IMG/VR virus record: IMGVR_UViG_3300031999_000055
Location: 1-43,699 of that record
Strand: one strand, 5' to 3'
DNA: 43,699 nt
DNA from: a virus
Numbering within the stretch: the stretch's first letter is position 1; each line of letters starts with the position of its first letter. The position numbers and the translations under genes were made by a program. Shown here in pieces: positions 1-43,699 of the stretch. Under the pieces are notes generated by a model. It was not told the DNA's origin. It did not search any database and saw only the letters and a program-made list of their open reading frames with translations.

Positions 1-67
1 CAGGGGTTGTTGGCGGATTGTGCGTGAAAATTTTTGAATATTGGTATTTTTGTGGCAGATTTAAGTC

Positions 68-85
68 GTGGATTACTTGTATTAG
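68..85 (+). promoter_or_regulatory. Dispersed 18-base motif, copy 1
   Basis: Reads GTGGATTACTTGTATTAG, 15 of 18 matches to the genome-wide consensus GTGGATTACTTAAACTAG. It lies 22 bases before the ATG at 108, in the leader of the first gene. Function unknown; see the findings for competing explanations. Confidence 0.7.
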
Positions 86-107
86 TTATAAATCAAAGGA
101 GTGTATT

Positions 108-341
108 ATGTTTACCAAATTATTTAGATACTTATTTAGTTTTTTTAATGAGGAACCAGGAGTTGGAAGTTCTAAACGTCTTATCTTTATAGGCGGTTCA
201 ATTTTTAATATGGTACTTTGTTTCAAATTAGCATTACTTGGTAAATATACATTGATTGAATTATCGAGTTTTGTTGGTATTATTCAAACTGTTTTTTCAG
301 GTACTTATCTAATAGGTCGTTCTCAGGAGGATAAGAAATGA
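108..341 (+). CDS. Small membrane protein, holin-like
   Basis: A 77-residue protein with two hydrophobic segments, roughly residues 25-45 (RLIFIGGSIFNMVLCFKLAL) and 49-71, and a charged C-terminus ending in EDKK. That is the size and layout of a two-segment holin, which would permeabilise the inner membrane at lysis, but nothing beyond topology supports this. The ATG at 108 was chosen over an upstream one at 18 because an AAAGGAG ribosome binding site sits just before it and a dispersed leader motif lies at 68-85. Its end overlaps the next gene by four bases (ATGA), so the first genes form one translationally coupled operon. It could instead be any small membrane protein. Confidence 0.5.
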   Translation: MFTKLFRYLFSFFNEEPGVGSSKRLIFIGGSIFNMVLCFKLALLGKYTLIELSSFVGIIQTVFSGTYLIGRSQEDKK

Positions 342-916
342 ATAAGGTTGCACAAATAGTAACAGGATTAGCAACAATGGTAATATTAGCTGGTGGATTA
401 TATTATGGTTTTGATAAAGGTAATCTAATAATTATAGATGGTAAAAATAACAAATATTCGTTTGTCTCATTCAAGAGGCAATCATTTGTTAATGTACCCG
501 TTAAAGAATTTGATAGTTCCGAAATAATTGGAAGTTCATTTTATCAGGATATACCCTATTCAAAGGTATTTCCTGATTCTATTAAGGGTGTTAAATTTAT
601 TAATTGTAATCTTGATAATTGTATTATTCCGATTGGAGCAATTGTAATTGGTGGGACTAATAAACATTTTAAAGTAATGAATGATCAGGAATATTGGATT
701 GTTGATAAAAATAAAAATCCTATTATTCCACTAGATACAATAACATTCAAAAGAGTAGGAATATCCATAAATCCCAGAGATATTTCAATACGACCATTAT
801 CTGAACCAATTACAATTACCTATGACCCTGATTTAATTATGATGCGAAAACTTGATGTTATTATAAATGATAAACCACTACTTATTTCAGCGTTAAAAAG
901 AGCAGGTGAATTATGA
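338..916 (+). CDS. Hypothetical membrane-anchored protein
   Basis: A 192-residue protein of unknown family. Residues about 4-25 (VAQIVTGLATMVILAGGLYYG) form a likely membrane anchor or uncleaved signal; the rest is polar and mixed alpha/beta in character, with no motif I recognise. It overlaps the preceding small membrane protein and the following beta-helix gene by ATGA junctions, so the three are probably translated together. The context next to a holin-like gene would allow a lysis or cell-surface role, but this is only inference from position. Confidence 0.6.
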   Translation: MNKVAQIVTGLATMVILAGGLYYGFDKGNLIIIDGKNNKYSFVSFKRQSFVNVPVKEFDSSEIIGSSFYQDIPYSKVFPDSIKGVKFINCNLDNCIIPIGAIVIGGTNKHFKVMNDQEYWIVDKNKNPIIPLDTITFKRVGISINPRDISIRPLSEPITITYDPDLIMMRKLDVIINDKPLLISALKRAGEL

Positions 917-1998
917 AAAAATTAATTTTTTTATTTTTTCTTTTTATAATTATTTTATCTACTTTTGCTAAAATACGTCATGTTAAAGCAACCGGTACTG
1001 GTGATAGGAATGGTGGAACAACATGGATAAATGCTTTCAGCCCGGACACTTTTGGTTATTATCTTAATAACCTTGTTGATTCTGGAGATGTATTTTATGT
1101 AAAAGATTCAGGTACATTAACACTGACTGCAAGTATTGATTTTTCAGCAAGAGATGGAGGAGCATCATTACCAATTTTTATTATAGGTGTTAAGGACACT
1201 GTTACTCACGATTCAGAAGCTATAGTATTTACAGACTGGTCAAAAGATACTACCAATAATCCGTTTTTTGATTGTGGCTCATATTCGTGGACACTAGGAG
1301 ATTATACAAGAATTTTTAATTGTAATTTTCAGGGTGATGCAACTAATGTTATTATTTTTGGTACAAACTGTTTGGTTGAACAATGTAAATTTGATCAAGA
1401 CTATGGTTCTTCCGCTGGTAGATATTCAATAAGGTTAGTTGGTGGTGGTCAATGTATAAACTCTTATTTTATATCAACAAATTGTTCTGGAATTAATCCA
1501 TATTCAAGTGCTTCAGGGTGGGGTGTTATTAATTGTATTTTTAAAAATATGAAAAATGCAACTGGAGGGATAGCTATTTATATTTCTACTGGTGGAGGAT
1601 TAATTTTCAACTCAATTTTTGATTCGTGTAGAATAGCAATAGAACTTGTTGCTAGTGCTGGAACTCGTATAATTAATAATACATTTTATGATAATACAAC
1701 CTCTATTGATGGAACAAGTACTTTTCATAATATAGTTATAAATAATATTCTTGATTCAACAAAAACTGATGGATTTAAGGCTACCGGATTGCGCGAATCA
1801 AATTTTCTTATGGCCAATCATGGCGATAACACAAGAAATAATGATATGTTTGATACTTGGTCTGAAATTAATATTTGGTCAATAGATAATTATATAACTT
1901 CGGGAAACCCATTATTTACTAATCCATCTAATTATGACTTTACTTTACAAAATGGATCTCCTTGTCTTAATACTGGAAAGGATGCACCAACGCAATGA
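913..1998 (+). CDS. Secreted right-handed beta-helix protein
   Basis: A 361-residue protein starting with a strongly hydrophobic signal-like segment (residues 1-19, KKLIFLFFLFIIILSTFA). The body has the short NC.F / N.IF / NN.F repeats of a pectate-lyase-like parallel beta-helix, for example IINNTFYDN and VINNILDS. It ends with the phrase NGSPCLNTGKDAP, typical of beta-helix surface proteins in environmental bacteria. In phages such folds serve as tail spikes or polysaccharide depolymerases, but a signal peptide is unusual for a virion protein, so an exported product is possible. No catalytic residues can be assigned. It overlaps both neighbours by ATGA. Confidence 0.65.
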   Translation: MKKLIFLFFLFIIILSTFAKIRHVKATGTGDRNGGTTWINAFSPDTFGYYLNNLVDSGDVFYVKDSGTLTLTASIDFSARDGGASLPIFIIGVKDTVTHDSEAIVFTDWSKDTTNNPFFDCGSYSWTLGDYTRIFNCNFQGDATNVIIFGTNCLVEQCKFDQDYGSSAGRYSIRLVGGGQCINSYFISTNCSGINPYSSASGWGVINCIFKNMKNATGGIAIYISTGGGLIFNSIFDSCRIAIELVASAGTRIINNTFYDNTTSIDGTSTFHNIVINNILDSTKTDGFKATGLRESNFLMANHGDNTRNNDMFDTWSEINIWSIDNYITSGNPLFTNPSNYDFTLQNGSPCLNTGKDAPTQ

Positions 1999-2984
1999 TC
2001 TCAAAGGGTGCAAGACAACCTGGGGGAATGAATAAGGGTGCACGCCAAGACGAACCTGTTTCTTCTTCGCGTGTATATGGAACTAATAATATCACTATTA
2101 GTAATAGTGGTAATATTAAGGGTACTGGTAGAATTTATGGAACTAATAGTATCACTATTAGTAATAGTGGTAATATTAAGGGTACTGGTAGAATATATGG
2201 AATCAATAATGTTACTCTTACTAATAGTGGTTCCATAAAGGGTACTGGTAGAATCTATGGAACCAATAATATCACTATTAGTAATAATGGCTCTATAAAA
2301 GGTATTGGTAGAGTCTATGGAACTAATAGTATTACTATTAGTAGTAATGGTTCTATAAAAGGTACCGGTAGATTTTATGGAATTAATAATATTGTTATTA
2401 CTAATAGTGGATTACTTGAAGCAGTTGGTAGAGTATATGGTACAAATAATGTTGTTATTACCAATAGTGGAAATATTATTGGTCTTGGAGGAAATAGAAT
2501 ATATGGAACCAATAATGTTACTTTTACTAATAGTGGTTCCATAAAGGGTACTGGTAGAATATTTGGTAATAATAATATTATTATTACTAATAATGGCTCT
2601 ATAAAAGGTATTGGTAAAATTTCTGGAACTAATAGTATTACTATTAGTAATAGTGGTTCTATAAAAGGTACTGGTAGAATTTATGGTAGTAATAATGTTA
2701 TTATTATTAATAGTGGATTACTTGAAGCAGTTGGGAGAATTTATGGAACTAATAATATCACTATTACCAATAATGGTAGTATTATTGGTACTGGTGTAGT
2801 TAGAGTATATGCTATAAATACTGTTATTTTTACCAATATTGGTAATATAATAAATTCAAGTGCTATTGGTGTTGGAGTAGATTTGATAATAGTACCATAT
2901 GATGATAATATAATAACAGTTCCTAAAGATGATAATATAATAATAGTTCCCTATGATGATAAATTAATTACAGTAAATTTTTAA
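1995..2984 (+). CDS. Tandem-repeat beta-solenoid protein
   Basis: A 329-residue protein made almost entirely of about 13 tandem repeats of 20-22 residues with pattern R(I/V)YGTNN(I/V)TI(S/T)NSG(N/S)IKGTG, from about residue 25 to 285. The tail (about 289-329) has short repeats of the type DDNII(T/I)VP. The regular Thr/Asn/Gly/Ile pattern suggests a narrow beta-solenoid. A five-repeat block (about 2190-2495) recurs at about 2496-2801, so the gene grew by a 306-base segmental duplication. It is probably a fibre, adhesin or decoration protein by position, but no family is recognised. Near-identical codons among repeats indicate recent expansion or continuing exchange. Confidence 0.65.
   Translation: MISKGARQPGGMNKGARQDEPVSSSRVYGTNNITISNSGNIKGTGRIYGTNSITISNSGNIKGTGRIYGINNVTLTNSGSIKGTGRIYGTNNITISNNGSIKGIGRVYGTNSITISSNGSIKGTGRFYGINNIVITNSGLLEAVGRVYGTNNVVITNSGNIIGLGGNRIYGTNNVTFTNSGSIKGTGRIFGNNNIIITNNGSIKGIGKISGTNSITISNSGSIKGTGRIYGSNNVIIINSGLLEAVGRIYGTNNITITNNGSIIGTGVVRVYAINTVIFTNIGNIINSSAIGVGVDLIIVPYDDNIITVPKDDNIIIVPYDDKLITVNF
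2190..2801 (+). repeat. 306-base segmental duplication in solenoid gene
   Basis: Repeats 3-7 (from about 2190) and repeats 8-12 (from about 2496) match in the same order, including the odd SGLLEAVG coil in each. The offset is 306 bases: five 60-base units plus a two-codon insertion (GN). This sits on top of the underlying 60-base periodicity. Confidence 0.7.
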
Positions 2985-2997
2985 AAGGAGATAAATT

Positions 2998-3438
2998 ATG
3001 TCTATGACTAATGCTGCTGAAACAGCACTATGGAATTTAATTTTCAATAATGCTGCTTGGGCAAATATTGGAGATGCTGGCGGATTACAACCTTCTGCTA
3101 CTGCTGGTAGTTTATATATATCATTACATACTGCAGACCCTGGAGAAACAGGAGATCAAACTACAAATGAATGTAATTATACTAGTTATGCTAGGGTAGC
3201 TGTAGCTAGATCAGCTGGTGGTTGGACTGTATCTGGAAATAATGCAGCCAATACTGCTGCTATAGATTGGCCAGCTTGCACTGGTGGTACAAATACTGCA
3301 ACACATTTCGGTATTGGTACGGCGGCATCTGGAGCTGGAAATTTACTTTTTAGTGGTGTCTTAGGAACTAGTTTAGCCATATCTGTTGGTATTACTCCTA
3401 GTGCTCCTATTGGTGATATTGATAATAATGCTGATTAA
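2998..3438 (+). CDS. Phage fibre-type structural protein (SLHTADPG family)
   Basis: A 146-residue protein with landmarks of a common phage structural family often annotated as tail fibre-like: N-terminal AAETALWNLIFNN, then LYISLHTADPGETGDQTTNE, YARVAVARSAGGWTV, a THFGIGTAASGAGNLLFSG segment and a VGITPS C-terminus. All segments occur in family order and the length is normal. It probably decorates the virion or links to fibres. It is preceded by AAGGAG and followed by a hairpin, so it likely ends the first transcription unit. Its base composition is less AT-rich than its neighbours. Confidence 0.7.
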   Translation: MSMTNAAETALWNLIFNNAAWANIGDAGGLQPSATAGSLYISLHTADPGETGDQTTNECNYTSYARVAVARSAGGWTVSGNNAANTAAIDWPACTGGTNTATHFGIGTAASGAGNLLFSGVLGTSLAISVGITPSAPIGDIDNNAD

Positions 3439-3491
3439 TTTATTAATTTTTGGATTGGTGGTACTCCTTTCATTTGGGTGTGTGACTGATA

Positions 3492-3530
3492 GATAGGATC
3501 ATATATAAATATATTTTATATGATCCTATC
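3492..3530 (+). terminator. Hairpin after fibre-type gene
   Basis: A perfect 14-base stem, GATAGGATCATATA (3492-3505) with its complement at 3517-3530, around an 11-base AT loop. It lies in the 120-base gap between the fibre-type gene and the next gene. The T-run after it is weak, so it could also be an RNA-processing or stabilising hairpin. Confidence 0.5.
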
Positions 3531-3557
3531 CCTAATTAAACTTTAATAGGAGAATCT

Positions 3558-3842
3558 ATGTGGAGAATACCTACAAGAAAAATGGATATGGATGAAGAAA
3601 AAACTTTTGGTTTTAACCATACCCAATTTTTAAATGGTGATACAATATCAAGTTCAACCTGGATTGTCCCTAGTGAATTACTTGAACTAAGTAAATCAAA
3701 TACGACAACTCATGCTTATATTAAAATTAAGAATAGTACTGGTATAGAAGGTTCTATTTATAGGATTACAAATAGATTTATTTTTGCAATATCTGGTGAT
3801 ATAAGAGATAAATCAATTGATGTTTTATTAACTTCAGAATAG
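3558..3842 (+). CDS. Fibre-tail adaptor-like protein
   Basis: A 94-residue protein that follows the pattern of small phage proteins annotated as fibre-tail adaptor: a KD/DP-DE-KTF.F start (MDMDEEKTFGFN), then GDTISSSTWIVP, an SNTTTHAYIKI stretch and an ITNRF....GDIRDKSI C-terminal strand. The order and length match that family, which is expected to be an immunoglobulin-like beta sandwich. AATAGGAG precedes the ATG. Its position right after the SLHTADPG protein fits, because these two families are frequent neighbours in phage genomes. The partner and exact role cannot be read from the sequence. Confidence 0.6.
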   Translation: MWRIPTRKMDMDEEKTFGFNHTQFLNGDTISSSTWIVPSELLELSKSNTTTHAYIKIKNSTGIEGSIYRITNRFIFAISGDIRDKSIDVLLTSE

Positions 3843-3849
3843 GATTTTT

Positions 3850-4542
3850 ATGTCTAATATTAATGTTCAAGAATTTTATTTACCCCATTTATTATTCCGT
3901 CAAATTGGGCATATGTCTCAATATGAGATAGAACAGATGGGAGTTAAATACCCAGAAGCTAGAAGAACTGATAAGGGAATTCCAGTTTTTGGAATGATTT
4001 TTGCATTAAATTCAGAACGTAAAAAATTAACTGAAGCCTTTGGTTCAAATATAAGTCAAGATATGCCTGGAGCCAAATTGGAGTATGAATTAAAAACAGA
4101 AATGATCTTATCTAAACGTATATTAAATCAAGCTAAACTTGGTATTCTTATTCCTAAAGAAGAAGCATCAGATAGGGTTAAACGGATTTTAAGCACTGTA
4201 ATTAATTTATTTAAAAATAGTATAAAATTAATAGCTCCAAAGCTATTGAATATAATTAATCAACGAGATGTAGAGACAATTATAACCAATGAGTGGAATA
4301 AGTTAATCTTAGAATTGGAAAAAGATTCTCAGGTTATAACTTGGGGCGAAGATGGTTCTAGTAAATTATTACAGACTAGATTAAATGAGATTAAAATGGA
4401 AGACCCATTATTTGCAGAGGTCGTAGAAAGTAGAAAAATTAATGATAATAATAATAATGATATTGTCAATGAAATTGATAATAAGTATGATATTAATTAT
4501 GGAGATACGGAACTAGGAGAAAATAATGAAATTGAAAATTAG
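3850..4542 (+). CDS. Terminase small subunit (Nu1-like), predicted
   Basis: A 230-residue protein immediately upstream of the large terminase gene, overlapping it by 17 bases, where a small terminase is expected. The N-terminal part (about 15-55) could form a DNA-binding helix-turn-helix. The middle segment YELKTEMILSKRILNQAKLG.LIPKEEASDRVKRI resembles the Nu1-type helix in which a long E/R-rich helix is followed by a G.L....EV block. The C-terminus (about 200-230) is a low-complexity Asn/Asp run. The role would be recognising the packaging site and recruiting the large subunit. The assignment rests on position plus a moderate pattern match. Confidence 0.6.
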   Translation: MSNINVQEFYLPHLLFRQIGHMSQYEIEQMGVKYPEARRTDKGIPVFGMIFALNSERKKLTEAFGSNISQDMPGAKLEYELKTEMILSKRILNQAKLGILIPKEEASDRVKRILSTVINLFKNSIKLIAPKLLNIINQRDVETIITNEWNKLILELEKDSQVITWGEDGSSKLLQTRLNEIKMEDPLFAEVVESRKINDNNNNDIVNEIDNKYDINYGDTELGENNEIEN

Positions 4543-6361
4543 TAAAGAGGAATTAAATATCTTATATTTGCCACAAAGATTATCAGCATTGGAAGTAGCA
4601 AATATGATAAGATTACCTCTCCGTTCTAATTTTCAAGAAAAAATTGATTTTGATCTGACTCCATATTTAAGAATGCCTACTTCATTAATTGGAAAAAATC
4701 ATGTTAAAGTAATGGGTATTATAGCACCCACTCAATCTGGAAAAACTGTATGGTTACAAATTGTTGTTGCAGACTCAATTGAACAAGATCCAGGTACTTT
4801 ATTTTATGTGAATCCAGATGAGAAATTATCTAAACGGGGTATGAAAGAAAAAGTCATAGATATGATTTTACATACTCCAGAATTGAAAAAGCATGTAAGA
4901 TCAATACGGAATGTTTCTAAAGCGGGAATAGTATTAGACAATATGACTATATATCCAGCATGGGCTGGTAGTCTTGCTTCAATAAGTTCAACTCCAGGAA
5001 AACGAGCTATATTAGATGAAGTGAGATTAATGAAATTAACTATAGGTAAAGAATCAAATGCCATAAAACTTACGCAAGATAGATTAACTACATATTATGA
5101 TCTTGGATTAGCACAGTTATATATGGTTAGTACTCCATCTGTAGAGGGTGATTTATTGCATCAACAGTTAAAAGTTCCTGGTACTCTAGTTTTATGTTGG
5201 CACAGTAAATGTTGTAATTGTGGTAAAGTGGAAATTTTAGATTTTTTTAGAAATATAAAAGTTATTGATAGTGTTGTTAGATGTGTTTGTAGTGATTGCG
5301 GTAATTATTATCAAGATAATGATCAGAAAAGAAAAATGAATTCTCTAGGATTCTATGCGCCTCGTGGATCACTTGAACTACCTCTCATTTTACCAGAACG
5401 TGTATTTTTTTGGTATGATAGTTTGGTTTCTCCATTTAGAACTTTTAAAGCAATTCATAAAGAGTATATAAGCACTAAAGATAGACTTCATGATTATAAA
5501 AATTTCTGGCAATGTTGGTTAGCTAAATTTTGGGAAGATGATATTAGTAAAACATCAGTAGATAATTTACATCAAAAATGTGTACAGGATAGGATAGGTA
5601 CAATACCTAATTGGTGTTTATTATTAACTTGTGGTATAGATACTCAAGATGATGGATTTTTTGTAGTTGTACGCGCATGGGGAAATGATAAATTAACTAG
5701 GTTAGTGGATGCTTTTTTTATTGAATGTAAAATTAAAATAGCAGATTCAGAAGAAATTAAAAAAATACTTAAACGTGAAGTTATAAATAAAATATATCTT
5801 ACCGAGTTAAATGTTAAGTGGAAGATTGGATTAACTGCAATAGATACCGGAGGCCATAGAACAAAGGAAATATATAAAGCTACAGTTGATTTTGAGAGGT
5901 TTATTTGGATTAAAGGGGCTCATGAATCTCAAAAGATTACTATAACTTATAGTTCAGAATATAGATTATATTTAGTTAGAACAGTTGAATATTTGGATGA
6001 AACAGAAGATAAATCGGAACAACCATATTGGGAGTTACCCAAAAATATTCCAGAAGACTATCTTAATCAGTTTGTTAATTATAGAAAGATTAAAAAACAA
6101 AATAATATTACTGGTGAAGATAGAGTTATATGGGTAAAAAAGGGACAAGTTGATTATAGAATGGCTGATATACATTCTGTTATTTGTTTAGATATTCCTA
6201 CAGATATTGGTAAATTTAGGTATGAATTAAATCAACCTAATTTTATATATAATCCTCTTAAACGATTTGAGGAAATAAAAATACAAGAAGATCATGAAAA
6301 GGTAATACATAGTGAGGAAGATAATGAAAATAATTATGATATAGGTTCCTTTAAATGGTAA
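4526..6361 (+). CDS. Terminase large subunit (GpA-like)
   Basis: A 611-residue protein with all parts of a lambda GpA-type packaging motor. Walker A is APTQSGKT (67-74), Walker B is RAILDEV with the acidic pair near 164-165, and a Cys cluster (C229-x2-C232 and C255-x2-C258) could bind zinc. The C-terminal nuclease domain has GIDTQDD (D372) and TAIDTGGHRT (D440), with a later DYRMADIHSVICLD helix. It cuts concatemers and pumps DNA into the prohead by ATP hydrolysis. Length is near the usual 600-650. It overlaps the small subunit gene and is followed by the GpW-like gene after 10 bases with a strong AAGGAG site. Confidence 0.95.
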   Translation: MKLKISKEELNILYLPQRLSALEVANMIRLPLRSNFQEKIDFDLTPYLRMPTSLIGKNHVKVMGIIAPTQSGKTVWLQIVVADSIEQDPGTLFYVNPDEKLSKRGMKEKVIDMILHTPELKKHVRSIRNVSKAGIVLDNMTIYPAWAGSLASISSTPGKRAILDEVRLMKLTIGKESNAIKLTQDRLTTYYDLGLAQLYMVSTPSVEGDLLHQQLKVPGTLVLCWHSKCCNCGKVEILDFFRNIKVIDSVVRCVCSDCGNYYQDNDQKRKMNSLGFYAPRGSLELPLILPERVFFWYDSLVSPFRTFKAIHKEYISTKDRLHDYKNFWQCWLAKFWEDDISKTSVDNLHQKCVQDRIGTIPNWCLLLTCGIDTQDDGFFVVVRAWGNDKLTRLVDAFFIECKIKIADSEEIKKILKREVINKIYLTELNVKWKIGLTAIDTGGHRTKEIYKATVDFERFIWIKGAHESQKITITYSSEYRLYLVRTVEYLDETEDKSEQPYWELPKNIPEDYLNQFVNYRKIKKQNNITGEDRVIWVKKGQVDYRMADIHSVICLDIPTDIGKFRYELNQPNFIYNPLKRFEEIKIQEDHEKVIHSEEDNENNYDIGSFKW

Positions 6362-6371
6362 GGAGTAAAAT

Positions 6372-6596
6372 ATGGGTTTTTATAGGACAGAATTAGAAAG
6401 ATTTAAAATAGCTGTTGCTGCTAGGGATATAGATTCTTTTTGGATTATGTCCAGTGAAAATAGTCGCAACATGAGAATTGTATATACTAGATTAAATAAT
6501 ATACAAGATTATATTCAATGGTTAGAGTATATGGCAGATATGGAAGATAATAATAATTCTGCTGGAAGTGTACTTATATCTGTAGGGGGTGTTTAA
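6372..6596 (+). CDS. GpW-like head-tail joining protein
   Basis: A 74-residue protein between terminase and portal, exactly where lambda W lies and of similar size (lambda GpW is 68 residues). The N-terminal helix ELERFKIAVAARD and the later helix NNIQDYIQWLEYMADM match the GpW pattern of two helices around a short hairpin (compare LKKYIAELE in lambda). The product would sit under the portal and help retain DNA and join the tail. Its last base overlaps the portal start (TAATG). The sequence match is loose, so position carries much of the weight. Confidence 0.65.
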   Translation: MGFYRTELERFKIAVAARDIDSFWIMSSENSRNMRIVYTRLNNIQDYIQWLEYMADMEDNNNSAGSVLISVGGV

Positions 6597-8137
6597 TGAG
6601 TGGATTTAATATTCTTAATGATAGTCCTTATTTTTCAAATATAGATTTAAGTATACAAGAATCAATTCCAGATTTTGAATTGACTGAAGATTATTCATTA
6701 ATTAAGTTAAGAAAAATTAGTAAAAATCTGGTTAAAAATAATTTTTTAGCTGTAGCTGGTTTATTAATTTATATTGATTCTATTGTAGGGGGAGAATTAA
6801 AAATTGGTATTTTGGATATTACTGATGATATAACAACTATAGTTGATGATAAATTTAAAGATTCTATTATTGCTTTGTTAGAAAAAACTCTAGTGGGAAT
6901 AGATATTAATAGGGAATTATCATTGGCTCAAATAACTGAACAAATTATATCGTCGGCTTTTACTGATGGTGATATTTTAATAAATTTACCAATGGATAAT
7001 AATAGAGATGAAAATTCTATTCAAACTTATGTTGAACTTATTGATGCTAGTCGTATAAAAACACCTCCTGAAGAAAGAAATAATAATTTAGTTAGGGAAG
7101 GTGTTGAATATTGGTCTTCAGGTAGACTCAAAGGTTATCATGTAATTAAAAATAACCCTACTAAAACATTGGGTGCATATAATTTAAGTGATACAGATTT
7201 TACATTTTTACCAGTATATAAATCAGATGGGAAAATAACTAGGAGAGTCTGTTATCTATTTAAAGCACCAACATTTATTAGAGTAAACCAATCCAGACAG
7301 TATCCTGTTATGACTGGTACCATGCAGATTATAGAATATTTCCATCAATACCTAGAAGCCGTACTAATCGGTGCAAGGGTAGCAGCCTGTTTTTCTGCAT
7401 TTGTTGAGACTAATAATCCAGAAGCAGCAAAGAAAAGTATGACAGAGAGTGGCGAGACTACTTCTGTTACAGTTAAAGGAAAAAAATTAACTAAATTACA
7501 ACCTGGACTTGTTTCTTATTTAAGGATGGGAGAGAAAATTAGTTTTGCATCACCTAATAAACCTTCAGATAATTTTGATCCATTCATTTTGAGATTATTA
7601 AGGTTTATCTCTTCTGCTTGGAGGATACCTTATGAGAAACTTTGTATGGATTTATCTATAGTTAATTATTCCTCTTGGCGTGGTGGATCACTTGAAACAG
7701 ATAGAAATTTTTCACGTTGGAGAAGAGATTTGACATCTGTATTAAAATGGATAATTTTAACTTTTCTTAGAGAGGGTTTATCTAAGAAATTAATTAAAGG
7801 AAATTTAAGTAATATTTTATTACAAATAGTTTTTCCAAAGTATAAATCTCTTGATGAAGAAAAATCAGCTCGTTCAAAAAAGATAAATCTAATAACAGGG
7901 ACTGTATCTAAAAAGCAAATTGTAGATGAAGAAGGTGGAAATTTTGAAGCACTCCAAAAAGAGTTAGATACAGAAATTGATTTAGATGTGGATAGAAAAG
8001 CAAGAGAATTAATTCGACAAAAAAAATGGCAAGAAAAGGAAAATATAATATTTAATAATACCAATGATAATAATGATAGTAATAATGTAGATGAAGAGGA
8101 AGCTAAAGAAAGGAGAAAAGAAGATGGAAACTGGTAA
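6596..8137 (+). CDS. Portal protein (lambda GpB family)
   Basis: A 513-residue protein with family landmarks of the lambda-type portal: YVELIDASRIKTPPE and VREGVEYWSSGRLKGYHVIKNNP in the N-terminal half, then FIRVNQSRQYPVMTG, QYLEAVLIGARVAACFSAFVET, LQPGLVSYLRMGEKISFASPNKPSDNFDPF and IPYEKLCMDLS..NYSSWRGGSLETDR. These mark the clip, stem and wing regions of the dodecameric portal. The C-terminal tail is charged and Asn-rich. Its coding end overlaps the start region of the protease gene, as in the B-C arrangement of lambda. Confidence 0.93.
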   Translation: MSGFNILNDSPYFSNIDLSIQESIPDFELTEDYSLIKLRKISKNLVKNNFLAVAGLLIYIDSIVGGELKIGILDITDDITTIVDDKFKDSIIALLEKTLVGIDINRELSLAQITEQIISSAFTDGDILINLPMDNNRDENSIQTYVELIDASRIKTPPEERNNNLVREGVEYWSSGRLKGYHVIKNNPTKTLGAYNLSDTDFTFLPVYKSDGKITRRVCYLFKAPTFIRVNQSRQYPVMTGTMQIIEYFHQYLEAVLIGARVAACFSAFVETNNPEAAKKSMTESGETTSVTVKGKKLTKLQPGLVSYLRMGEKISFASPNKPSDNFDPFILRLLRFISSAWRIPYEKLCMDLSIVNYSSWRGGSLETDRNFSRWRRDLTSVLKWIILTFLREGLSKKLIKGNLSNILLQIVFPKYKSLDEEKSARSKKINLITGTVSKKQIVDEEGGNFEALQKELDTEIDLDVDRKARELIRQKKWQEKENIIFNNTNDNNDSNNVDEEEAKERRKEDGNW

Positions 8138-8936
8138 AAAATCCTATATTTTAAATTACTTTAATGATTCAGTATGGTTAATTAGACCTCAAAGGTTACA
8201 ATTAATTTCCAATGTGTTATTGAATAGGTTTAATGATAGTGAATTACTTAATCTAGTTCAATTAGAACCTAAGGAACATAAAATTAATTTTATTCAAAGA
8301 CATAATAATATTGGTATTCTTAATATAGAAGGTGTTTTAATTCCTAAGGCTAGTTGGTTAGATACTTTTTGTGGATTTGTAAGTACATTGGAACTTAAAA
8401 CACAATTTTTATCCTTATTAAATGATAAGTCAGTGGATAAAATTGTGTTATATATTGATAGTCCTGGTGGTGTTTCTACTGGAATATTAGAGTTCGCAGA
8501 AACAATATATCAGAATAGAAATATTAAAGAGATTATATCATTTACGGATGTTGATATGTGTTCTGCCGCTTATTGGATAGGATCCGCTGCATTAAAAATA
8601 GTTGTATCACCTAGTTCAGAAATTGGTTCTATTGGTTCATATATAGCTTTAATTAAAGAAAAGGCAGTAAGTAGGGATTTTGATGTTTATTATATACAAG
8701 CTGGAGATAATAAAACTTTTGGCAATCCAGATATACCTATAACTGAATCAGAAAGGGCTTATTTTCAACTTAAAGTAGATCAAAATAATAATGATTTTGT
8801 TAATGCTATTAGTAAATATAGAAATATTGATATTCAAACAATAAAAGATACAAAAGCTAGTTATTATACTTCTAATGTAGCTCCCACATGGATGTATGAT
8901 GAACTAGCAGATGTAGAATATATATTACAAATATAA
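8124..8936 (+). CDS. S49-family head maturation protease
   Basis: A 270-residue serine protease of the SppA/lambda GpC family. It shows YIDSPGGV at about 110-117 (oxyanion loop), the nucleophile in DMCSAAYW (Ser147), EIGSIGSYI, and the catalytic lysine in QAGDNKTFGNP (Lys197), ending in a P.WMYDELADVEYI segment. It would cleave scaffold and portal during prohead maturation. The start at 8124 was chosen because AGGAG lies at 8111-8115; an upstream ATG at 8091 has no such site. The 5' end overlaps the portal gene by 14 bases. Unlike lambda GpC it lacks a C-terminal scaffold extension; scaffold is a separate gene downstream. Confidence 0.9.
   Translation: METGKKSYILNYFNDSVWLIRPQRLQLISNVLLNRFNDSELLNLVQLEPKEHKINFIQRHNNIGILNIEGVLIPKASWLDTFCGFVSTLELKTQFLSLLNDKSVDKIVLYIDSPGGVSTGILEFAETIYQNRNIKEIISFTDVDMCSAAYWIGSAALKIVVSPSSEIGSIGSYIALIKEKAVSRDFDVYYIQAGDNKTFGNPDIPITESERAYFQLKVDQNNNDFVNAISKYRNIDIQTIKDTKASYYTSNVAPTWMYDELADVEYILQI
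8239..8256 (+). promoter_or_regulatory. Motif-like sequence inside protease gene
   Basis: GTGAATTACTTAATCTAG, 16 of 18 matches to the dispersed motif, but it encodes SELLNL within the protease. Similar sequence arises easily from favoured codons for Leu-Leu, so this copy may be coincidental. Confidence 0.3.
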
Positions 8937-8947
8937 GGAGGTTCTTA

Positions 8948-9520
8948 ATGATATTTTCTAACAAAAAACTAACAGTAGAGGATATTAAAAAGGATAAGGA
9001 ACTTATGGGTGCTTTGACTACTGATATAAAAGCATCTTTAATACCTGAAAAAAATGATGTAGATAATGCGAAACTTGTTGAGTTACAAACAGCATTATTA
9101 GAAGCTAATAAAAAATTGGCAGAATTTGAAAACAATAAAAATATCACAAGTTATGCTAGTAAATTAGGACTTGAAGTTGAACCATATCTTAATAAACCAT
9201 TTAATGTGGTAATTAAGAATATGGTTGATGAACACCTTAAAATTCATAAAGATGTTAGAGATTCTTTTAAAGATACAGCTTCAGAAGCTGTTGGTACTCC
9301 TCCTGTTTCTAATGGAACATCTGATGAGATTACTACTTTCCACGAGGCTATGGTTTTCATTCAGAAAAGAGATAAAATTTCAATGTTAGAGGCAGTTAAG
9401 AAAGCACAAGTAGAATTTAAAAGTCTATTTAATAAAATGTATTCTGAAATGCCAGATGAACCTGATGAACCAGAGGAACCCGAAGATATTGATGAAACTG
9501 ATGAAACTGATGAAAAATAA
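8948..9520 (+). CDS. Predicted head scaffold protein
   Basis: A 190-residue protein between protease and decoration genes, the usual place for a scaffold. Residues about 40-70 (NAKLVELQTALLEANKKLAEFENNK) are a coiled coil. The middle is Lys/Asp-rich, and the C-terminus (about 165-190) is a strongly acidic Pro/Glu/Asp run, PDEPDEPEEPEDIDETDETD. Scaffolds guide capsid assembly and are then removed or digested by the neighbouring protease. No sequence family is certain; the call rests on position, coiled coil, small size and acidity. Its strong site TAAGGAGG is 12 bases after the protease stop codon. Confidence 0.6.
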   Translation: MIFSNKKLTVEDIKKDKELMGALTTDIKASLIPEKNDVDNAKLVELQTALLEANKKLAEFENNKNITSYASKLGLEVEPYLNKPFNVVIKNMVDEHLKIHKDVRDSFKDTASEAVGTPPVSNGTSDEITTFHEAMVFIQKRDKISMLEAVKKAQVEFKSLFNKMYSEMPDEPDEPEEPEDIDETDETDEK

Positions 9521-9530
9521 ATAAATATTA

Positions 9531-9548
9531 GTGGATTACTTTAACTAG
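9531..9548 (+). promoter_or_regulatory. Dispersed 18-base motif, before decoration gene
   Basis: GTGGATTACTTTAACTAG, 17 of 18 matches to the consensus, between the scaffold stop and the AAGGAGG site of the decoration gene, 24 bases before the ATG. Truly intergenic, so not explained by coding constraint. Confidence 0.8.
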
Positions 9549-9572
9549 TTTATTATTATCAAGGAGGTAATA

Positions 9573-10415
9573 ATGAGACAGAATGAGAATCTTAAGTTTT
9601 TGTGTGATACTGCTTTAGTAGATTATCGTTTCGTAACAATAACTCCCTCTACTGGAAAAGTTGCTTATACAACTGCCGGTGAGTTGCCAGATGCAATCAC
9701 AACTGGTGATGCAGATAATGGTTGCGTAGCTGTACACTTGCTTCAAGATTTAAGTAAATCTTTTTATTTTGAATCTGGTGGTACTATAGCTGCTGGTAAT
9801 TATGTTGATGTTGGGGCTAATGGTGTTGGTGTTGTACATGCTGCTGGTAAAGTTGCTTGTGTGGCCAAAGAAGCCGCTGTAACTGGTTCATATTGTACTG
9901 GTTATGTAAATTCAATTATTCCTTTATCAGATGTAGGGGCTCCAGGTGCTGGTGTAACTGCAGATGAAAGTATTTCGGTTGGATATCATAGAACTGTTCT
10001 TACAGTTAGTTCGGTTTTACCTGCTATTGCTGGTGGTGCAAATTTAGCTGTGGGTAAACTTGTTTATACTCTTCCAGTTGGAATTAGAACTGTACGTGCT
10101 GCCTATATGAGTATGGCATTAGATACGGCTGGAGCAAATATTCCTGCGGATACACCCGATGTAGGTATTGGTATCACTATTGGTTCTGGTGTTGTAAATG
10201 TTCTTAGTGGTACTCCTGCTTTTGAAAATCTTATTACTGGTCAGACTGCTGCTGATTGTAATGGTACAGCTACTGTTGCCTCTATTACTAACCAGCCGTT
10301 GATTATATTGGCTGCTGATGCACACACTGTATATTTTAATGTGGCTGATGGTTGGGCTGCTGGTGGTGATGCAGCGTGTCCCATTGCCGGAACCATTATT
10401 CTTGAATGGGCATAA
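9573..10415 (+). CDS. Predicted capsid decoration/stabilisation protein
   Basis: A 280-residue Ala/Gly/Val/Thr-rich protein directly upstream of the major capsid gene, the position of lambda D. The first 110 residues (for example DADNGCVAVHL, GGTIAAGNYVDVGANGVGVVHAAGKV, GYVNSIIP) resemble the small beta-tulip decoration proteins often annotated DUF2190-like. The second part (about 130-280) looks like an added beta domain, so the protein is roughly twice the usual length. It would cap capsomers on mature heads. Base composition is richer in G and C than most of the window, as often seen for highly expressed structural genes. Confidence 0.6.
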   Translation: MRQNENLKFLCDTALVDYRFVTITPSTGKVAYTTAGELPDAITTGDADNGCVAVHLLQDLSKSFYFESGGTIAAGNYVDVGANGVGVVHAAGKVACVAKEAAVTGSYCTGYVNSIIPLSDVGAPGAGVTADESISVGYHRTVLTVSSVLPAIAGGANLAVGKLVYTLPVGIRTVRAAYMSMALDTAGANIPADTPDVGIGITIGSGVVNVLSGTPAFENLITGQTAADCNGTATVASITNQPLIILAADAHTVYFNVADGWAAGGDAACPIAGTIILEWA

Positions 10416-10447
10416 AACATAAACACATAGAATGTATTTATTTAATC

Positions 10448-10465
10448 GTGGATTATTTAAACTAA
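10448..10465 (+). promoter_or_regulatory. Dispersed 18-base motif, before major capsid gene
   Basis: GTGGATTATTTAAACTAA, 16 of 18 matches to the consensus, in the 78-base gap between the decoration and capsid genes, 28 bases before the capsid ATG and upstream of its AAGGAGG site. Confidence 0.8.
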
Positions 10466-10493
10466 TTATAAATTTTTAAGGAGGTTAATATTT

Positions 10494-11462
10494 ATGGCAA
10501 AGTACAAAGGTTCAACATTGCGCCAAGATTTGCAAGATTTGCTGGTTGAATCTCCAATGGAAACTATTAAATTCATGGGAGATATAGTTTTACCTCCCAT
10601 CTCTGTTAGAACTACCTCAGCTAATATTCCTGTACTTTCTACATCAGCAGGAATGAAGTCTCTTGATCTTAAACGTGGTAGACGAGGTACATTCGAACGT
10701 GGAGAGTGGGTTTGGAGTTCAGATTCTTATAATACCTATGAGTATGGTTATGAGGAACCTGTTGATTTGACAGAGGCTCTTGAACACTCAGAGATTTTTA
10801 ATGAAGAGTTTGTTGCAGCACAGATAGCACAATCTCAGTTAAAAATAGCACGTGAAGCGAGAGTAGCTGCTGCTGTATTTAATGCTACCACTTTTGCGGC
10901 GGCAGCAGACTCTTATACAGTAACCCAAGAGTGGGATGATGCTACTAATGCTGATCCTTATCTTAATATAACACAAGCTTATGCTGATCTTAAAACTAAA
11001 ACAGGAGTTGCTAGAAGTGCATGTCATTTGTTAATCAATGATGTAGTATTCAGAAATATAATGCGTGCTGATAGGGTCAGAAATGATATTAAATATACTA
11101 TTACATTGGATACTATGCCAATAGAACAAAAGCAGCAGGTACTTGCAGATTTTCTTGGTATTAAGAAAATAGATGTAGCTACTTCTTTTTATGATACGAC
11201 TAAGATTGGTATTGAAGAGGGAGAATTTTCAGATCTTTGGTCAAATGAATATGGTATGTTGTATCTTCCTTGTCCTACTATTAATTCTTGGAGAGTTAAA
11301 GGACTTGGCAGACAACCTGTTTGGTCAAAGTATTCCCCTGATTATGTTGTAGAATCTTATTCAGAGGAACAGACTAGAAGTACTATTGTTCGGTGTCGTG
11401 AATACCGTGGAGAAAAAGTTAATAAAACTTTTGGTGTTCTGATGGATAATATGACGACCTAA
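10494..11462 (+). CDS. Major capsid protein (lambda GpE family)
   Basis: A 322-residue HK97-fold capsid protein of the GpE type. It has RRGTFERGEWVWSSDSYNTYEYGYEEPVD in the E-loop/spine region, AAQIAQSQLKIAREARVAAAVFNATTF in the long spine helix, HLLINDVVFRNIMRADRVRNDIKYT in the P-domain, and a final SWRVKGLGRQPVWSKYSPDYVVESY.EEQTRSTIVRCREYRGEKV segment typical of the family. It builds the icosahedral shell. It has one of the strongest ribosome sites in the window (AAGGAGG) and is followed by a terminator, in line with high expression. Confidence 0.93.
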   Translation: MAKYKGSTLRQDLQDLLVESPMETIKFMGDIVLPPISVRTTSANIPVLSTSAGMKSLDLKRGRRGTFERGEWVWSSDSYNTYEYGYEEPVDLTEALEHSEIFNEEFVAAQIAQSQLKIAREARVAAAVFNATTFAAAADSYTVTQEWDDATNADPYLNITQAYADLKTKTGVARSACHLLINDVVFRNIMRADRVRNDIKYTITLDTMPIEQKQQVLADFLGIKKIDVATSFYDTTKIGIEEGEFSDLWSNEYGMLYLPCPTINSWRVKGLGRQPVWSKYSPDYVVESYSEEQTRSTIVRCREYRGEKVNKTFGVLMDNMTT

Positions 11463-11510
11463 ATAGATAGGTACTGGTATCCTCCTAGTTTGCCAGTATT
11501 TATTTGGTAT

Positions 11511-11545
11511 GGGTATGGCTCGTAATAGAGCCATACTCATTTTCC
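11511..11545 (+). terminator. Terminator after major capsid gene
   Basis: Stem GGGTATGGCTC (11511-11521), loop GTAATA, complement GAGCCATACTC (11528-11538) with one G-T pair, followed by ATTTTCC. A weaker hairpin (TACTGG...CCAGTA, about 11472-11499) lies just before it. Together they probably end or attenuate the head transcript. Confidence 0.7.
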
Positions 11546-11577
11546 TCAAATAAAATTAACATTAATATTAAAAATTA

Positions 11578-11589
11578 GTGGATTAATTA
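11578..11589 (+). promoter_or_regulatory. Partial dispersed motif at gene start
   Basis: GTGGATTAATTA, the 5' half of the dispersed motif with one mismatch, running into the ATG at 11589. The gene has no clear AGGAG site, so the motif half occupies the place of the ribosome binding site. Confidence 0.5.
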
Positions 11590-12173
11590 TGCAATTCTCT
11601 CTTAGAAATCATGGTTTACCAACTATAATGTCTATTAATAAAATTAGTAGACACCATAGAGAAGCTATACAACGAGGTTTAGCAATAGCTATGACTTTAA
11701 CTAGGAAAGCAGCGGCAGAACATTTAATTCCAAATACAACTGGATATGTAAATCCATACATAGCTAGAAAAAAACAACCTTCAATTCCTGGAAGATTAAC
11801 TAGTAGGACAAATAAATTACATTATATGTTGATGAATAAAGTTAGTTCAAGTAATCCACTGAGGAGTTGGATAGGTTTTGGTAATAGATTAGTTAAAGAA
11901 AAATCTGTAGGGTTAATGGGACAAATAAGATCAATAGGTACTGGTGATAAAGAGTCTTATAGAGCTACATATAGAATAGGTATCTCAAGTGATTCCCATT
12001 TATGGGATACACATCGAGGAAAACCACAGGAAAGTATTAGAACCTTGACTATGAGATTTATTTGGGAATATAGAGGTAGACCAATATTTTCACCTGTGGT
12101 TAATTTAACTAGTTTTACTATGAGAATACAAATTAAAAAAAGAAATGAAGCAATATGGAATAGGAGGATTTAA
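11589..12173 (+). CDS. Predicted minor tail/neck protein (GpZ- or gp10-like)
   Basis: A 194-residue basic protein following the capsid gene. A helix with HHREAIQRGLAIAMTLTRKAAAEHL near the start, then GRLTSRTNKLHYML and GIGTGDKESYRATYRIGISSDSHLWDTHRGKPQESIRTLTMRFIWEYRGRP, resembles head-tail completion proteins of the lambda GpZ / HK97 gp10 type in length and layout. Such proteins sit at the tail-tube end that docks with the head. It is directly coupled to the next gene (TAAATG). No strong Shine-Dalgarno is visible, only AATTAGTGGATTAATT, so expression may depend on the leader motif or be low. Family assignment is tentative. Confidence 0.45.
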   Translation: MQFSLRNHGLPTIMSINKISRHHREAIQRGLAIAMTLTRKAAAEHLIPNTTGYVNPYIARKKQPSIPGRLTSRTNKLHYMLMNKVSSSNPLRSWIGFGNRLVKEKSVGLMGQIRSIGTGDKESYRATYRIGISSDSHLWDTHRGKPQESIRTLTMRFIWEYRGRPIFSPVVNLTSFTMRIQIKKRNEAIWNRRI

Positions 12174-12653
12174 ATGGAACCTTGTGAGCAATTTTTAAGT
12201 AGATTAATGGATAAATTATGGAGTCAAGGAACAGTCGTTAAATTAGAAGATAATATAGTTATTGGGGAAACATTAGATTTAATGAATAAACCTGATTCTG
12301 GTTTTCCTAGGATGGAACTTCTAATTGAAAAATTAAAATTTGACGGATATATTGATCAGGGAATACATGCACAGAGTTTTAGATTTTCAGTTGGGGCTCA
12401 TTTCCGTAGAAAAAATATGGATGTAGTCCCAGAGGATATGTTTACGGCTTTACGATGGGGAAGGGAAATTAAAGCAATTGTTGCTTCATTTCATAATGAT
12501 AGAGCACAAGGAATTTTACCATGTGAAGGATTTGTTCAATTAGATGGATATCCAGAGATAACTTTTGAACATGAACTTTTTCCAAAAATTACTAGTGTAA
12601 TATTTTTTGGTGAAGCAAATATAGAATTAAATGATACTTATCAAAGTCAATAA
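12174..12653 (+). CDS. Predicted tail terminator (GpU-like)
   Basis: A 159-residue protein between the minor tail/neck gene and the tail-tube gene, where lambda U lies. It contains mixed alpha/beta sequence (RMELLIEKLKFDGYIDQGIHAQSFRFSVGAHFRRK; PEITFEHELFPKITSVIFFGEANIEL) consistent with a small tail-terminator fold, which forms a ring that stops tube growth. There is no diagnostic motif, and the length is slightly greater than lambda GpU (131). The AGGAGG site lies in the end of the preceding gene. Confidence 0.45.
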   Translation: MEPCEQFLSRLMDKLWSQGTVVKLEDNIVIGETLDLMNKPDSGFPRMELLIEKLKFDGYIDQGIHAQSFRFSVGAHFRRKNMDVVPEDMFTALRWGREIKAIVASFHNDRAQGILPCEGFVQLDGYPEITFEHELFPKITSVIFFGEANIELNDTYQSQ

Positions 12654-12665
12654 GGAGGTTTATAA

Positions 12666-14297
12666 ATGCCTACTCCTAAAATGTTTCAAACAGGAGCTAT
12701 GCAGTTGGAATCTGGCCAGAGTGGTCTTAAGAGTACTATAGTTGTAACAATTAATCCATTAACGGATATTTTTACGGCAGCATCAGCTCATGGAATGAGT
12801 ACAGGTGATCCATTCCAAATTGCAGCTGCTACTGTAATGCCTGATCCTTTGGTAGCTTTGACTAATTATTATGCCATAGTAATTGATGCCACTACTTTTT
12901 ATGCTTGTACATCCAGAGTACATGCATTAAATAATGAATATATTGATATGATTGATGATGGTACAGGTGAGATTACACTAAAGCAATTTGGTATTGCTCA
13001 TAATGGGTGGGGTGATACTAATGCAGTACAACCTTTGGGTGCTGATGATGCCTTTCCATGGATCACTTTTGGGCATAAATTAGCAGTAGAAACTACAAGG
13101 GATGATTCTGTTATTACCAGATCATTTGAAATGACTCCGAAAATGACTGGTAAAAAAGTAGATAACCCATTATCTTATTACTCCAGATATAAGGGTATGA
13201 ATAGATTTCATTATTGGATGTTTGGTTTTGAGAATCTTGTTAAAAAAGTAGTTGTTTTTAGAGCAGGTACAAGTCCATGGGCAACAGCTACACCAATAAT
13301 TGGTGATGCTTGTACAGATGTAGGTGCACATGTTTTTTATTTTTTAAGATCAGAAGTTACCAGAAATGAAACTCTTTATATATTTGAGGCTGCTACTGTT
13401 GCTCCTACTCTACAGACAGGAGTTATTACTGAAACTATAGGTGCTCCTCAATGGACATTCACATTTACCTCTCATTCTGGTTTAATGTATGAGCATTTAT
13501 ATGAACTTGATTCATTGGGTAGACATTTAAGGGCTTATACAACTGCTGAACAGGCTTTATTGACTGCTGATCCAGCAGATAGACGAAATTTAATGGCTAC
13601 TTTTGGAAAACGGATGGAATCTTATGATTTACGTTATATGAATGCAATATGTAAAAACTTTTCCCTTAAATGTAGCGCGGCTGGTATAGCTTCTTGGGAA
13701 GGTAATTATGTAGCATATAGTGAAGCTCGTGGTGACTATTCTTCTTCTGCGTGGACATTATTAACTGGATTAGATCAATCCAGTTTGATACCTGCTCATT
13801 TTGAATATATGTTTAAGATAGGTGAGTCTTTTACTGTACCTTCTGGTATTATGACAGGTTTAACGGAAATAGCTTTAACTGAATTTGGATTAAATATTGA
13901 ACCACCATTACAATCAATTCAGGATACTGTATCTGGTTTAACAATTGCAGAGCCAGTTCTTGAGGGTAAATATGGGTTAAAGATGTCTGCAACAATCTCT
14001 AGACATTCAATACAAACATATCAAGCCTTTCGTGATGCTCAGACTGAATTGTGTACTCATTTAGTAGCTAATAGTGGTTGGAATATGCAAGAAATATTAA
14101 TTAAAAATTGCAGAATAGTAGAGGCAGGCGCTAATGATGATAATGTAGCGGCTGAACCATTGAATTTAGAAATTGGTTATGATGGAGGTTCACATAAATT
14201 TACTAATTGGCTTACTCGTGTAACTGAGATGCATGAGAGTCCAATTATATTCAGAGTCAGAGACGATTCTATGTATAATGAAATGTTAAGATATTAA
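12666..14297 (+). CDS. Predicted tail tube (major tail) protein
   Basis: A 543-residue protein, the last gene before the tail-assembly chaperone, which is the standard place for the tube protein. Residues about 22-105 (VVTINPLTDIFTAASAHGMSTGDPFQI...YYAIVIDATTFYACTS...IDMIDDGTGEITL) match a beta-rich insertion domain often found in phage tail proteins. The remainder carries FEMTPKMTGKKVDNPLSYYSRYKGMNRFHYWMFGFEN and LTEFGLNIEPPLQ segments expected of a large tube subunit. The size is unusually large for a siphovirus tube protein, suggesting an elaborate tail surface. It ends in a hairpin and a dispersed motif. Confidence 0.55.
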   Translation: MPTPKMFQTGAMQLESGQSGLKSTIVVTINPLTDIFTAASAHGMSTGDPFQIAAATVMPDPLVALTNYYAIVIDATTFYACTSRVHALNNEYIDMIDDGTGEITLKQFGIAHNGWGDTNAVQPLGADDAFPWITFGHKLAVETTRDDSVITRSFEMTPKMTGKKVDNPLSYYSRYKGMNRFHYWMFGFENLVKKVVVFRAGTSPWATATPIIGDACTDVGAHVFYFLRSEVTRNETLYIFEAATVAPTLQTGVITETIGAPQWTFTFTSHSGLMYEHLYELDSLGRHLRAYTTAEQALLTADPADRRNLMATFGKRMESYDLRYMNAICKNFSLKCSAAGIASWEGNYVAYSEARGDYSSSAWTLLTGLDQSSLIPAHFEYMFKIGESFTVPSGIMTGLTEIALTEFGLNIEPPLQSIQDTVSGLTIAEPVLEGKYGLKMSATISRHSIQTYQAFRDAQTELCTHLVANSGWNMQEILIKNCRIVEAGANDDNVAAEPLNLEIGYDGGSHKFTNWLTRVTEMHESPIIFRVRDDSMYNEMLRY

Positions 14298-14317
14298 CAT
14301 TATCAATGGTGTTGATA

Positions 14318-14335
14318 GTGGATTATTTAAACTAG
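14318..14335 (+). promoter_or_regulatory. Dispersed 18-base motif, after tail tube gene
   Basis: GTGGATTATTTAAACTAG, 17 of 18 matches to the consensus, 20 bases after the tail-tube stop codon and just before the strong hairpin at 14341-14378. Confidence 0.8.
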
Positions 14336-14340
14336 TAAAT

Positions 14341-14378
14341 TAAACCATTGCCACTATTATTATAGTGGCAATGGTTTA
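14341..14378 (+). terminator. Strong hairpin between tail tube and chaperone genes
   Basis: A perfect 17-base stem (TAAACCATTGCCACTAT at 14341-14357 and its complement at 14362-14378) with a four-base TATT loop, the longest perfect GC-containing hairpin seen in the window. The symmetrical A/T flanks would allow termination or mRNA stabilisation. Confidence 0.7.
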
Positions 14379-14413
14379 TTCACCAAATAAAATATAAACA
14401 ATAGGAGGAAGTT

Positions 14414-14845
14414 ATGGCTTTAAAGGTTAATCCAGTAAGAAAAGTTATAATACACCACATATCAAAAGAAGGTGATGAGTTCTCAATAACATTACAATTT
14501 AGAAGTGCAGAAGATTTTGATTATCCCAAGTTGAGAGAAATAATGTCAGATAAGTCTACAATGATGGTAAAGAATTTAGATACTGGAACAGAGGAGGAGA
14601 AAGATTCTGGATTTATCAATGCTTATTTTCATACTATAAGAACATCAATTGTAGACTGGAATAATATTGTTGATTTAGAAGGAAATCCATTACCAGTTAA
14701 AGACTCTAAAGGAAAAATAATAGAGAATAATCAAATTGCTGTTTTTGAAGCATGTAGATTACAGACTGGAATGATGGATAAAATTTCTACAGCCTATTTG
14801 GGGTTGAGCGAAAAAAACTCACAAGCTGGTGCGATGCCACAATAG
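14414..14845 (+). CDS. Tail assembly chaperone, short form (G-like)
   Basis: A 143-residue protein between the tail tube and tape measure genes, the lambda G position. It is an alpha/beta domain (VRKVIIHHISKEGDEFSITLQFRSAEDFDYPKLREIMSDK) followed by Q..VFEACRLQTGMMDKISTAY. Its 3' end holds the heptamer A AAA AAC (14812-14818), read in frame as (GA)A AAA AAC, a classical -1 slippery site. Ribosomes that do not slip stop at TAG 14843. The short and long forms would coat the tape measure during tail assembly. Function is inferred from position and the frameshift architecture, which is strongly conserved among long-tailed phages. Confidence 0.8.
   Translation: MALKVNPVRKVIIHHISKEGDEFSITLQFRSAEDFDYPKLREIMSDKSTMMVKNLDTGTEEEKDSGFINAYFHTIRTSIVDWNNIVDLEGNPLPVKDSKGKIIENNQIAVFEACRLQTGMMDKISTAYLGLSEKNSQAGAMPQ
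14812..14818 (+). promoter_or_regulatory. -1 ribosomal frameshift slippery site
   Basis: AAAAAAC within GCGAAAAAAACTC. In the zero frame the codons are GAA AAA AAC, so it fits X XXY YYZ. The -1 frame has no stop from 14782 to the TAA at 15181-15183, which spans exactly the otherwise empty gap before the tape measure gene. Confidence 0.85.
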
Positions 14846-15183
14846 ATTTTAATTGGACATATTCATTATGTTTATCGTGCCAGCAAAAGGATACCTGTAA
14901 AAGATGTATTCATGTTATAGGACAAGAAATTAATTTACGGTATTTAATTTTATATACTCCATTATTAGAGTTATGGAGTATATTTGATCAGATAATATCA
15001 ATAAGTCCTGTAACTGAATCTGGTTTTTGTCTATCTGGAGCAGATTCTTTTTTACAAGATTTTAATTTTAAACTACTTCAAGTAACTCACTATGAATTTT
15101 GGAAGACTATGATATATTTCTTAAGACGATTAAATGAAAAATATTTGGCAAAAAGAAAACTTAAATCATTAGGAGATAAATAA
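14818..15183 (+). CDS. Frameshift extension of tail assembly chaperone (T-like)
   Basis: An open frame in -1 relative to the G-like gene, with no suitable start codon of its own, reached by slippage at 14812-14818. It adds about 121 residues to 135 of the upstream frame, giving a fusion of about 256, and its TAA overlaps the ATG of the tape measure gene. The added part begins LTSWCDATIDFNWTYSLC and contains C-x2-C-x5-C-x2-C (CLSCQQKDTCKRC), which could bind a metal, then a helical segment ending in LRRLNEKYLAKRKLKS. The long form should link the tape measure to tube subunits, as lambda GpGT does. Confidence 0.8.
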   Translation, partial: LTSWCDATIDFNWTYSLCLSCQQKDTCKRCIHVIGQEINLRYLILYTPLLELWSIFDQIISISPVTESGFCLSGADSFLQDFNFKLLQVTHYEFWKTMIYFLRRLNEKYLAKRKLKSLGDK

Positions 15184-18080
15184 TGAGTAATCCTTTAATG
15201 TTAGATATTAGAGTAGATGATAGAGGTAATCCAGTTTTGCAGAATATGCAATCTAATATCAGAACATTAGATAAGCACACATCAAATATGTTTACTACTA
15301 TGAAGAAAGTTTTTGCTTCTAGTATTTTAATTCAAGCTATGTATAGTCTTAAAAATTCTATTTATAATGCAGGAAAAGAAGTAATGGAATTTAATAGAAT
15401 TTTTAAACAGGTGGAAGGTATTACGGGTACTACTGGAAAGGCTTTAAATGATTTAAAATTAAAAACTATAGATATTAGTAATACTACTGAACATGCATCC
15501 ACTGCCATTGCTCAGGCTGTACTTAATCTTACTAAAATGGGTCTTACTACAGAAGAATCACTAATGGCCATTCCTCATATTGCTAATTTAGCTACAGCTT
15601 CTATTACCGATTTAGATATTGCTAGTGAAGTAGCTATTCAGACTCTTAAATCTTTTGAGTTGCCTGTAATTGAAATAGGCAGAGTTGTGAATGTTATGCA
15701 TGGAGCAATATCAATGACGGCTATTGGTTTTGAAGATTTTGCTGAAGCAATGAAATATGTAGCACCTGTTGCTAAAACGATGAATATCGGTCTTGAAGAA
15801 ACTGCTGCCATGATTGGTATATTAGGCAATGTTGGCATTAAAGGTTCACTATCAGGTACATCACTTAAGAATATGTTTCTTAATATTATGAAACCTTCTG
15901 AAAAAGTAAGAAATGTGTTAGAGGGTTTAAATGAAGAAGGTTTAACTTTCACTAAAATATTACGGGCTATGCATGAACAGAAAGTACCCATTAATGAGTT
16001 TCTAGAAACCTTTGATAAAAGAGCAGTTACTGGATCACTTGCACTAAGTAGACTTACTGCTGAAATTAAAAAATTAGAAGAGCGACTTGGTACTATAAGT
16101 GTAGCTGATGCAGCTAATATTATTAGAGATGCATGGATACCTCAATTACTTATTCTAAAAAATGTTTTTATTAATACATTTATAACAATGGGAGAGATAT
16201 TAGATCAAACTGATTTAGGCGTATCCATAGGAGCTATAACAGAAAGATTTATTGAATTTCAAACGTGGATGCGGGAACACCCAGAAGGTATAGAAAATTT
16301 TGCTAAAGCTGTAGCATATTTAACTTATCAATTAGCACAATTAGTTACATCTGGATTTGAGATAATAATCAAAAATTTAGATGGAATAGTCAGAATTGGT
16401 AAAGTATTCATTTTAATTACACTATTTAAGTATTTTGATTTATTAAAAGTAGCTGTGATAGGTGCAACTCCCGCTATTGGAACTTTTGGAGTAGCTATGA
16501 GTGCAGCTATGCCCATTATTAGTGCTGCTGCTCTGGCCATACTTGCATTGGGTGAAGCCTTTAAATATCTAACAAATAAGATATTAGAAGCTGAACGTGC
16601 AAAAATATCTGCTACATGGGGAACTGGATTAACACAAATAGAGACTCAAATAAAAGCAGCTAAAGAATTTTTAGTAGAATATAAAGATGTGATGAAGGGG
16701 TTGGAGACCCCTTGGGGTAACTTAGGGGGGGGAGAACAAGAAGATATTGACAAGCTTATCAATAAATTTGCTAAGTTATATAATTTTAAGGTTGAATTTT
16801 TTAAGCAGGCAGCATTTTTTGGTGATGATTTTGTAAAAGCATTACAGACAAAATTTGGAAATGCAGAGGATGAAGCTCAAAAAATTAAAGATGTATTGAA
16901 TACTATTTTTAAACCAGTTATAGTTCCAGAGAAACAGACAGGTAAAACTGATGCTGAAAATTATTGGGAATCTTATATTAAGTATTTAGAATTAATTGGA
17001 GAGGGTAAATCTGAGGCTGTCGCTAGAGTTTTAGCTGGTTTTTCTTTGCAGACCTTTGAATTATTATCAAAATCAATGGAGACTATAGCTGGTTTAAGTA
17101 ATCCACAGATACAATCTCTTGGAAAATTAACTCCAGGTTTTGAACAAGAAGTTAGTAAAATGCCTGTAACTGGTAACTTGATGAAAACATTAGCTATACC
17201 AACTTTATCTGTAGAGACAGAAGATAATTTAAAATTAATTGCAATGAATACCCTTATTAATACAAAAACAGAAGAGAGAGTAGAGATAATAGATAAATTA
17301 ATTAAGAACTATGAGAGCGAATTAAAATTAATGGATGATATTGCAGTGGCTAATAAGGATATAGCAGAAGCTAAAGCAGTATTAAGACAGGCAGAAATAG
17401 ATGCTGCATGGGAACAGTTTGATGCTTATGCAGAAGCTGCGGATATGTTTTCTGGAATGATGGTTTCTATTTATGACTTTCAATTGCAAAAATTTCAAGA
17501 AAAACATCAGGTAGAAATGTCTTTACTTGATGAAAGATATAATAAAGAAAGTAGTCTTGTTCAAAACAATTTTTATAAGAAACAAATTATTGATAGGCAA
17601 TACCAGAAAGAGAAAGAGAAATTAGCTAAGCAACAGGAAAAGATAGAAAAAGAATATGCTAAAAAACGCAAAGCGTGGGCTATGATAGAGGCAGCTATCA
17701 ACACCGCTGTTGCTGTAACAAATGTATTTAGGCAATATGGAGGCAATCCAGTTGCTTTTGTGTTAGCAGCTGTTGTTGCTGCTGTTGGTATAGCACAAAT
17801 AGCTATGATAGCCAACCAAAAAGAATATTTTGGCGGAGGTTATACCGGAGATGGTGATACTAAAGAACAAGCCGGTATTGTTCACAGAGGTGAATATGTT
17901 ATACCTAACAAACGTCTTACTGCATTAGGTGGAGCTAGAAGGGTAGAACAAATAATAGATGAAAATATAAATTTCAAAGGAACAAAAACAGTAGCTATTT
18001 ATATAGATACATTCATAGGTCAAAGGGACTATGAAAGGGGATTGTATAAGAGATTACAAATGGAGAGTACAAAATGGTAA
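15183..18080 (+). CDS. Tail tape measure protein (TP901 type)
   Basis: A 965-residue protein. Residues about 80-290 carry the TP901 core (LKLKTIDISNTTEHASTAIAQAVLNLTKMGLTTEES, AMKYVAPVAKTMNIGLEETAAMIGILGNVGIKGSLSGTSLKNM). Hydrophobic segments lie at about 405-460. There is a coiled-coil region at about 770-850 and a further hydrophobic helix VAFVLAAVVAAVGIAQIAMIA near 857. The end has GGGYTGDGDTKEQAGIVHRGEYVIPNKRL, the usual tape-measure C-terminal motif. It sets tail length and enters the host membrane during injection. With about 0.15 nm per residue, a tail near 145 nm would be expected. Start ATG overlaps the T-frame stop; site TTAGGAG. Confidence 0.95.
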   Translation: MSNPLMLDIRVDDRGNPVLQNMQSNIRTLDKHTSNMFTTMKKVFASSILIQAMYSLKNSIYNAGKEVMEFNRIFKQVEGITGTTGKALNDLKLKTIDISNTTEHASTAIAQAVLNLTKMGLTTEESLMAIPHIANLATASITDLDIASEVAIQTLKSFELPVIEIGRVVNVMHGAISMTAIGFEDFAEAMKYVAPVAKTMNIGLEETAAMIGILGNVGIKGSLSGTSLKNMFLNIMKPSEKVRNVLEGLNEEGLTFTKILRAMHEQKVPINEFLETFDKRAVTGSLALSRLTAEIKKLEERLGTISVADAANIIRDAWIPQLLILKNVFINTFITMGEILDQTDLGVSIGAITERFIEFQTWMREHPEGIENFAKAVAYLTYQLAQLVTSGFEIIIKNLDGIVRIGKVFILITLFKYFDLLKVAVIGATPAIGTFGVAMSAAMPIISAAALAILALGEAFKYLTNKILEAERAKISATWGTGLTQIETQIKAAKEFLVEYKDVMKGLETPWGNLGGGEQEDIDKLINKFAKLYNFKVEFFKQAAFFGDDFVKALQTKFGNAEDEAQKIKDVLNTIFKPVIVPEKQTGKTDAENYWESYIKYLELIGEGKSEAVARVLAGFSLQTFELLSKSMETIAGLSNPQIQSLGKLTPGFEQEVSKMPVTGNLMKTLAIPTLSVETEDNLKLIAMNTLINTKTEERVEIIDKLIKNYESELKLMDDIAVANKDIAEAKAVLRQAEIDAAWEQFDAYAEAADMFSGMMVSIYDFQLQKFQEKHQVEMSLLDERYNKESSLVQNNFYKKQIIDRQYQKEKEKLAKQQEKIEKEYAKKRKAWAMIEAAINTAVAVTNVFRQYGGNPVAFVLAAVVAAVGIAQIAMIANQKEYFGGGYTGDGDTKEQAGIVHRGEYVIPNKRLTALGGARRVEQIIDENINFKGTKTVAIYIDTFIGQRDYERGLYKRLQMESTKW

Positions 18081-18484
18081 CTATAAGTTTTGTTGCTTCT
18101 GGAGGAACTGCTGTAATTGTAGGTTCCATTATTTATGGTACTTCTTTTTCTGATGAGAGATATGGCCAGAGCTCTGTTATCTCTGGTGATGGAATTCCAG
18201 TTACTTATGATGTTAGTCCTAAGAATATAGTAACTGGAGAAATTATAATGAAATTTGTTGAATATACTAATGGGGAAGAGTTAAGAACATGGATTAGAAC
18301 TAAAGCTGTGTATCATCTAAATAGTTTTCAAATAGTTGTTCCCGATGAAGTTGATTTGGGCATGGGTAAAGGTTCAGATATTGCTGTTGCTTGGTACAAT
18401 AATAATACAGATAAGGGAGTATTTGAATTAGTAGCACCAGGACAATACAATATTAAATTTCCATTTATGTTTATCAGATCATAA
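18074..18484 (+). CDS. Tail protein of unknown function
   Basis: A 136-residue protein overlapping the tape measure end by seven bases, followed after 11 bases by the large tail hub gene. It is beta-rich (TAVIVGSIIYGTSFSDERYGQ; NSFQIVVPDEVDLGMGKGSDIAVAWYNNN; YNIKFPFMFIRS) with no motif I can assign. Position, between tape measure and hub, is where distal tail or tip-assembly proteins lie, so it is probably part of the tail tip. No other evidence. Confidence 0.6.
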   Translation: MVTISFVASGGTAVIVGSIIYGTSFSDERYGQSSVISGDGIPVTYDVSPKNIVTGEIIMKFVEYTNGEELRTWIRTKAVYHLNSFQIVVPDEVDLGMGKGSDIAVAWYNNNTDKGVFELVAPGQYNIKFPFMFIRS

Positions 18485-18495
18485 GGAGTATTATT

Positions 18496-21400
18496 ATGCC
18501 ACTAGGTACAAGTTCTAAAATGCATATTTCCATTGCTATCTATAAAAATGATAGTGATGATTGGAGTAGTGTTTCTCCTTTTCCAGGAGAGGTATTAATT
18601 CCACCTGAAAGTGCTTTTGTAATATCCACTTGTGATTCATGCACTGATGGATCACTTCACCTAGTTCTTGGAAGATTAATAGGTGTAGAATCTATATCTA
18701 ATCAAGTTGATTTTTTTATAAAAACTTTAATGGAAAATAAGGCAGCAGGAGAATCTTCTGGCATAGGTGGTATGTCTAAACTGAAAGATTTTTCTTTTTC
18801 CATTATTAAAAATAATGGAAGTATGGGTGGGGATATAACTAATACCCAAGTATTGTCTTTATATGGTAGAAAAATTATTTTATTTATTGGTATAGATTCA
18901 CAAATTATTCAGAATATAAATAGTACTGTCACTGAAAGACAAATTTTTGTTGGAAGAATTTCTTCCCCTAAAATTAATAGACAGGGAAATGAAATTGTAT
19001 TTTTTGTAAAAGGGTTATTAGATACATATAGTGTATTAGTTGGAGGGGCTAAGGTAGAAACCTCTGAAGGAAATGTTGAAACAGAACCCATAGTCTTTGG
19101 TGATTGTGGAGAAATGTTTGTACCCCTAGTAAAAAAGAAAGTGGGTAATAAAACAGTTTTACAATTTAGTCAGGGTGCAGATTATATTATAAAAGATTTA
19201 TATGTTAAAGTGGGTTCAGATAATGATCCAGTATATTGTAAAATTAATACTGGTTATAATTTAATAAATAATGAGATAACCTTTAATACAGCGCAATCAA
19301 CTAGTCTTAGACTTATAAATGCTATTGGTGATAGTAATACTAAATTAACTATTAATGGACATTGGGAAATAGGAATTGTTTTTACTAGTATTAGTTATAT
19401 GCCTGCTGCAAATGAACCTTGTATATTCCATTTAAATAGGGTTGGTGGTGGAACTCCTATTATTCCTAATAATAAGTTAATATATTCTAGAACAGAATCT
19501 GTAACTATAGATTCTGTAACTACAGTTATTTACTTTTTTAAATGTGGTTGGGAGTGTATATATGGTTATATTACTGCTATAATTGATGATGGCGCATATA
19601 ATTTTGGTGGTAATGTTTATAATCCATATATTTATTTTGGAATAGGTAAACAGGAATTTAAAGTTGATTATAGAATCATAGGAGAAGTTGTTAATCCTTT
19701 AGAAAAGGAAATTGATGCTTTAGGATATAGTAGATTTGGGGGCACTGGAAATTGGATTGCTCAAGAATTAAAGGACTTTATACAAAAAAGAACAGATTAT
19801 GGTATAAAGGCATTTCAAACTATTCCCCCTAGAGGATTAATAATAAAAGTAGATAATGAGGAAATGTTAGTTATCTATACAGAGAAAGATTCAGCTGAAC
19901 CAACTATGGAAAGTGCTTTAAATAACCCACTGAATTCTTTAGTATGGGTTATACGTGGTTGGAATGGCACTTCTCCTAGTTCACATCTTATTAATACTCC
20001 AATTACTTTAATGTCTGAAAGTAATGAACAAATATTTTATACACTAGAAAGGAAATTACAATCTTTAAATACTGTTACTCCTTCTAAAGATTATATATTT
20101 TCTGATTTTAATAAATTTTTAAATGGAAAACAATCATTATCTATAAAAAATGAAGCTGGTAGGGGGTTATTAGCAGGTGAGCATGATCCAGTTGGGTATA
20201 TAGGATTAGATTTTAATTTACCTGATTTATCTGGGGATTTATATAAAATTTTTATGACGGGGGAAGCTTCATGTGGTTTAGATAAAAATGAAACTCTTTT
20301 AGACTATTTAAGAGTTTCAATAGCACTTGCTTTAAATCCAAAAGAAGATGCTACAGTAGATACTGAATTTAGACAACAATTTGGTAAGAGAAGGTGTGGT
20401 GATCTCACTTTTGTTTCAACTGAACTTAGTAGATTTATAGCGTTTTATCAATGTAATTGGGATAATAATGCTTTTACTCAGGGTAAGTATATATTTGATT
20501 TAGATATGTCATGGGAATGGTCTGCAGAAATAGGAGTATCAGCTAATCCTATTTATAATAAACGGTATTCTGATTGGATTTTAGGTAGAGATCAGTATAG
20601 TAATATAAAAGACTATGATGAATTAAAAGAAACTAATTTCTTTCTTAGATTTAATTCTAGTTCCTTCTGGAAGAAAAAGAGTTGGTTTACACTATCTTTA
20701 CCTACACTCAATGTGATTATAAAATCACAACTTAAAGATATGGATATCTATGCAAAAGTCATACCTAAAAGTATTTTTGATAGTCCAAAGGAAACCTATG
20801 ATGTAGGAACTAACTGTAAGATATGTTGGTCACAGTTAGGGAATATGATGAATCCCTATCTTAAAGAACACCAAATGTTAATATTATCTGATGATGATTT
20901 AAAATATTTTGGTTTTATTTATATTAAACCCAATGTTGGATTTGATTTACTACATACACATTTTTCTCACCATACTTATGGTGCTGGATATTTAGTTGAA
21001 AACGCATATACTTTATTTGATACAGGTAAAGTTTATCCCTCCGTTAGTAAAGTAGAAACTTATGGGTTTGGAGGGGATTTAGATTATATACCAAATGGAT
21101 TACTTGATGTAGGAAAGATATTAATTGAAAATGGTAATTGTTATATATGGTCAGACCAAGTTACTAAGAAACTAAAGATAATAGAAAAAACAAATATCAA
21201 TAATGGAAATCCGGCATATATAATAAAAAGGTTATTTGAAATATATTGTCCACAAATGGAATTAGATACAGATAGTTTCACTAGAGCTATATCTGATAGA
21301 TCAGATTGGAGAGCTAGAGTATTAGTTGAGAATGAAATTAAATTAGTATCATTAGTAGATATGATAGCTAAAGAACATGGTTTAATTGTATATGAAAATA

Positions 21401-22038
21401 ATCTCGGTAAGATATTTATAGTAGCTATTAATCCTCCAATACTCAGTATCTCTTATCCTGATATAACATTACATGATATAATTTATGACAAAAATAAATT
21501 AAATTATGAAGAAGATTTTACAGAGATAGAGTATCTTATTACTGAGATGGATGTGTATTATGATTATATCAATAATAAATTTCAGAAATATATTAAGTCA
21601 AGTGAACTTCCGTGTGTTTCAGATTTTATTATTGCTAAAACTTATACTAATACAGATGTAAAAATAAAATTGAATTTAAAGACTATTTATGAAAAAACAA
21701 CAGCACTTAAGATAGCTACTTTAAAATCTTTTTACCATAGGAGACCTACTAGAATATTAACCATTAGAGGTTTGTTATCATTAGAGTTTTTTAATATGGG
21801 TATATGGAATACTATAAGTGGTGGTATTCCTGAGATAATTAATAAACTTTATTTGATTATTGGTAAAAAAGAGATGTTACCCTATATGACAAAGGGTGAA
21901 TGTGAATTAGTTATTTTTGAGTATGATTGGTCTGAAGAGGATTTAAGGATACAAGAAGTTCCAGAACAATCATTAATAGAAGATTATGATGAAGTTCCTG
22001 TTGCTACAAATGATATTGATGAATTTCCTAATGTATAA
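18496..22038 (+). CDS. Large tail tip/hub protein
   Basis: A 1180-residue protein, the largest in the window. Near the N-terminus it has beta-rich segments with a GRLIGVESISNQVDF and a GRISSPKINRQGNEI strand pair, as in baseplate-hub domains. In the middle is VWVIRGWNGTSPSSHLINTPI (about 480-500), the RG.(D/N)GT...H phrase common in tail-hub and tip proteins. The C-terminal third (about 950-1130) has a second hub-like domain. It should cap the tail tube and contact the fibre encoded next. Length is typical of siphovirus tip proteins. It ends just before a dispersed motif and the tail fibre gene. The exact family cannot be named. Confidence 0.65.
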   Translation: MPLGTSSKMHISIAIYKNDSDDWSSVSPFPGEVLIPPESAFVISTCDSCTDGSLHLVLGRLIGVESISNQVDFFIKTLMENKAAGESSGIGGMSKLKDFSFSIIKNNGSMGGDITNTQVLSLYGRKIILFIGIDSQIIQNINSTVTERQIFVGRISSPKINRQGNEIVFFVKGLLDTYSVLVGGAKVETSEGNVETEPIVFGDCGEMFVPLVKKKVGNKTVLQFSQGADYIIKDLYVKVGSDNDPVYCKINTGYNLINNEITFNTAQSTSLRLINAIGDSNTKLTINGHWEIGIVFTSISYMPAANEPCIFHLNRVGGGTPIIPNNKLIYSRTESVTIDSVTTVIYFFKCGWECIYGYITAIIDDGAYNFGGNVYNPYIYFGIGKQEFKVDYRIIGEVVNPLEKEIDALGYSRFGGTGNWIAQELKDFIQKRTDYGIKAFQTIPPRGLIIKVDNEEMLVIYTEKDSAEPTMESALNNPLNSLVWVIRGWNGTSPSSHLINTPITLMSESNEQIFYTLERKLQSLNTVTPSKDYIFSDFNKFLNGKQSLSIKNEAGRGLLAGEHDPVGYIGLDFNLPDLSGDLYKIFMTGEASCGLDKNETLLDYLRVSIALALNPKEDATVDTEFRQQFGKRRCGDLTFVSTELSRFIAFYQCNWDNNAFTQGKYIFDLDMSWEWSAEIGVSANPIYNKRYSDWILGRDQYSNIKDYDELKETNFFLRFNSSSFWKKKSWFTLSLPTLNVIIKSQLKDMDIYAKVIPKSIFDSPKETYDVGTNCKICWSQLGNMMNPYLKEHQMLILSDDDLKYFGFIYIKPNVGFDLLHTHFSHHTYGAGYLVENAYTLFDTGKVYPSVSKVETYGFGGDLDYIPNGLLDVGKILIENGNCYIWSDQVTKKLKIIEKTNINNGNPAYIIKRLFEIYCPQMELDTDSFTRAISDRSDWRARVLVENEIKLVSLVDMIAKEHGLIVYENNLGKIFIVAINPPILSISYPDITLHDIIYDKNKLNYEEDFTEIEYLITEMDVYYDYINNKFQKYIKSSELPCVSDFIIAKTYTNTDVKIKLNLKTIYEKTTALKIATLKSFYHRRPTRILTIRGLLSLEFFNMGIWNTISGGIPEIINKLYLIIGKKEMLPYMTKGECELVIFEYDWSEEDLRIQEVPEQSLIEDYDEVPVATNDIDEFPNV

Positions 22039-22056
22039 CTAGTTTAAGTAATCCAC
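22039..22056 (-). promoter_or_regulatory. Dispersed 18-base motif, before tail fibre gene
   Basis: On the - strand this is exactly GTGGATTACTTAAACTAG, a perfect copy of the consensus. It starts one base after the hub stop codon and ends 15 bases before the fibre ATG, overlapping neither, and is opposite in orientation to the genes around it. Confidence 0.85.
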
Positions 22057-22071
22057 GTAAAGGAGTAATAT

Positions 22072-24267
22072 ATGGCAGATAGGGAAATAACTTTTTATCC
22101 AAATAATTTAACTACTCTTTTGTCTAGTCTAAAGGCTAAACAAAGAGGTATAACTACTGATGCACCTGCTGATCCTAATAATGAAAGTATATGGGAAGAA
22201 AGTAAAGGATGGATAACATATAAAGATACAGATGGTGATAGTTATGTTGTATCAATACAGAAATATTATGATACAGCTACATCTTCTTGGATAAGAAAGA
22301 GTAATGTTTTTGCTGATTTAGAAGTAGAGGAAATTTATACTGAAGTAGGTTTGATAGATCAATTTTTAGGAAGTGCAGTTCCCATTAGTGAATCTGGAGT
22401 TACCACTCTAGATGCAGGGTTTACAGCTTCTTCAATCGTGGGTTGTTTGAACGAGTTGTTAGATAGTATAGTTACCCCTGATCCTTTTTGGAAAGCATTA
22501 TCTGCTGATACAGTATCTCCTAGAGATGAAAATGGTTATGATTATGTATATGTTAATTCTGGATTAAAAGATCAATATTGTAGTGGTATATCATTAGCTG
22601 AATCTGGTGAAACTGGATTAGATAGTGGATTTACAGCTGCCTCACTGGTGGGGGCTCTAAATGAATTAATTAATATGACTGTCATTGGTTTTGCAAATCC
22701 ATCTGTAACAGTAGGATTGACTGTTAAAAATGGTGCTATGATTACAGCTATGAGAAGTGATGCTGCTCCTGCATTGGATCAAGGTATAGCGCCCACATGG
22801 ACTTCAGACCATACTTGGGAAACAACCAAAAAAGTAATTTTCAGAGATTCCGCACTTTACATATCAAGTAAAGGTGATGGTTATCTTGATTTTGATGCCG
22901 ATACTGGTTTTCGATTTAATACAGGCAACGTCGGCATTGGGTGTATACCGAATGCAAAGTTAGAAGTTGTTATCTCATCCGGAACCGCTGTAGCAATTTC
23001 TAACGCTACAGTTGGTATGTCAATCATACCGGAAGCAATAGTAAATGACAGAACGGTAAGATTTACCAACAATAGCTCCCTTGCAACGGGAGGGTGGGAT
23101 TTTTTCGCCACTGACGGGGCGTTCAACGCGTCTTGTGTTAAAATCCAGAACAATGGTTATGTTGGTATTGGGACGGTTGCACCATTATTGAATGTTGGTT
23201 CTGCAACGGGTGATTTTGATACATACAGTTCGGGCTTACATATCAAATCTCCATCTTCATATAATGCTAGATTGATATTGGAAGGTGGGAGCGCATCTAC
23301 TCAGGGTTATCGTAATGCAGCAAATAGTATTATTTTTTGCAATACAACAATGACAACAGCTAATAATAGAATGTTTATTATAGGTCAGGATTGCGGGAAT
23401 GCTGATACTGGTGATTTTTTTGTTAGACCTATTAATGCTGATGGGAGTATTAAAAGTTATAGATACAATATGAGTGTATCTACAGCAGAAGCAAGATATG
23501 AAACAAGTACATCTGATGCTGTAGGATATGCTTTACAACTTAGACATCATAGAAATGGTTCGGATTTAACTGGTGCTGATGTTGTTGGTAGTATAGATTT
23601 TGTTGGAAGAGTTAGTAGTGCATGGGAAATTGTTGGGCAAATAGAATCACGTTATTATGGTGCTAATGGTGGACAACAAGCATTAAGATTTTTGACTAAT
23701 GGAACTTTAGCTATGTATATTGAAGATCATGGTGGTGGAATTTATATACAACACGAGTGTGATATTGCTGGATACTTAAATGCAAAAGATCTTGTATATA
23801 TAGCACAAAAAGCTCTTATTGGTGCAAATTATGGTTCAGGTTATGACCCATTAAATAATGTGGGTTCTAGTGCTGGAGATTTTGCTGCACGTTCTGTTGG
23901 TATGCATATTCTAGCACCATCTGAATATCAAGCTAGATTGATTTTAGAAGGAGAATCAAAATGTGATAATTCATTTACTAATGGCCCCAATAGTATTATA
24001 TTTTGTAATAAAACTATATCAACTGCAAATAAGAGATTGATGTTAATAGGTCAAGATGGTGGGTTTGAAGGTGCTAATTCTTCTGACTTTTGGGTAAGGT
24101 CTTTGGATGCGGATGGTACCCCCAAAAAAACAGCTATGGTATTAGAACAAGATACAGGTCATGTACGATTTCCTAATTTACCTGTTACAACTGATGTAGG
24201 CTTCACTCAATATGCGGTTTATTACGATACTGGAACTGATAAATTATATTATTATGATGTATCATAA
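22072..24267 (+). CDS. Mosaic tail fibre protein
   Basis: A 731-residue protein following the tip gene. The N-terminal part (about 1-90) should attach to the tail. Two tandem copies of a roughly 60-residue unit follow, one with LIDQFLGSAVPISESGVTTLDAGFTASSIVG and one with LKDQYCSGISLAESGETGLDSGFTAASLVG. The C-terminal half has two copies of a receptor-type unit (NVGS..GDF...S.G.HI..PS.Y.ARLILEG). Between them, about 22880-23220, the DNA is clearly richer in G and C and encodes GNVGIGCIPNAKLEV-type fibre motifs also found in unrelated phages. This looks like a transplanted segment. It probably binds host receptors. It ends in VYYDTGTDKLYYYDVS. Confidence 0.75.
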   Translation: MADREITFYPNNLTTLLSSLKAKQRGITTDAPADPNNESIWEESKGWITYKDTDGDSYVVSIQKYYDTATSSWIRKSNVFADLEVEEIYTEVGLIDQFLGSAVPISESGVTTLDAGFTASSIVGCLNELLDSIVTPDPFWKALSADTVSPRDENGYDYVYVNSGLKDQYCSGISLAESGETGLDSGFTAASLVGALNELINMTVIGFANPSVTVGLTVKNGAMITAMRSDAAPALDQGIAPTWTSDHTWETTKKVIFRDSALYISSKGDGYLDFDADTGFRFNTGNVGIGCIPNAKLEVVISSGTAVAISNATVGMSIIPEAIVNDRTVRFTNNSSLATGGWDFFATDGAFNASCVKIQNNGYVGIGTVAPLLNVGSATGDFDTYSSGLHIKSPSSYNARLILEGGSASTQGYRNAANSIIFCNTTMTTANNRMFIIGQDCGNADTGDFFVRPINADGSIKSYRYNMSVSTAEARYETSTSDAVGYALQLRHHRNGSDLTGADVVGSIDFVGRVSSAWEIVGQIESRYYGANGGQQALRFLTNGTLAMYIEDHGGGIYIQHECDIAGYLNAKDLVYIAQKALIGANYGSGYDPLNNVGSSAGDFAARSVGMHILAPSEYQARLILEGESKCDNSFTNGPNSIIFCNKTISTANKRLMLIGQDGGFEGANSSDFWVRSLDADGTPKKTAMVLEQDTGHVRFPNLPVTTDVGFTQYAVYYDTGTDKLYYYDVS

Positions 24268-24281
24268 ATGAAGGGAGTTAT

Positions 24282-24584
24282 ATGTCAATTTATATTAAGT
24301 TAGCTATGGCTTGTCATAAGCAAGCTATTCTTGAAGCTTTTAATGTTATAAATGAATCTATTAATAGGACTAAAAGTAAATTAGAGGAAGCAAAAAAATT
24401 TAATCATATTGAGAATATTCAACTTTTAAATGAAAAAATAGATAGATTAAATCAAAAATGGAAACATGAAGAGGATGAACAGATTATGATGGATTTAATA
24501 TCAGAACAAGAGTATGGGAAGAAGTTCCCAGAAAAAATAGAACGAATAAAAAATATGTTTGGAGATTTTATAATTAATCTATAA
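24282..24584 (+). CDS. Small coiled-coil protein
   Basis: A 100-residue hydrophilic, helical protein with heptad pattern over about 20-75 (AFNVINESINRTKSKLEEAKKF...LLNEKIDRLNQKWKHEEDEQ). The last residues (MFGDFIINL) and stop are part of an 83-base direct repeat that recurs downstream of the following gene. Good site GGGAG. It could be a fibre chaperone by position just after the fibre gene, but no family is recognised. Confidence 0.55.
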   Translation: MSIYIKLAMACHKQAILEAFNVINESINRTKSKLEEAKKFNHIENIQLLNEKIDRLNQKWKHEEDEQIMMDLISEQEYGKKFPEKIERIKNMFGDFIINL

Positions 24585-24639
24585 ATTATATGTAGTTTAA
24601 ATAATCCACTAAATAGATATTGAATAGGAGTAAATAATG
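24557..24639 (+). repeat. 83-base direct repeat, copy A
   Basis: Covers the 3' coding end of the coiled-coil gene, a dispersed 18-base motif, and the leader, ribosome site and ATG of the next gene. It recurs at 24868-24950, offset by 311 bases, with only a few differences, mostly in the last 20 bases. Confidence 0.85.
24592..24609 (-). promoter_or_regulatory. Dispersed 18-base motif in repeat copy A
   Basis: Reads GTGGATTATTTAAACTAC on the - strand, 16 of 18 matches to the consensus; 27 bases before the ATG at 24637. Confidence 0.75.
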
Positions 24640-24867
24640 GAAAAAGTTAAAAATAATTTGGCACTAATAATTAATTTGGTTACATTAATAACATGTCTTT
24701 GTTCTATTACTTATGGTTGGGGAGTTATTAATACACAGGTGTTGGAAAGTAAAAAGCAAATTGACAAATTAGAACAGAGTATAGTTACTATAAACCAAAA
24801 TATGTCAACACTATTGTTGAAGATAGGAATGTTAGAAGGAAAAATAGATGCTGTAATAAATAAATAG
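24637..24867 (+). CDS. Membrane protein with coiled coil (lysis-type candidate)
   Basis: A 76-residue protein with an N-terminal membrane segment (about 8-30, LALIINLVTLITCLCSITYGW) and a heptad-rich C-terminal half (QVLESKKQIDKLEQSIVTINQNMSTLLLKIGMLEGKIDAVI). One membrane anchor plus an external coiled coil is the layout of an inner-membrane spanin, and also of XhlA-like holin-associated proteins in reverse order. The whole gene is a 311-base cassette bracketed by the 83-base direct repeats, so it may have been inserted or duplicated by recombination. Site AATAGGAG. The lysis role is an inference. Confidence 0.55.
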   Translation: MEKVKNNLALIINLVTLITCLCSITYGWGVINTQVLESKKQIDKLEQSIVTINQNMSTLLLKIGMLEGKIDAVINK

Positions 24868-24950
24868 GTTTGGAGATTTTATAATTAATCTATAGATTAT
24901 ATGTAGTTTAAATAATCCACTAAATAAATATTAAATAGGAGGAAATTATG
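24868..24950 (+). repeat. 83-base direct repeat, copy B
   Basis: Second copy of the repeat at 24557-24639. Here the part that codes for FGDFIINL in copy A lies after the stop codon of the membrane/coiled-coil gene and is a non-coding relic. It ends at the ATG of the next gene. Confidence 0.85.
24903..24920 (-). promoter_or_regulatory. Dispersed 18-base motif in repeat copy B
   Basis: Identical to the copy at 24592-24609 and also placed 27 bases before a start codon (24948). Confidence 0.75.
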
Positions 24951-25412
24951 GCTAAAGTTGAGGTTGAAGTTAAAAGGGATGAATTTAAAGAATTTTATGA
25001 AATGCTGGAATTATGTAATAAAGGTATAATTATAGATAATAAAGCTCTTATATTCAAGTCTAAAATGTCTTATAGTATAAGTAGGAATGTTAGAGATTTA
25101 AAGAGTTTATACCAAACCGACGTAGAGCACTCTAATAAAATTTTGACTGATTATAATAAGGTATTGACAGTATTGCGTGATAAATATCGTATCAAGAATC
25201 CGGATGGAACTTTTTCAGTAGTAAAGGGTAAAGAGCAAGAGTTAGAACTTGAATACAAATCTATTAGAGAGACACATAAAGTAGTTATTGATGAAAATAA
25301 TAAGTTTTTAGATGAAAAGGAAAAAGTTTCTATCTATATGGTAAATAATGAAGATTTTGCAGATCTTCCACAGGAAATAGCAGATAAACTTTTTTTAATG
25401 AGATCAGAGTAA
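24948..25412 (+). CDS. Hypothetical helical protein, DUF1617-like pattern
   Basis: A 154-residue hydrophilic helical protein. The pattern (FYEMLELCNKG...ALIFKSKMSYSISRNVRDLKSLY, then RDKYRIKNPDGTFSVVKGKEQELELEYKSI, then an aspartate/glutamate-rich end) is reminiscent of small phage proteins annotated DUF1617, which also have a K..Y.I..N...L phrase and a KYGxxD/NPDG turn. No function is known for that family, and the match is by eye. Its ATG and AGGAGG site are the end of the second 83-base repeat. Confidence 0.5.
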   Translation: MAKVEVEVKRDEFKEFYEMLELCNKGIIIDNKALIFKSKMSYSISRNVRDLKSLYQTDVEHSNKILTDYNKVLTVLRDKYRIKNPDGTFSVVKGKEQELELEYKSIRETHKVVIDENNKFLDEKEKVSIYMVNNEDFADLPQEIADKLFLMRSE

Positions 25413-25443
25413 ATAAATAAAGATAGTCAAAAAGGAGAATAAA

Positions 25444-25629
25444 ATGAATTTATTATGTAAAATTGGTATTCATATAGAACGTTTTTTGACCTGTGATGTG
25501 GCTGGTGGATCAAAGTGTCCATGCGGTAAAAAGCATACACCACCAATTGTTTGGCCTAGATATGAGGAGATACAACAGGAAATTAAGGTAAATTTACAGA
25601 CAATAACTAACACAGAAAGTATAAAATAA
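25444..25629 (+). CDS. Small Cys-rich protein
   Basis: A 61-residue protein starting MNLLCKIGIH, with C5, C17, C25 and C27 (DVAGGSKCPCGKKH). Short phage and bacterial proteins of the type LLCKIGxHK...C..CG are common and probably bind a metal ion; their function is unknown. Site AAGGAG. It is the last + strand gene before the two arms converge at the palindrome block. Confidence 0.55.
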   Translation: MNLLCKIGIHIERFLTCDVAGGSKCPCGKKHTPPIVWPRYEEIQQEIKVNLQTITNTESIK

Positions 25630-25630
25630 A

Positions 25631-25706
25631 TATATTGTATACATTAATATATTGTATACATTAATATTAATGTATACATTAATATTAATGTATACATTAA
25701 TATTAT
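25631..25706. terminator. Iterated palindromes at arm convergence
   Basis: The core GTATAC occurs at 25637, 25654, 25672 and 25690, spaced 17-18 bases, within alternating TTAATAT tracts. The right part reads as ATTAATGTATACATTAAT twice and is fully palindromic. It fills the space between the last + strand stop and the first - strand stop, so it could terminate transcripts from both directions. It has no GC-rich stem, so it could equally be a protein-binding array. Confidence 0.55.
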
Positions 25707-26252
25707 TTATATTAAATCTAATAATTTTTTATATATCTGTAAACACAATCTTGCATCAAATTCTGCTCTATGTATTTGTTCACTGCATTTAAAAAATTTA
25801 CTTAAATTGTGTAATGATAAATTTTCTATATCTAGTTTTCCTTTATCTTTTAAGGCTTGTGCTAATATCACAGTATCTCTATAATATCTATTAAATATAT
25901 TATTGTATTGCATCCCTAAAAATAATTGTAAGAAAGATTTGTCAAAACTATAATTGTGCCCTAGTGGTATTAATTTGATTCCTTCTAATACTTCTTCATG
26001 CCATTGACATAGAGCATTTCTTACTTGACTTGGTACAGCTTCTTTTTTTAATTCTGTTAGTGATAATTTGTTTTTTTCCAGTGCTTTAGGATCAGCTAAT
26101 TCTGGACGCATAGGTCTTACTTTACATGAGAATGTATGTAATGGTAAAAAAAATTCATCGTGGATTATTAAACTTAGTTCTATTATTTCATGAGTTCCTG
26201 CAATTAAACCTGTGGTTTCAGTATCTATTGCTACTCCATATATTTTATTCAT
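25707..26252 (-). CDS. DnaQ-like 3'-5' exonuclease (DEDDh)
   Basis: A 181-residue exonuclease with all three motifs: IDTETTG (D10, E12), GHNYSFDKSF in the middle, and HRAEFDA (H161, D166) near the end, which marks the DEDDh class. It removes 3' nucleotides, for proofreading or for degrading DNA or RNA. The length is normal for a stand-alone epsilon-like domain. Its start lies inside the last codons of the primase-helicase gene (8-base overlap), so the two are translationally coupled. The family A polymerase of this phage appears to keep its own exonuclease domain, so this enzyme may have a separate role. Confidence 0.88.
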   Translation of the reverse strand: MNKIYGVAIDTETTGLIAGTHEIIELSLIIHDEFFLPLHTFSCKVRPMRPELADPKALEKNKLSLTELKKEAVPSQVRNALCQWHEEVLEGIKLIPLGHNYSFDKSFLQLFLGMQYNNIFNRYYRDTVILAQALKDKGKLDIENLSLHNLSKFFKCSEQIHRAEFDARLCLQIYKKLLDLI

Positions 26253-28923
26253 TTGATATTTCTCCTTTTTCTGTTAAAGATTGTTGTACTAATCTTCTAT
26301 CTTTTAATACCCATTTAAAGTCTTTAAAATCAGCATTTAAATTTATAGTTAAATTTCCTAACATTAATTTATTATCTTTCCCATATAATCCTTTTGGAAT
26401 AGAAGATATTTTAGGAAATTTTAAGGAAGTTTTTCTTTGTGTCCAGAATGAGGTTTCTGTTGGATGATTAACAGTTAACCACATCTGAAAGTATGTTTGG
26501 AATTCCTCTATTGAAATTAAATGTCCCCAAGCATTTAATGTTTTTTCTTTTATAAATTGTTCTAATGGATTAAAATTATCTTCCATTACTTCTAATTTTA
26601 TTTCTGTCTCTAAACATGGTAAATTTAATCTTCCTTCAGGTTCAGGTAATTCATAATGCAATAATTCATATAAAAAAGCAGCAGATTCTTCTTCTAAATA
26701 TTCTAGTAGATGATGTTTAGGAATTTCTTTTGTTATTTTATTTACCTCTATTACCACTATTCTGGTGTCTCCAGGTAATACTAGACAATATTTGGCATCA
26801 TTCGCACACTGCATCCAATGTGTTGAATTTGTTATTTCATATACATTTTGGTATTTAGTATTAATAGATATGGTTTTACCCGTCACCCAATCTTTCATTC
26901 TATTTAAAGCTAAACTACTTCTACTTAAATCAGTTTCTTCAATGACACATAATACTGCATTACTTAATTCACTATTAAAACCGCTTTGAGATTTAAGTGC
27001 TTGATCCGCTCTAGTATAACCTATTCTATTTTTAAATAATAAACTTAATGCTTCATGGAGTGTACTTTTACCGGTTTTTTGTTCCCCAAAGAAAAATAAA
27101 TAGGGTAATTGTTCTGTAGGTTTTTGAAGCATAAAAGCTATCCAAGCAAATAAATAATCTGATCCATCATTAATATTATTTTCAAAACACCACTTGTTAG
27201 TTCTAACTACTTCATCTAATCCACTACCCAAATGTTCTAACAAACTCCACCAATACTCTACTTTTCCTTGTATTGGTTTAATTGAAAATTGTGCAGCATC
27301 TTTATTCCATTGTCTATTACCTAAATATTCATCTTCAAAAGGTTTATTAACTAGTATCCAGGGATCAAGTATGGTTTTTCCAATTAACTGTTCTATTTCT
27401 TGGCGTGAATATCCTAACATTTGACTTACTAGCACTGATACTACATTACTTTTTGAATGAGATACCCATTCAGTATTTATATTTATAAACCATCCTGCCT
27501 CTATTTTATTACTAATAATATGTCTTATTAATGTATCTTGTTGGGTTATTTCTTCATATTCTTTTTTATATAAAAATACCTTTGTCCAATATTTTCTTTC
27601 TCTTAAAAATCCTTCAATAAGTTCAGGGTCTTTATCTAATAATTCTATTAAAATTATTAATTTATCTCCCTTACTTTTAATTTTAGTAGATCTATTAGTA
27701 AATATTGGTGGATAATTATATTCTAAATTAAGTAATTTTAAAGTTTTTGTTACTTGTTCTGCATTAGTAAATACATATTCACCTTTTATATTTTCTTTTC
27801 CATCATTAAATATGGCAGCTTCATGTATTGTTGGTTCAGCATTATAATAACATTTAGTCCATCCGTGTTCATCAGTTATCCATGTTTTTGCCTCTGCTAT
27901 TCTATGTCCATGTCTACGTACTATAAAAGCTCCATTTTTTAGTGGAAAAGCAAAACAATTTTGTACACTAGTTCCGGAACTATTTGTTTCAAATATCCCT
28001 TTAAGAGATAATGCTTTATAACAATCTCTTAAATCAAAAGTATGACAAACTAACATATTATAATCAGTATCCCACCACCAATCTAATTTAGCATTATTAC
28101 TTATCCATTTCAATATTTTATTATGGTCATTATCTAAAAGAAAACTTTTAATAGATGAACTTAAATTTTCTAATTTTTTATCACCACTGTGAGTTTTCTT
28201 TTTATTTCTTAAAACAACTGGTATATGTTCTAACCAGTTTTTAGGTATTTTTGTGATGGGGAATGGAGTTCCTTGTCTAAGATATGTTAATCCATTTGTA
28301 CCTTCTTGTTTTCTATGATAACACCATAAAATACCACCACATGCGTCTACATTAGCATAAAAATTAAAATTTATTTCTATAGATAATATTGACAGTAATG
28401 CTCTAGCTAGTGCAGCATGTTCATTATGATTTTTTATAGGGAAGGGTTTATCAAAAAATAAATATAAATGAATTCCTTTACCTGATGTAGAACGAAGTAA
28501 AGTAATCCATTCTACATTTGTTGTTCTATTTTTTAATTCATTTAATTCCTCAAATGACATGCCTTCTTTATGGTTGGTTATTGAATCAAAATCATAGCCT
28601 ACCCATAAAGATTGTTTATTTTTCCAATCCCATCCAGTCATGCCAATACCCTCTACATGTTTTTCTATATCAAATTTTATATCAGTATCAATATATTCAG
28701 AATTATCTGTATCAGCCTGCCAGGGTATCCTGAATGATTTCCAAGTTTCTTTAGTTTTATCATCCTGGAAACCTCTCCAAGTTTTTCCAAAGTATTCACC
28801 TTTTATTCGTCTACCATTATCTTTAGCTACATTAACTTGAACTTCCATATTTTCATAATATAATTGTGCAATAGGTGAAACTTGAAATTTTAAGAAATTT
28901 TTTATGGCTTCTGTTTTTTTCAT
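26245..28923 (-). CDS. Primase-helicase (AEP-type primase plus SF3-like helicase)
   Basis: An 892-residue fusion. The N-terminal part has primase-polymerase signatures: WVGYDFDS (acidic pair near D111/D113) and LLRSTSGKGIHLYLFFDKP (about 143-160). The C-terminal part is an SF3/D5-like AAA+ helicase: Walker A GEQKTGKST (613-621), Walker B AVLCVIEETD (about 656-665), a sensor-like STHWMQCAND and an arginine DTRIVVIEV downstream. It would unwind the fork and prime synthesis. The two-domain arrangement is common in phages and mobile elements. The start follows CTGGAG. A near-motif copy (26160-26177) lies in the next gene, not here. Confidence 0.88.
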   Translation of the reverse strand: MKKTEAIKNFLKFQVSPIAQLYYENMEVQVNVAKDNGRRIKGEYFGKTWRGFQDDKTKETWKSFRIPWQADTDNSEYIDTDIKFDIEKHVEGIGMTGWDWKNKQSLWVGYDFDSITNHKEGMSFEELNELKNRTTNVEWITLLRSTSGKGIHLYLFFDKPFPIKNHNEHAALARALLSILSIEINFNFYANVDACGGILWCYHRKQEGTNGLTYLRQGTPFPITKIPKNWLEHIPVVLRNKKKTHSGDKKLENLSSSIKSFLLDNDHNKILKWISNNAKLDWWWDTDYNMLVCHTFDLRDCYKALSLKGIFETNSSGTSVQNCFAFPLKNGAFIVRRHGHRIAEAKTWITDEHGWTKCYYNAEPTIHEAAIFNDGKENIKGEYVFTNAEQVTKTLKLLNLEYNYPPIFTNRSTKIKSKGDKLIILIELLDKDPELIEGFLRERKYWTKVFLYKKEYEEITQQDTLIRHIISNKIEAGWFININTEWVSHSKSNVVSVLVSQMLGYSRQEIEQLIGKTILDPWILVNKPFEDEYLGNRQWNKDAAQFSIKPIQGKVEYWWSLLEHLGSGLDEVVRTNKWCFENNINDGSDYLFAWIAFMLQKPTEQLPYLFFFGEQKTGKSTLHEALSLLFKNRIGYTRADQALKSQSGFNSELSNAVLCVIEETDLSRSSLALNRMKDWVTGKTISINTKYQNVYEITNSTHWMQCANDAKYCLVLPGDTRIVVIEVNKITKEIPKHHLLEYLEEESAAFLYELLHYELPEPEGRLNLPCLETEIKLEVMEDNFNPLEQFIKEKTLNAWGHLISIEEFQTYFQMWLTVNHPTETSFWTQRKTSLKFPKISSIPKGLYGKDNKLMLGNLTINLNADFKDFKWVLKDRRLVQQSLTEKGEISNE

Positions 28924-28928
28924 TTAAT

Positions 28929-29306
28929 TTACTCCAGAGATTTTTTATAAAAAATAAATTGTTTATTCCTGAGAGAGTTTTGTACATGATATAAATATGT
29001 TGAAGGTACTTCGGCATCATTAGTTAATTTTATTTGTATATCTTTGTGTGAATGTATCTTAGCTAATACATATGTTTTGTATATTTTTATTATCTTGAAT
29101 TCTACCTCTTTAAATATTGATTGTATAAAATTTTTATTTCTAGTATTTGACCAAAATAATTTTGTTTTTAATTTAATTATTTCTCCTACGTGATAAGATT
29201 TCGGTTCTATTTCTAGTTTATCATCAATAGTGGTGGTTTTAATTAATTTAGTTTTATTTTTTTTATCTCTAATGAATTTATTCCAGTATAAATTTAATTT
29301 TTTCAT
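28929..29306 (-). CDS. Hypothetical basic protein
   Basis: A 125-residue lysine-rich protein upstream of the primase-helicase, 5 bases before its start. The first 25 residues are strongly basic (LYWNKFIRDKKNKTKLIK). The middle, VGEIIKLKTKLFWSNTRN...IFKEVEFKIIKIYKTYVLAKI, alternates hydrophobic and basic residues as in a small beta barrel. A nucleic-acid-binding role fits its composition and position, but no family is recognised. Site GGAG overlaps the end of the preceding gene by one base. Confidence 0.55.
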   Translation of the reverse strand: MKKLNLYWNKFIRDKKNKTKLIKTTTIDDKLEIEPKSYHVGEIIKLKTKLFWSNTRNKNFIQSIFKEVEFKIIKIYKTYVLAKIHSHKDIQIKLTNDAEVPSTYLYHVQNSLRNKQFIFYKKSLE

Positions 29307-29572
29307 TATTCATCTCCTTTAAATAATAATTTTATTAAATATAAGATATAGTTTATTATAGTTTTTATTGTTAATAAATCTCTAGTTGTTTCTGTGAGTA
29401 GTACAAATGATCCACTAAAGTATATATCTGAGACTCTATTATTTAATTTATCCAGTTCTTTTAAAGCTTCCTTCCTATTGAAATATACAGATATTATCTT
29501 ATATAAAATATTTGTATCACCATCTGAACTACCACTAACTCCATACTCTTTTACAATAATATATATTTTCAT
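29306..29572 (-). CDS. Small hypothetical protein with C-terminal membrane segment
   Basis: An 88-residue protein: an alpha/beta N-terminal part (MKIYIIVKEYGVSGSSDGDTN...FNRKEALKELDKLNNRV), then a hydrophobic stretch TIKTIINYILYLIKLLF near the end. The start at 29572 is preferred over one 36 bases upstream, because GGGAGG precedes it and its ATG overlaps the stop of the nuclease gene (ATGA). N-terminal domains of this type (short strand, EA..A...L.) recur in phage accessory proteins of unknown role. Confidence 0.5.
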   Translation of the reverse strand: MKIYIIVKEYGVSGSSDGDTNILYKIISVYFNRKEALKELDKLNNRVSDIYFSGSFVLLTETTRDLLTIKTIINYILYLIKLLFKGDE

Positions 29573-30450
29573 AATAAATTTACCTCCCATTGGCTTTCCA
29601 TATACCATTTTTCTTCTTTAGCAGCTAACCATACTAAATCTTCATCTTTGGTTGATGCTAATCTTTGTATAAATGACCCATCTATAATACTATTCCAAAC
29701 TTGTTTATACCTTAATACTAAGATTTCTTGGTATTTAGAAGTAGCAATACCTCTATATTGCGCTATACTTTTTACAAATTTATTATGAAATATTATTGCA
29801 TCAATAAAAACTGGAAATGGTTTTCCTATTGGTATACCTAATAACCACCCATAGGTTGTTAATTGGGTTGCCCAATAATTATTAATTTCTAATATAGATA
29901 TATCTTTTACATATCTTGGATGTGCTGCTCGTGGTCTTGAATTTTCCCATAATCTAAAATATTTAGGAGGTGGAGATATAGAAGTGGTACTAGTATAACC
30001 CATTACTTTCCAATCAAATGGGTATTCATTTATATTATCTGTATCTGTATCTAGTGGATCATTTGTACTAGCATCAGCTTTACCCATTATTGGTATTCCC
30101 TCTATTGGTCTAATTATGTGTAATTCTACATTTGTAAATTTATCTAAATCTATTACGTTTGTATAAGCATTTAATGCTATTTTACCAGCGGTGAAAGCTT
30201 CATCTTGATTAGTTTCAATTCCTTTTTTTAGATTTGGTAAAATATGTTTTTTATCTTGGAATTTTGATAACATTAAATTTGATTTAATATAATAGTCAAA
30301 GGCACTTCCAACAGCAGCATTGAGAGCTTGTGGTTCTTTCGGTAATTTATTGTAAATTAACCTATTCAGGTAAAACATATTGGGCATATTTTCCGCTGTA
30401 ATTAATGCAGATGGAGATAAGTATTGTATATATTTTTCAATTTTTAACAT
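29569..30450 (-). CDS. RecB/Cas4-like PD-(D/E)XK nuclease
   Basis: A 293-residue protein with family order: YLSPSALI near the start, an FYLNRLIY segment, VGSAFDYYI, then GIPIMGKADA (catalytic Asp), YPFDWKVMGY (D-x-K), and WATQLTTYGWLLG (Q..Y). This is the RecB-type exonuclease fold used by phages for recombination or DNA end processing. Cysteines of an iron-sulphur cluster, found in many Cas4 proteins, are absent. It is translationally coupled to the downstream small gene by ATGA. A motif-like GTGGATCATTTGTACTAG lies in this coding region at 30054-30071 in the opposite orientation. Confidence 0.8.
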   Translation of the reverse strand: MLKIEKYIQYLSPSALITAENMPNMFYLNRLIYNKLPKEPQALNAAVGSAFDYYIKSNLMLSKFQDKKHILPNLKKGIETNQDEAFTAGKIALNAYTNVIDLDKFTNVELHIIRPIEGIPIMGKADASTNDPLDTDTDNINEYPFDWKVMGYTSTTSISPPPKYFRLWENSRPRAAHPRYVKDISILEINNYWATQLTTYGWLLGIPIGKPFPVFIDAIIFHNKFVKSIAQYRGIATSKYQEILVLRYKQVWNSIIDGSFIQRLASTKDEDLVWLAAKEEKWYMESQWEVNLL

Positions 30451-30688
30451 GGTATATCCTTTTTAAAGTTAATCTTTTAAATAAAAAATAGATGAAATGG
30501 GAATATGATTTACTGAAATCTTTTTCCATATAAAATATCCTTTTTTCACGCCTGTTTACAAATTTAGATTTGTTGTACACCGTTAATTTTTCTACCTCTG
30601 CCCTCAGAGCGTCGTTCTCACGTTGCAATTCACCCAATGTCTTATTAATTACGCCCATGTATAAATTATCAGTCGGCATAATAACCAT
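30437..30688 (-). CDS. Small coiled-coil protein, composition outlier
   Basis: An 83-residue protein. The N-terminal half is a coiled coil (MGVINKTLGELQRENDALRAEVEKLTVYNKS), then a basic stretch RREKR and a Lys/aromatic-rich tail. DNA at about 30560-30690 is markedly richer in G and C than its surroundings (for example GCCCTCAGAGCGTCG), whereas the 3' third is ordinary AT-rich phage DNA. This suggests a horizontally acquired 5' part joined to local sequence. Site AGGAGC. No family recognised. Confidence 0.5.
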   Translation of the reverse strand: MVIMPTDNLYMGVINKTLGELQRENDALRAEVEKLTVYNKSKFVNRREKRIFYMEKDFSKSYSHFIYFLFKRLTLKRIYHVKN

Positions 30689-30696
30689 AGTCGCTC

Positions 30697-31077
30697 CTAT
30701 AAAAGTAAATGGTGTAATCTTGGACTTAGTGCAAATAATCCATTAGGTTCTTCAAATAATTTTTGATATAATCGTTCACGTAAATTATAGTTAAGTGTTC
30801 CTCTTAAATCTTTTGCAGCTATTACATATATAGGTACACCACATGAAATCCATAAAGGGAATTTAACTTTTTGAGCAGGTGTTAATGTTATGTGATTATA
30901 TTCATCTAGTACCTTCATTTCTATCCATCTGGGAGAATATTTATGATGCATAGCATACGTATCTGGAAATCCTTCTTGAAATTGATTTCCTACAGTTTTT
31001 TCTGTATGCCATCCATAGTCAGCCATGTGAATTCTAAATGGGTTAGTTATTAATTCTACTTCTCTTTGTATTGACAT
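30697..31077 (-). CDS. VRR-NUC-like nuclease
   Basis: A 126-residue protein with the VRR-NUC pattern of the PD-(D/E)XK superfamily: EGFPDTYAM (catalytic Asp), RWIEMKVLDEYNHITLTPAQ (E-x-K, then an LT..Q phrase) and WISCGVPIYVI. Phage VRR-NUC domains are structure-specific DNA nucleases that resolve branched replication intermediates. Length is typical of the stand-alone domain. It lies upstream of the RecB-like nuclease, so the two probably act in the same recombination or end-processing pathway. Site AAAGGAA. Confidence 0.75.
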   Translation of the reverse strand: MSIQREVELITNPFRIHMADYGWHTEKTVGNQFQEGFPDTYAMHHKYSPRWIEMKVLDEYNHITLTPAQKVKFPLWISCGVPIYVIAAKDLRGTLNYNLRERLYQKLFEEPNGLFALSPRLHHLLL

Positions 31078-31096
31078 AAAGTTCCTTTATTAATTA

Positions 31097-31411
31097 TTAT
31101 TGGTTTAGTTCTTTTAAGGCTTCTTCATCCCAATTAAGGGGTAAATTAGATTCTACCTCAAATGCAAAGTCTTCTGATTCTGGTACATTAATATAATAGG
31201 TTATACAAACTTCTCTATATCTTCCAAAATCGTGTTGGAAAGATCTTATTATAAATTTACAATTATTGGGTATATCTTTAAACATCCTCATTAATTGATG
31301 TTTATATGCTATTAATTCTTTTGATTCTTTTGACCTATCAAAAGTAGGTGAACCTATTTGTTGGCAATTTTCTTCCATTGGAGTCGGACCTAATGTTATA
31401 AAGTCTATCAT
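31097..31411 (-). CDS. Conserved phage protein of unknown function
   Basis: A 104-residue acidic protein with phrases that I recognise from a recurring phage family: GPTPMEENCQQIGSP near the start, a helix ELIAYKHQLMRMF, then CKFIIRSFQHDFGRYREVCITYY and FAFEVESNLPLNWD. No function is known for it. It commonly lies in replication modules, as here, next to the 120-residue protein encoded upstream. Strong site GGAGG. Confidence 0.55.
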   Translation of the reverse strand: MIDFITLGPTPMEENCQQIGSPTFDRSKESKELIAYKHQLMRMFKDIPNNCKFIIRSFQHDFGRYREVCITYYINVPESEDFAFEVESNLPLNWDEEALKELNQ

Positions 31412-31446
31412 AAATTTACCTCCATTAATTTAATTAATTAATTTAA

Positions 31447-31809
31447 TTATAGTTTTTCTACGTGGATTATTTTATCTGCTTTAAAATGTTTATTAGAATG
31501 TTTTCCTTCTTCAAATTCCATTAAACATAAATTAGCAACATCTACTAACATTTCAGTATTACCTGTTTTTTGGTAAGATTTAAGTCTCTGGTAAATGGAT
31601 TTTATTCTATTATATTGTGGTTTCTCTTTATCATGTAATTTACCATATCTAAATGCACCCATTACTAATCTATGTCGCATTAAAGATTCAAATAAATCAC
31701 TCCATTCTGTTCTAAGTAGTGACCATAAATCTGGTACTGTAGTATTTATTCTTCTAATGTCGCTTAATTCTTGCCAAGCTTCTCTTAAAAAATCGTGTTG
31801 GGTTTTCAT
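31447..31809 (-). CDS. Conserved phage helical protein of unknown function
   Basis: A 120-residue helical protein with the phrases WSDLFESLMRHRLVMGAFRYGKL and IKSIYQRLKSYQKTGNTEMLVDVANLCLMEFEEGKH, which recur in small phage proteins of unknown role. The E...(x)n...DVANL pattern on helices recalls all-alpha NTP pyrophosphatases (MazG-like), but a metal-binding set of four acids is not clear. It is coupled to the upstream membrane protein gene by a four-base overlap. Its 3' end includes a weak match (31462-31479) to the dispersed motif. Confidence 0.5.
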   Translation of the reverse strand: MKTQHDFLREAWQELSDIRRINTTVPDLWSLLRTEWSDLFESLMRHRLVMGAFRYGKLHDKEKPQYNRIKSIYQRLKSYQKTGNTEMLVDVANLCLMEFEEGKHSNKHFKADKIIHVEKL

Positions 31810-32027
31810 ATTATTAATAAAACTCTAAAAATAAATTGCACAAAAATTATCATTAGCATGAATAAAATTAGCATTATTAATATTGTAAATAGTATACAAG
31901 TTAAATCATTTTTTAAATTTATAACTAATTTTTTCTCTATTGATAGTATTATGTATAATATTAATGCCATTACCCATCCCATTAAATTATAAAAATTCAT
32001 TACTAAATCACACATTTGTGTAGTCAT
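31806..32027 (-). CDS. Small two-segment membrane protein
   Basis: A 73-residue hydrophobic protein with two membrane segments, about 12-28 (YNLMGWVMALILYIILS) and 42-72 (LTCILFTILIMLILFMLMIIFVQFIFRVLLII), separated by a short basic loop. Its site GGGAG lies immediately after the ligase stop. The role is unknown; an early-gene membrane protein could anchor replication complexes or act against host processes. AT-rich DNA readily yields hydrophobic frames, which lowers confidence, but the ribosome site and ATGA coupling to the next gene support it. Confidence 0.5.
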   Translation of the reverse strand: MTTQMCDLVMNFYNLMGWVMALILYIILSIEKKLVINLKNDLTCILFTILIMLILFMLMIIFVQFIFRVLLII

Positions 32028-32029
32028 TA

Positions 32030-33001
32030 CTACTCCCTGTTAATATTAGCCGATACCGGTACTCCATTTATTGTAACACCAAAAAAAGAAAATTTAATTT
32101 TTTTTCCTATAGGGTATATTTTCTCTATATAATTTATTTTCTTTTCTTGATCCGTTAGACCTGAAATATTACAGATAACTTCATGTCCTACCATAGATTT
32201 ATCTCCTCCATGAATTTCTAATATCTGATCATCCCATATAATAGAGGTAACTAATGATCCTATATTACCAATGTTTTTTCCAGTTTTGCCCATTTCGTAA
32301 TCAATTATAACTCCTTCATAATCATATTTTGCTTTCCACTTTAGTGAATTACTTGATCTTTTACACTCGTATAATCCATTGGGGTCAGCAAAAATTAATC
32401 CTTCCCATTTATTATTTATTGCTTCTTGTTGTTTATTTATTAAGTCTTCTACATTATTTATGGCGGTTGGGTGAATGGTTTCAAAATTATCATTAGGTTT
32501 AAGGGTGGTAAATAATTCTATTACTTCTCGATAAGGATGGCCATCATATACTATACTTGAATATGCATCTGTTGGTGATAATAAATTTCTTATATCCCAT
32601 AACTTATATGGTTTAATATTGAATCCAATTAATTTAATACTATGCCATATTGGGTGGGACATATTTTTTCTACTACAATATGTTTTGATAATATTAATAT
32701 TATCATTGTACCATAATTCTCCATGAATAGGTACTCTCTGTGGTAAATTATCTAAGAAATAATTTGGAGCTTCTAATACTTTAGGTTTATTATTTCTACC
32801 CAAAGACCATAAACCTGTTGATAATTTCATTTTATCTTTTCCTCTATAATACCAGGGTATATCTTTAGCTAATAAGCCTCTGGTAATTCCACCATCCCAA
32901 AGGGCACTCCAACCATTTAATTTACGCGAACAATATCTACCTTCTACCTTTTTAAAGTCTCCATTCCACCAATGAGACAACATTCCAAATTCTTTTGACA
33001 T
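32030..33001 (-). CDS. ATP-dependent DNA ligase, variant motif I
   Basis: A 323-residue nucleotidyltransferase-fold ligase. Motif I is SRKLNGWSALWDGG, with K27 as the expected adenylated lysine; it reads KLNG where DNA ligases have KxDG. Motif III is HGELWY, motif IV WEGLIFADP (about 200), and motif V LKWKAKY. An OB-like C-terminal domain follows (GKNIGNIGSLVTSI...ILEIHGGD). It would seal nicks after replication or repair. Length suits a minimal phage ligase. Its leader fuses the dispersed motif to the ribosome site (ACTAGGAG). The Asp-to-Asn change may alter activity or preference. Confidence 0.8.
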   Translation of the reverse strand: MSKEFGMLSHWWNGDFKKVEGRYCSRKLNGWSALWDGGITRGLLAKDIPWYYRGKDKMKLSTGLWSLGRNNKPKVLEAPNYFLDNLPQRVPIHGELWYNDNINIIKTYCSRKNMSHPIWHSIKLIGFNIKPYKLWDIRNLLSPTDAYSSIVYDGHPYREVIELFTTLKPNDNFETIHPTAINNVEDLINKQQEAINNKWEGLIFADPNGLYECKRSSNSLKWKAKYDYEGVIIDYEMGKTGKNIGNIGSLVTSIIWDDQILEIHGGDKSMVGHEVICNISGLTDQEKKINYIEKIYPIGKKIKFSFFGVTINGVPVSANINRE

Positions 33002-33011
33002 TTTTTTTCTC

Positions 33012-33029
33012 CTAGTTTAAGTAATCCAT
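33012..33029 (-). promoter_or_regulatory. Dispersed motif fused to ligase ribosome site
   Basis: ATGGATTACTTAAACTAG on the - strand, 17 of 18 matches; its final AG is the start of the AGGAG ribosome site of the ligase gene. Confidence 0.85.
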
Positions 33030-33499
33030 TATTTAGTTAATTGTTTTACTTCATTTACCGTTAAATTATAATTTTTTAAAATACTTTCGCGTTTGGTTAT
33101 TATGTATTTATCCAATATTTCCTTTATTTTATTGGAGGTTAAATGTAATTGTTGTGCTATTTGTGAATTAGTTAATTTTAAATTATGTAATGATATTATG
33201 GTTTCTTTTGTTTTATTTGATATTTCTACGGAATTTAATAACCTATATAATCTTGATCTGCTTATTTTATATATATCAGACAGGTAATCTAATTTATATC
33301 CGAATTTGTATAATTTATATAATTTTAATATATTGTATTCATTTATTTTTTCTCGTGGTCTTATTATTTTATAGTATTTTCTTAGAATATAATATACATT
33401 AGCGGTTTTTATTTTATATTTGAGTGCTAAATCTCCAACAGTTAATCCAGATATATAATTCGCTACCAATGGTTCTTTTATTAAATCGTATTTATTCAT
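33029..33499 (-). CDS. Triple helix-turn-helix DNA-binding protein
   Basis: A 156-residue basic protein with three successive helix-turn-helix units: about 16-42 (ISGLTVGDLALKYKIKTANVYYILRKY), 62-90 (LYKFGYKLDYLSDIYKISRSRLYRLLNS) and 100-132 (IISLHNLKLTNSQIAQQLHLTSNKIKEILDKY). Three such units can read a long asymmetric site of about 15-20 bases, which fits the 18-base dispersed motif. Two copies of that motif flank this gene (33012-33029 and 33533-33550), consistent with autoregulation. It overlaps the methyltransferase gene by eight bases. It could instead be a homing-endonuclease-like or resolvase-like DNA-binding remnant, since no catalytic domain is present. Confidence 0.65.
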   Translation of the reverse strand: MNKYDLIKEPLVANYISGLTVGDLALKYKIKTANVYYILRKYYKIIRPREKINEYNILKLYKLYKFGYKLDYLSDIYKISRSRLYRLLNSVEISNKTKETIISLHNLKLTNSQIAQQLHLTSNKIKEILDKYIITKRESILKNYNLTVNEVKQLTK

Positions 33500-34271
33500 A
33501 AAATTCTCCTTTTTCCACCTGTGGTGGTGTAATTAGTTTAAGTAATCCATTAATACCCATTTGGGCTATTTTACAATATTTTTCACTTTGTTCTATTCCT
33601 ATAAATCTTCTTTTAGTTTTGATACTGGTTATTGCTACTGTTCCTGAACCAGAAAAAGGGTCAAGTATAATATCATTAACGTAAGATAACAATTTAATAT
33701 TTTTTTCAGCAAAATCAATACTAAAATTTGCTGGTGTTAATCCTTTAGTTTCTGTTTTGATATTCCAAATCCCATGTGTAAGGGCTATGAAATCTTTTTT
33801 TGAGATATCACTAATGCCTTTTTTATCTTTTTTCCACCTTTCTTTAAATAGTATCAATACCCCTTCAAATGGCGAATTAATATATGGTGAACTTGCTGAC
33901 AGCCAGCTACCCCATGCTGTTCTTTTTGTTAATGTTGGATCAGTCCATATAGCACAGGAATGGTGTTTAAAACCAATAGACAAAGCAATGCCATTTAAAT
34001 TAAACAGGGGTGTCTCTCTGTGCTTAGAATTACCTAGTGATAAATAATGGTTTAATGACATTCTTCCATCCGGTTTAAGAACACGATAGCATTCTTTGAG
34101 CCATTTAGAACACCATTCATAATATAACTTCCACGGTTTTTTATCACTATAACCATCATATTCTATTCCAATATTGTAAGGCGGGCTTGTGACAATTAAG
34201 TCAATATAATTATCTGGTATATTTGGAAGTATACTTAAGCAATCTCCACAGTATATTGTATTCAGTTGCAT
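33492..34271 (-). CDS. DNA methyltransferase (SPPY, N6-adenine or N4-cytosine)
   Basis: A 259-residue methyltransferase of the beta order: catalytic motif IV TSPPYNIG near residues 28-35 comes first, and the AdoMet-binding motif I DPFSGSGTVAITSIKTKRRFIGIE follows in the C-terminal part. SPPY enzymes transfer methyl to an exocyclic amino group. No partner restriction gene is visible, so it is probably an orphan enzyme protecting phage DNA from host restriction. The C-terminus (NGLLKLI) is encoded by a dispersed motif (33533-33550). Its leader fuses motif and ribosome site (TTAAAGGAG). Confidence 0.88.
   Translation of the reverse strand: MQLNTIYCGDCLSILPNIPDNYIDLIVTSPPYNIGIEYDGYSDKKPWKLYYEWCSKWLKECYRVLKPDGRMSLNHYLSLGNSKHRETPLFNLNGIALSIGFKHHSCAIWTDPTLTKRTAWGSWLSASSPYINSPFEGVLILFKERWKKDKKGISDISKKDFIALTHGIWNIKTETKGLTPANFSIDFAEKNIKLLSYVNDIILDPFSGSGTVAITSIKTKRRFIGIEQSEKYCKIAQMGINGLLKLITPPQVEKGEFYE
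33533..33550 (-). promoter_or_regulatory. Dispersed motif in methyltransferase 3' end
   Basis: ATGGATTACTTAAACTAA on the - strand, 16 of 18 matches, coding for NGLLKLI at the end of the methyltransferase and 33 bases before the start of the HTH gene. Confidence 0.7.
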
Positions 34272-34275
34272 ATAA

Positions 34276-34293
34276 CTCCTTTAAGTAATCCAC
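34276..34293 (-). promoter_or_regulatory. Dispersed motif fused to methyltransferase ribosome site
   Basis: GTGGATTACTTAAAGGAG on the - strand: the first 14 bases match the motif, and the last four merge into the ribosome binding site five bases before the ATG at 34271. It begins in the polymerase stop codon. Confidence 0.7.
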
Positions 34294-36587
34294 TATTTAT
34301 TGGCCCATGATTCCATATTCTGTTTCCATGTCATGGCCAATAATGGAATTTGTTTTTTATATTTATTAATATATTCATGCACAACAGTTTGGACTCTGGT
34401 ATTAATTTTATTGGGACATAATATCTCATCATGCATATTAAATAGCAATAACTCCCATTCATTAATTCCAGGTGGTTGTAATTCCCATAACGCATACTCT
34501 AATCTTTTTGTTATTTCCCCTCCTGGGGATTGTATTTCATGGTTACCCGCTGCTCTTATAACAGAGGATTGTAATCCAAAGGCTGCACCAAATAATGCTG
34601 ATTGTAAGGCACCTCCTATTGTTTGGACTCTTTCCCTACGTTTTACTTGTATTTTTAATTTTTTAAATTCTAGTGGAGGGTCACATGCCAGAGTATAAAG
34701 AGCCTTTATTATAGAATATTCTAATGTAAAATATCTTTTAAATCCTAAAAAAGATTCAGCATAGGTTTTGGGTTCTTTCCAGATAACTTCCCCATAAGGT
34801 GTTGGTTGTGATAAAGCTGCAAAATCTTGATATACCCTTTCATTGTGTGTTTTGATATTAGAGTATTTATTATTAAATTCTTTTATAGCCTTATCTATTT
34901 CTTCAGTACTTAATAATAAAGTTTTTGATAGTGTGATTGCTTCTGCTAAATATAATCTAGCAAAAAATGATTCTTTGGCACGTTCATAGTATCCATTGGG
35001 TTCTGTTTGTGGTATTCCTTTAGTAGCAATAATTTTTTCATAAGGTAGATTATAAACAAAACTTCCCCATAATGCATGTACAGATTTCCCAGATAGAAGT
35101 TCACTTCTTAATGTAGGGTCTTTATATATTGCTTCTGCAATAGATACTTCAAATCCATCAAAATCTCCCCCATCTAATTTCATATTAGATGGCGCAAAAG
35201 TAAATATCTTCCTAATCTCTCCTTTTGGAATACCTTGAGGATTAATTGATCCACCTTTTATTGGAGTATCTGAATCTTGACCGCCTGATTTTCTATTAGA
35301 TTTTGTTCCAGTAGTTTTAAAGACTACATAAAGTCGTTTGCTAGCTTTTAGTTTTTTAAGTAATTCTAACTTTTTATAAGCTCTTCTACCCTCTAAAACC
35401 ACTTTTACCCTTTTAACTAGTTCAGGTGATCCATTATTTAATAAGTTATTTAAAGTATCAACATCTGAACTTGTAATCATAACTTTTTCAAAATTGTTAG
35501 CAACATGGATAAGATACTCAATTACCTGTTTTGGCGCATTAAAATTAATTTCAGTACTGGAAGTATTTACTATTTCTTCTTGTTCTTTTATCTGATTAGA
35601 TAACTCTGTTATGTTTATTTCAAATCCATGCCAGTGTAGGGCTCCAGATAGACATGCTAACATACTATTATATTCACCAATAGAATCATAAGGTGATTTA
35701 AAATGAATAAATAAATCTTTTAAATAAACTACGTCATTGGCTGCATATTTTAATCTTCTCTTATCGTGTGTCCATGCCCATATATGATCATATATTACAT
35801 CTAACCATAAACCTGCACTTGGATACCAGGAATATTCTTTAGGCTTTTTTAATGGCAAGAAATCAATTAGACTTTCAGTATCAGTCTTGTTTAATAGATA
35901 TTTCATTATTGGTTTTAATCCTGTACTAGGATGAAATATTAATTTTATATTTACAAAGTTAGGATCAACTATTATATTGAATTTTTCTAAATTGTTTTTT
36001 TCTTGTGGTGTTATTTCTTTAGTTGTTCCATTTTTAAGTTCTTTAATCTGCCAAACACTTTCACCTTCTTGTTTTGCAAAATATAATTTAGGAATTTGTA
36101 CTGTTTGTTGTAAATATTTGATTAATGGTTCAGATAAAATTTTAGGTACTCTCCTTATGATTATAGGTTTTTGTTTCATTGTGGCTTGTAGTTCATGTTC
36201 ACGACCATATACCATTAAGTCTAATGCACCTTGTGGTTTTAAACAATAAGATGTATGTGCTATATTTGTATCTTCTATGTCTAAAATATCTAATGGGTCT
36301 GGTATTTTCTGTTGAGGTAATAATTTAAAGGTATTATATGTTCTTGATAAATGATACCAATCATGGGTCAAGTTAAAACCAATAATATGGTTATTACAAA
36401 TATCCTCAATTAACTCTATTGTATCTTTTACTTTTTCATTAAAAATGTTATGGATTTTTACGCTCTCTATAGGTATTGGTACATTAATAGCAGTCTTATA
36501 GGGTTCTTTATAATATTGTATTAATATAGTGGGTGAAAAAAATCCACAAGATTCAGTATCTACATAATAAATAAAGTCATTATTCAT
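34293..36587 (-). CDS. Family A DNA polymerase with exonuclease domain
   Basis: A 764-residue polymerase. The N-terminal 3'-5' exonuclease domain shows VDTES (D10, E12), IIGFNLTHDWYHL and YAANDVVYLKDL. The polymerase domain shows motif A as GGDFDGFEVSIAEAIYKDP, motif B as ERAKESFFARLYLAEA, and motif C as NMHDEIL (H719, D720, E721). Motif B lacks the usual Tyr-Gly after the conserved Lys, and motif A has DFDGFEV in place of DYSQIEL, so it is a divergent branch. It should carry out phage DNA synthesis. Its leader has the small basic gene, a motif copy and a short hairpin ahead of AAGGAG. Confidence 0.9.
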   Translation of the reverse strand: MNNDFIYYVDTESCGFFSPTILIQYYKEPYKTAINVPIPIESVKIHNIFNEKVKDTIELIEDICNNHIIGFNLTHDWYHLSRTYNTFKLLPQQKIPDPLDILDIEDTNIAHTSYCLKPQGALDLMVYGREHELQATMKQKPIIIRRVPKILSEPLIKYLQQTVQIPKLYFAKQEGESVWQIKELKNGTTKEITPQEKNNLEKFNIIVDPNFVNIKLIFHPSTGLKPIMKYLLNKTDTESLIDFLPLKKPKEYSWYPSAGLWLDVIYDHIWAWTHDKRRLKYAANDVVYLKDLFIHFKSPYDSIGEYNSMLACLSGALHWHGFEINITELSNQIKEQEEIVNTSSTEINFNAPKQVIEYLIHVANNFEKVMITSSDVDTLNNLLNNGSPELVKRVKVVLEGRRAYKKLELLKKLKASKRLYVVFKTTGTKSNRKSGGQDSDTPIKGGSINPQGIPKGEIRKIFTFAPSNMKLDGGDFDGFEVSIAEAIYKDPTLRSELLSGKSVHALWGSFVYNLPYEKIIATKGIPQTEPNGYYERAKESFFARLYLAEAITLSKTLLLSTEEIDKAIKEFNNKYSNIKTHNERVYQDFAALSQPTPYGEVIWKEPKTYAESFLGFKRYFTLEYSIIKALYTLACDPPLEFKKLKIQVKRRERVQTIGGALQSALFGAAFGLQSSVIRAAGNHEIQSPGGEITKRLEYALWELQPPGINEWELLLFNMHDEILCPNKINTRVQTVVHEYINKYKKQIPLLAMTWKQNMESWANK

Positions 36588-36590
36588 AAT

Positions 36591-36749
36591 TTACTCCTTA
36601 CTACTTTTAGTAGTTAGTTTAAGTAATCCATTCAAATATTCTTGTTGTACTTTTTTCCCATGTTTCTTTAACCATTTTCTACGTTTGTTTCTATTCCAAG
36701 TAGAATTTTCTTTTTTTAATTGATTTATTATTGTAGGTGATATTTTCAT
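36591..36749 (-). CDS. Small basic protein upstream of DNA polymerase
   Basis: A 52-residue basic protein: MKISPTIINQLKKENSTWNR, then NKRRKWLKKHGKKVQQEY, then NGLLKLTTKSSKE. It stops three bases before the polymerase start and shares its transcript. An AAAGAG sequence lies six bases before its ATG. The NGLLKL codons are the dispersed motif. A K/R-rich helix would bind nucleic acid. Alternatively it is a leader peptide that couples translation to the polymerase. No family recognised. Confidence 0.5.
   Translation of the reverse strand: MKISPTIINQLKKENSTWNRNKRRKWLKKHGKKVQQEYLNGLLKLTTKSSKE
36614..36631 (-). promoter_or_regulatory. Dispersed motif in polymerase leader
   Basis: ATGGATTACTTAAACTAA on the - strand, 16 of 18 matches, 26 bases before the polymerase ATG. 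A small hairpin (ACTACT/AGTAGT, about 36599-36613) lies between it and the ribosome site. Confidence 0.75.
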
Positions 36750-36761
36750 ATTTACTCTTTC

Positions 36762-37091
36762 TTATTCTTTAAATAAAATCCATTGGTTATTTAAAAATTT
36801 AATATAAAATCTATCATTATGAATTAAACTCTTGAATAGTTTATTATAAGTTTTAAATACATATATATTTCTATCCAAAAAAGTAGTAGGCTCTAATTCA
36901 AGTTCCCAAATGCTAGTGTAAAATTTTTGATTAAATCTAGCTATCACTACTCCTTTATAATATATCCTAATTTTACAAGAATTTTCATAATATATCTCTA
37001 AGTATTTATTGATATCAAATAGATTTTGTAAATTACGTATAGGTTGATCTATAGTAAACTTTATACCATTAAAAATTTTTCCTATTTCCAT
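36762..37091 (-). CDS. Hypothetical protein
   Basis: A 109-residue protein with no recognised family. It is basic and rich in Tyr, Phe and Asn (KYLEIYYENSCKIRIYYKGVVIARFNQKF), with an alternating beta-strand pattern. The start at ATG 37091 has GAGG upstream inside the end of the preceding gene; a TTG four codons earlier lacks a site. It overlaps the ExoX-C-like gene by 23 bases, so the two are probably coupled. Confidence 0.5.
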   Translation of the reverse strand: MEIGKIFNGIKFTIDQPIRNLQNLFDINKYLEIYYENSCKIRIYYKGVVIARFNQKFYTSIWELELEPTTFLDRNIYVFKTYNKLFKSLIHNDRFYIKFLNNQWILFKE

Positions 37092-37308
37092 AATGTTCCT
37101 CAATTTCTTTAATTGTTTTTTGAATAATTATTTTTAATTTTTCGTCTGGTTTTAATTTTCCAGACCTATATAATTGAATTATGTATTTTGAATCTATACT
37201 TAATATAAATTCAATTGTTTCACCAACATAAGTACCAAAATTAAGTCTTGAATCTAGGGTGACATAAACGCCTCCTGTTTGAAATTTGATTAAATTTTTA
37301 TGGAGCAT
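37069..37308 (-). CDS. ExoX C-terminal-like domain protein
   Basis: A 79-residue protein whose segment FGTYVGETIEFILSIDSKYIIQLYRSGKL follows the pattern F-G-K-Y-x-G-x-T-hxxI---D-xxYhxWL found after the nuclease domain of ExoX-like exonucleases and in small stand-alone proteins. In phages, such stand-alone domains lie near replication genes, and the fold is thought to bind nucleic acid or partner proteins. Here Lys before Tyr is Thr and the usual Trp is Gln, so the match is imperfect. Site AAGGAAA; it lies 3 bases after the stop of the upstream gene. Confidence 0.5.
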   Translation of the reverse strand: MLHKNLIKFQTGGVYVTLDSRLNFGTYVGETIEFILSIDSKYIIQLYRSGKLKPDEKLKIIIQKTIKEIEEHYGNRKNF

Positions 37309-37311
37309 AAA

Positions 37312-37563
37312 TTATATTTCCTTTGTAGTAGTTAATATTTCATCTATTGTTGTATTTATCATTTGTTTAATTTCAGTCATAGTCATTAAAATACCTTCAC
37401 CCCCTTCCCTTGTAAATATTAATTTAAGTCCTGATTTATCATTATAAAATCCACCATATTTATAGATACAATTATTTTTTTGCGATAATAAGCATGCTGC
37501 CATCTTTAAATATTCTTTGCTATTAGGTTCATTTAATTTCTCACTCAAAATTAAATTACTCAT
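37312..37563 (-). CDS. Hypothetical small protein
   Basis: An 83-residue protein with helical ends and a beta centre (KNNCIYKYGGFYNDKSGLKLIFTREGGEGILMTMTEI). No family recognised. It overlaps the helicase gene by eight bases and has an AAGGAGG site in the helicase 3' end, so it is co-translated with it. Possibly a helicase partner by position only. Confidence 0.5.
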   Translation of the reverse strand: MSNLILSEKLNEPNSKEYLKMAACLLSQKNNCIYKYGGFYNDKSGLKLIFTREGGEGILMTMTEIKQMINTTIDEILTTTKEI

Positions 37564-39292
37564 TGGATACCTCCTTTGTAAAATTCATTATTTTATCAAT
37601 ATCACCAAGCGTTATTGCTTGAAGTGATTGTTTTTTTCTGTGTCTATCTAGAACTAATTTATCTATAGGTAAATGAAAATAATCTCTAATTTCTAATCCA
37701 CGTTCTTTATCCATATTATTCGAGTGTGGCCTATCTTCTGACTGCATCCTAGCCGCGCCATTATCATCATTAGAATAATAAATTATAACTGGAGATGCAG
37801 ATAATTCCAATCCTGTTACTACGCTAGATTGAGCAACAAAGGCTAATTTCTCTATAAAATTAGGAATAGTTGTATCCATTGTTTGTTTTGATCTATCCAT
37901 TTCCTTTAATAAAGTTTCATTGGATAGATGGGTTCCTAATGCTTGCATACCGTCTTTATTTACCTTTAATACTATCCAATTATTTTCTAAACAAATATTA
38001 GAGATTTTATTAATTGAAGCAGTGAATCCCGCATATATAATAATACGACCAATATCTCCATATTCCTCTAAATCTAACTTAAGTTGTTCATCTTTAGGGC
38101 AATCTTTAAAGTAGTGGATTGTTTGAACTTGTTTAGCGGTTATCTTATCTGGAGTATTTATGTACAAAAATCCATCTGATAGTTGACGTAATTTTTGTTG
38201 TAATGTTATTGCTCTAGATTCTTTTTGTCTTATCATATTAGCCATATTTCTGTATTCTATAGAAATATCCATTTCTATATTGGTATAGATTTTTTCTGGC
38301 AAATCAAAACAATCTTTCTTGAAATAAACACTAACTAAACCACTTAAAACATTTTTTAGTTTTTCTATTTCATCTATCTTCCAAGATTCTAATTTCCAGA
38401 ATTTATTTCTAGTAAAGAAATTAATATCTTCCACCATATTTGCTAATCTTTTCTTAAATAATAATACATGACCTTCCCGTAAATATCCAGGGCATACTAT
38501 TTCAGTTTGATTCCACCAATCAGAAGGATCTTTTGGCGATGGTGTTCCTGATAAAAGAATTAACCATCTATTTTCACCATATACCTTTTCTTGTATATCC
38601 GATAAATCTTTAGCCATTTGACTTTGTTTAGCTGTAGTGTTTTTAAGTTTTTGAGATTCGTCAAAGACTATAAAATTAGGAATTTCAATTTTATTTTCTT
38701 TAATAAAATCTTTATTAAGTAATTTTATATCAGGTAGATAATTTATAATTGTTCTGAAACTATTATAAGAAAATAGTTTTATTTCAAGTGGAAAATTCCA
38801 TTTTTGTAATTCTAGTTGTAATCCTCGTAATGCTGATCCAGGTGCTACCCACCAAGCATTATTTATATTAAGATATTTTAATAATTCCAGTATAGGTCTA
38901 GTTTTTCCTGTTCTCATCTCTCCTGCACATATCCATTGTTTTTTTGTAAAAGCATTTAAGAACATATCTGGTTGATGTTTATAGAGTGGGGGGTTTAAAT
39001 TATTTATGTAGTGGATTACTTTATCTAATTTAGATTGTGTTAAATTGGCTTTATTTTTATCATATTTACAATAAGGATTTACTCCTAATAAAATTGATAA
39101 TAACCAATAATTTCTACGAGTTTTACCTAATGCCCATGTTTTAGATTCTTTTATATACCTTCTAAGATCAGTTGATTCTTTTATTTCTTCAATTAATTCC
39201 TTGAAATATGGAAAAGATAAAAATATTTCAGAGTCTGACTCTGAAATATTTACTGGTATTTTTTTACCATCAAAATAAAAATAATTTTGCAT
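37556..39292 (-). CDS. SNF2-type DNA helicase/translocase
   Basis: A 578-residue SF2 ATPase. The order of motifs is PPLYKHQPDMFLNAF (Q-like), AGEMRTGKT (Walker A, 124-131), FIVFDESQKLKN (DEAH-like, about 209-216), LILLSGTPSPKDPSDWW (motif III), then in lobe 2 IIIYAGFTASINKI, SSVVTGLELSASPVIIYYSNDDN and QSEDRPHS (arginine finger). Phage SNF2-type proteins remodel replication or recombination intermediates. The start at 39292 has GAGG six bases upstream; the frame stays open upstream, but without a ribosome site. Near-motif sequences at 38114-38131 and 39011-39028 lie within it. Confidence 0.88.
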   Translation of the reverse strand: MQNYFYFDGKKIPVNISESDSEIFLSFPYFKELIEEIKESTDLRRYIKESKTWALGKTRRNYWLLSILLGVNPYCKYDKNKANLTQSKLDKVIHYINNLNPPLYKHQPDMFLNAFTKKQWICAGEMRTGKTRPILELLKYLNINNAWWVAPGSALRGLQLELQKWNFPLEIKLFSYNSFRTIINYLPDIKLLNKDFIKENKIEIPNFIVFDESQKLKNTTAKQSQMAKDLSDIQEKVYGENRWLILLSGTPSPKDPSDWWNQTEIVCPGYLREGHVLLFKKRLANMVEDINFFTRNKFWKLESWKIDEIEKLKNVLSGLVSVYFKKDCFDLPEKIYTNIEMDISIEYRNMANMIRQKESRAITLQQKLRQLSDGFLYINTPDKITAKQVQTIHYFKDCPKDEQLKLDLEEYGDIGRIIIYAGFTASINKISNICLENNWIVLKVNKDGMQALGTHLSNETLLKEMDRSKQTMDTTIPNFIEKLAFVAQSSVVTGLELSASPVIIYYSNDDNGAARMQSEDRPHSNNMDKERGLEIRDYFHLPIDKLVLDRHRKKQSLQAITLGDIDKIMNFTKEVSNE

Positions 39293-39300
39293 AATTACCT

Positions 39301-39912
39301 CTATATTGTTATAGTTATATTTTTTTCTTTGCATAATGCCTTAAATAACTCTAGGTCATTTAATTGTGGTTTTCCTGATATATATATATCTTTATTTTCA
39401 TTAAAATAAAAATCTCTTTTTATATTATCATTAAATGGGCATATATTATTATTATTTATCCAGTCTTGCATTTTTTCTCCTCCACATATTATTGCATCTC
39501 GCCTCATCAACTCTAATGTTAAGTCCTTACTTAATATTCCCCACTGAATATTATGTAATAACTGTGAAATTTGGTATATTGCTTTAAATAAATTTGCTTT
39601 AGATAAGTTTGCATTAAATAAATTTGCATAAGATAAGCTTGCATTAGATAAGTCTGCATTAGATAAGTTTGCATTAAATAAATTTGCATAAGATAAGCTT
39701 GCATTAGATAGGTCTGCATTAGATAGGTCTGCATAAGATAAGTTTGCATTAGATAAGTCTGCATTAGATAAGTTTGCATTAGATAAGTTTGCATTAAATA
39801 AATTTGCATTAAATAAGTCTGCATTAGATAAGTTTGCATTAGATAAGTTTGCATTAGATAAGTTTGCATAAGGCGCTAAATCATACTCTTGTCCATTTAT
39901 TATTTTTCTCAT
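39301..39912 (-). CDS. Pentapeptide-repeat protein
   Basis: A 203-residue protein with 19 consecutive A(N/D/S)L(S/F)(N/Y) pentapeptides from about residue 16 to 110, which should form a right-handed quadrilateral beta-helix. A conserved tail follows: [21 protein letters not shown]....[18 protein letters not shown]...[20 protein letters not shown]. Some such proteins mimic DNA and bind gyrase, but many have unknown roles. The DNA is a 15-base tandem array with a near-identical 60-base block repeated (see the repeat entry), so the array is young and may vary in length. Site AGGAG. Confidence 0.85.
39595..39868 (-). repeat. 15-base tandem array in pentapeptide gene
   Basis: Units of type TTTGCATTAGATAAG (+ strand) repeat about 19 times. 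The block with ATAAGCTTGCATTAGATAAG at about 39608-39667 recurs 60 bases later with only a few changes. Another frame across the array also stays open, which is a by-product of the repeat. Confidence 0.85.
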
Positions 39913-39921
39913 GACTAACTC

Positions 39922-40314
39922 CTAGTCTCTGAAGGTAAAAGGGGCATTATTTATAAACAATCCTAATAAAATACTATTAGTCTTAGTTAAAATTTTCCAA
40001 CCACTAATAGTTAATGTGGTTATAACACTATCAATAAAGCTATTAGCTTTGTTGATAGTAGTAGTACAAGTAATCCATGATTCAGCAATCCTGTAGGGAT
40101 TCTGAATAAACCATTTTGATAAATCGGAAATATTATTTTGTTTTAAATATATAGAGGTAAGTCCACATATAGTGAGGTCTATTGGGGAATAAGTATAAAT
40201 TATCTCATCATTCAGAATTAATTTATGACCACCGGTATTATGTTCTGTTGGTGGTTGTAAATTTAATGGTGTTAATGAAATATTTATGGTAGGAATTGAA
40301 ATTAATTTAATCAT
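39922..40314 (-). CDS. Hypothetical protein
   Basis: A 130-residue protein rich in Ile, Leu and Thr with predicted beta strands (MIKLISIPTINISLTPLNL; LILNDEIIYTYSP; VITTLTISGWKILTKTN). A Trp-x-Trp type pattern and a small compact size would suit a single-domain structural or nucleic-acid-binding protein, but no family is recognised. The ATG at 40314 follows GAGTAG; a TTG four codons upstream is less likely. It is separated from the upstream gene by a hairpin and a motif copy, so it may have its own promoter. Confidence 0.5.
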   Translation of the reverse strand: MIKLISIPTINISLTPLNLQPPTEHNTGGHKLILNDEIIYTYSPIDLTICGLTSIYLKQNNISDLSKWFIQNPYRIAESWITCTTTINKANSFIDSVITTLTISGWKILTKTNSILLGLFINNAPFTFRD

Positions 40315-40346
40315 TTTACTACTCAATTTTTAAATTTTAAATTCAA

Positions 40347-40380
40347 AATTACCAATCCCCATTTACGGGGATTGGTAATT
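40347..40380 (-). terminator. Terminator-type hairpin between - strand genes
   Basis: A perfect 14-base stem (AATTACCAATCCCC and its complement) around a six-base loop, followed on the - strand by TTTTG and further AT-rich sequence. It lies after the stop of the gene at 40405-41070 and before the next - strand gene, so it would end the right-most early transcript. Confidence 0.7.
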
Positions 40381-40385
40381 GGTTA

Positions 40386-40403
40386 ATGGATTAATTAAAC
40401 TAG
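40386..40403 (+). promoter_or_regulatory. Dispersed motif next to hairpin
   Basis: ATGGATTAATTAAACTAG, 16 of 18 matches, one base after the stop of the gene at 40405-41070 on the - strand. Orientation is opposite to transcription. Confidence 0.75.
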
Positions 40404-40404
40404 G

Positions 40405-41070
40405 TTATCTTTGTCTTTCTTCTGTTTTAACATCTTCAAAAACCTGTTGGTTGTTGAAAATCTTTAACTGATCTTCAAGTTTTTCTATCTCTTTTACTTT
40501 ATTGGGTGTTGGAGTTACATCCAACACATACCATACATTTTTTGCCCATGTTTTTTCTACTGTTTTTATAATACAAATAGTAGTTTTATTGGACAATTCC
40601 AATAACTTGAGTCCTCCTTTCAATAACTTCTTTTTAGCAAACAAACTACCGAATTTCTGAATATTGGGTAAATATACAAGAACATTTATTCCATCCGCAA
40701 TATCCTCACCTGCATGTTTTTGTACAAAATTCTTATATTCAGTTCTATCCCTGAAAGGAATATCTGACTCAGGTAATATGAGAGATTCTTTAAATTCTTT
40801 AGTTTCATGATCTAAAGCCATAACTTGATAGTTATAAGCTAAAGCCACTGCTTCTATTGATGAGCCCAACGATACATCCTCTAGAAAAAAATCTCCTAAT
40901 TTAGCTTTACCTTCTGCAAAATGGTCACTGGTTTTATAAGTGACCTTAAGTGGTGATACAAAGGTATTTTCCACCAGCATAGGTAAATTTTTACGAGCAT
41001 TGGGTGATAAAAGATTACTATTATCTCCATTGGATATAGTACTTACACTTTTTGTAATATTTTTTTTCAC
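40405..41070 (-). CDS. Conserved-looking protein of unknown function
   Basis: A 221-residue protein that begins with GTG (AAAGGAATCTATT before it). The first 30 residues are flexible. The body reads as a beta-rich domain with conserved-looking phrases: GKAKLGDFFLEDVSLGSSIEAVALAYNYQVMAL, IADGINVLVYLPN, and TWAKNVWYVLDVTPTP. The C-terminus is charged (EKLEDQLKIFNNQQVFEDVKTEERQR), as in some single-strand DNA-binding proteins. That role is possible in a replication cluster, but it is not shown. The codons are richer in G and C than those of the polymerase and helicase genes; with the next two genes it forms a compositional block. Confidence 0.5.
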   Translation of the reverse strand: MKKNITKSVSTISNGDNSNLLSPNARKNLPMLVENTFVSPLKVTYKTSDHFAEGKAKLGDFFLEDVSLGSSIEAVALAYNYQVMALDHETKEFKESLILPESDIPFRDRTEYKNFVQKHAGEDIADGINVLVYLPNIQKFGSLFAKKKLLKGGLKLLELSNKTTICIIKTVEKTWAKNVWYVLDVTPTPNKVKEIEKLEDQLKIFNNQQVFEDVKTEERQR

Positions 41071-41081
41071 AATAGATTCCT

Positions 41082-41327
41082 TTAATCTGGTATTTTATGT
41101 TTTGACCAATTATCCATTCTCCTCGCATGTTCTCGAAGTGAATGAACTTTTTTAGTGTTATCAATATGATGTTGACGTGATATAGTTTCTAATAATATTG
41201 CATAATGTCTTACTACATCTCCTCCTAAAATATCTTGTCCTCTAATAAGAAATACAGGTTCATCTTCTGGTATTATTTCATCTACATCTACAATCCTATC
41301 ATCATATTTTTCATTTTCATGTTTCAT
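41082..41327 (-). CDS. Small conserved phage protein of unknown function
   Basis: An 81-residue acidic-to-basic protein. The segment PEDEPVFLIRGQDILGGDVVRHYAILLE and the ending MDNWSKHKIPD are phrases that recur in small proteins encoded by phages and mobile elements. No function is known. Its leader has a dispersed motif (41340-41357) and GAGG. Confidence 0.55.
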   Translation of the reverse strand: MKHENEKYDDRIVDVDEIIPEDEPVFLIRGQDILGGDVVRHYAILLETISRQHHIDNTKKVHSLREHARRMDNWSKHKIPD

Positions 41328-41339
41328 AGTTACCTCTAT

Positions 41340-41357
41340 CTAATTTAAGTGATCCAC
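41340..41357 (-). promoter_or_regulatory. Dispersed motif, before small conserved gene
   Basis: GTGGATCACTTAAATTAG on the - strand, 16 of 18 matches, 12 bases before the ATG at 41327, between the ParB-like stop and this gene. Confidence 0.8.
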
Positions 41358-41362
41358 GGTAA

Positions 41363-42352
41363 TTATTTTTTTGGAGCTTCTACTTTATAATTCTTTTGTA
41401 CTAGTGCTGCCCTCCACTTTTCCAATTTGTCGGCTTCACGACTTTCTTTGCGTGCTTTCTGTTTAAGTTCTTTTTCCCTTTCTGCATTGTCAAATGCGTT
41501 TTTACGGATTCTTGCCGATTGGTCATCGATCTGGAAAAGTTCTTGCATGATATTGTATCGAGTTTCAAGAACTTTATTTTTCTTGTCCCCAAAGAACTCC
41601 TGTTCCGACTTTATTAGTTTAGCCAGAATTTCTTCCTTTGATAAGAGTTTAGGAGTAAGTTCAAATACTTTTTCTTTCACAATTCCACGAGCCGCTGCAC
41701 GTAGGTTGTCTAACTCACTCGTTACGTCTATTGCAAATTGCTTTGCATTTGTTACAGCAGCCTTTTCAACCCAAAGTTTTAGATCTTCTACTGGAAGTTG
41801 TTTCAGGTCTGCGAGTGCAATAAGATTTGCAATTGATACTTTACCTGTTTCTGCCATTTTCGTAATCTCTTCCGGTAAATGAAGAGTTTTGAACAGTTTA
41901 AACATGTGTTGTTTACCTATACCTGCTAATTTCGACAATTCGTCAATTGTATATTTTCCTTCTGTGGCTACTTTATATAAAGCCTCAATATATTGACGAC
42001 TGGTGGTTTTATGAATTTGAAAATTACCGGCAATTTGGCTGGTCAGAACGTCAACCGGACTCATCTCTTCCTTAAGTTGGAAGTTATATTTTTCAGGAAA
42101 TTTTCCCTGTTCAACTAATTCTTTCATTGCCGTAATTCTACGGGCACCATCAACCACTATATATTTGCCGTTTTTGAGTGTAACTGTAGGTACATTAAGT
42201 AATCCACGCTGGTTTATATCTTCCATGAGGATTTGAATATTCTCATCTTCAATATTATGTGTCCGCAGGGAATCCTCTGAATATTGAATATCCTTTATCG
42301 GCAGTGTAATCATCTTGTAGTTAGTGAATGGTTTAGTTTTTTCATTTGACAT
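41363..42352 (-). CDS. ParB-like DNA-binding protein
   Basis: A 329-residue ParB/Srx-fold protein. The N-terminal domain has LPIKDIQYSEDSLRTH, INQRGLLNVPTVTLKNGKYIVVDGARRITAMKEL and an N..IHKTTSRQYIEAL segment. A helix-turn-helix (YTIDELSKLAGIGKQHMFKLFKTLHLP) follows, then a long charged C-terminal coil rich in Lys and Glu. The usual GERR is GARR here. There is no ParA gene, so it is probably a phage regulator or DNA organiser rather than a partition system. Its DNA is richer in G and C than that of neighbouring genes, and the block 40405-42352 may be acquired. A dispersed-motif-like sequence at 42190-42207 codes for RGLLNVP. Confidence 0.85.
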   Translation of the reverse strand: MSNEKTKPFTNYKMITLPIKDIQYSEDSLRTHNIEDENIQILMEDINQRGLLNVPTVTLKNGKYIVVDGARRITAMKELVEQGKFPEKYNFQLKEEMSPVDVLTSQIAGNFQIHKTTSRQYIEALYKVATEGKYTIDELSKLAGIGKQHMFKLFKTLHLPEEITKMAETGKVSIANLIALADLKQLPVEDLKLWVEKAAVTNAKQFAIDVTSELDNLRAAARGIVKEKVFELTPKLLSKEEILAKLIKSEQEFFGDKKNKVLETRYNIMQELFQIDDQSARIRKNAFDNAEREKELKQKARKESREADKLEKWRAALVQKNYKVEAPKK

Positions 42353-42465
42353 AATGTAATTCTCCTAATAAAAAATAAAATACTTTTCAATAAATAAATA
42401 CATTTGGTTTGGTTAAATTAAAACTCTACTCATGTGTTAAATTAATTAATTGGTGGTATTGTTAT

Positions 42466-42540
42466 TTATTTTACCTCCTTCTTTATAATAAATGAATCTC
42501 CATCATTATAATTCTTTTTTCTTATAAAATTACAAAGCAT
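42466..42540 (-). CDS. Possible 24-residue microprotein
   Basis: A short frame in the gap between the ParB-like and Cys-rich genes: MLCNFIRKKNYNDGDSFIIK followed by KEVK. AAAAGGAAT lies nine bases before its ATG. The GAAGGAGG near its end has no start codon at a suitable distance. It could be a leader peptide or an accident of AT-rich DNA. Confidence 0.3.
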   Translation of the reverse strand: MLCNFIRKKNYNDGDSFIIKKEVK

Positions 42541-42552
42541 AAATTATTCCTT

Positions 42553-43044
42553 TTATTTATTAAGTGGATTATTTATACTAGTATTCTTTTTCACTAATCT
42601 TATTTGGTTTTTTAATTCTTTAAAACATATTTCATATATCTCTTTTGCATAACGATTATAATTATAATTATGAAGAATATCTGTCCATTTTTGATATATA
42701 GAATTGTTATCATAACAACTATCTAATATACAATTACAACACCTTTTTATGGTAGTTATAGAACTATCTACCTTATGATATTTTTGACATATAGAATTGT
42801 TATCATAACAACTATCTAATATACAATTACAACACCTTTTTATGGCAGTTATAGAACTATCTACCTTATGATATTGGCATAAAGGACAACCATTAAACAT
42901 ATTTGAAATATATTGATAATACTTAGAATAGGTCTTACTAGTATATCTATTGGTATATATATCATACCAAACTAACATGGTAAGGGTTAAGAAGTCTATG
43001 TAGGTGGTAGGTTCTTTATAATTGATTTTTAACTTGAATTTCAT
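42553..43044 (-). CDS. Cys-rich protein with internal tandem duplication
   Basis: A 163-residue basic, Tyr-rich protein. The centre begins CPLC and holds two consecutive 31-residue units, YHKVDSSIT(A/T)IKRCCNC followed by ILDSCYDNNSI(C/Y)QK. The Cys pairs (CPLC, CCNC, C) suggest zinc-binding sites. The N-terminal 45 residues and the C-terminal helical part (about 115-163) are not repeated. It is the first gene of the right arm, reading from the control region, so it is probably expressed first. The ribosome site AGGAGG is fused to a dispersed motif. No family is recognised. Confidence 0.65.
   Translation of the reverse strand: MKFKLKINYKEPTTYIDFLTLTMLVWYDIYTNRYTSKTYSKYYQYISNMFNGCPLCQYHKVDSSITAIKRCCNCILDSCYDNNSICQKYHKVDSSITTIKRCCNCILDSCYDNNSIYQKWTDILHNYNYNRYAKEIYEICFKELKNQIRLVKKNTSINNPLNK
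42564..42581 (+). promoter_or_regulatory. Dispersed motif in 3' end of Cys-rich gene
   Basis: GTGGATTATTTATACTAG on the + strand, 16 of 18 matches, inside the 3' coding end of the Cys-rich gene and 23 bases before the possible microprotein start. Confidence 0.7.
42688..42873 (-). repeat. 93-base tandem duplication
   Basis: Copies at 42688-42780 and 42781-42873 differ at only two positions (TA versus CA near the start, GT versus GC in the second half). In-frame doubling of a Cys-containing unit, probably very recent. Confidence 0.9.
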
Positions 43045-43052
43045 GAATCCTC

Positions 43053-43070
43053 CTAGTTCAAATGATTCAC
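43053..43070 (-). promoter_or_regulatory. Dispersed motif fused to first right-arm ribosome site
   Basis: GTGAATCATTTGAACTAG on the - strand, 14 of 18 matches; its final AG begins AGGAGG, seven bases before the ATG at 43044. Confidence 0.6.
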
Positions 43071-43086
43071 TCTTACTATTTTTTTG

Positions 43087-43114
43087 GGATTATTTGAACT
43101 CGTTCAAGTAATCC
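43087..43114. promoter_or_regulatory. Head-to-head motif pair 1
   Basis: GGATTATTTGAAC, two-base TC spacer, GTTCAAGTAATCC: two opposed motif half-copies forming a near-perfect 13-base inverted repeat with one mismatch. The TTGAAC version differs from the single copies (TTAAAC). Confidence 0.8.
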
Positions 43115-43205
43115 ACTATGCACATTTTAATATTAATTGATAATAGGGTAATTAGATATAATATAATATAATTTTTATATCTATGCAAGAATAAAAAAAT
43201 ATTTT

Positions 43206-43237
43206 GTGGATTATTAGAACTCGTTCAAGTAATCCAT
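43206..43237. promoter_or_regulatory. Head-to-head motif pair 2
   Basis: GTGGATTATTAGAAC, TC, GTTCAAGTAATCCAT: same arrangement as pair 1, about 120 bases away, with the same two-base centre. A dimeric protein reading both halves is the simplest explanation. Confidence 0.8.
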
Positions 43238-43287
43238 CAATTTTCGGACATTTTGAAATTTTTTAAAAAAGTCAAAAACTATTTTCA

Positions 43288-43349
43288 TATATATACTATA
43301 TATACTATATATACTATATATACTATATATACTATATATACTATATATA
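43288..43349. repeat. 9-base iterons
   Basis: ACTATATAT repeated six times with C at 43296, 43305, 43314, 43323, 43332 and 43341. Pure A/T apart from the C, so easily melted. Similar arrays are common at replication origins. Confidence 0.75.
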
Positions 43350-43514
43350 TATATTATATAGAGTAAAAATTTTTAAAATTATTTATACAAATAAATAATA
43401 AAGTATAATTATGTAAATAATTAATTATATTTATTTTATATCATTATTTATATAATTATACACATTAAATATTTAATTAAGTAATTATATATTCATATAG
43501 ACAAATTATATATT

Positions 43515-43560
43515 TATGTAGTTATATAAATAAATATAGATTTATTTATATAACTATATA
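43515..43560. repeat. Long AT inverted repeat
   Basis: GTTATATAAATAAAT (43521-43535), loop ATAG, and its exact complement at 43540-43554. Flanking bases extend the pairing to about 20 pairs with one G-T. Confidence 0.6.
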
Positions 43561-43585
43561 GCTATATAATTTATTTATTTATTTT

Positions 43586-43603
43586 GTGGATTATATAATC
43601 TAG
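43586..43603 (+). promoter_or_regulatory. Dispersed motif near right end
   Basis: GTGGATTATATAATCTAG on the + strand, 14 of 18 matches. The preceding ATTTT is identical to that before motif pair 2. Confidence 0.6.
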
Positions 43604-43699
43604 TAAATATATATATATAGTTTATATATAATAAAATCAAAGTTAGAATTAAAATTAAAATTAAAATTAAAATCAAAGTTAAAATTAAAATAAAATTTC

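Follow-up and report, generated by a model that had tools for sequence, protein, structure and literature searches.

The window analysed here, the whole stretch of 43,699 nucleotides, is a 43.7-kb record of an uncultivated tailed phage. Its rightward structural arm encodes the terminase and tape measure, and its leftward arm encodes PolA, a DUF5906 primase/helicase (26245–28923, minus strand), an SNF2 helicase, a ligase, a methyltransferase and a ParB-like protein. The latter, a 329-aa member of the ParB family (P0001; 41363–42352, minus strand) and the proposed binder of the sites analysed here, matched PHROG 4715 (ParB-like, E 1.5e-12). Between parB and a cluster of sites at 43053–43237 lies a 163-aa ORF with no assigned function (42553–43044, minus strand), which contains a 93-bp direct tandem duplication (42687–42872, 98% identical). 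On the other side of parB, a 221-aa protein of no known family (40405–41070, minus strand) is homologous to the parB-adjacent proteins of two relatives, G013 and G016. A pentapeptide-repeat protein is encoded by a 15-bp tandem repeat of 19 copies at 39579–39869. The window and a second virus record, IMGVR_UViG_3300031952_000067 (L016, G001), have an identical starting base and the first 400 compared bases are identical; by sequence, this suggests either a fixed genome end or a common assembly break.

Two inverted pairs with TC centres and GAAC inner ends, reported in an earlier note on this DNA, were confirmed upstream of the first leftward ORF. Pair 1 at 43087–43114 reads GGATTATTTGAAC-TC-GTTCAAGTAATCC (opposing copies of 27.2 and 16.6 bits) and pair 2 at 43208–43235, of the same geometry, reads GGATTATTAGAAC-TC-GTTCAAGTAATCC (24.8 and 21.3 bits). 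Each is a near-perfect 28-bp structure of two overlapping head-to-head motif copies, with 13-base arms around TC carrying 1 and 2 mismatches, respectively. When head-to-head copies at a 14-bp offset were scored window-wide, the opposing copy reached 27, 25, 21 and 17 bits here and fell below 0 at all other sites, in agreement with the claim that only this region has pairs. The pairs are nevertheless not unlike the single copies, as had been claimed: each arm is itself an ordinary copy, in which TC replaces the usual TA of singles, and what was taken for a special class of site is the point at which a genome-wide array peaks locally. Over 38 bp the two pairs and their flanks share 89% identity, so one pair may be a duplicate of the other. 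A fifth copy (43053–43070, minus strand) overlaps the ribosome-binding region of the first leftward ORF (ATG 43044). Together, the two pairs and this copy therefore place five copies inside 200 bp, a density reached nowhere else in the window (P = 0.0005 for five or more under random placement). The cluster adjoins a tract of 10% GC (43240–43699), and a single copy is found in this AT-rich right end at 43586–43603 (plus strand). Two repeat arrays were also seen there, a 9-bp tandem repeat (TATATATAC, 7.6 copies, 43288–43354) and a 6/18-bp TAAAAT array at 43632–43697, at the right end of the window.

A weight matrix built from the window defines the motif unit as ~18 bp, GTGGATTAcTTgAACTAG, with a flanking preference TaG...TT. 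The matrix gave 48 window matches at or above 16 bits vs 0.05 in Markov shuffles and, equally, GGATTAYTTRAACTAG with up to one mismatch was matched 16 times vs 0 for a reversed-pattern control. The 9-mer TTAAACTAG of the earlier note is weak when taken alone (4 copies vs 1.2 expected, a count reached by 2 of 100 shuffles), being the weak inner part of this ~18-bp unit. The whole array comprises about 50 copies across 1–43699 with a mean gap of 926 bp, on both strands, within genes and between them, and the pairs account for four of these copies. Spacing is more even than chance, with a coefficient of variation of 0.57 vs 0.93 for random placement (P 0.0005). The single copies are degenerate dyads, as judged from a mean reverse-complement self-score of -6 vs -28 for background.

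Gene starts are favoured: of the 50 window sites, 17 fall between genes or at gene boundaries vs 4.9% non-coding DNA (P 1e-10), and many of these precede a start codon by anything from a few bases to some tens. Examples are the intergenic copy at 9531–9548 (plus strand), 25–42 bp upstream of a start codon, and the right-arm copy at 33012–33029 (minus strand), just upstream of the start codon of the DNA ligase ORF. Copies inside genes include one in the large terminase (5364–5381, plus strand), where the same codon is kept in four relatives of ~50% identity, one inside the parB-like gene ~150 bp past its start (42190–42207, minus strand) and one inside the end of ORF 42553–43044, ~215 bp ahead of the start codon of the parB-like gene (42564–42581, plus strand). 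No significant orientation bias was observed within window genes (20 same, 13 opposite, P 0.30). Sixteen of the 20 same-strand copies are in one frame; a protein repeat was rejected as the source of the array because the other two consensus frames hold stops and because antisense and intergenic copies exist. Tandem repeats of 60/306 bp at 2076–2843, in a structural-arm gene, carry two site copies.

Alignments of the terminase and primase opened a large clade of uncultivated phages, with relatives of the primase encoded on 232 contigs; one relative was located in a Bacteroidetes MAG. When P0001, the polymerase and the helicase were used as single-sequence queries, zero or one near-identical relative was returned, INPHARED contained no close kin, and a phage record collection gave weak matches only. 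In relatives of ~50% identity, in-gene sites were found at the same codon and strand in 4/10, 7/16, 3/6, 3/4 and 9/20 cases, so that about 40–50% of in-gene copies are conserved in place vs a random expectation of 0.01–0.13 copies.

De novo k-mer and dyad scans revealed a lineage-specific dispersed motif in most of the clade members examined. The dyads number 50–150 per genome, at a density across arrays of one per 0.5–1.3 kb, and the commonest form is TGATT-N4/5-AATCA. The nearest relatives carry ATGGGTTACTTgAA as their dispersed motif, and further relatives carry the clean palindromes TGATTCCGGAATCA, TTGATTTAcTAAATCAA, TGAGTTAcTAACTCA and TGAGttTAaaCTCA. The motifs of G016 (TCTGGGTCGtc, 81 copies in 48 kb) and G013 (TCTAGGTnAA) are strongly asymmetric. 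GATT-N5-AATC occurs 109 times in 80 kb (z 48), and TGATTCCGGAATCA and TGAGTTAcTAACTCA reach z 45 and z 43, respectively; in control DNA z was at most 5.4. Of 11 genomes, 8 have their sites spaced more evenly than random placement would give, the remaining three (G013, G019, G027) being not significantly even. Across ten genomes, sites peak 0–80 bp before start codons with the majority still inside genes, and in relatives they are enriched between parB and the primase. The scans detected no array in some ParB-bearing relatives (G018, G020 and G021 among others). Other short palindromes are over-represented in one relative each (TCTATAGA in L028, CAATATTG in L062, CCTATAGG in L060) and perhaps form a second family of sites. 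The 208-kb contig G004 served as a control: 20 of its 22 matches fell in the first 22 kb, which is homologous to the window phage. The first ~24 kb of this contig (L029–L039) contain the structural arm of the phage and are followed by a GC step and unrelated, unannotatable long genes; the contig is either chimeric or a large element that has acquired a module. The only right-arm gene of the window with a match in it is the pentapeptide-repeat gene.

A ParB-type gene was found in 40 of 44 contigs. The clade ParB profile matches Spo0J (4.5e-31), Noc (2e-29) and KorB (5e-17), and the AlphaFold model of P0001 (pLDDT 90) has ParB-CTP, Noc and KorB as its best PDB folds. Both profile and model give P0001 the arrangement typical of the family, a ParB N-terminal fold followed by an HTH DNA-binding domain; the clade member L115 scores above the PF02195 and PF17762 cut-offs, and P0001 itself falls below the Pfam cut-offs. 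Its NTP-binding box GxRR reads GARR, and G69, R72 and N110 are invariant in 48 relatives. In the clade profile, box III has a degenerate ENxxR motif (aN.hk) that keeps neither the glutamate nor the arginine, and NTP gating is therefore uncertain. The match to ParB in G026 (C1:30958–31947) is crossed by one TAA codon, reflecting a sequencing error, a pseudogene or another cause.

Where a dyad was detectable, 25 of 26 ParB1 genes have a site at their own start, between -80 and +20 (P 3e-17), by far the most constant site position among core genes. Sites also lie at the start of the divergent primase (20/26) and of the core gene just downstream of parB (16/26), and occur at chance level only at the starts of the second ParB paralogue, PolA, helicase and exonuclease. 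The second protein with ParB_N and HTH_ParB domains (L115:3744–4604 and equivalents) is present in about 30 of 41 relatives and has no sites at its start. The closest site upstream of parB is not at its start but ~165–220 bp away in the window, G013 and G016. The recognition helix reads KSxxW..RLGL in phages with TGATT-type sites and differs in the window's subclade, where the motif also differs. Partial Mantel tests of motif against HTH gave r 0.23 (P 0.026) given the N-domain and r 0.21 (P 0.064) given the primase, and the co-variation of motif and recognition helix in these sequences is thus only suggestive.

These data bear on the proposal in the earlier note that the pairs set the switch for the early genes, which stands in part. 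A dimer-type site array does lie directly upstream of the first leftward-arm genes, and homologous sites in relatives occupy the start codons of parB and the divergent primase, where operators of an early switch would be expected. A sigma-70 scan returned fewer promoter-like sites than shuffles (12 vs 21), and the reading as sigma-70 promoters was rejected. A terminator was equally rejected, none being present at the pairs.

We consider that the pairs, the densest cluster of a genome-wide array, probably serve together with it as sites for a dimeric DNA-binding protein of the phage, most likely the adjacent ParB-family protein. From the combined analyses, the array is best read as a set of putative operators that double as loading sites for a ParB-type protein of the phage itself, which would act in a KorB- or Noc-like manner. 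The proposed scheme starts from the ~50 degenerate-dyad copies, even, on both strands, enriched at gene starts and conserved in divergent relatives, in a clade where most examined members have an array, with a dyad particular to each lineage, and nearly all have a ParB-type gene. It is strongly suggested that the ParB-type protein binds these sites, its own start codon being the most constant position, as in autoregulation. The protein would then load at a site, close as an NTP-gated clamp and slide, like KorB, Noc and ParB. This may allow genome-wide control of transcription, of parB and the primase first, and possibly the packing or protection of phage DNA. Because the cluster at 43053–43237 is upstream of ORF 42553–43044, which itself precedes parB, we read it as the equivalent of the parB-upstream cluster; its overlapping paired sites would form the main operator or loading cluster, controlling expression of the leftward parB operon. 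By position only, the core gene that follows directly on parB is a candidate clamp-locking partner. Several observations weigh against this explanation: the asymmetry of the G016 and G013 motifs is unusual for a ParB dimer, some ParB-bearing relatives have no scan-detected array and three arrays are not significantly even, the nearest upstream site is displaced from the parB start in the window, G013 and G016, the co-variation is only suggestive and the ENxxR motif is degenerate.

The closest parallel is KorB with its operators OB in plasmid RK2, where a protein with a ParB N-domain and HTH acts from dispersed dyad operators, near and far from promoters, to control replication and maintenance genes (PMC11790492). 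From the operators at which it loads, KorB slides over as much as 1.5 kb and exerts repression at a distance (PMC11790492); with a site every 0.5–1.3 kb, the whole phage genome is therefore within this reported sliding range. The positions of clade sites at parB and other gene starts would also fit autoregulating operators of the KorB type. Unlike KorB/OB, the present system belongs to a phage and not a plasmid, has 50–150 sites per genome, most of them inside genes, and no KorA was recognised. Noc of Bacillus subtilis is likewise a ParB-family protein without a ParA partner, with dispersed palindromes (NBS) of parS size (PMC8429893) and nucleation at 16-bp sites (PMC8429893), whereas here one site occurs per 0.5–1.3 kb of phage genome and sites are enriched at gene starts.

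It is unlikely that the array is instead of the stoperator type known from phage L5, in which a separate immunity repressor would act on asymmetric sites genome-wide and the right-end cluster would be the operator of an early leftward promoter. The layout is indeed that of cluster A mycobacteriophages, with a structural left arm, an early right arm and a right-end control region (PMC6550527), and these phages equally have tens of dispersed sites whose consensus drifts among relatives (PMC6550527); in L5, dozens of short sites are joined by extras near the right-end early promoter (PMC6550527). Stoperators of L5 are, however, 13-bp asymmetric sites, mainly in one orientation, bound by the HTH repressor of a temperate phage (PMC6550527), and relative to transcription most stoperators point the same way (PMC6550527). 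Here the sites are dyads, palindromic across the clade, with no clear orientation (20 vs 13 within genes) and a ParB-type gene nearby, and the genes conserved around the primase include no other recognisable core HTH repressor. No tyrosine integrase was found in 27 contigs, all controls being positive.

That the pairs mark a replication origin, the other suggestion of the earlier note, is improbable. As iteron-like initiator sites they would be well placed beside an AT-rich unwinding region, since the cluster adjoins the 10%-GC tract with its 9-bp tandem repeat, and the enrichment of relatives' sites between parB and the primase would suit an origin too. About 45 other copies, evenly placed and inside structural genes, are left unexplained by it. 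GC skew tracks gene direction in the window and so provides no independent evidence of an origin.

A ParABS-type centromere for plasmid-like maintenance is very unlikely. The protein fold and site size are those of ParB/parS, and a ParB-family protein adjoins a cluster of parS-like palindromes, but no ParA (PF13614) was found in any of 27 contigs, with 14 of 14 control genomes positive, and the sites are spread evenly over the whole genome instead of forming one centromere region. A ParA of a different family, or one supplied by the host, might nonetheless take part. The missing ParA and tyrosine integrase thus argue against partition and give no support for lysogeny. It is most improbable that the binder is another phage protein such as the three-HTH-like P0002 (33029–33499), whose tandem HTHs would suit an asymmetric ~18-bp site but which has no match at E 1e-4 or better in G013 and G016, array-bearing relatives of full architecture. 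The DNA methyltransferase (33492–34271), also without a match in these two relatives, was rejected as the cause of the array.

Many phages encode ParB-type proteins without ParA, and for most of these there is no explanation. Genome-wide ParB-type site arrays in phages were not described in the literature searched, subscription papers and preprints lying outside its scope. With the array read as sites of the phage's own ParB-type protein, the clade lets likely ParB DNA targets be read from dozens of genomes, as a natural series of diverged specificities, and offers a set of orthogonal candidate ParB/site pairs. Rather more speculatively, and on balance doubtful, the phages of this large, apparently lytic clade might coat the whole of their DNA with a ParB-type clamp of their own, loaded from 50–150 evenly spaced sites, a phage-coded chromatin that would regulate, compact or shield the DNA inside the cell and whose site specificity would diverge fast between lineages. 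The clade provides a testable case of ParB clamps as genome-wide regulators or coats in viruses.
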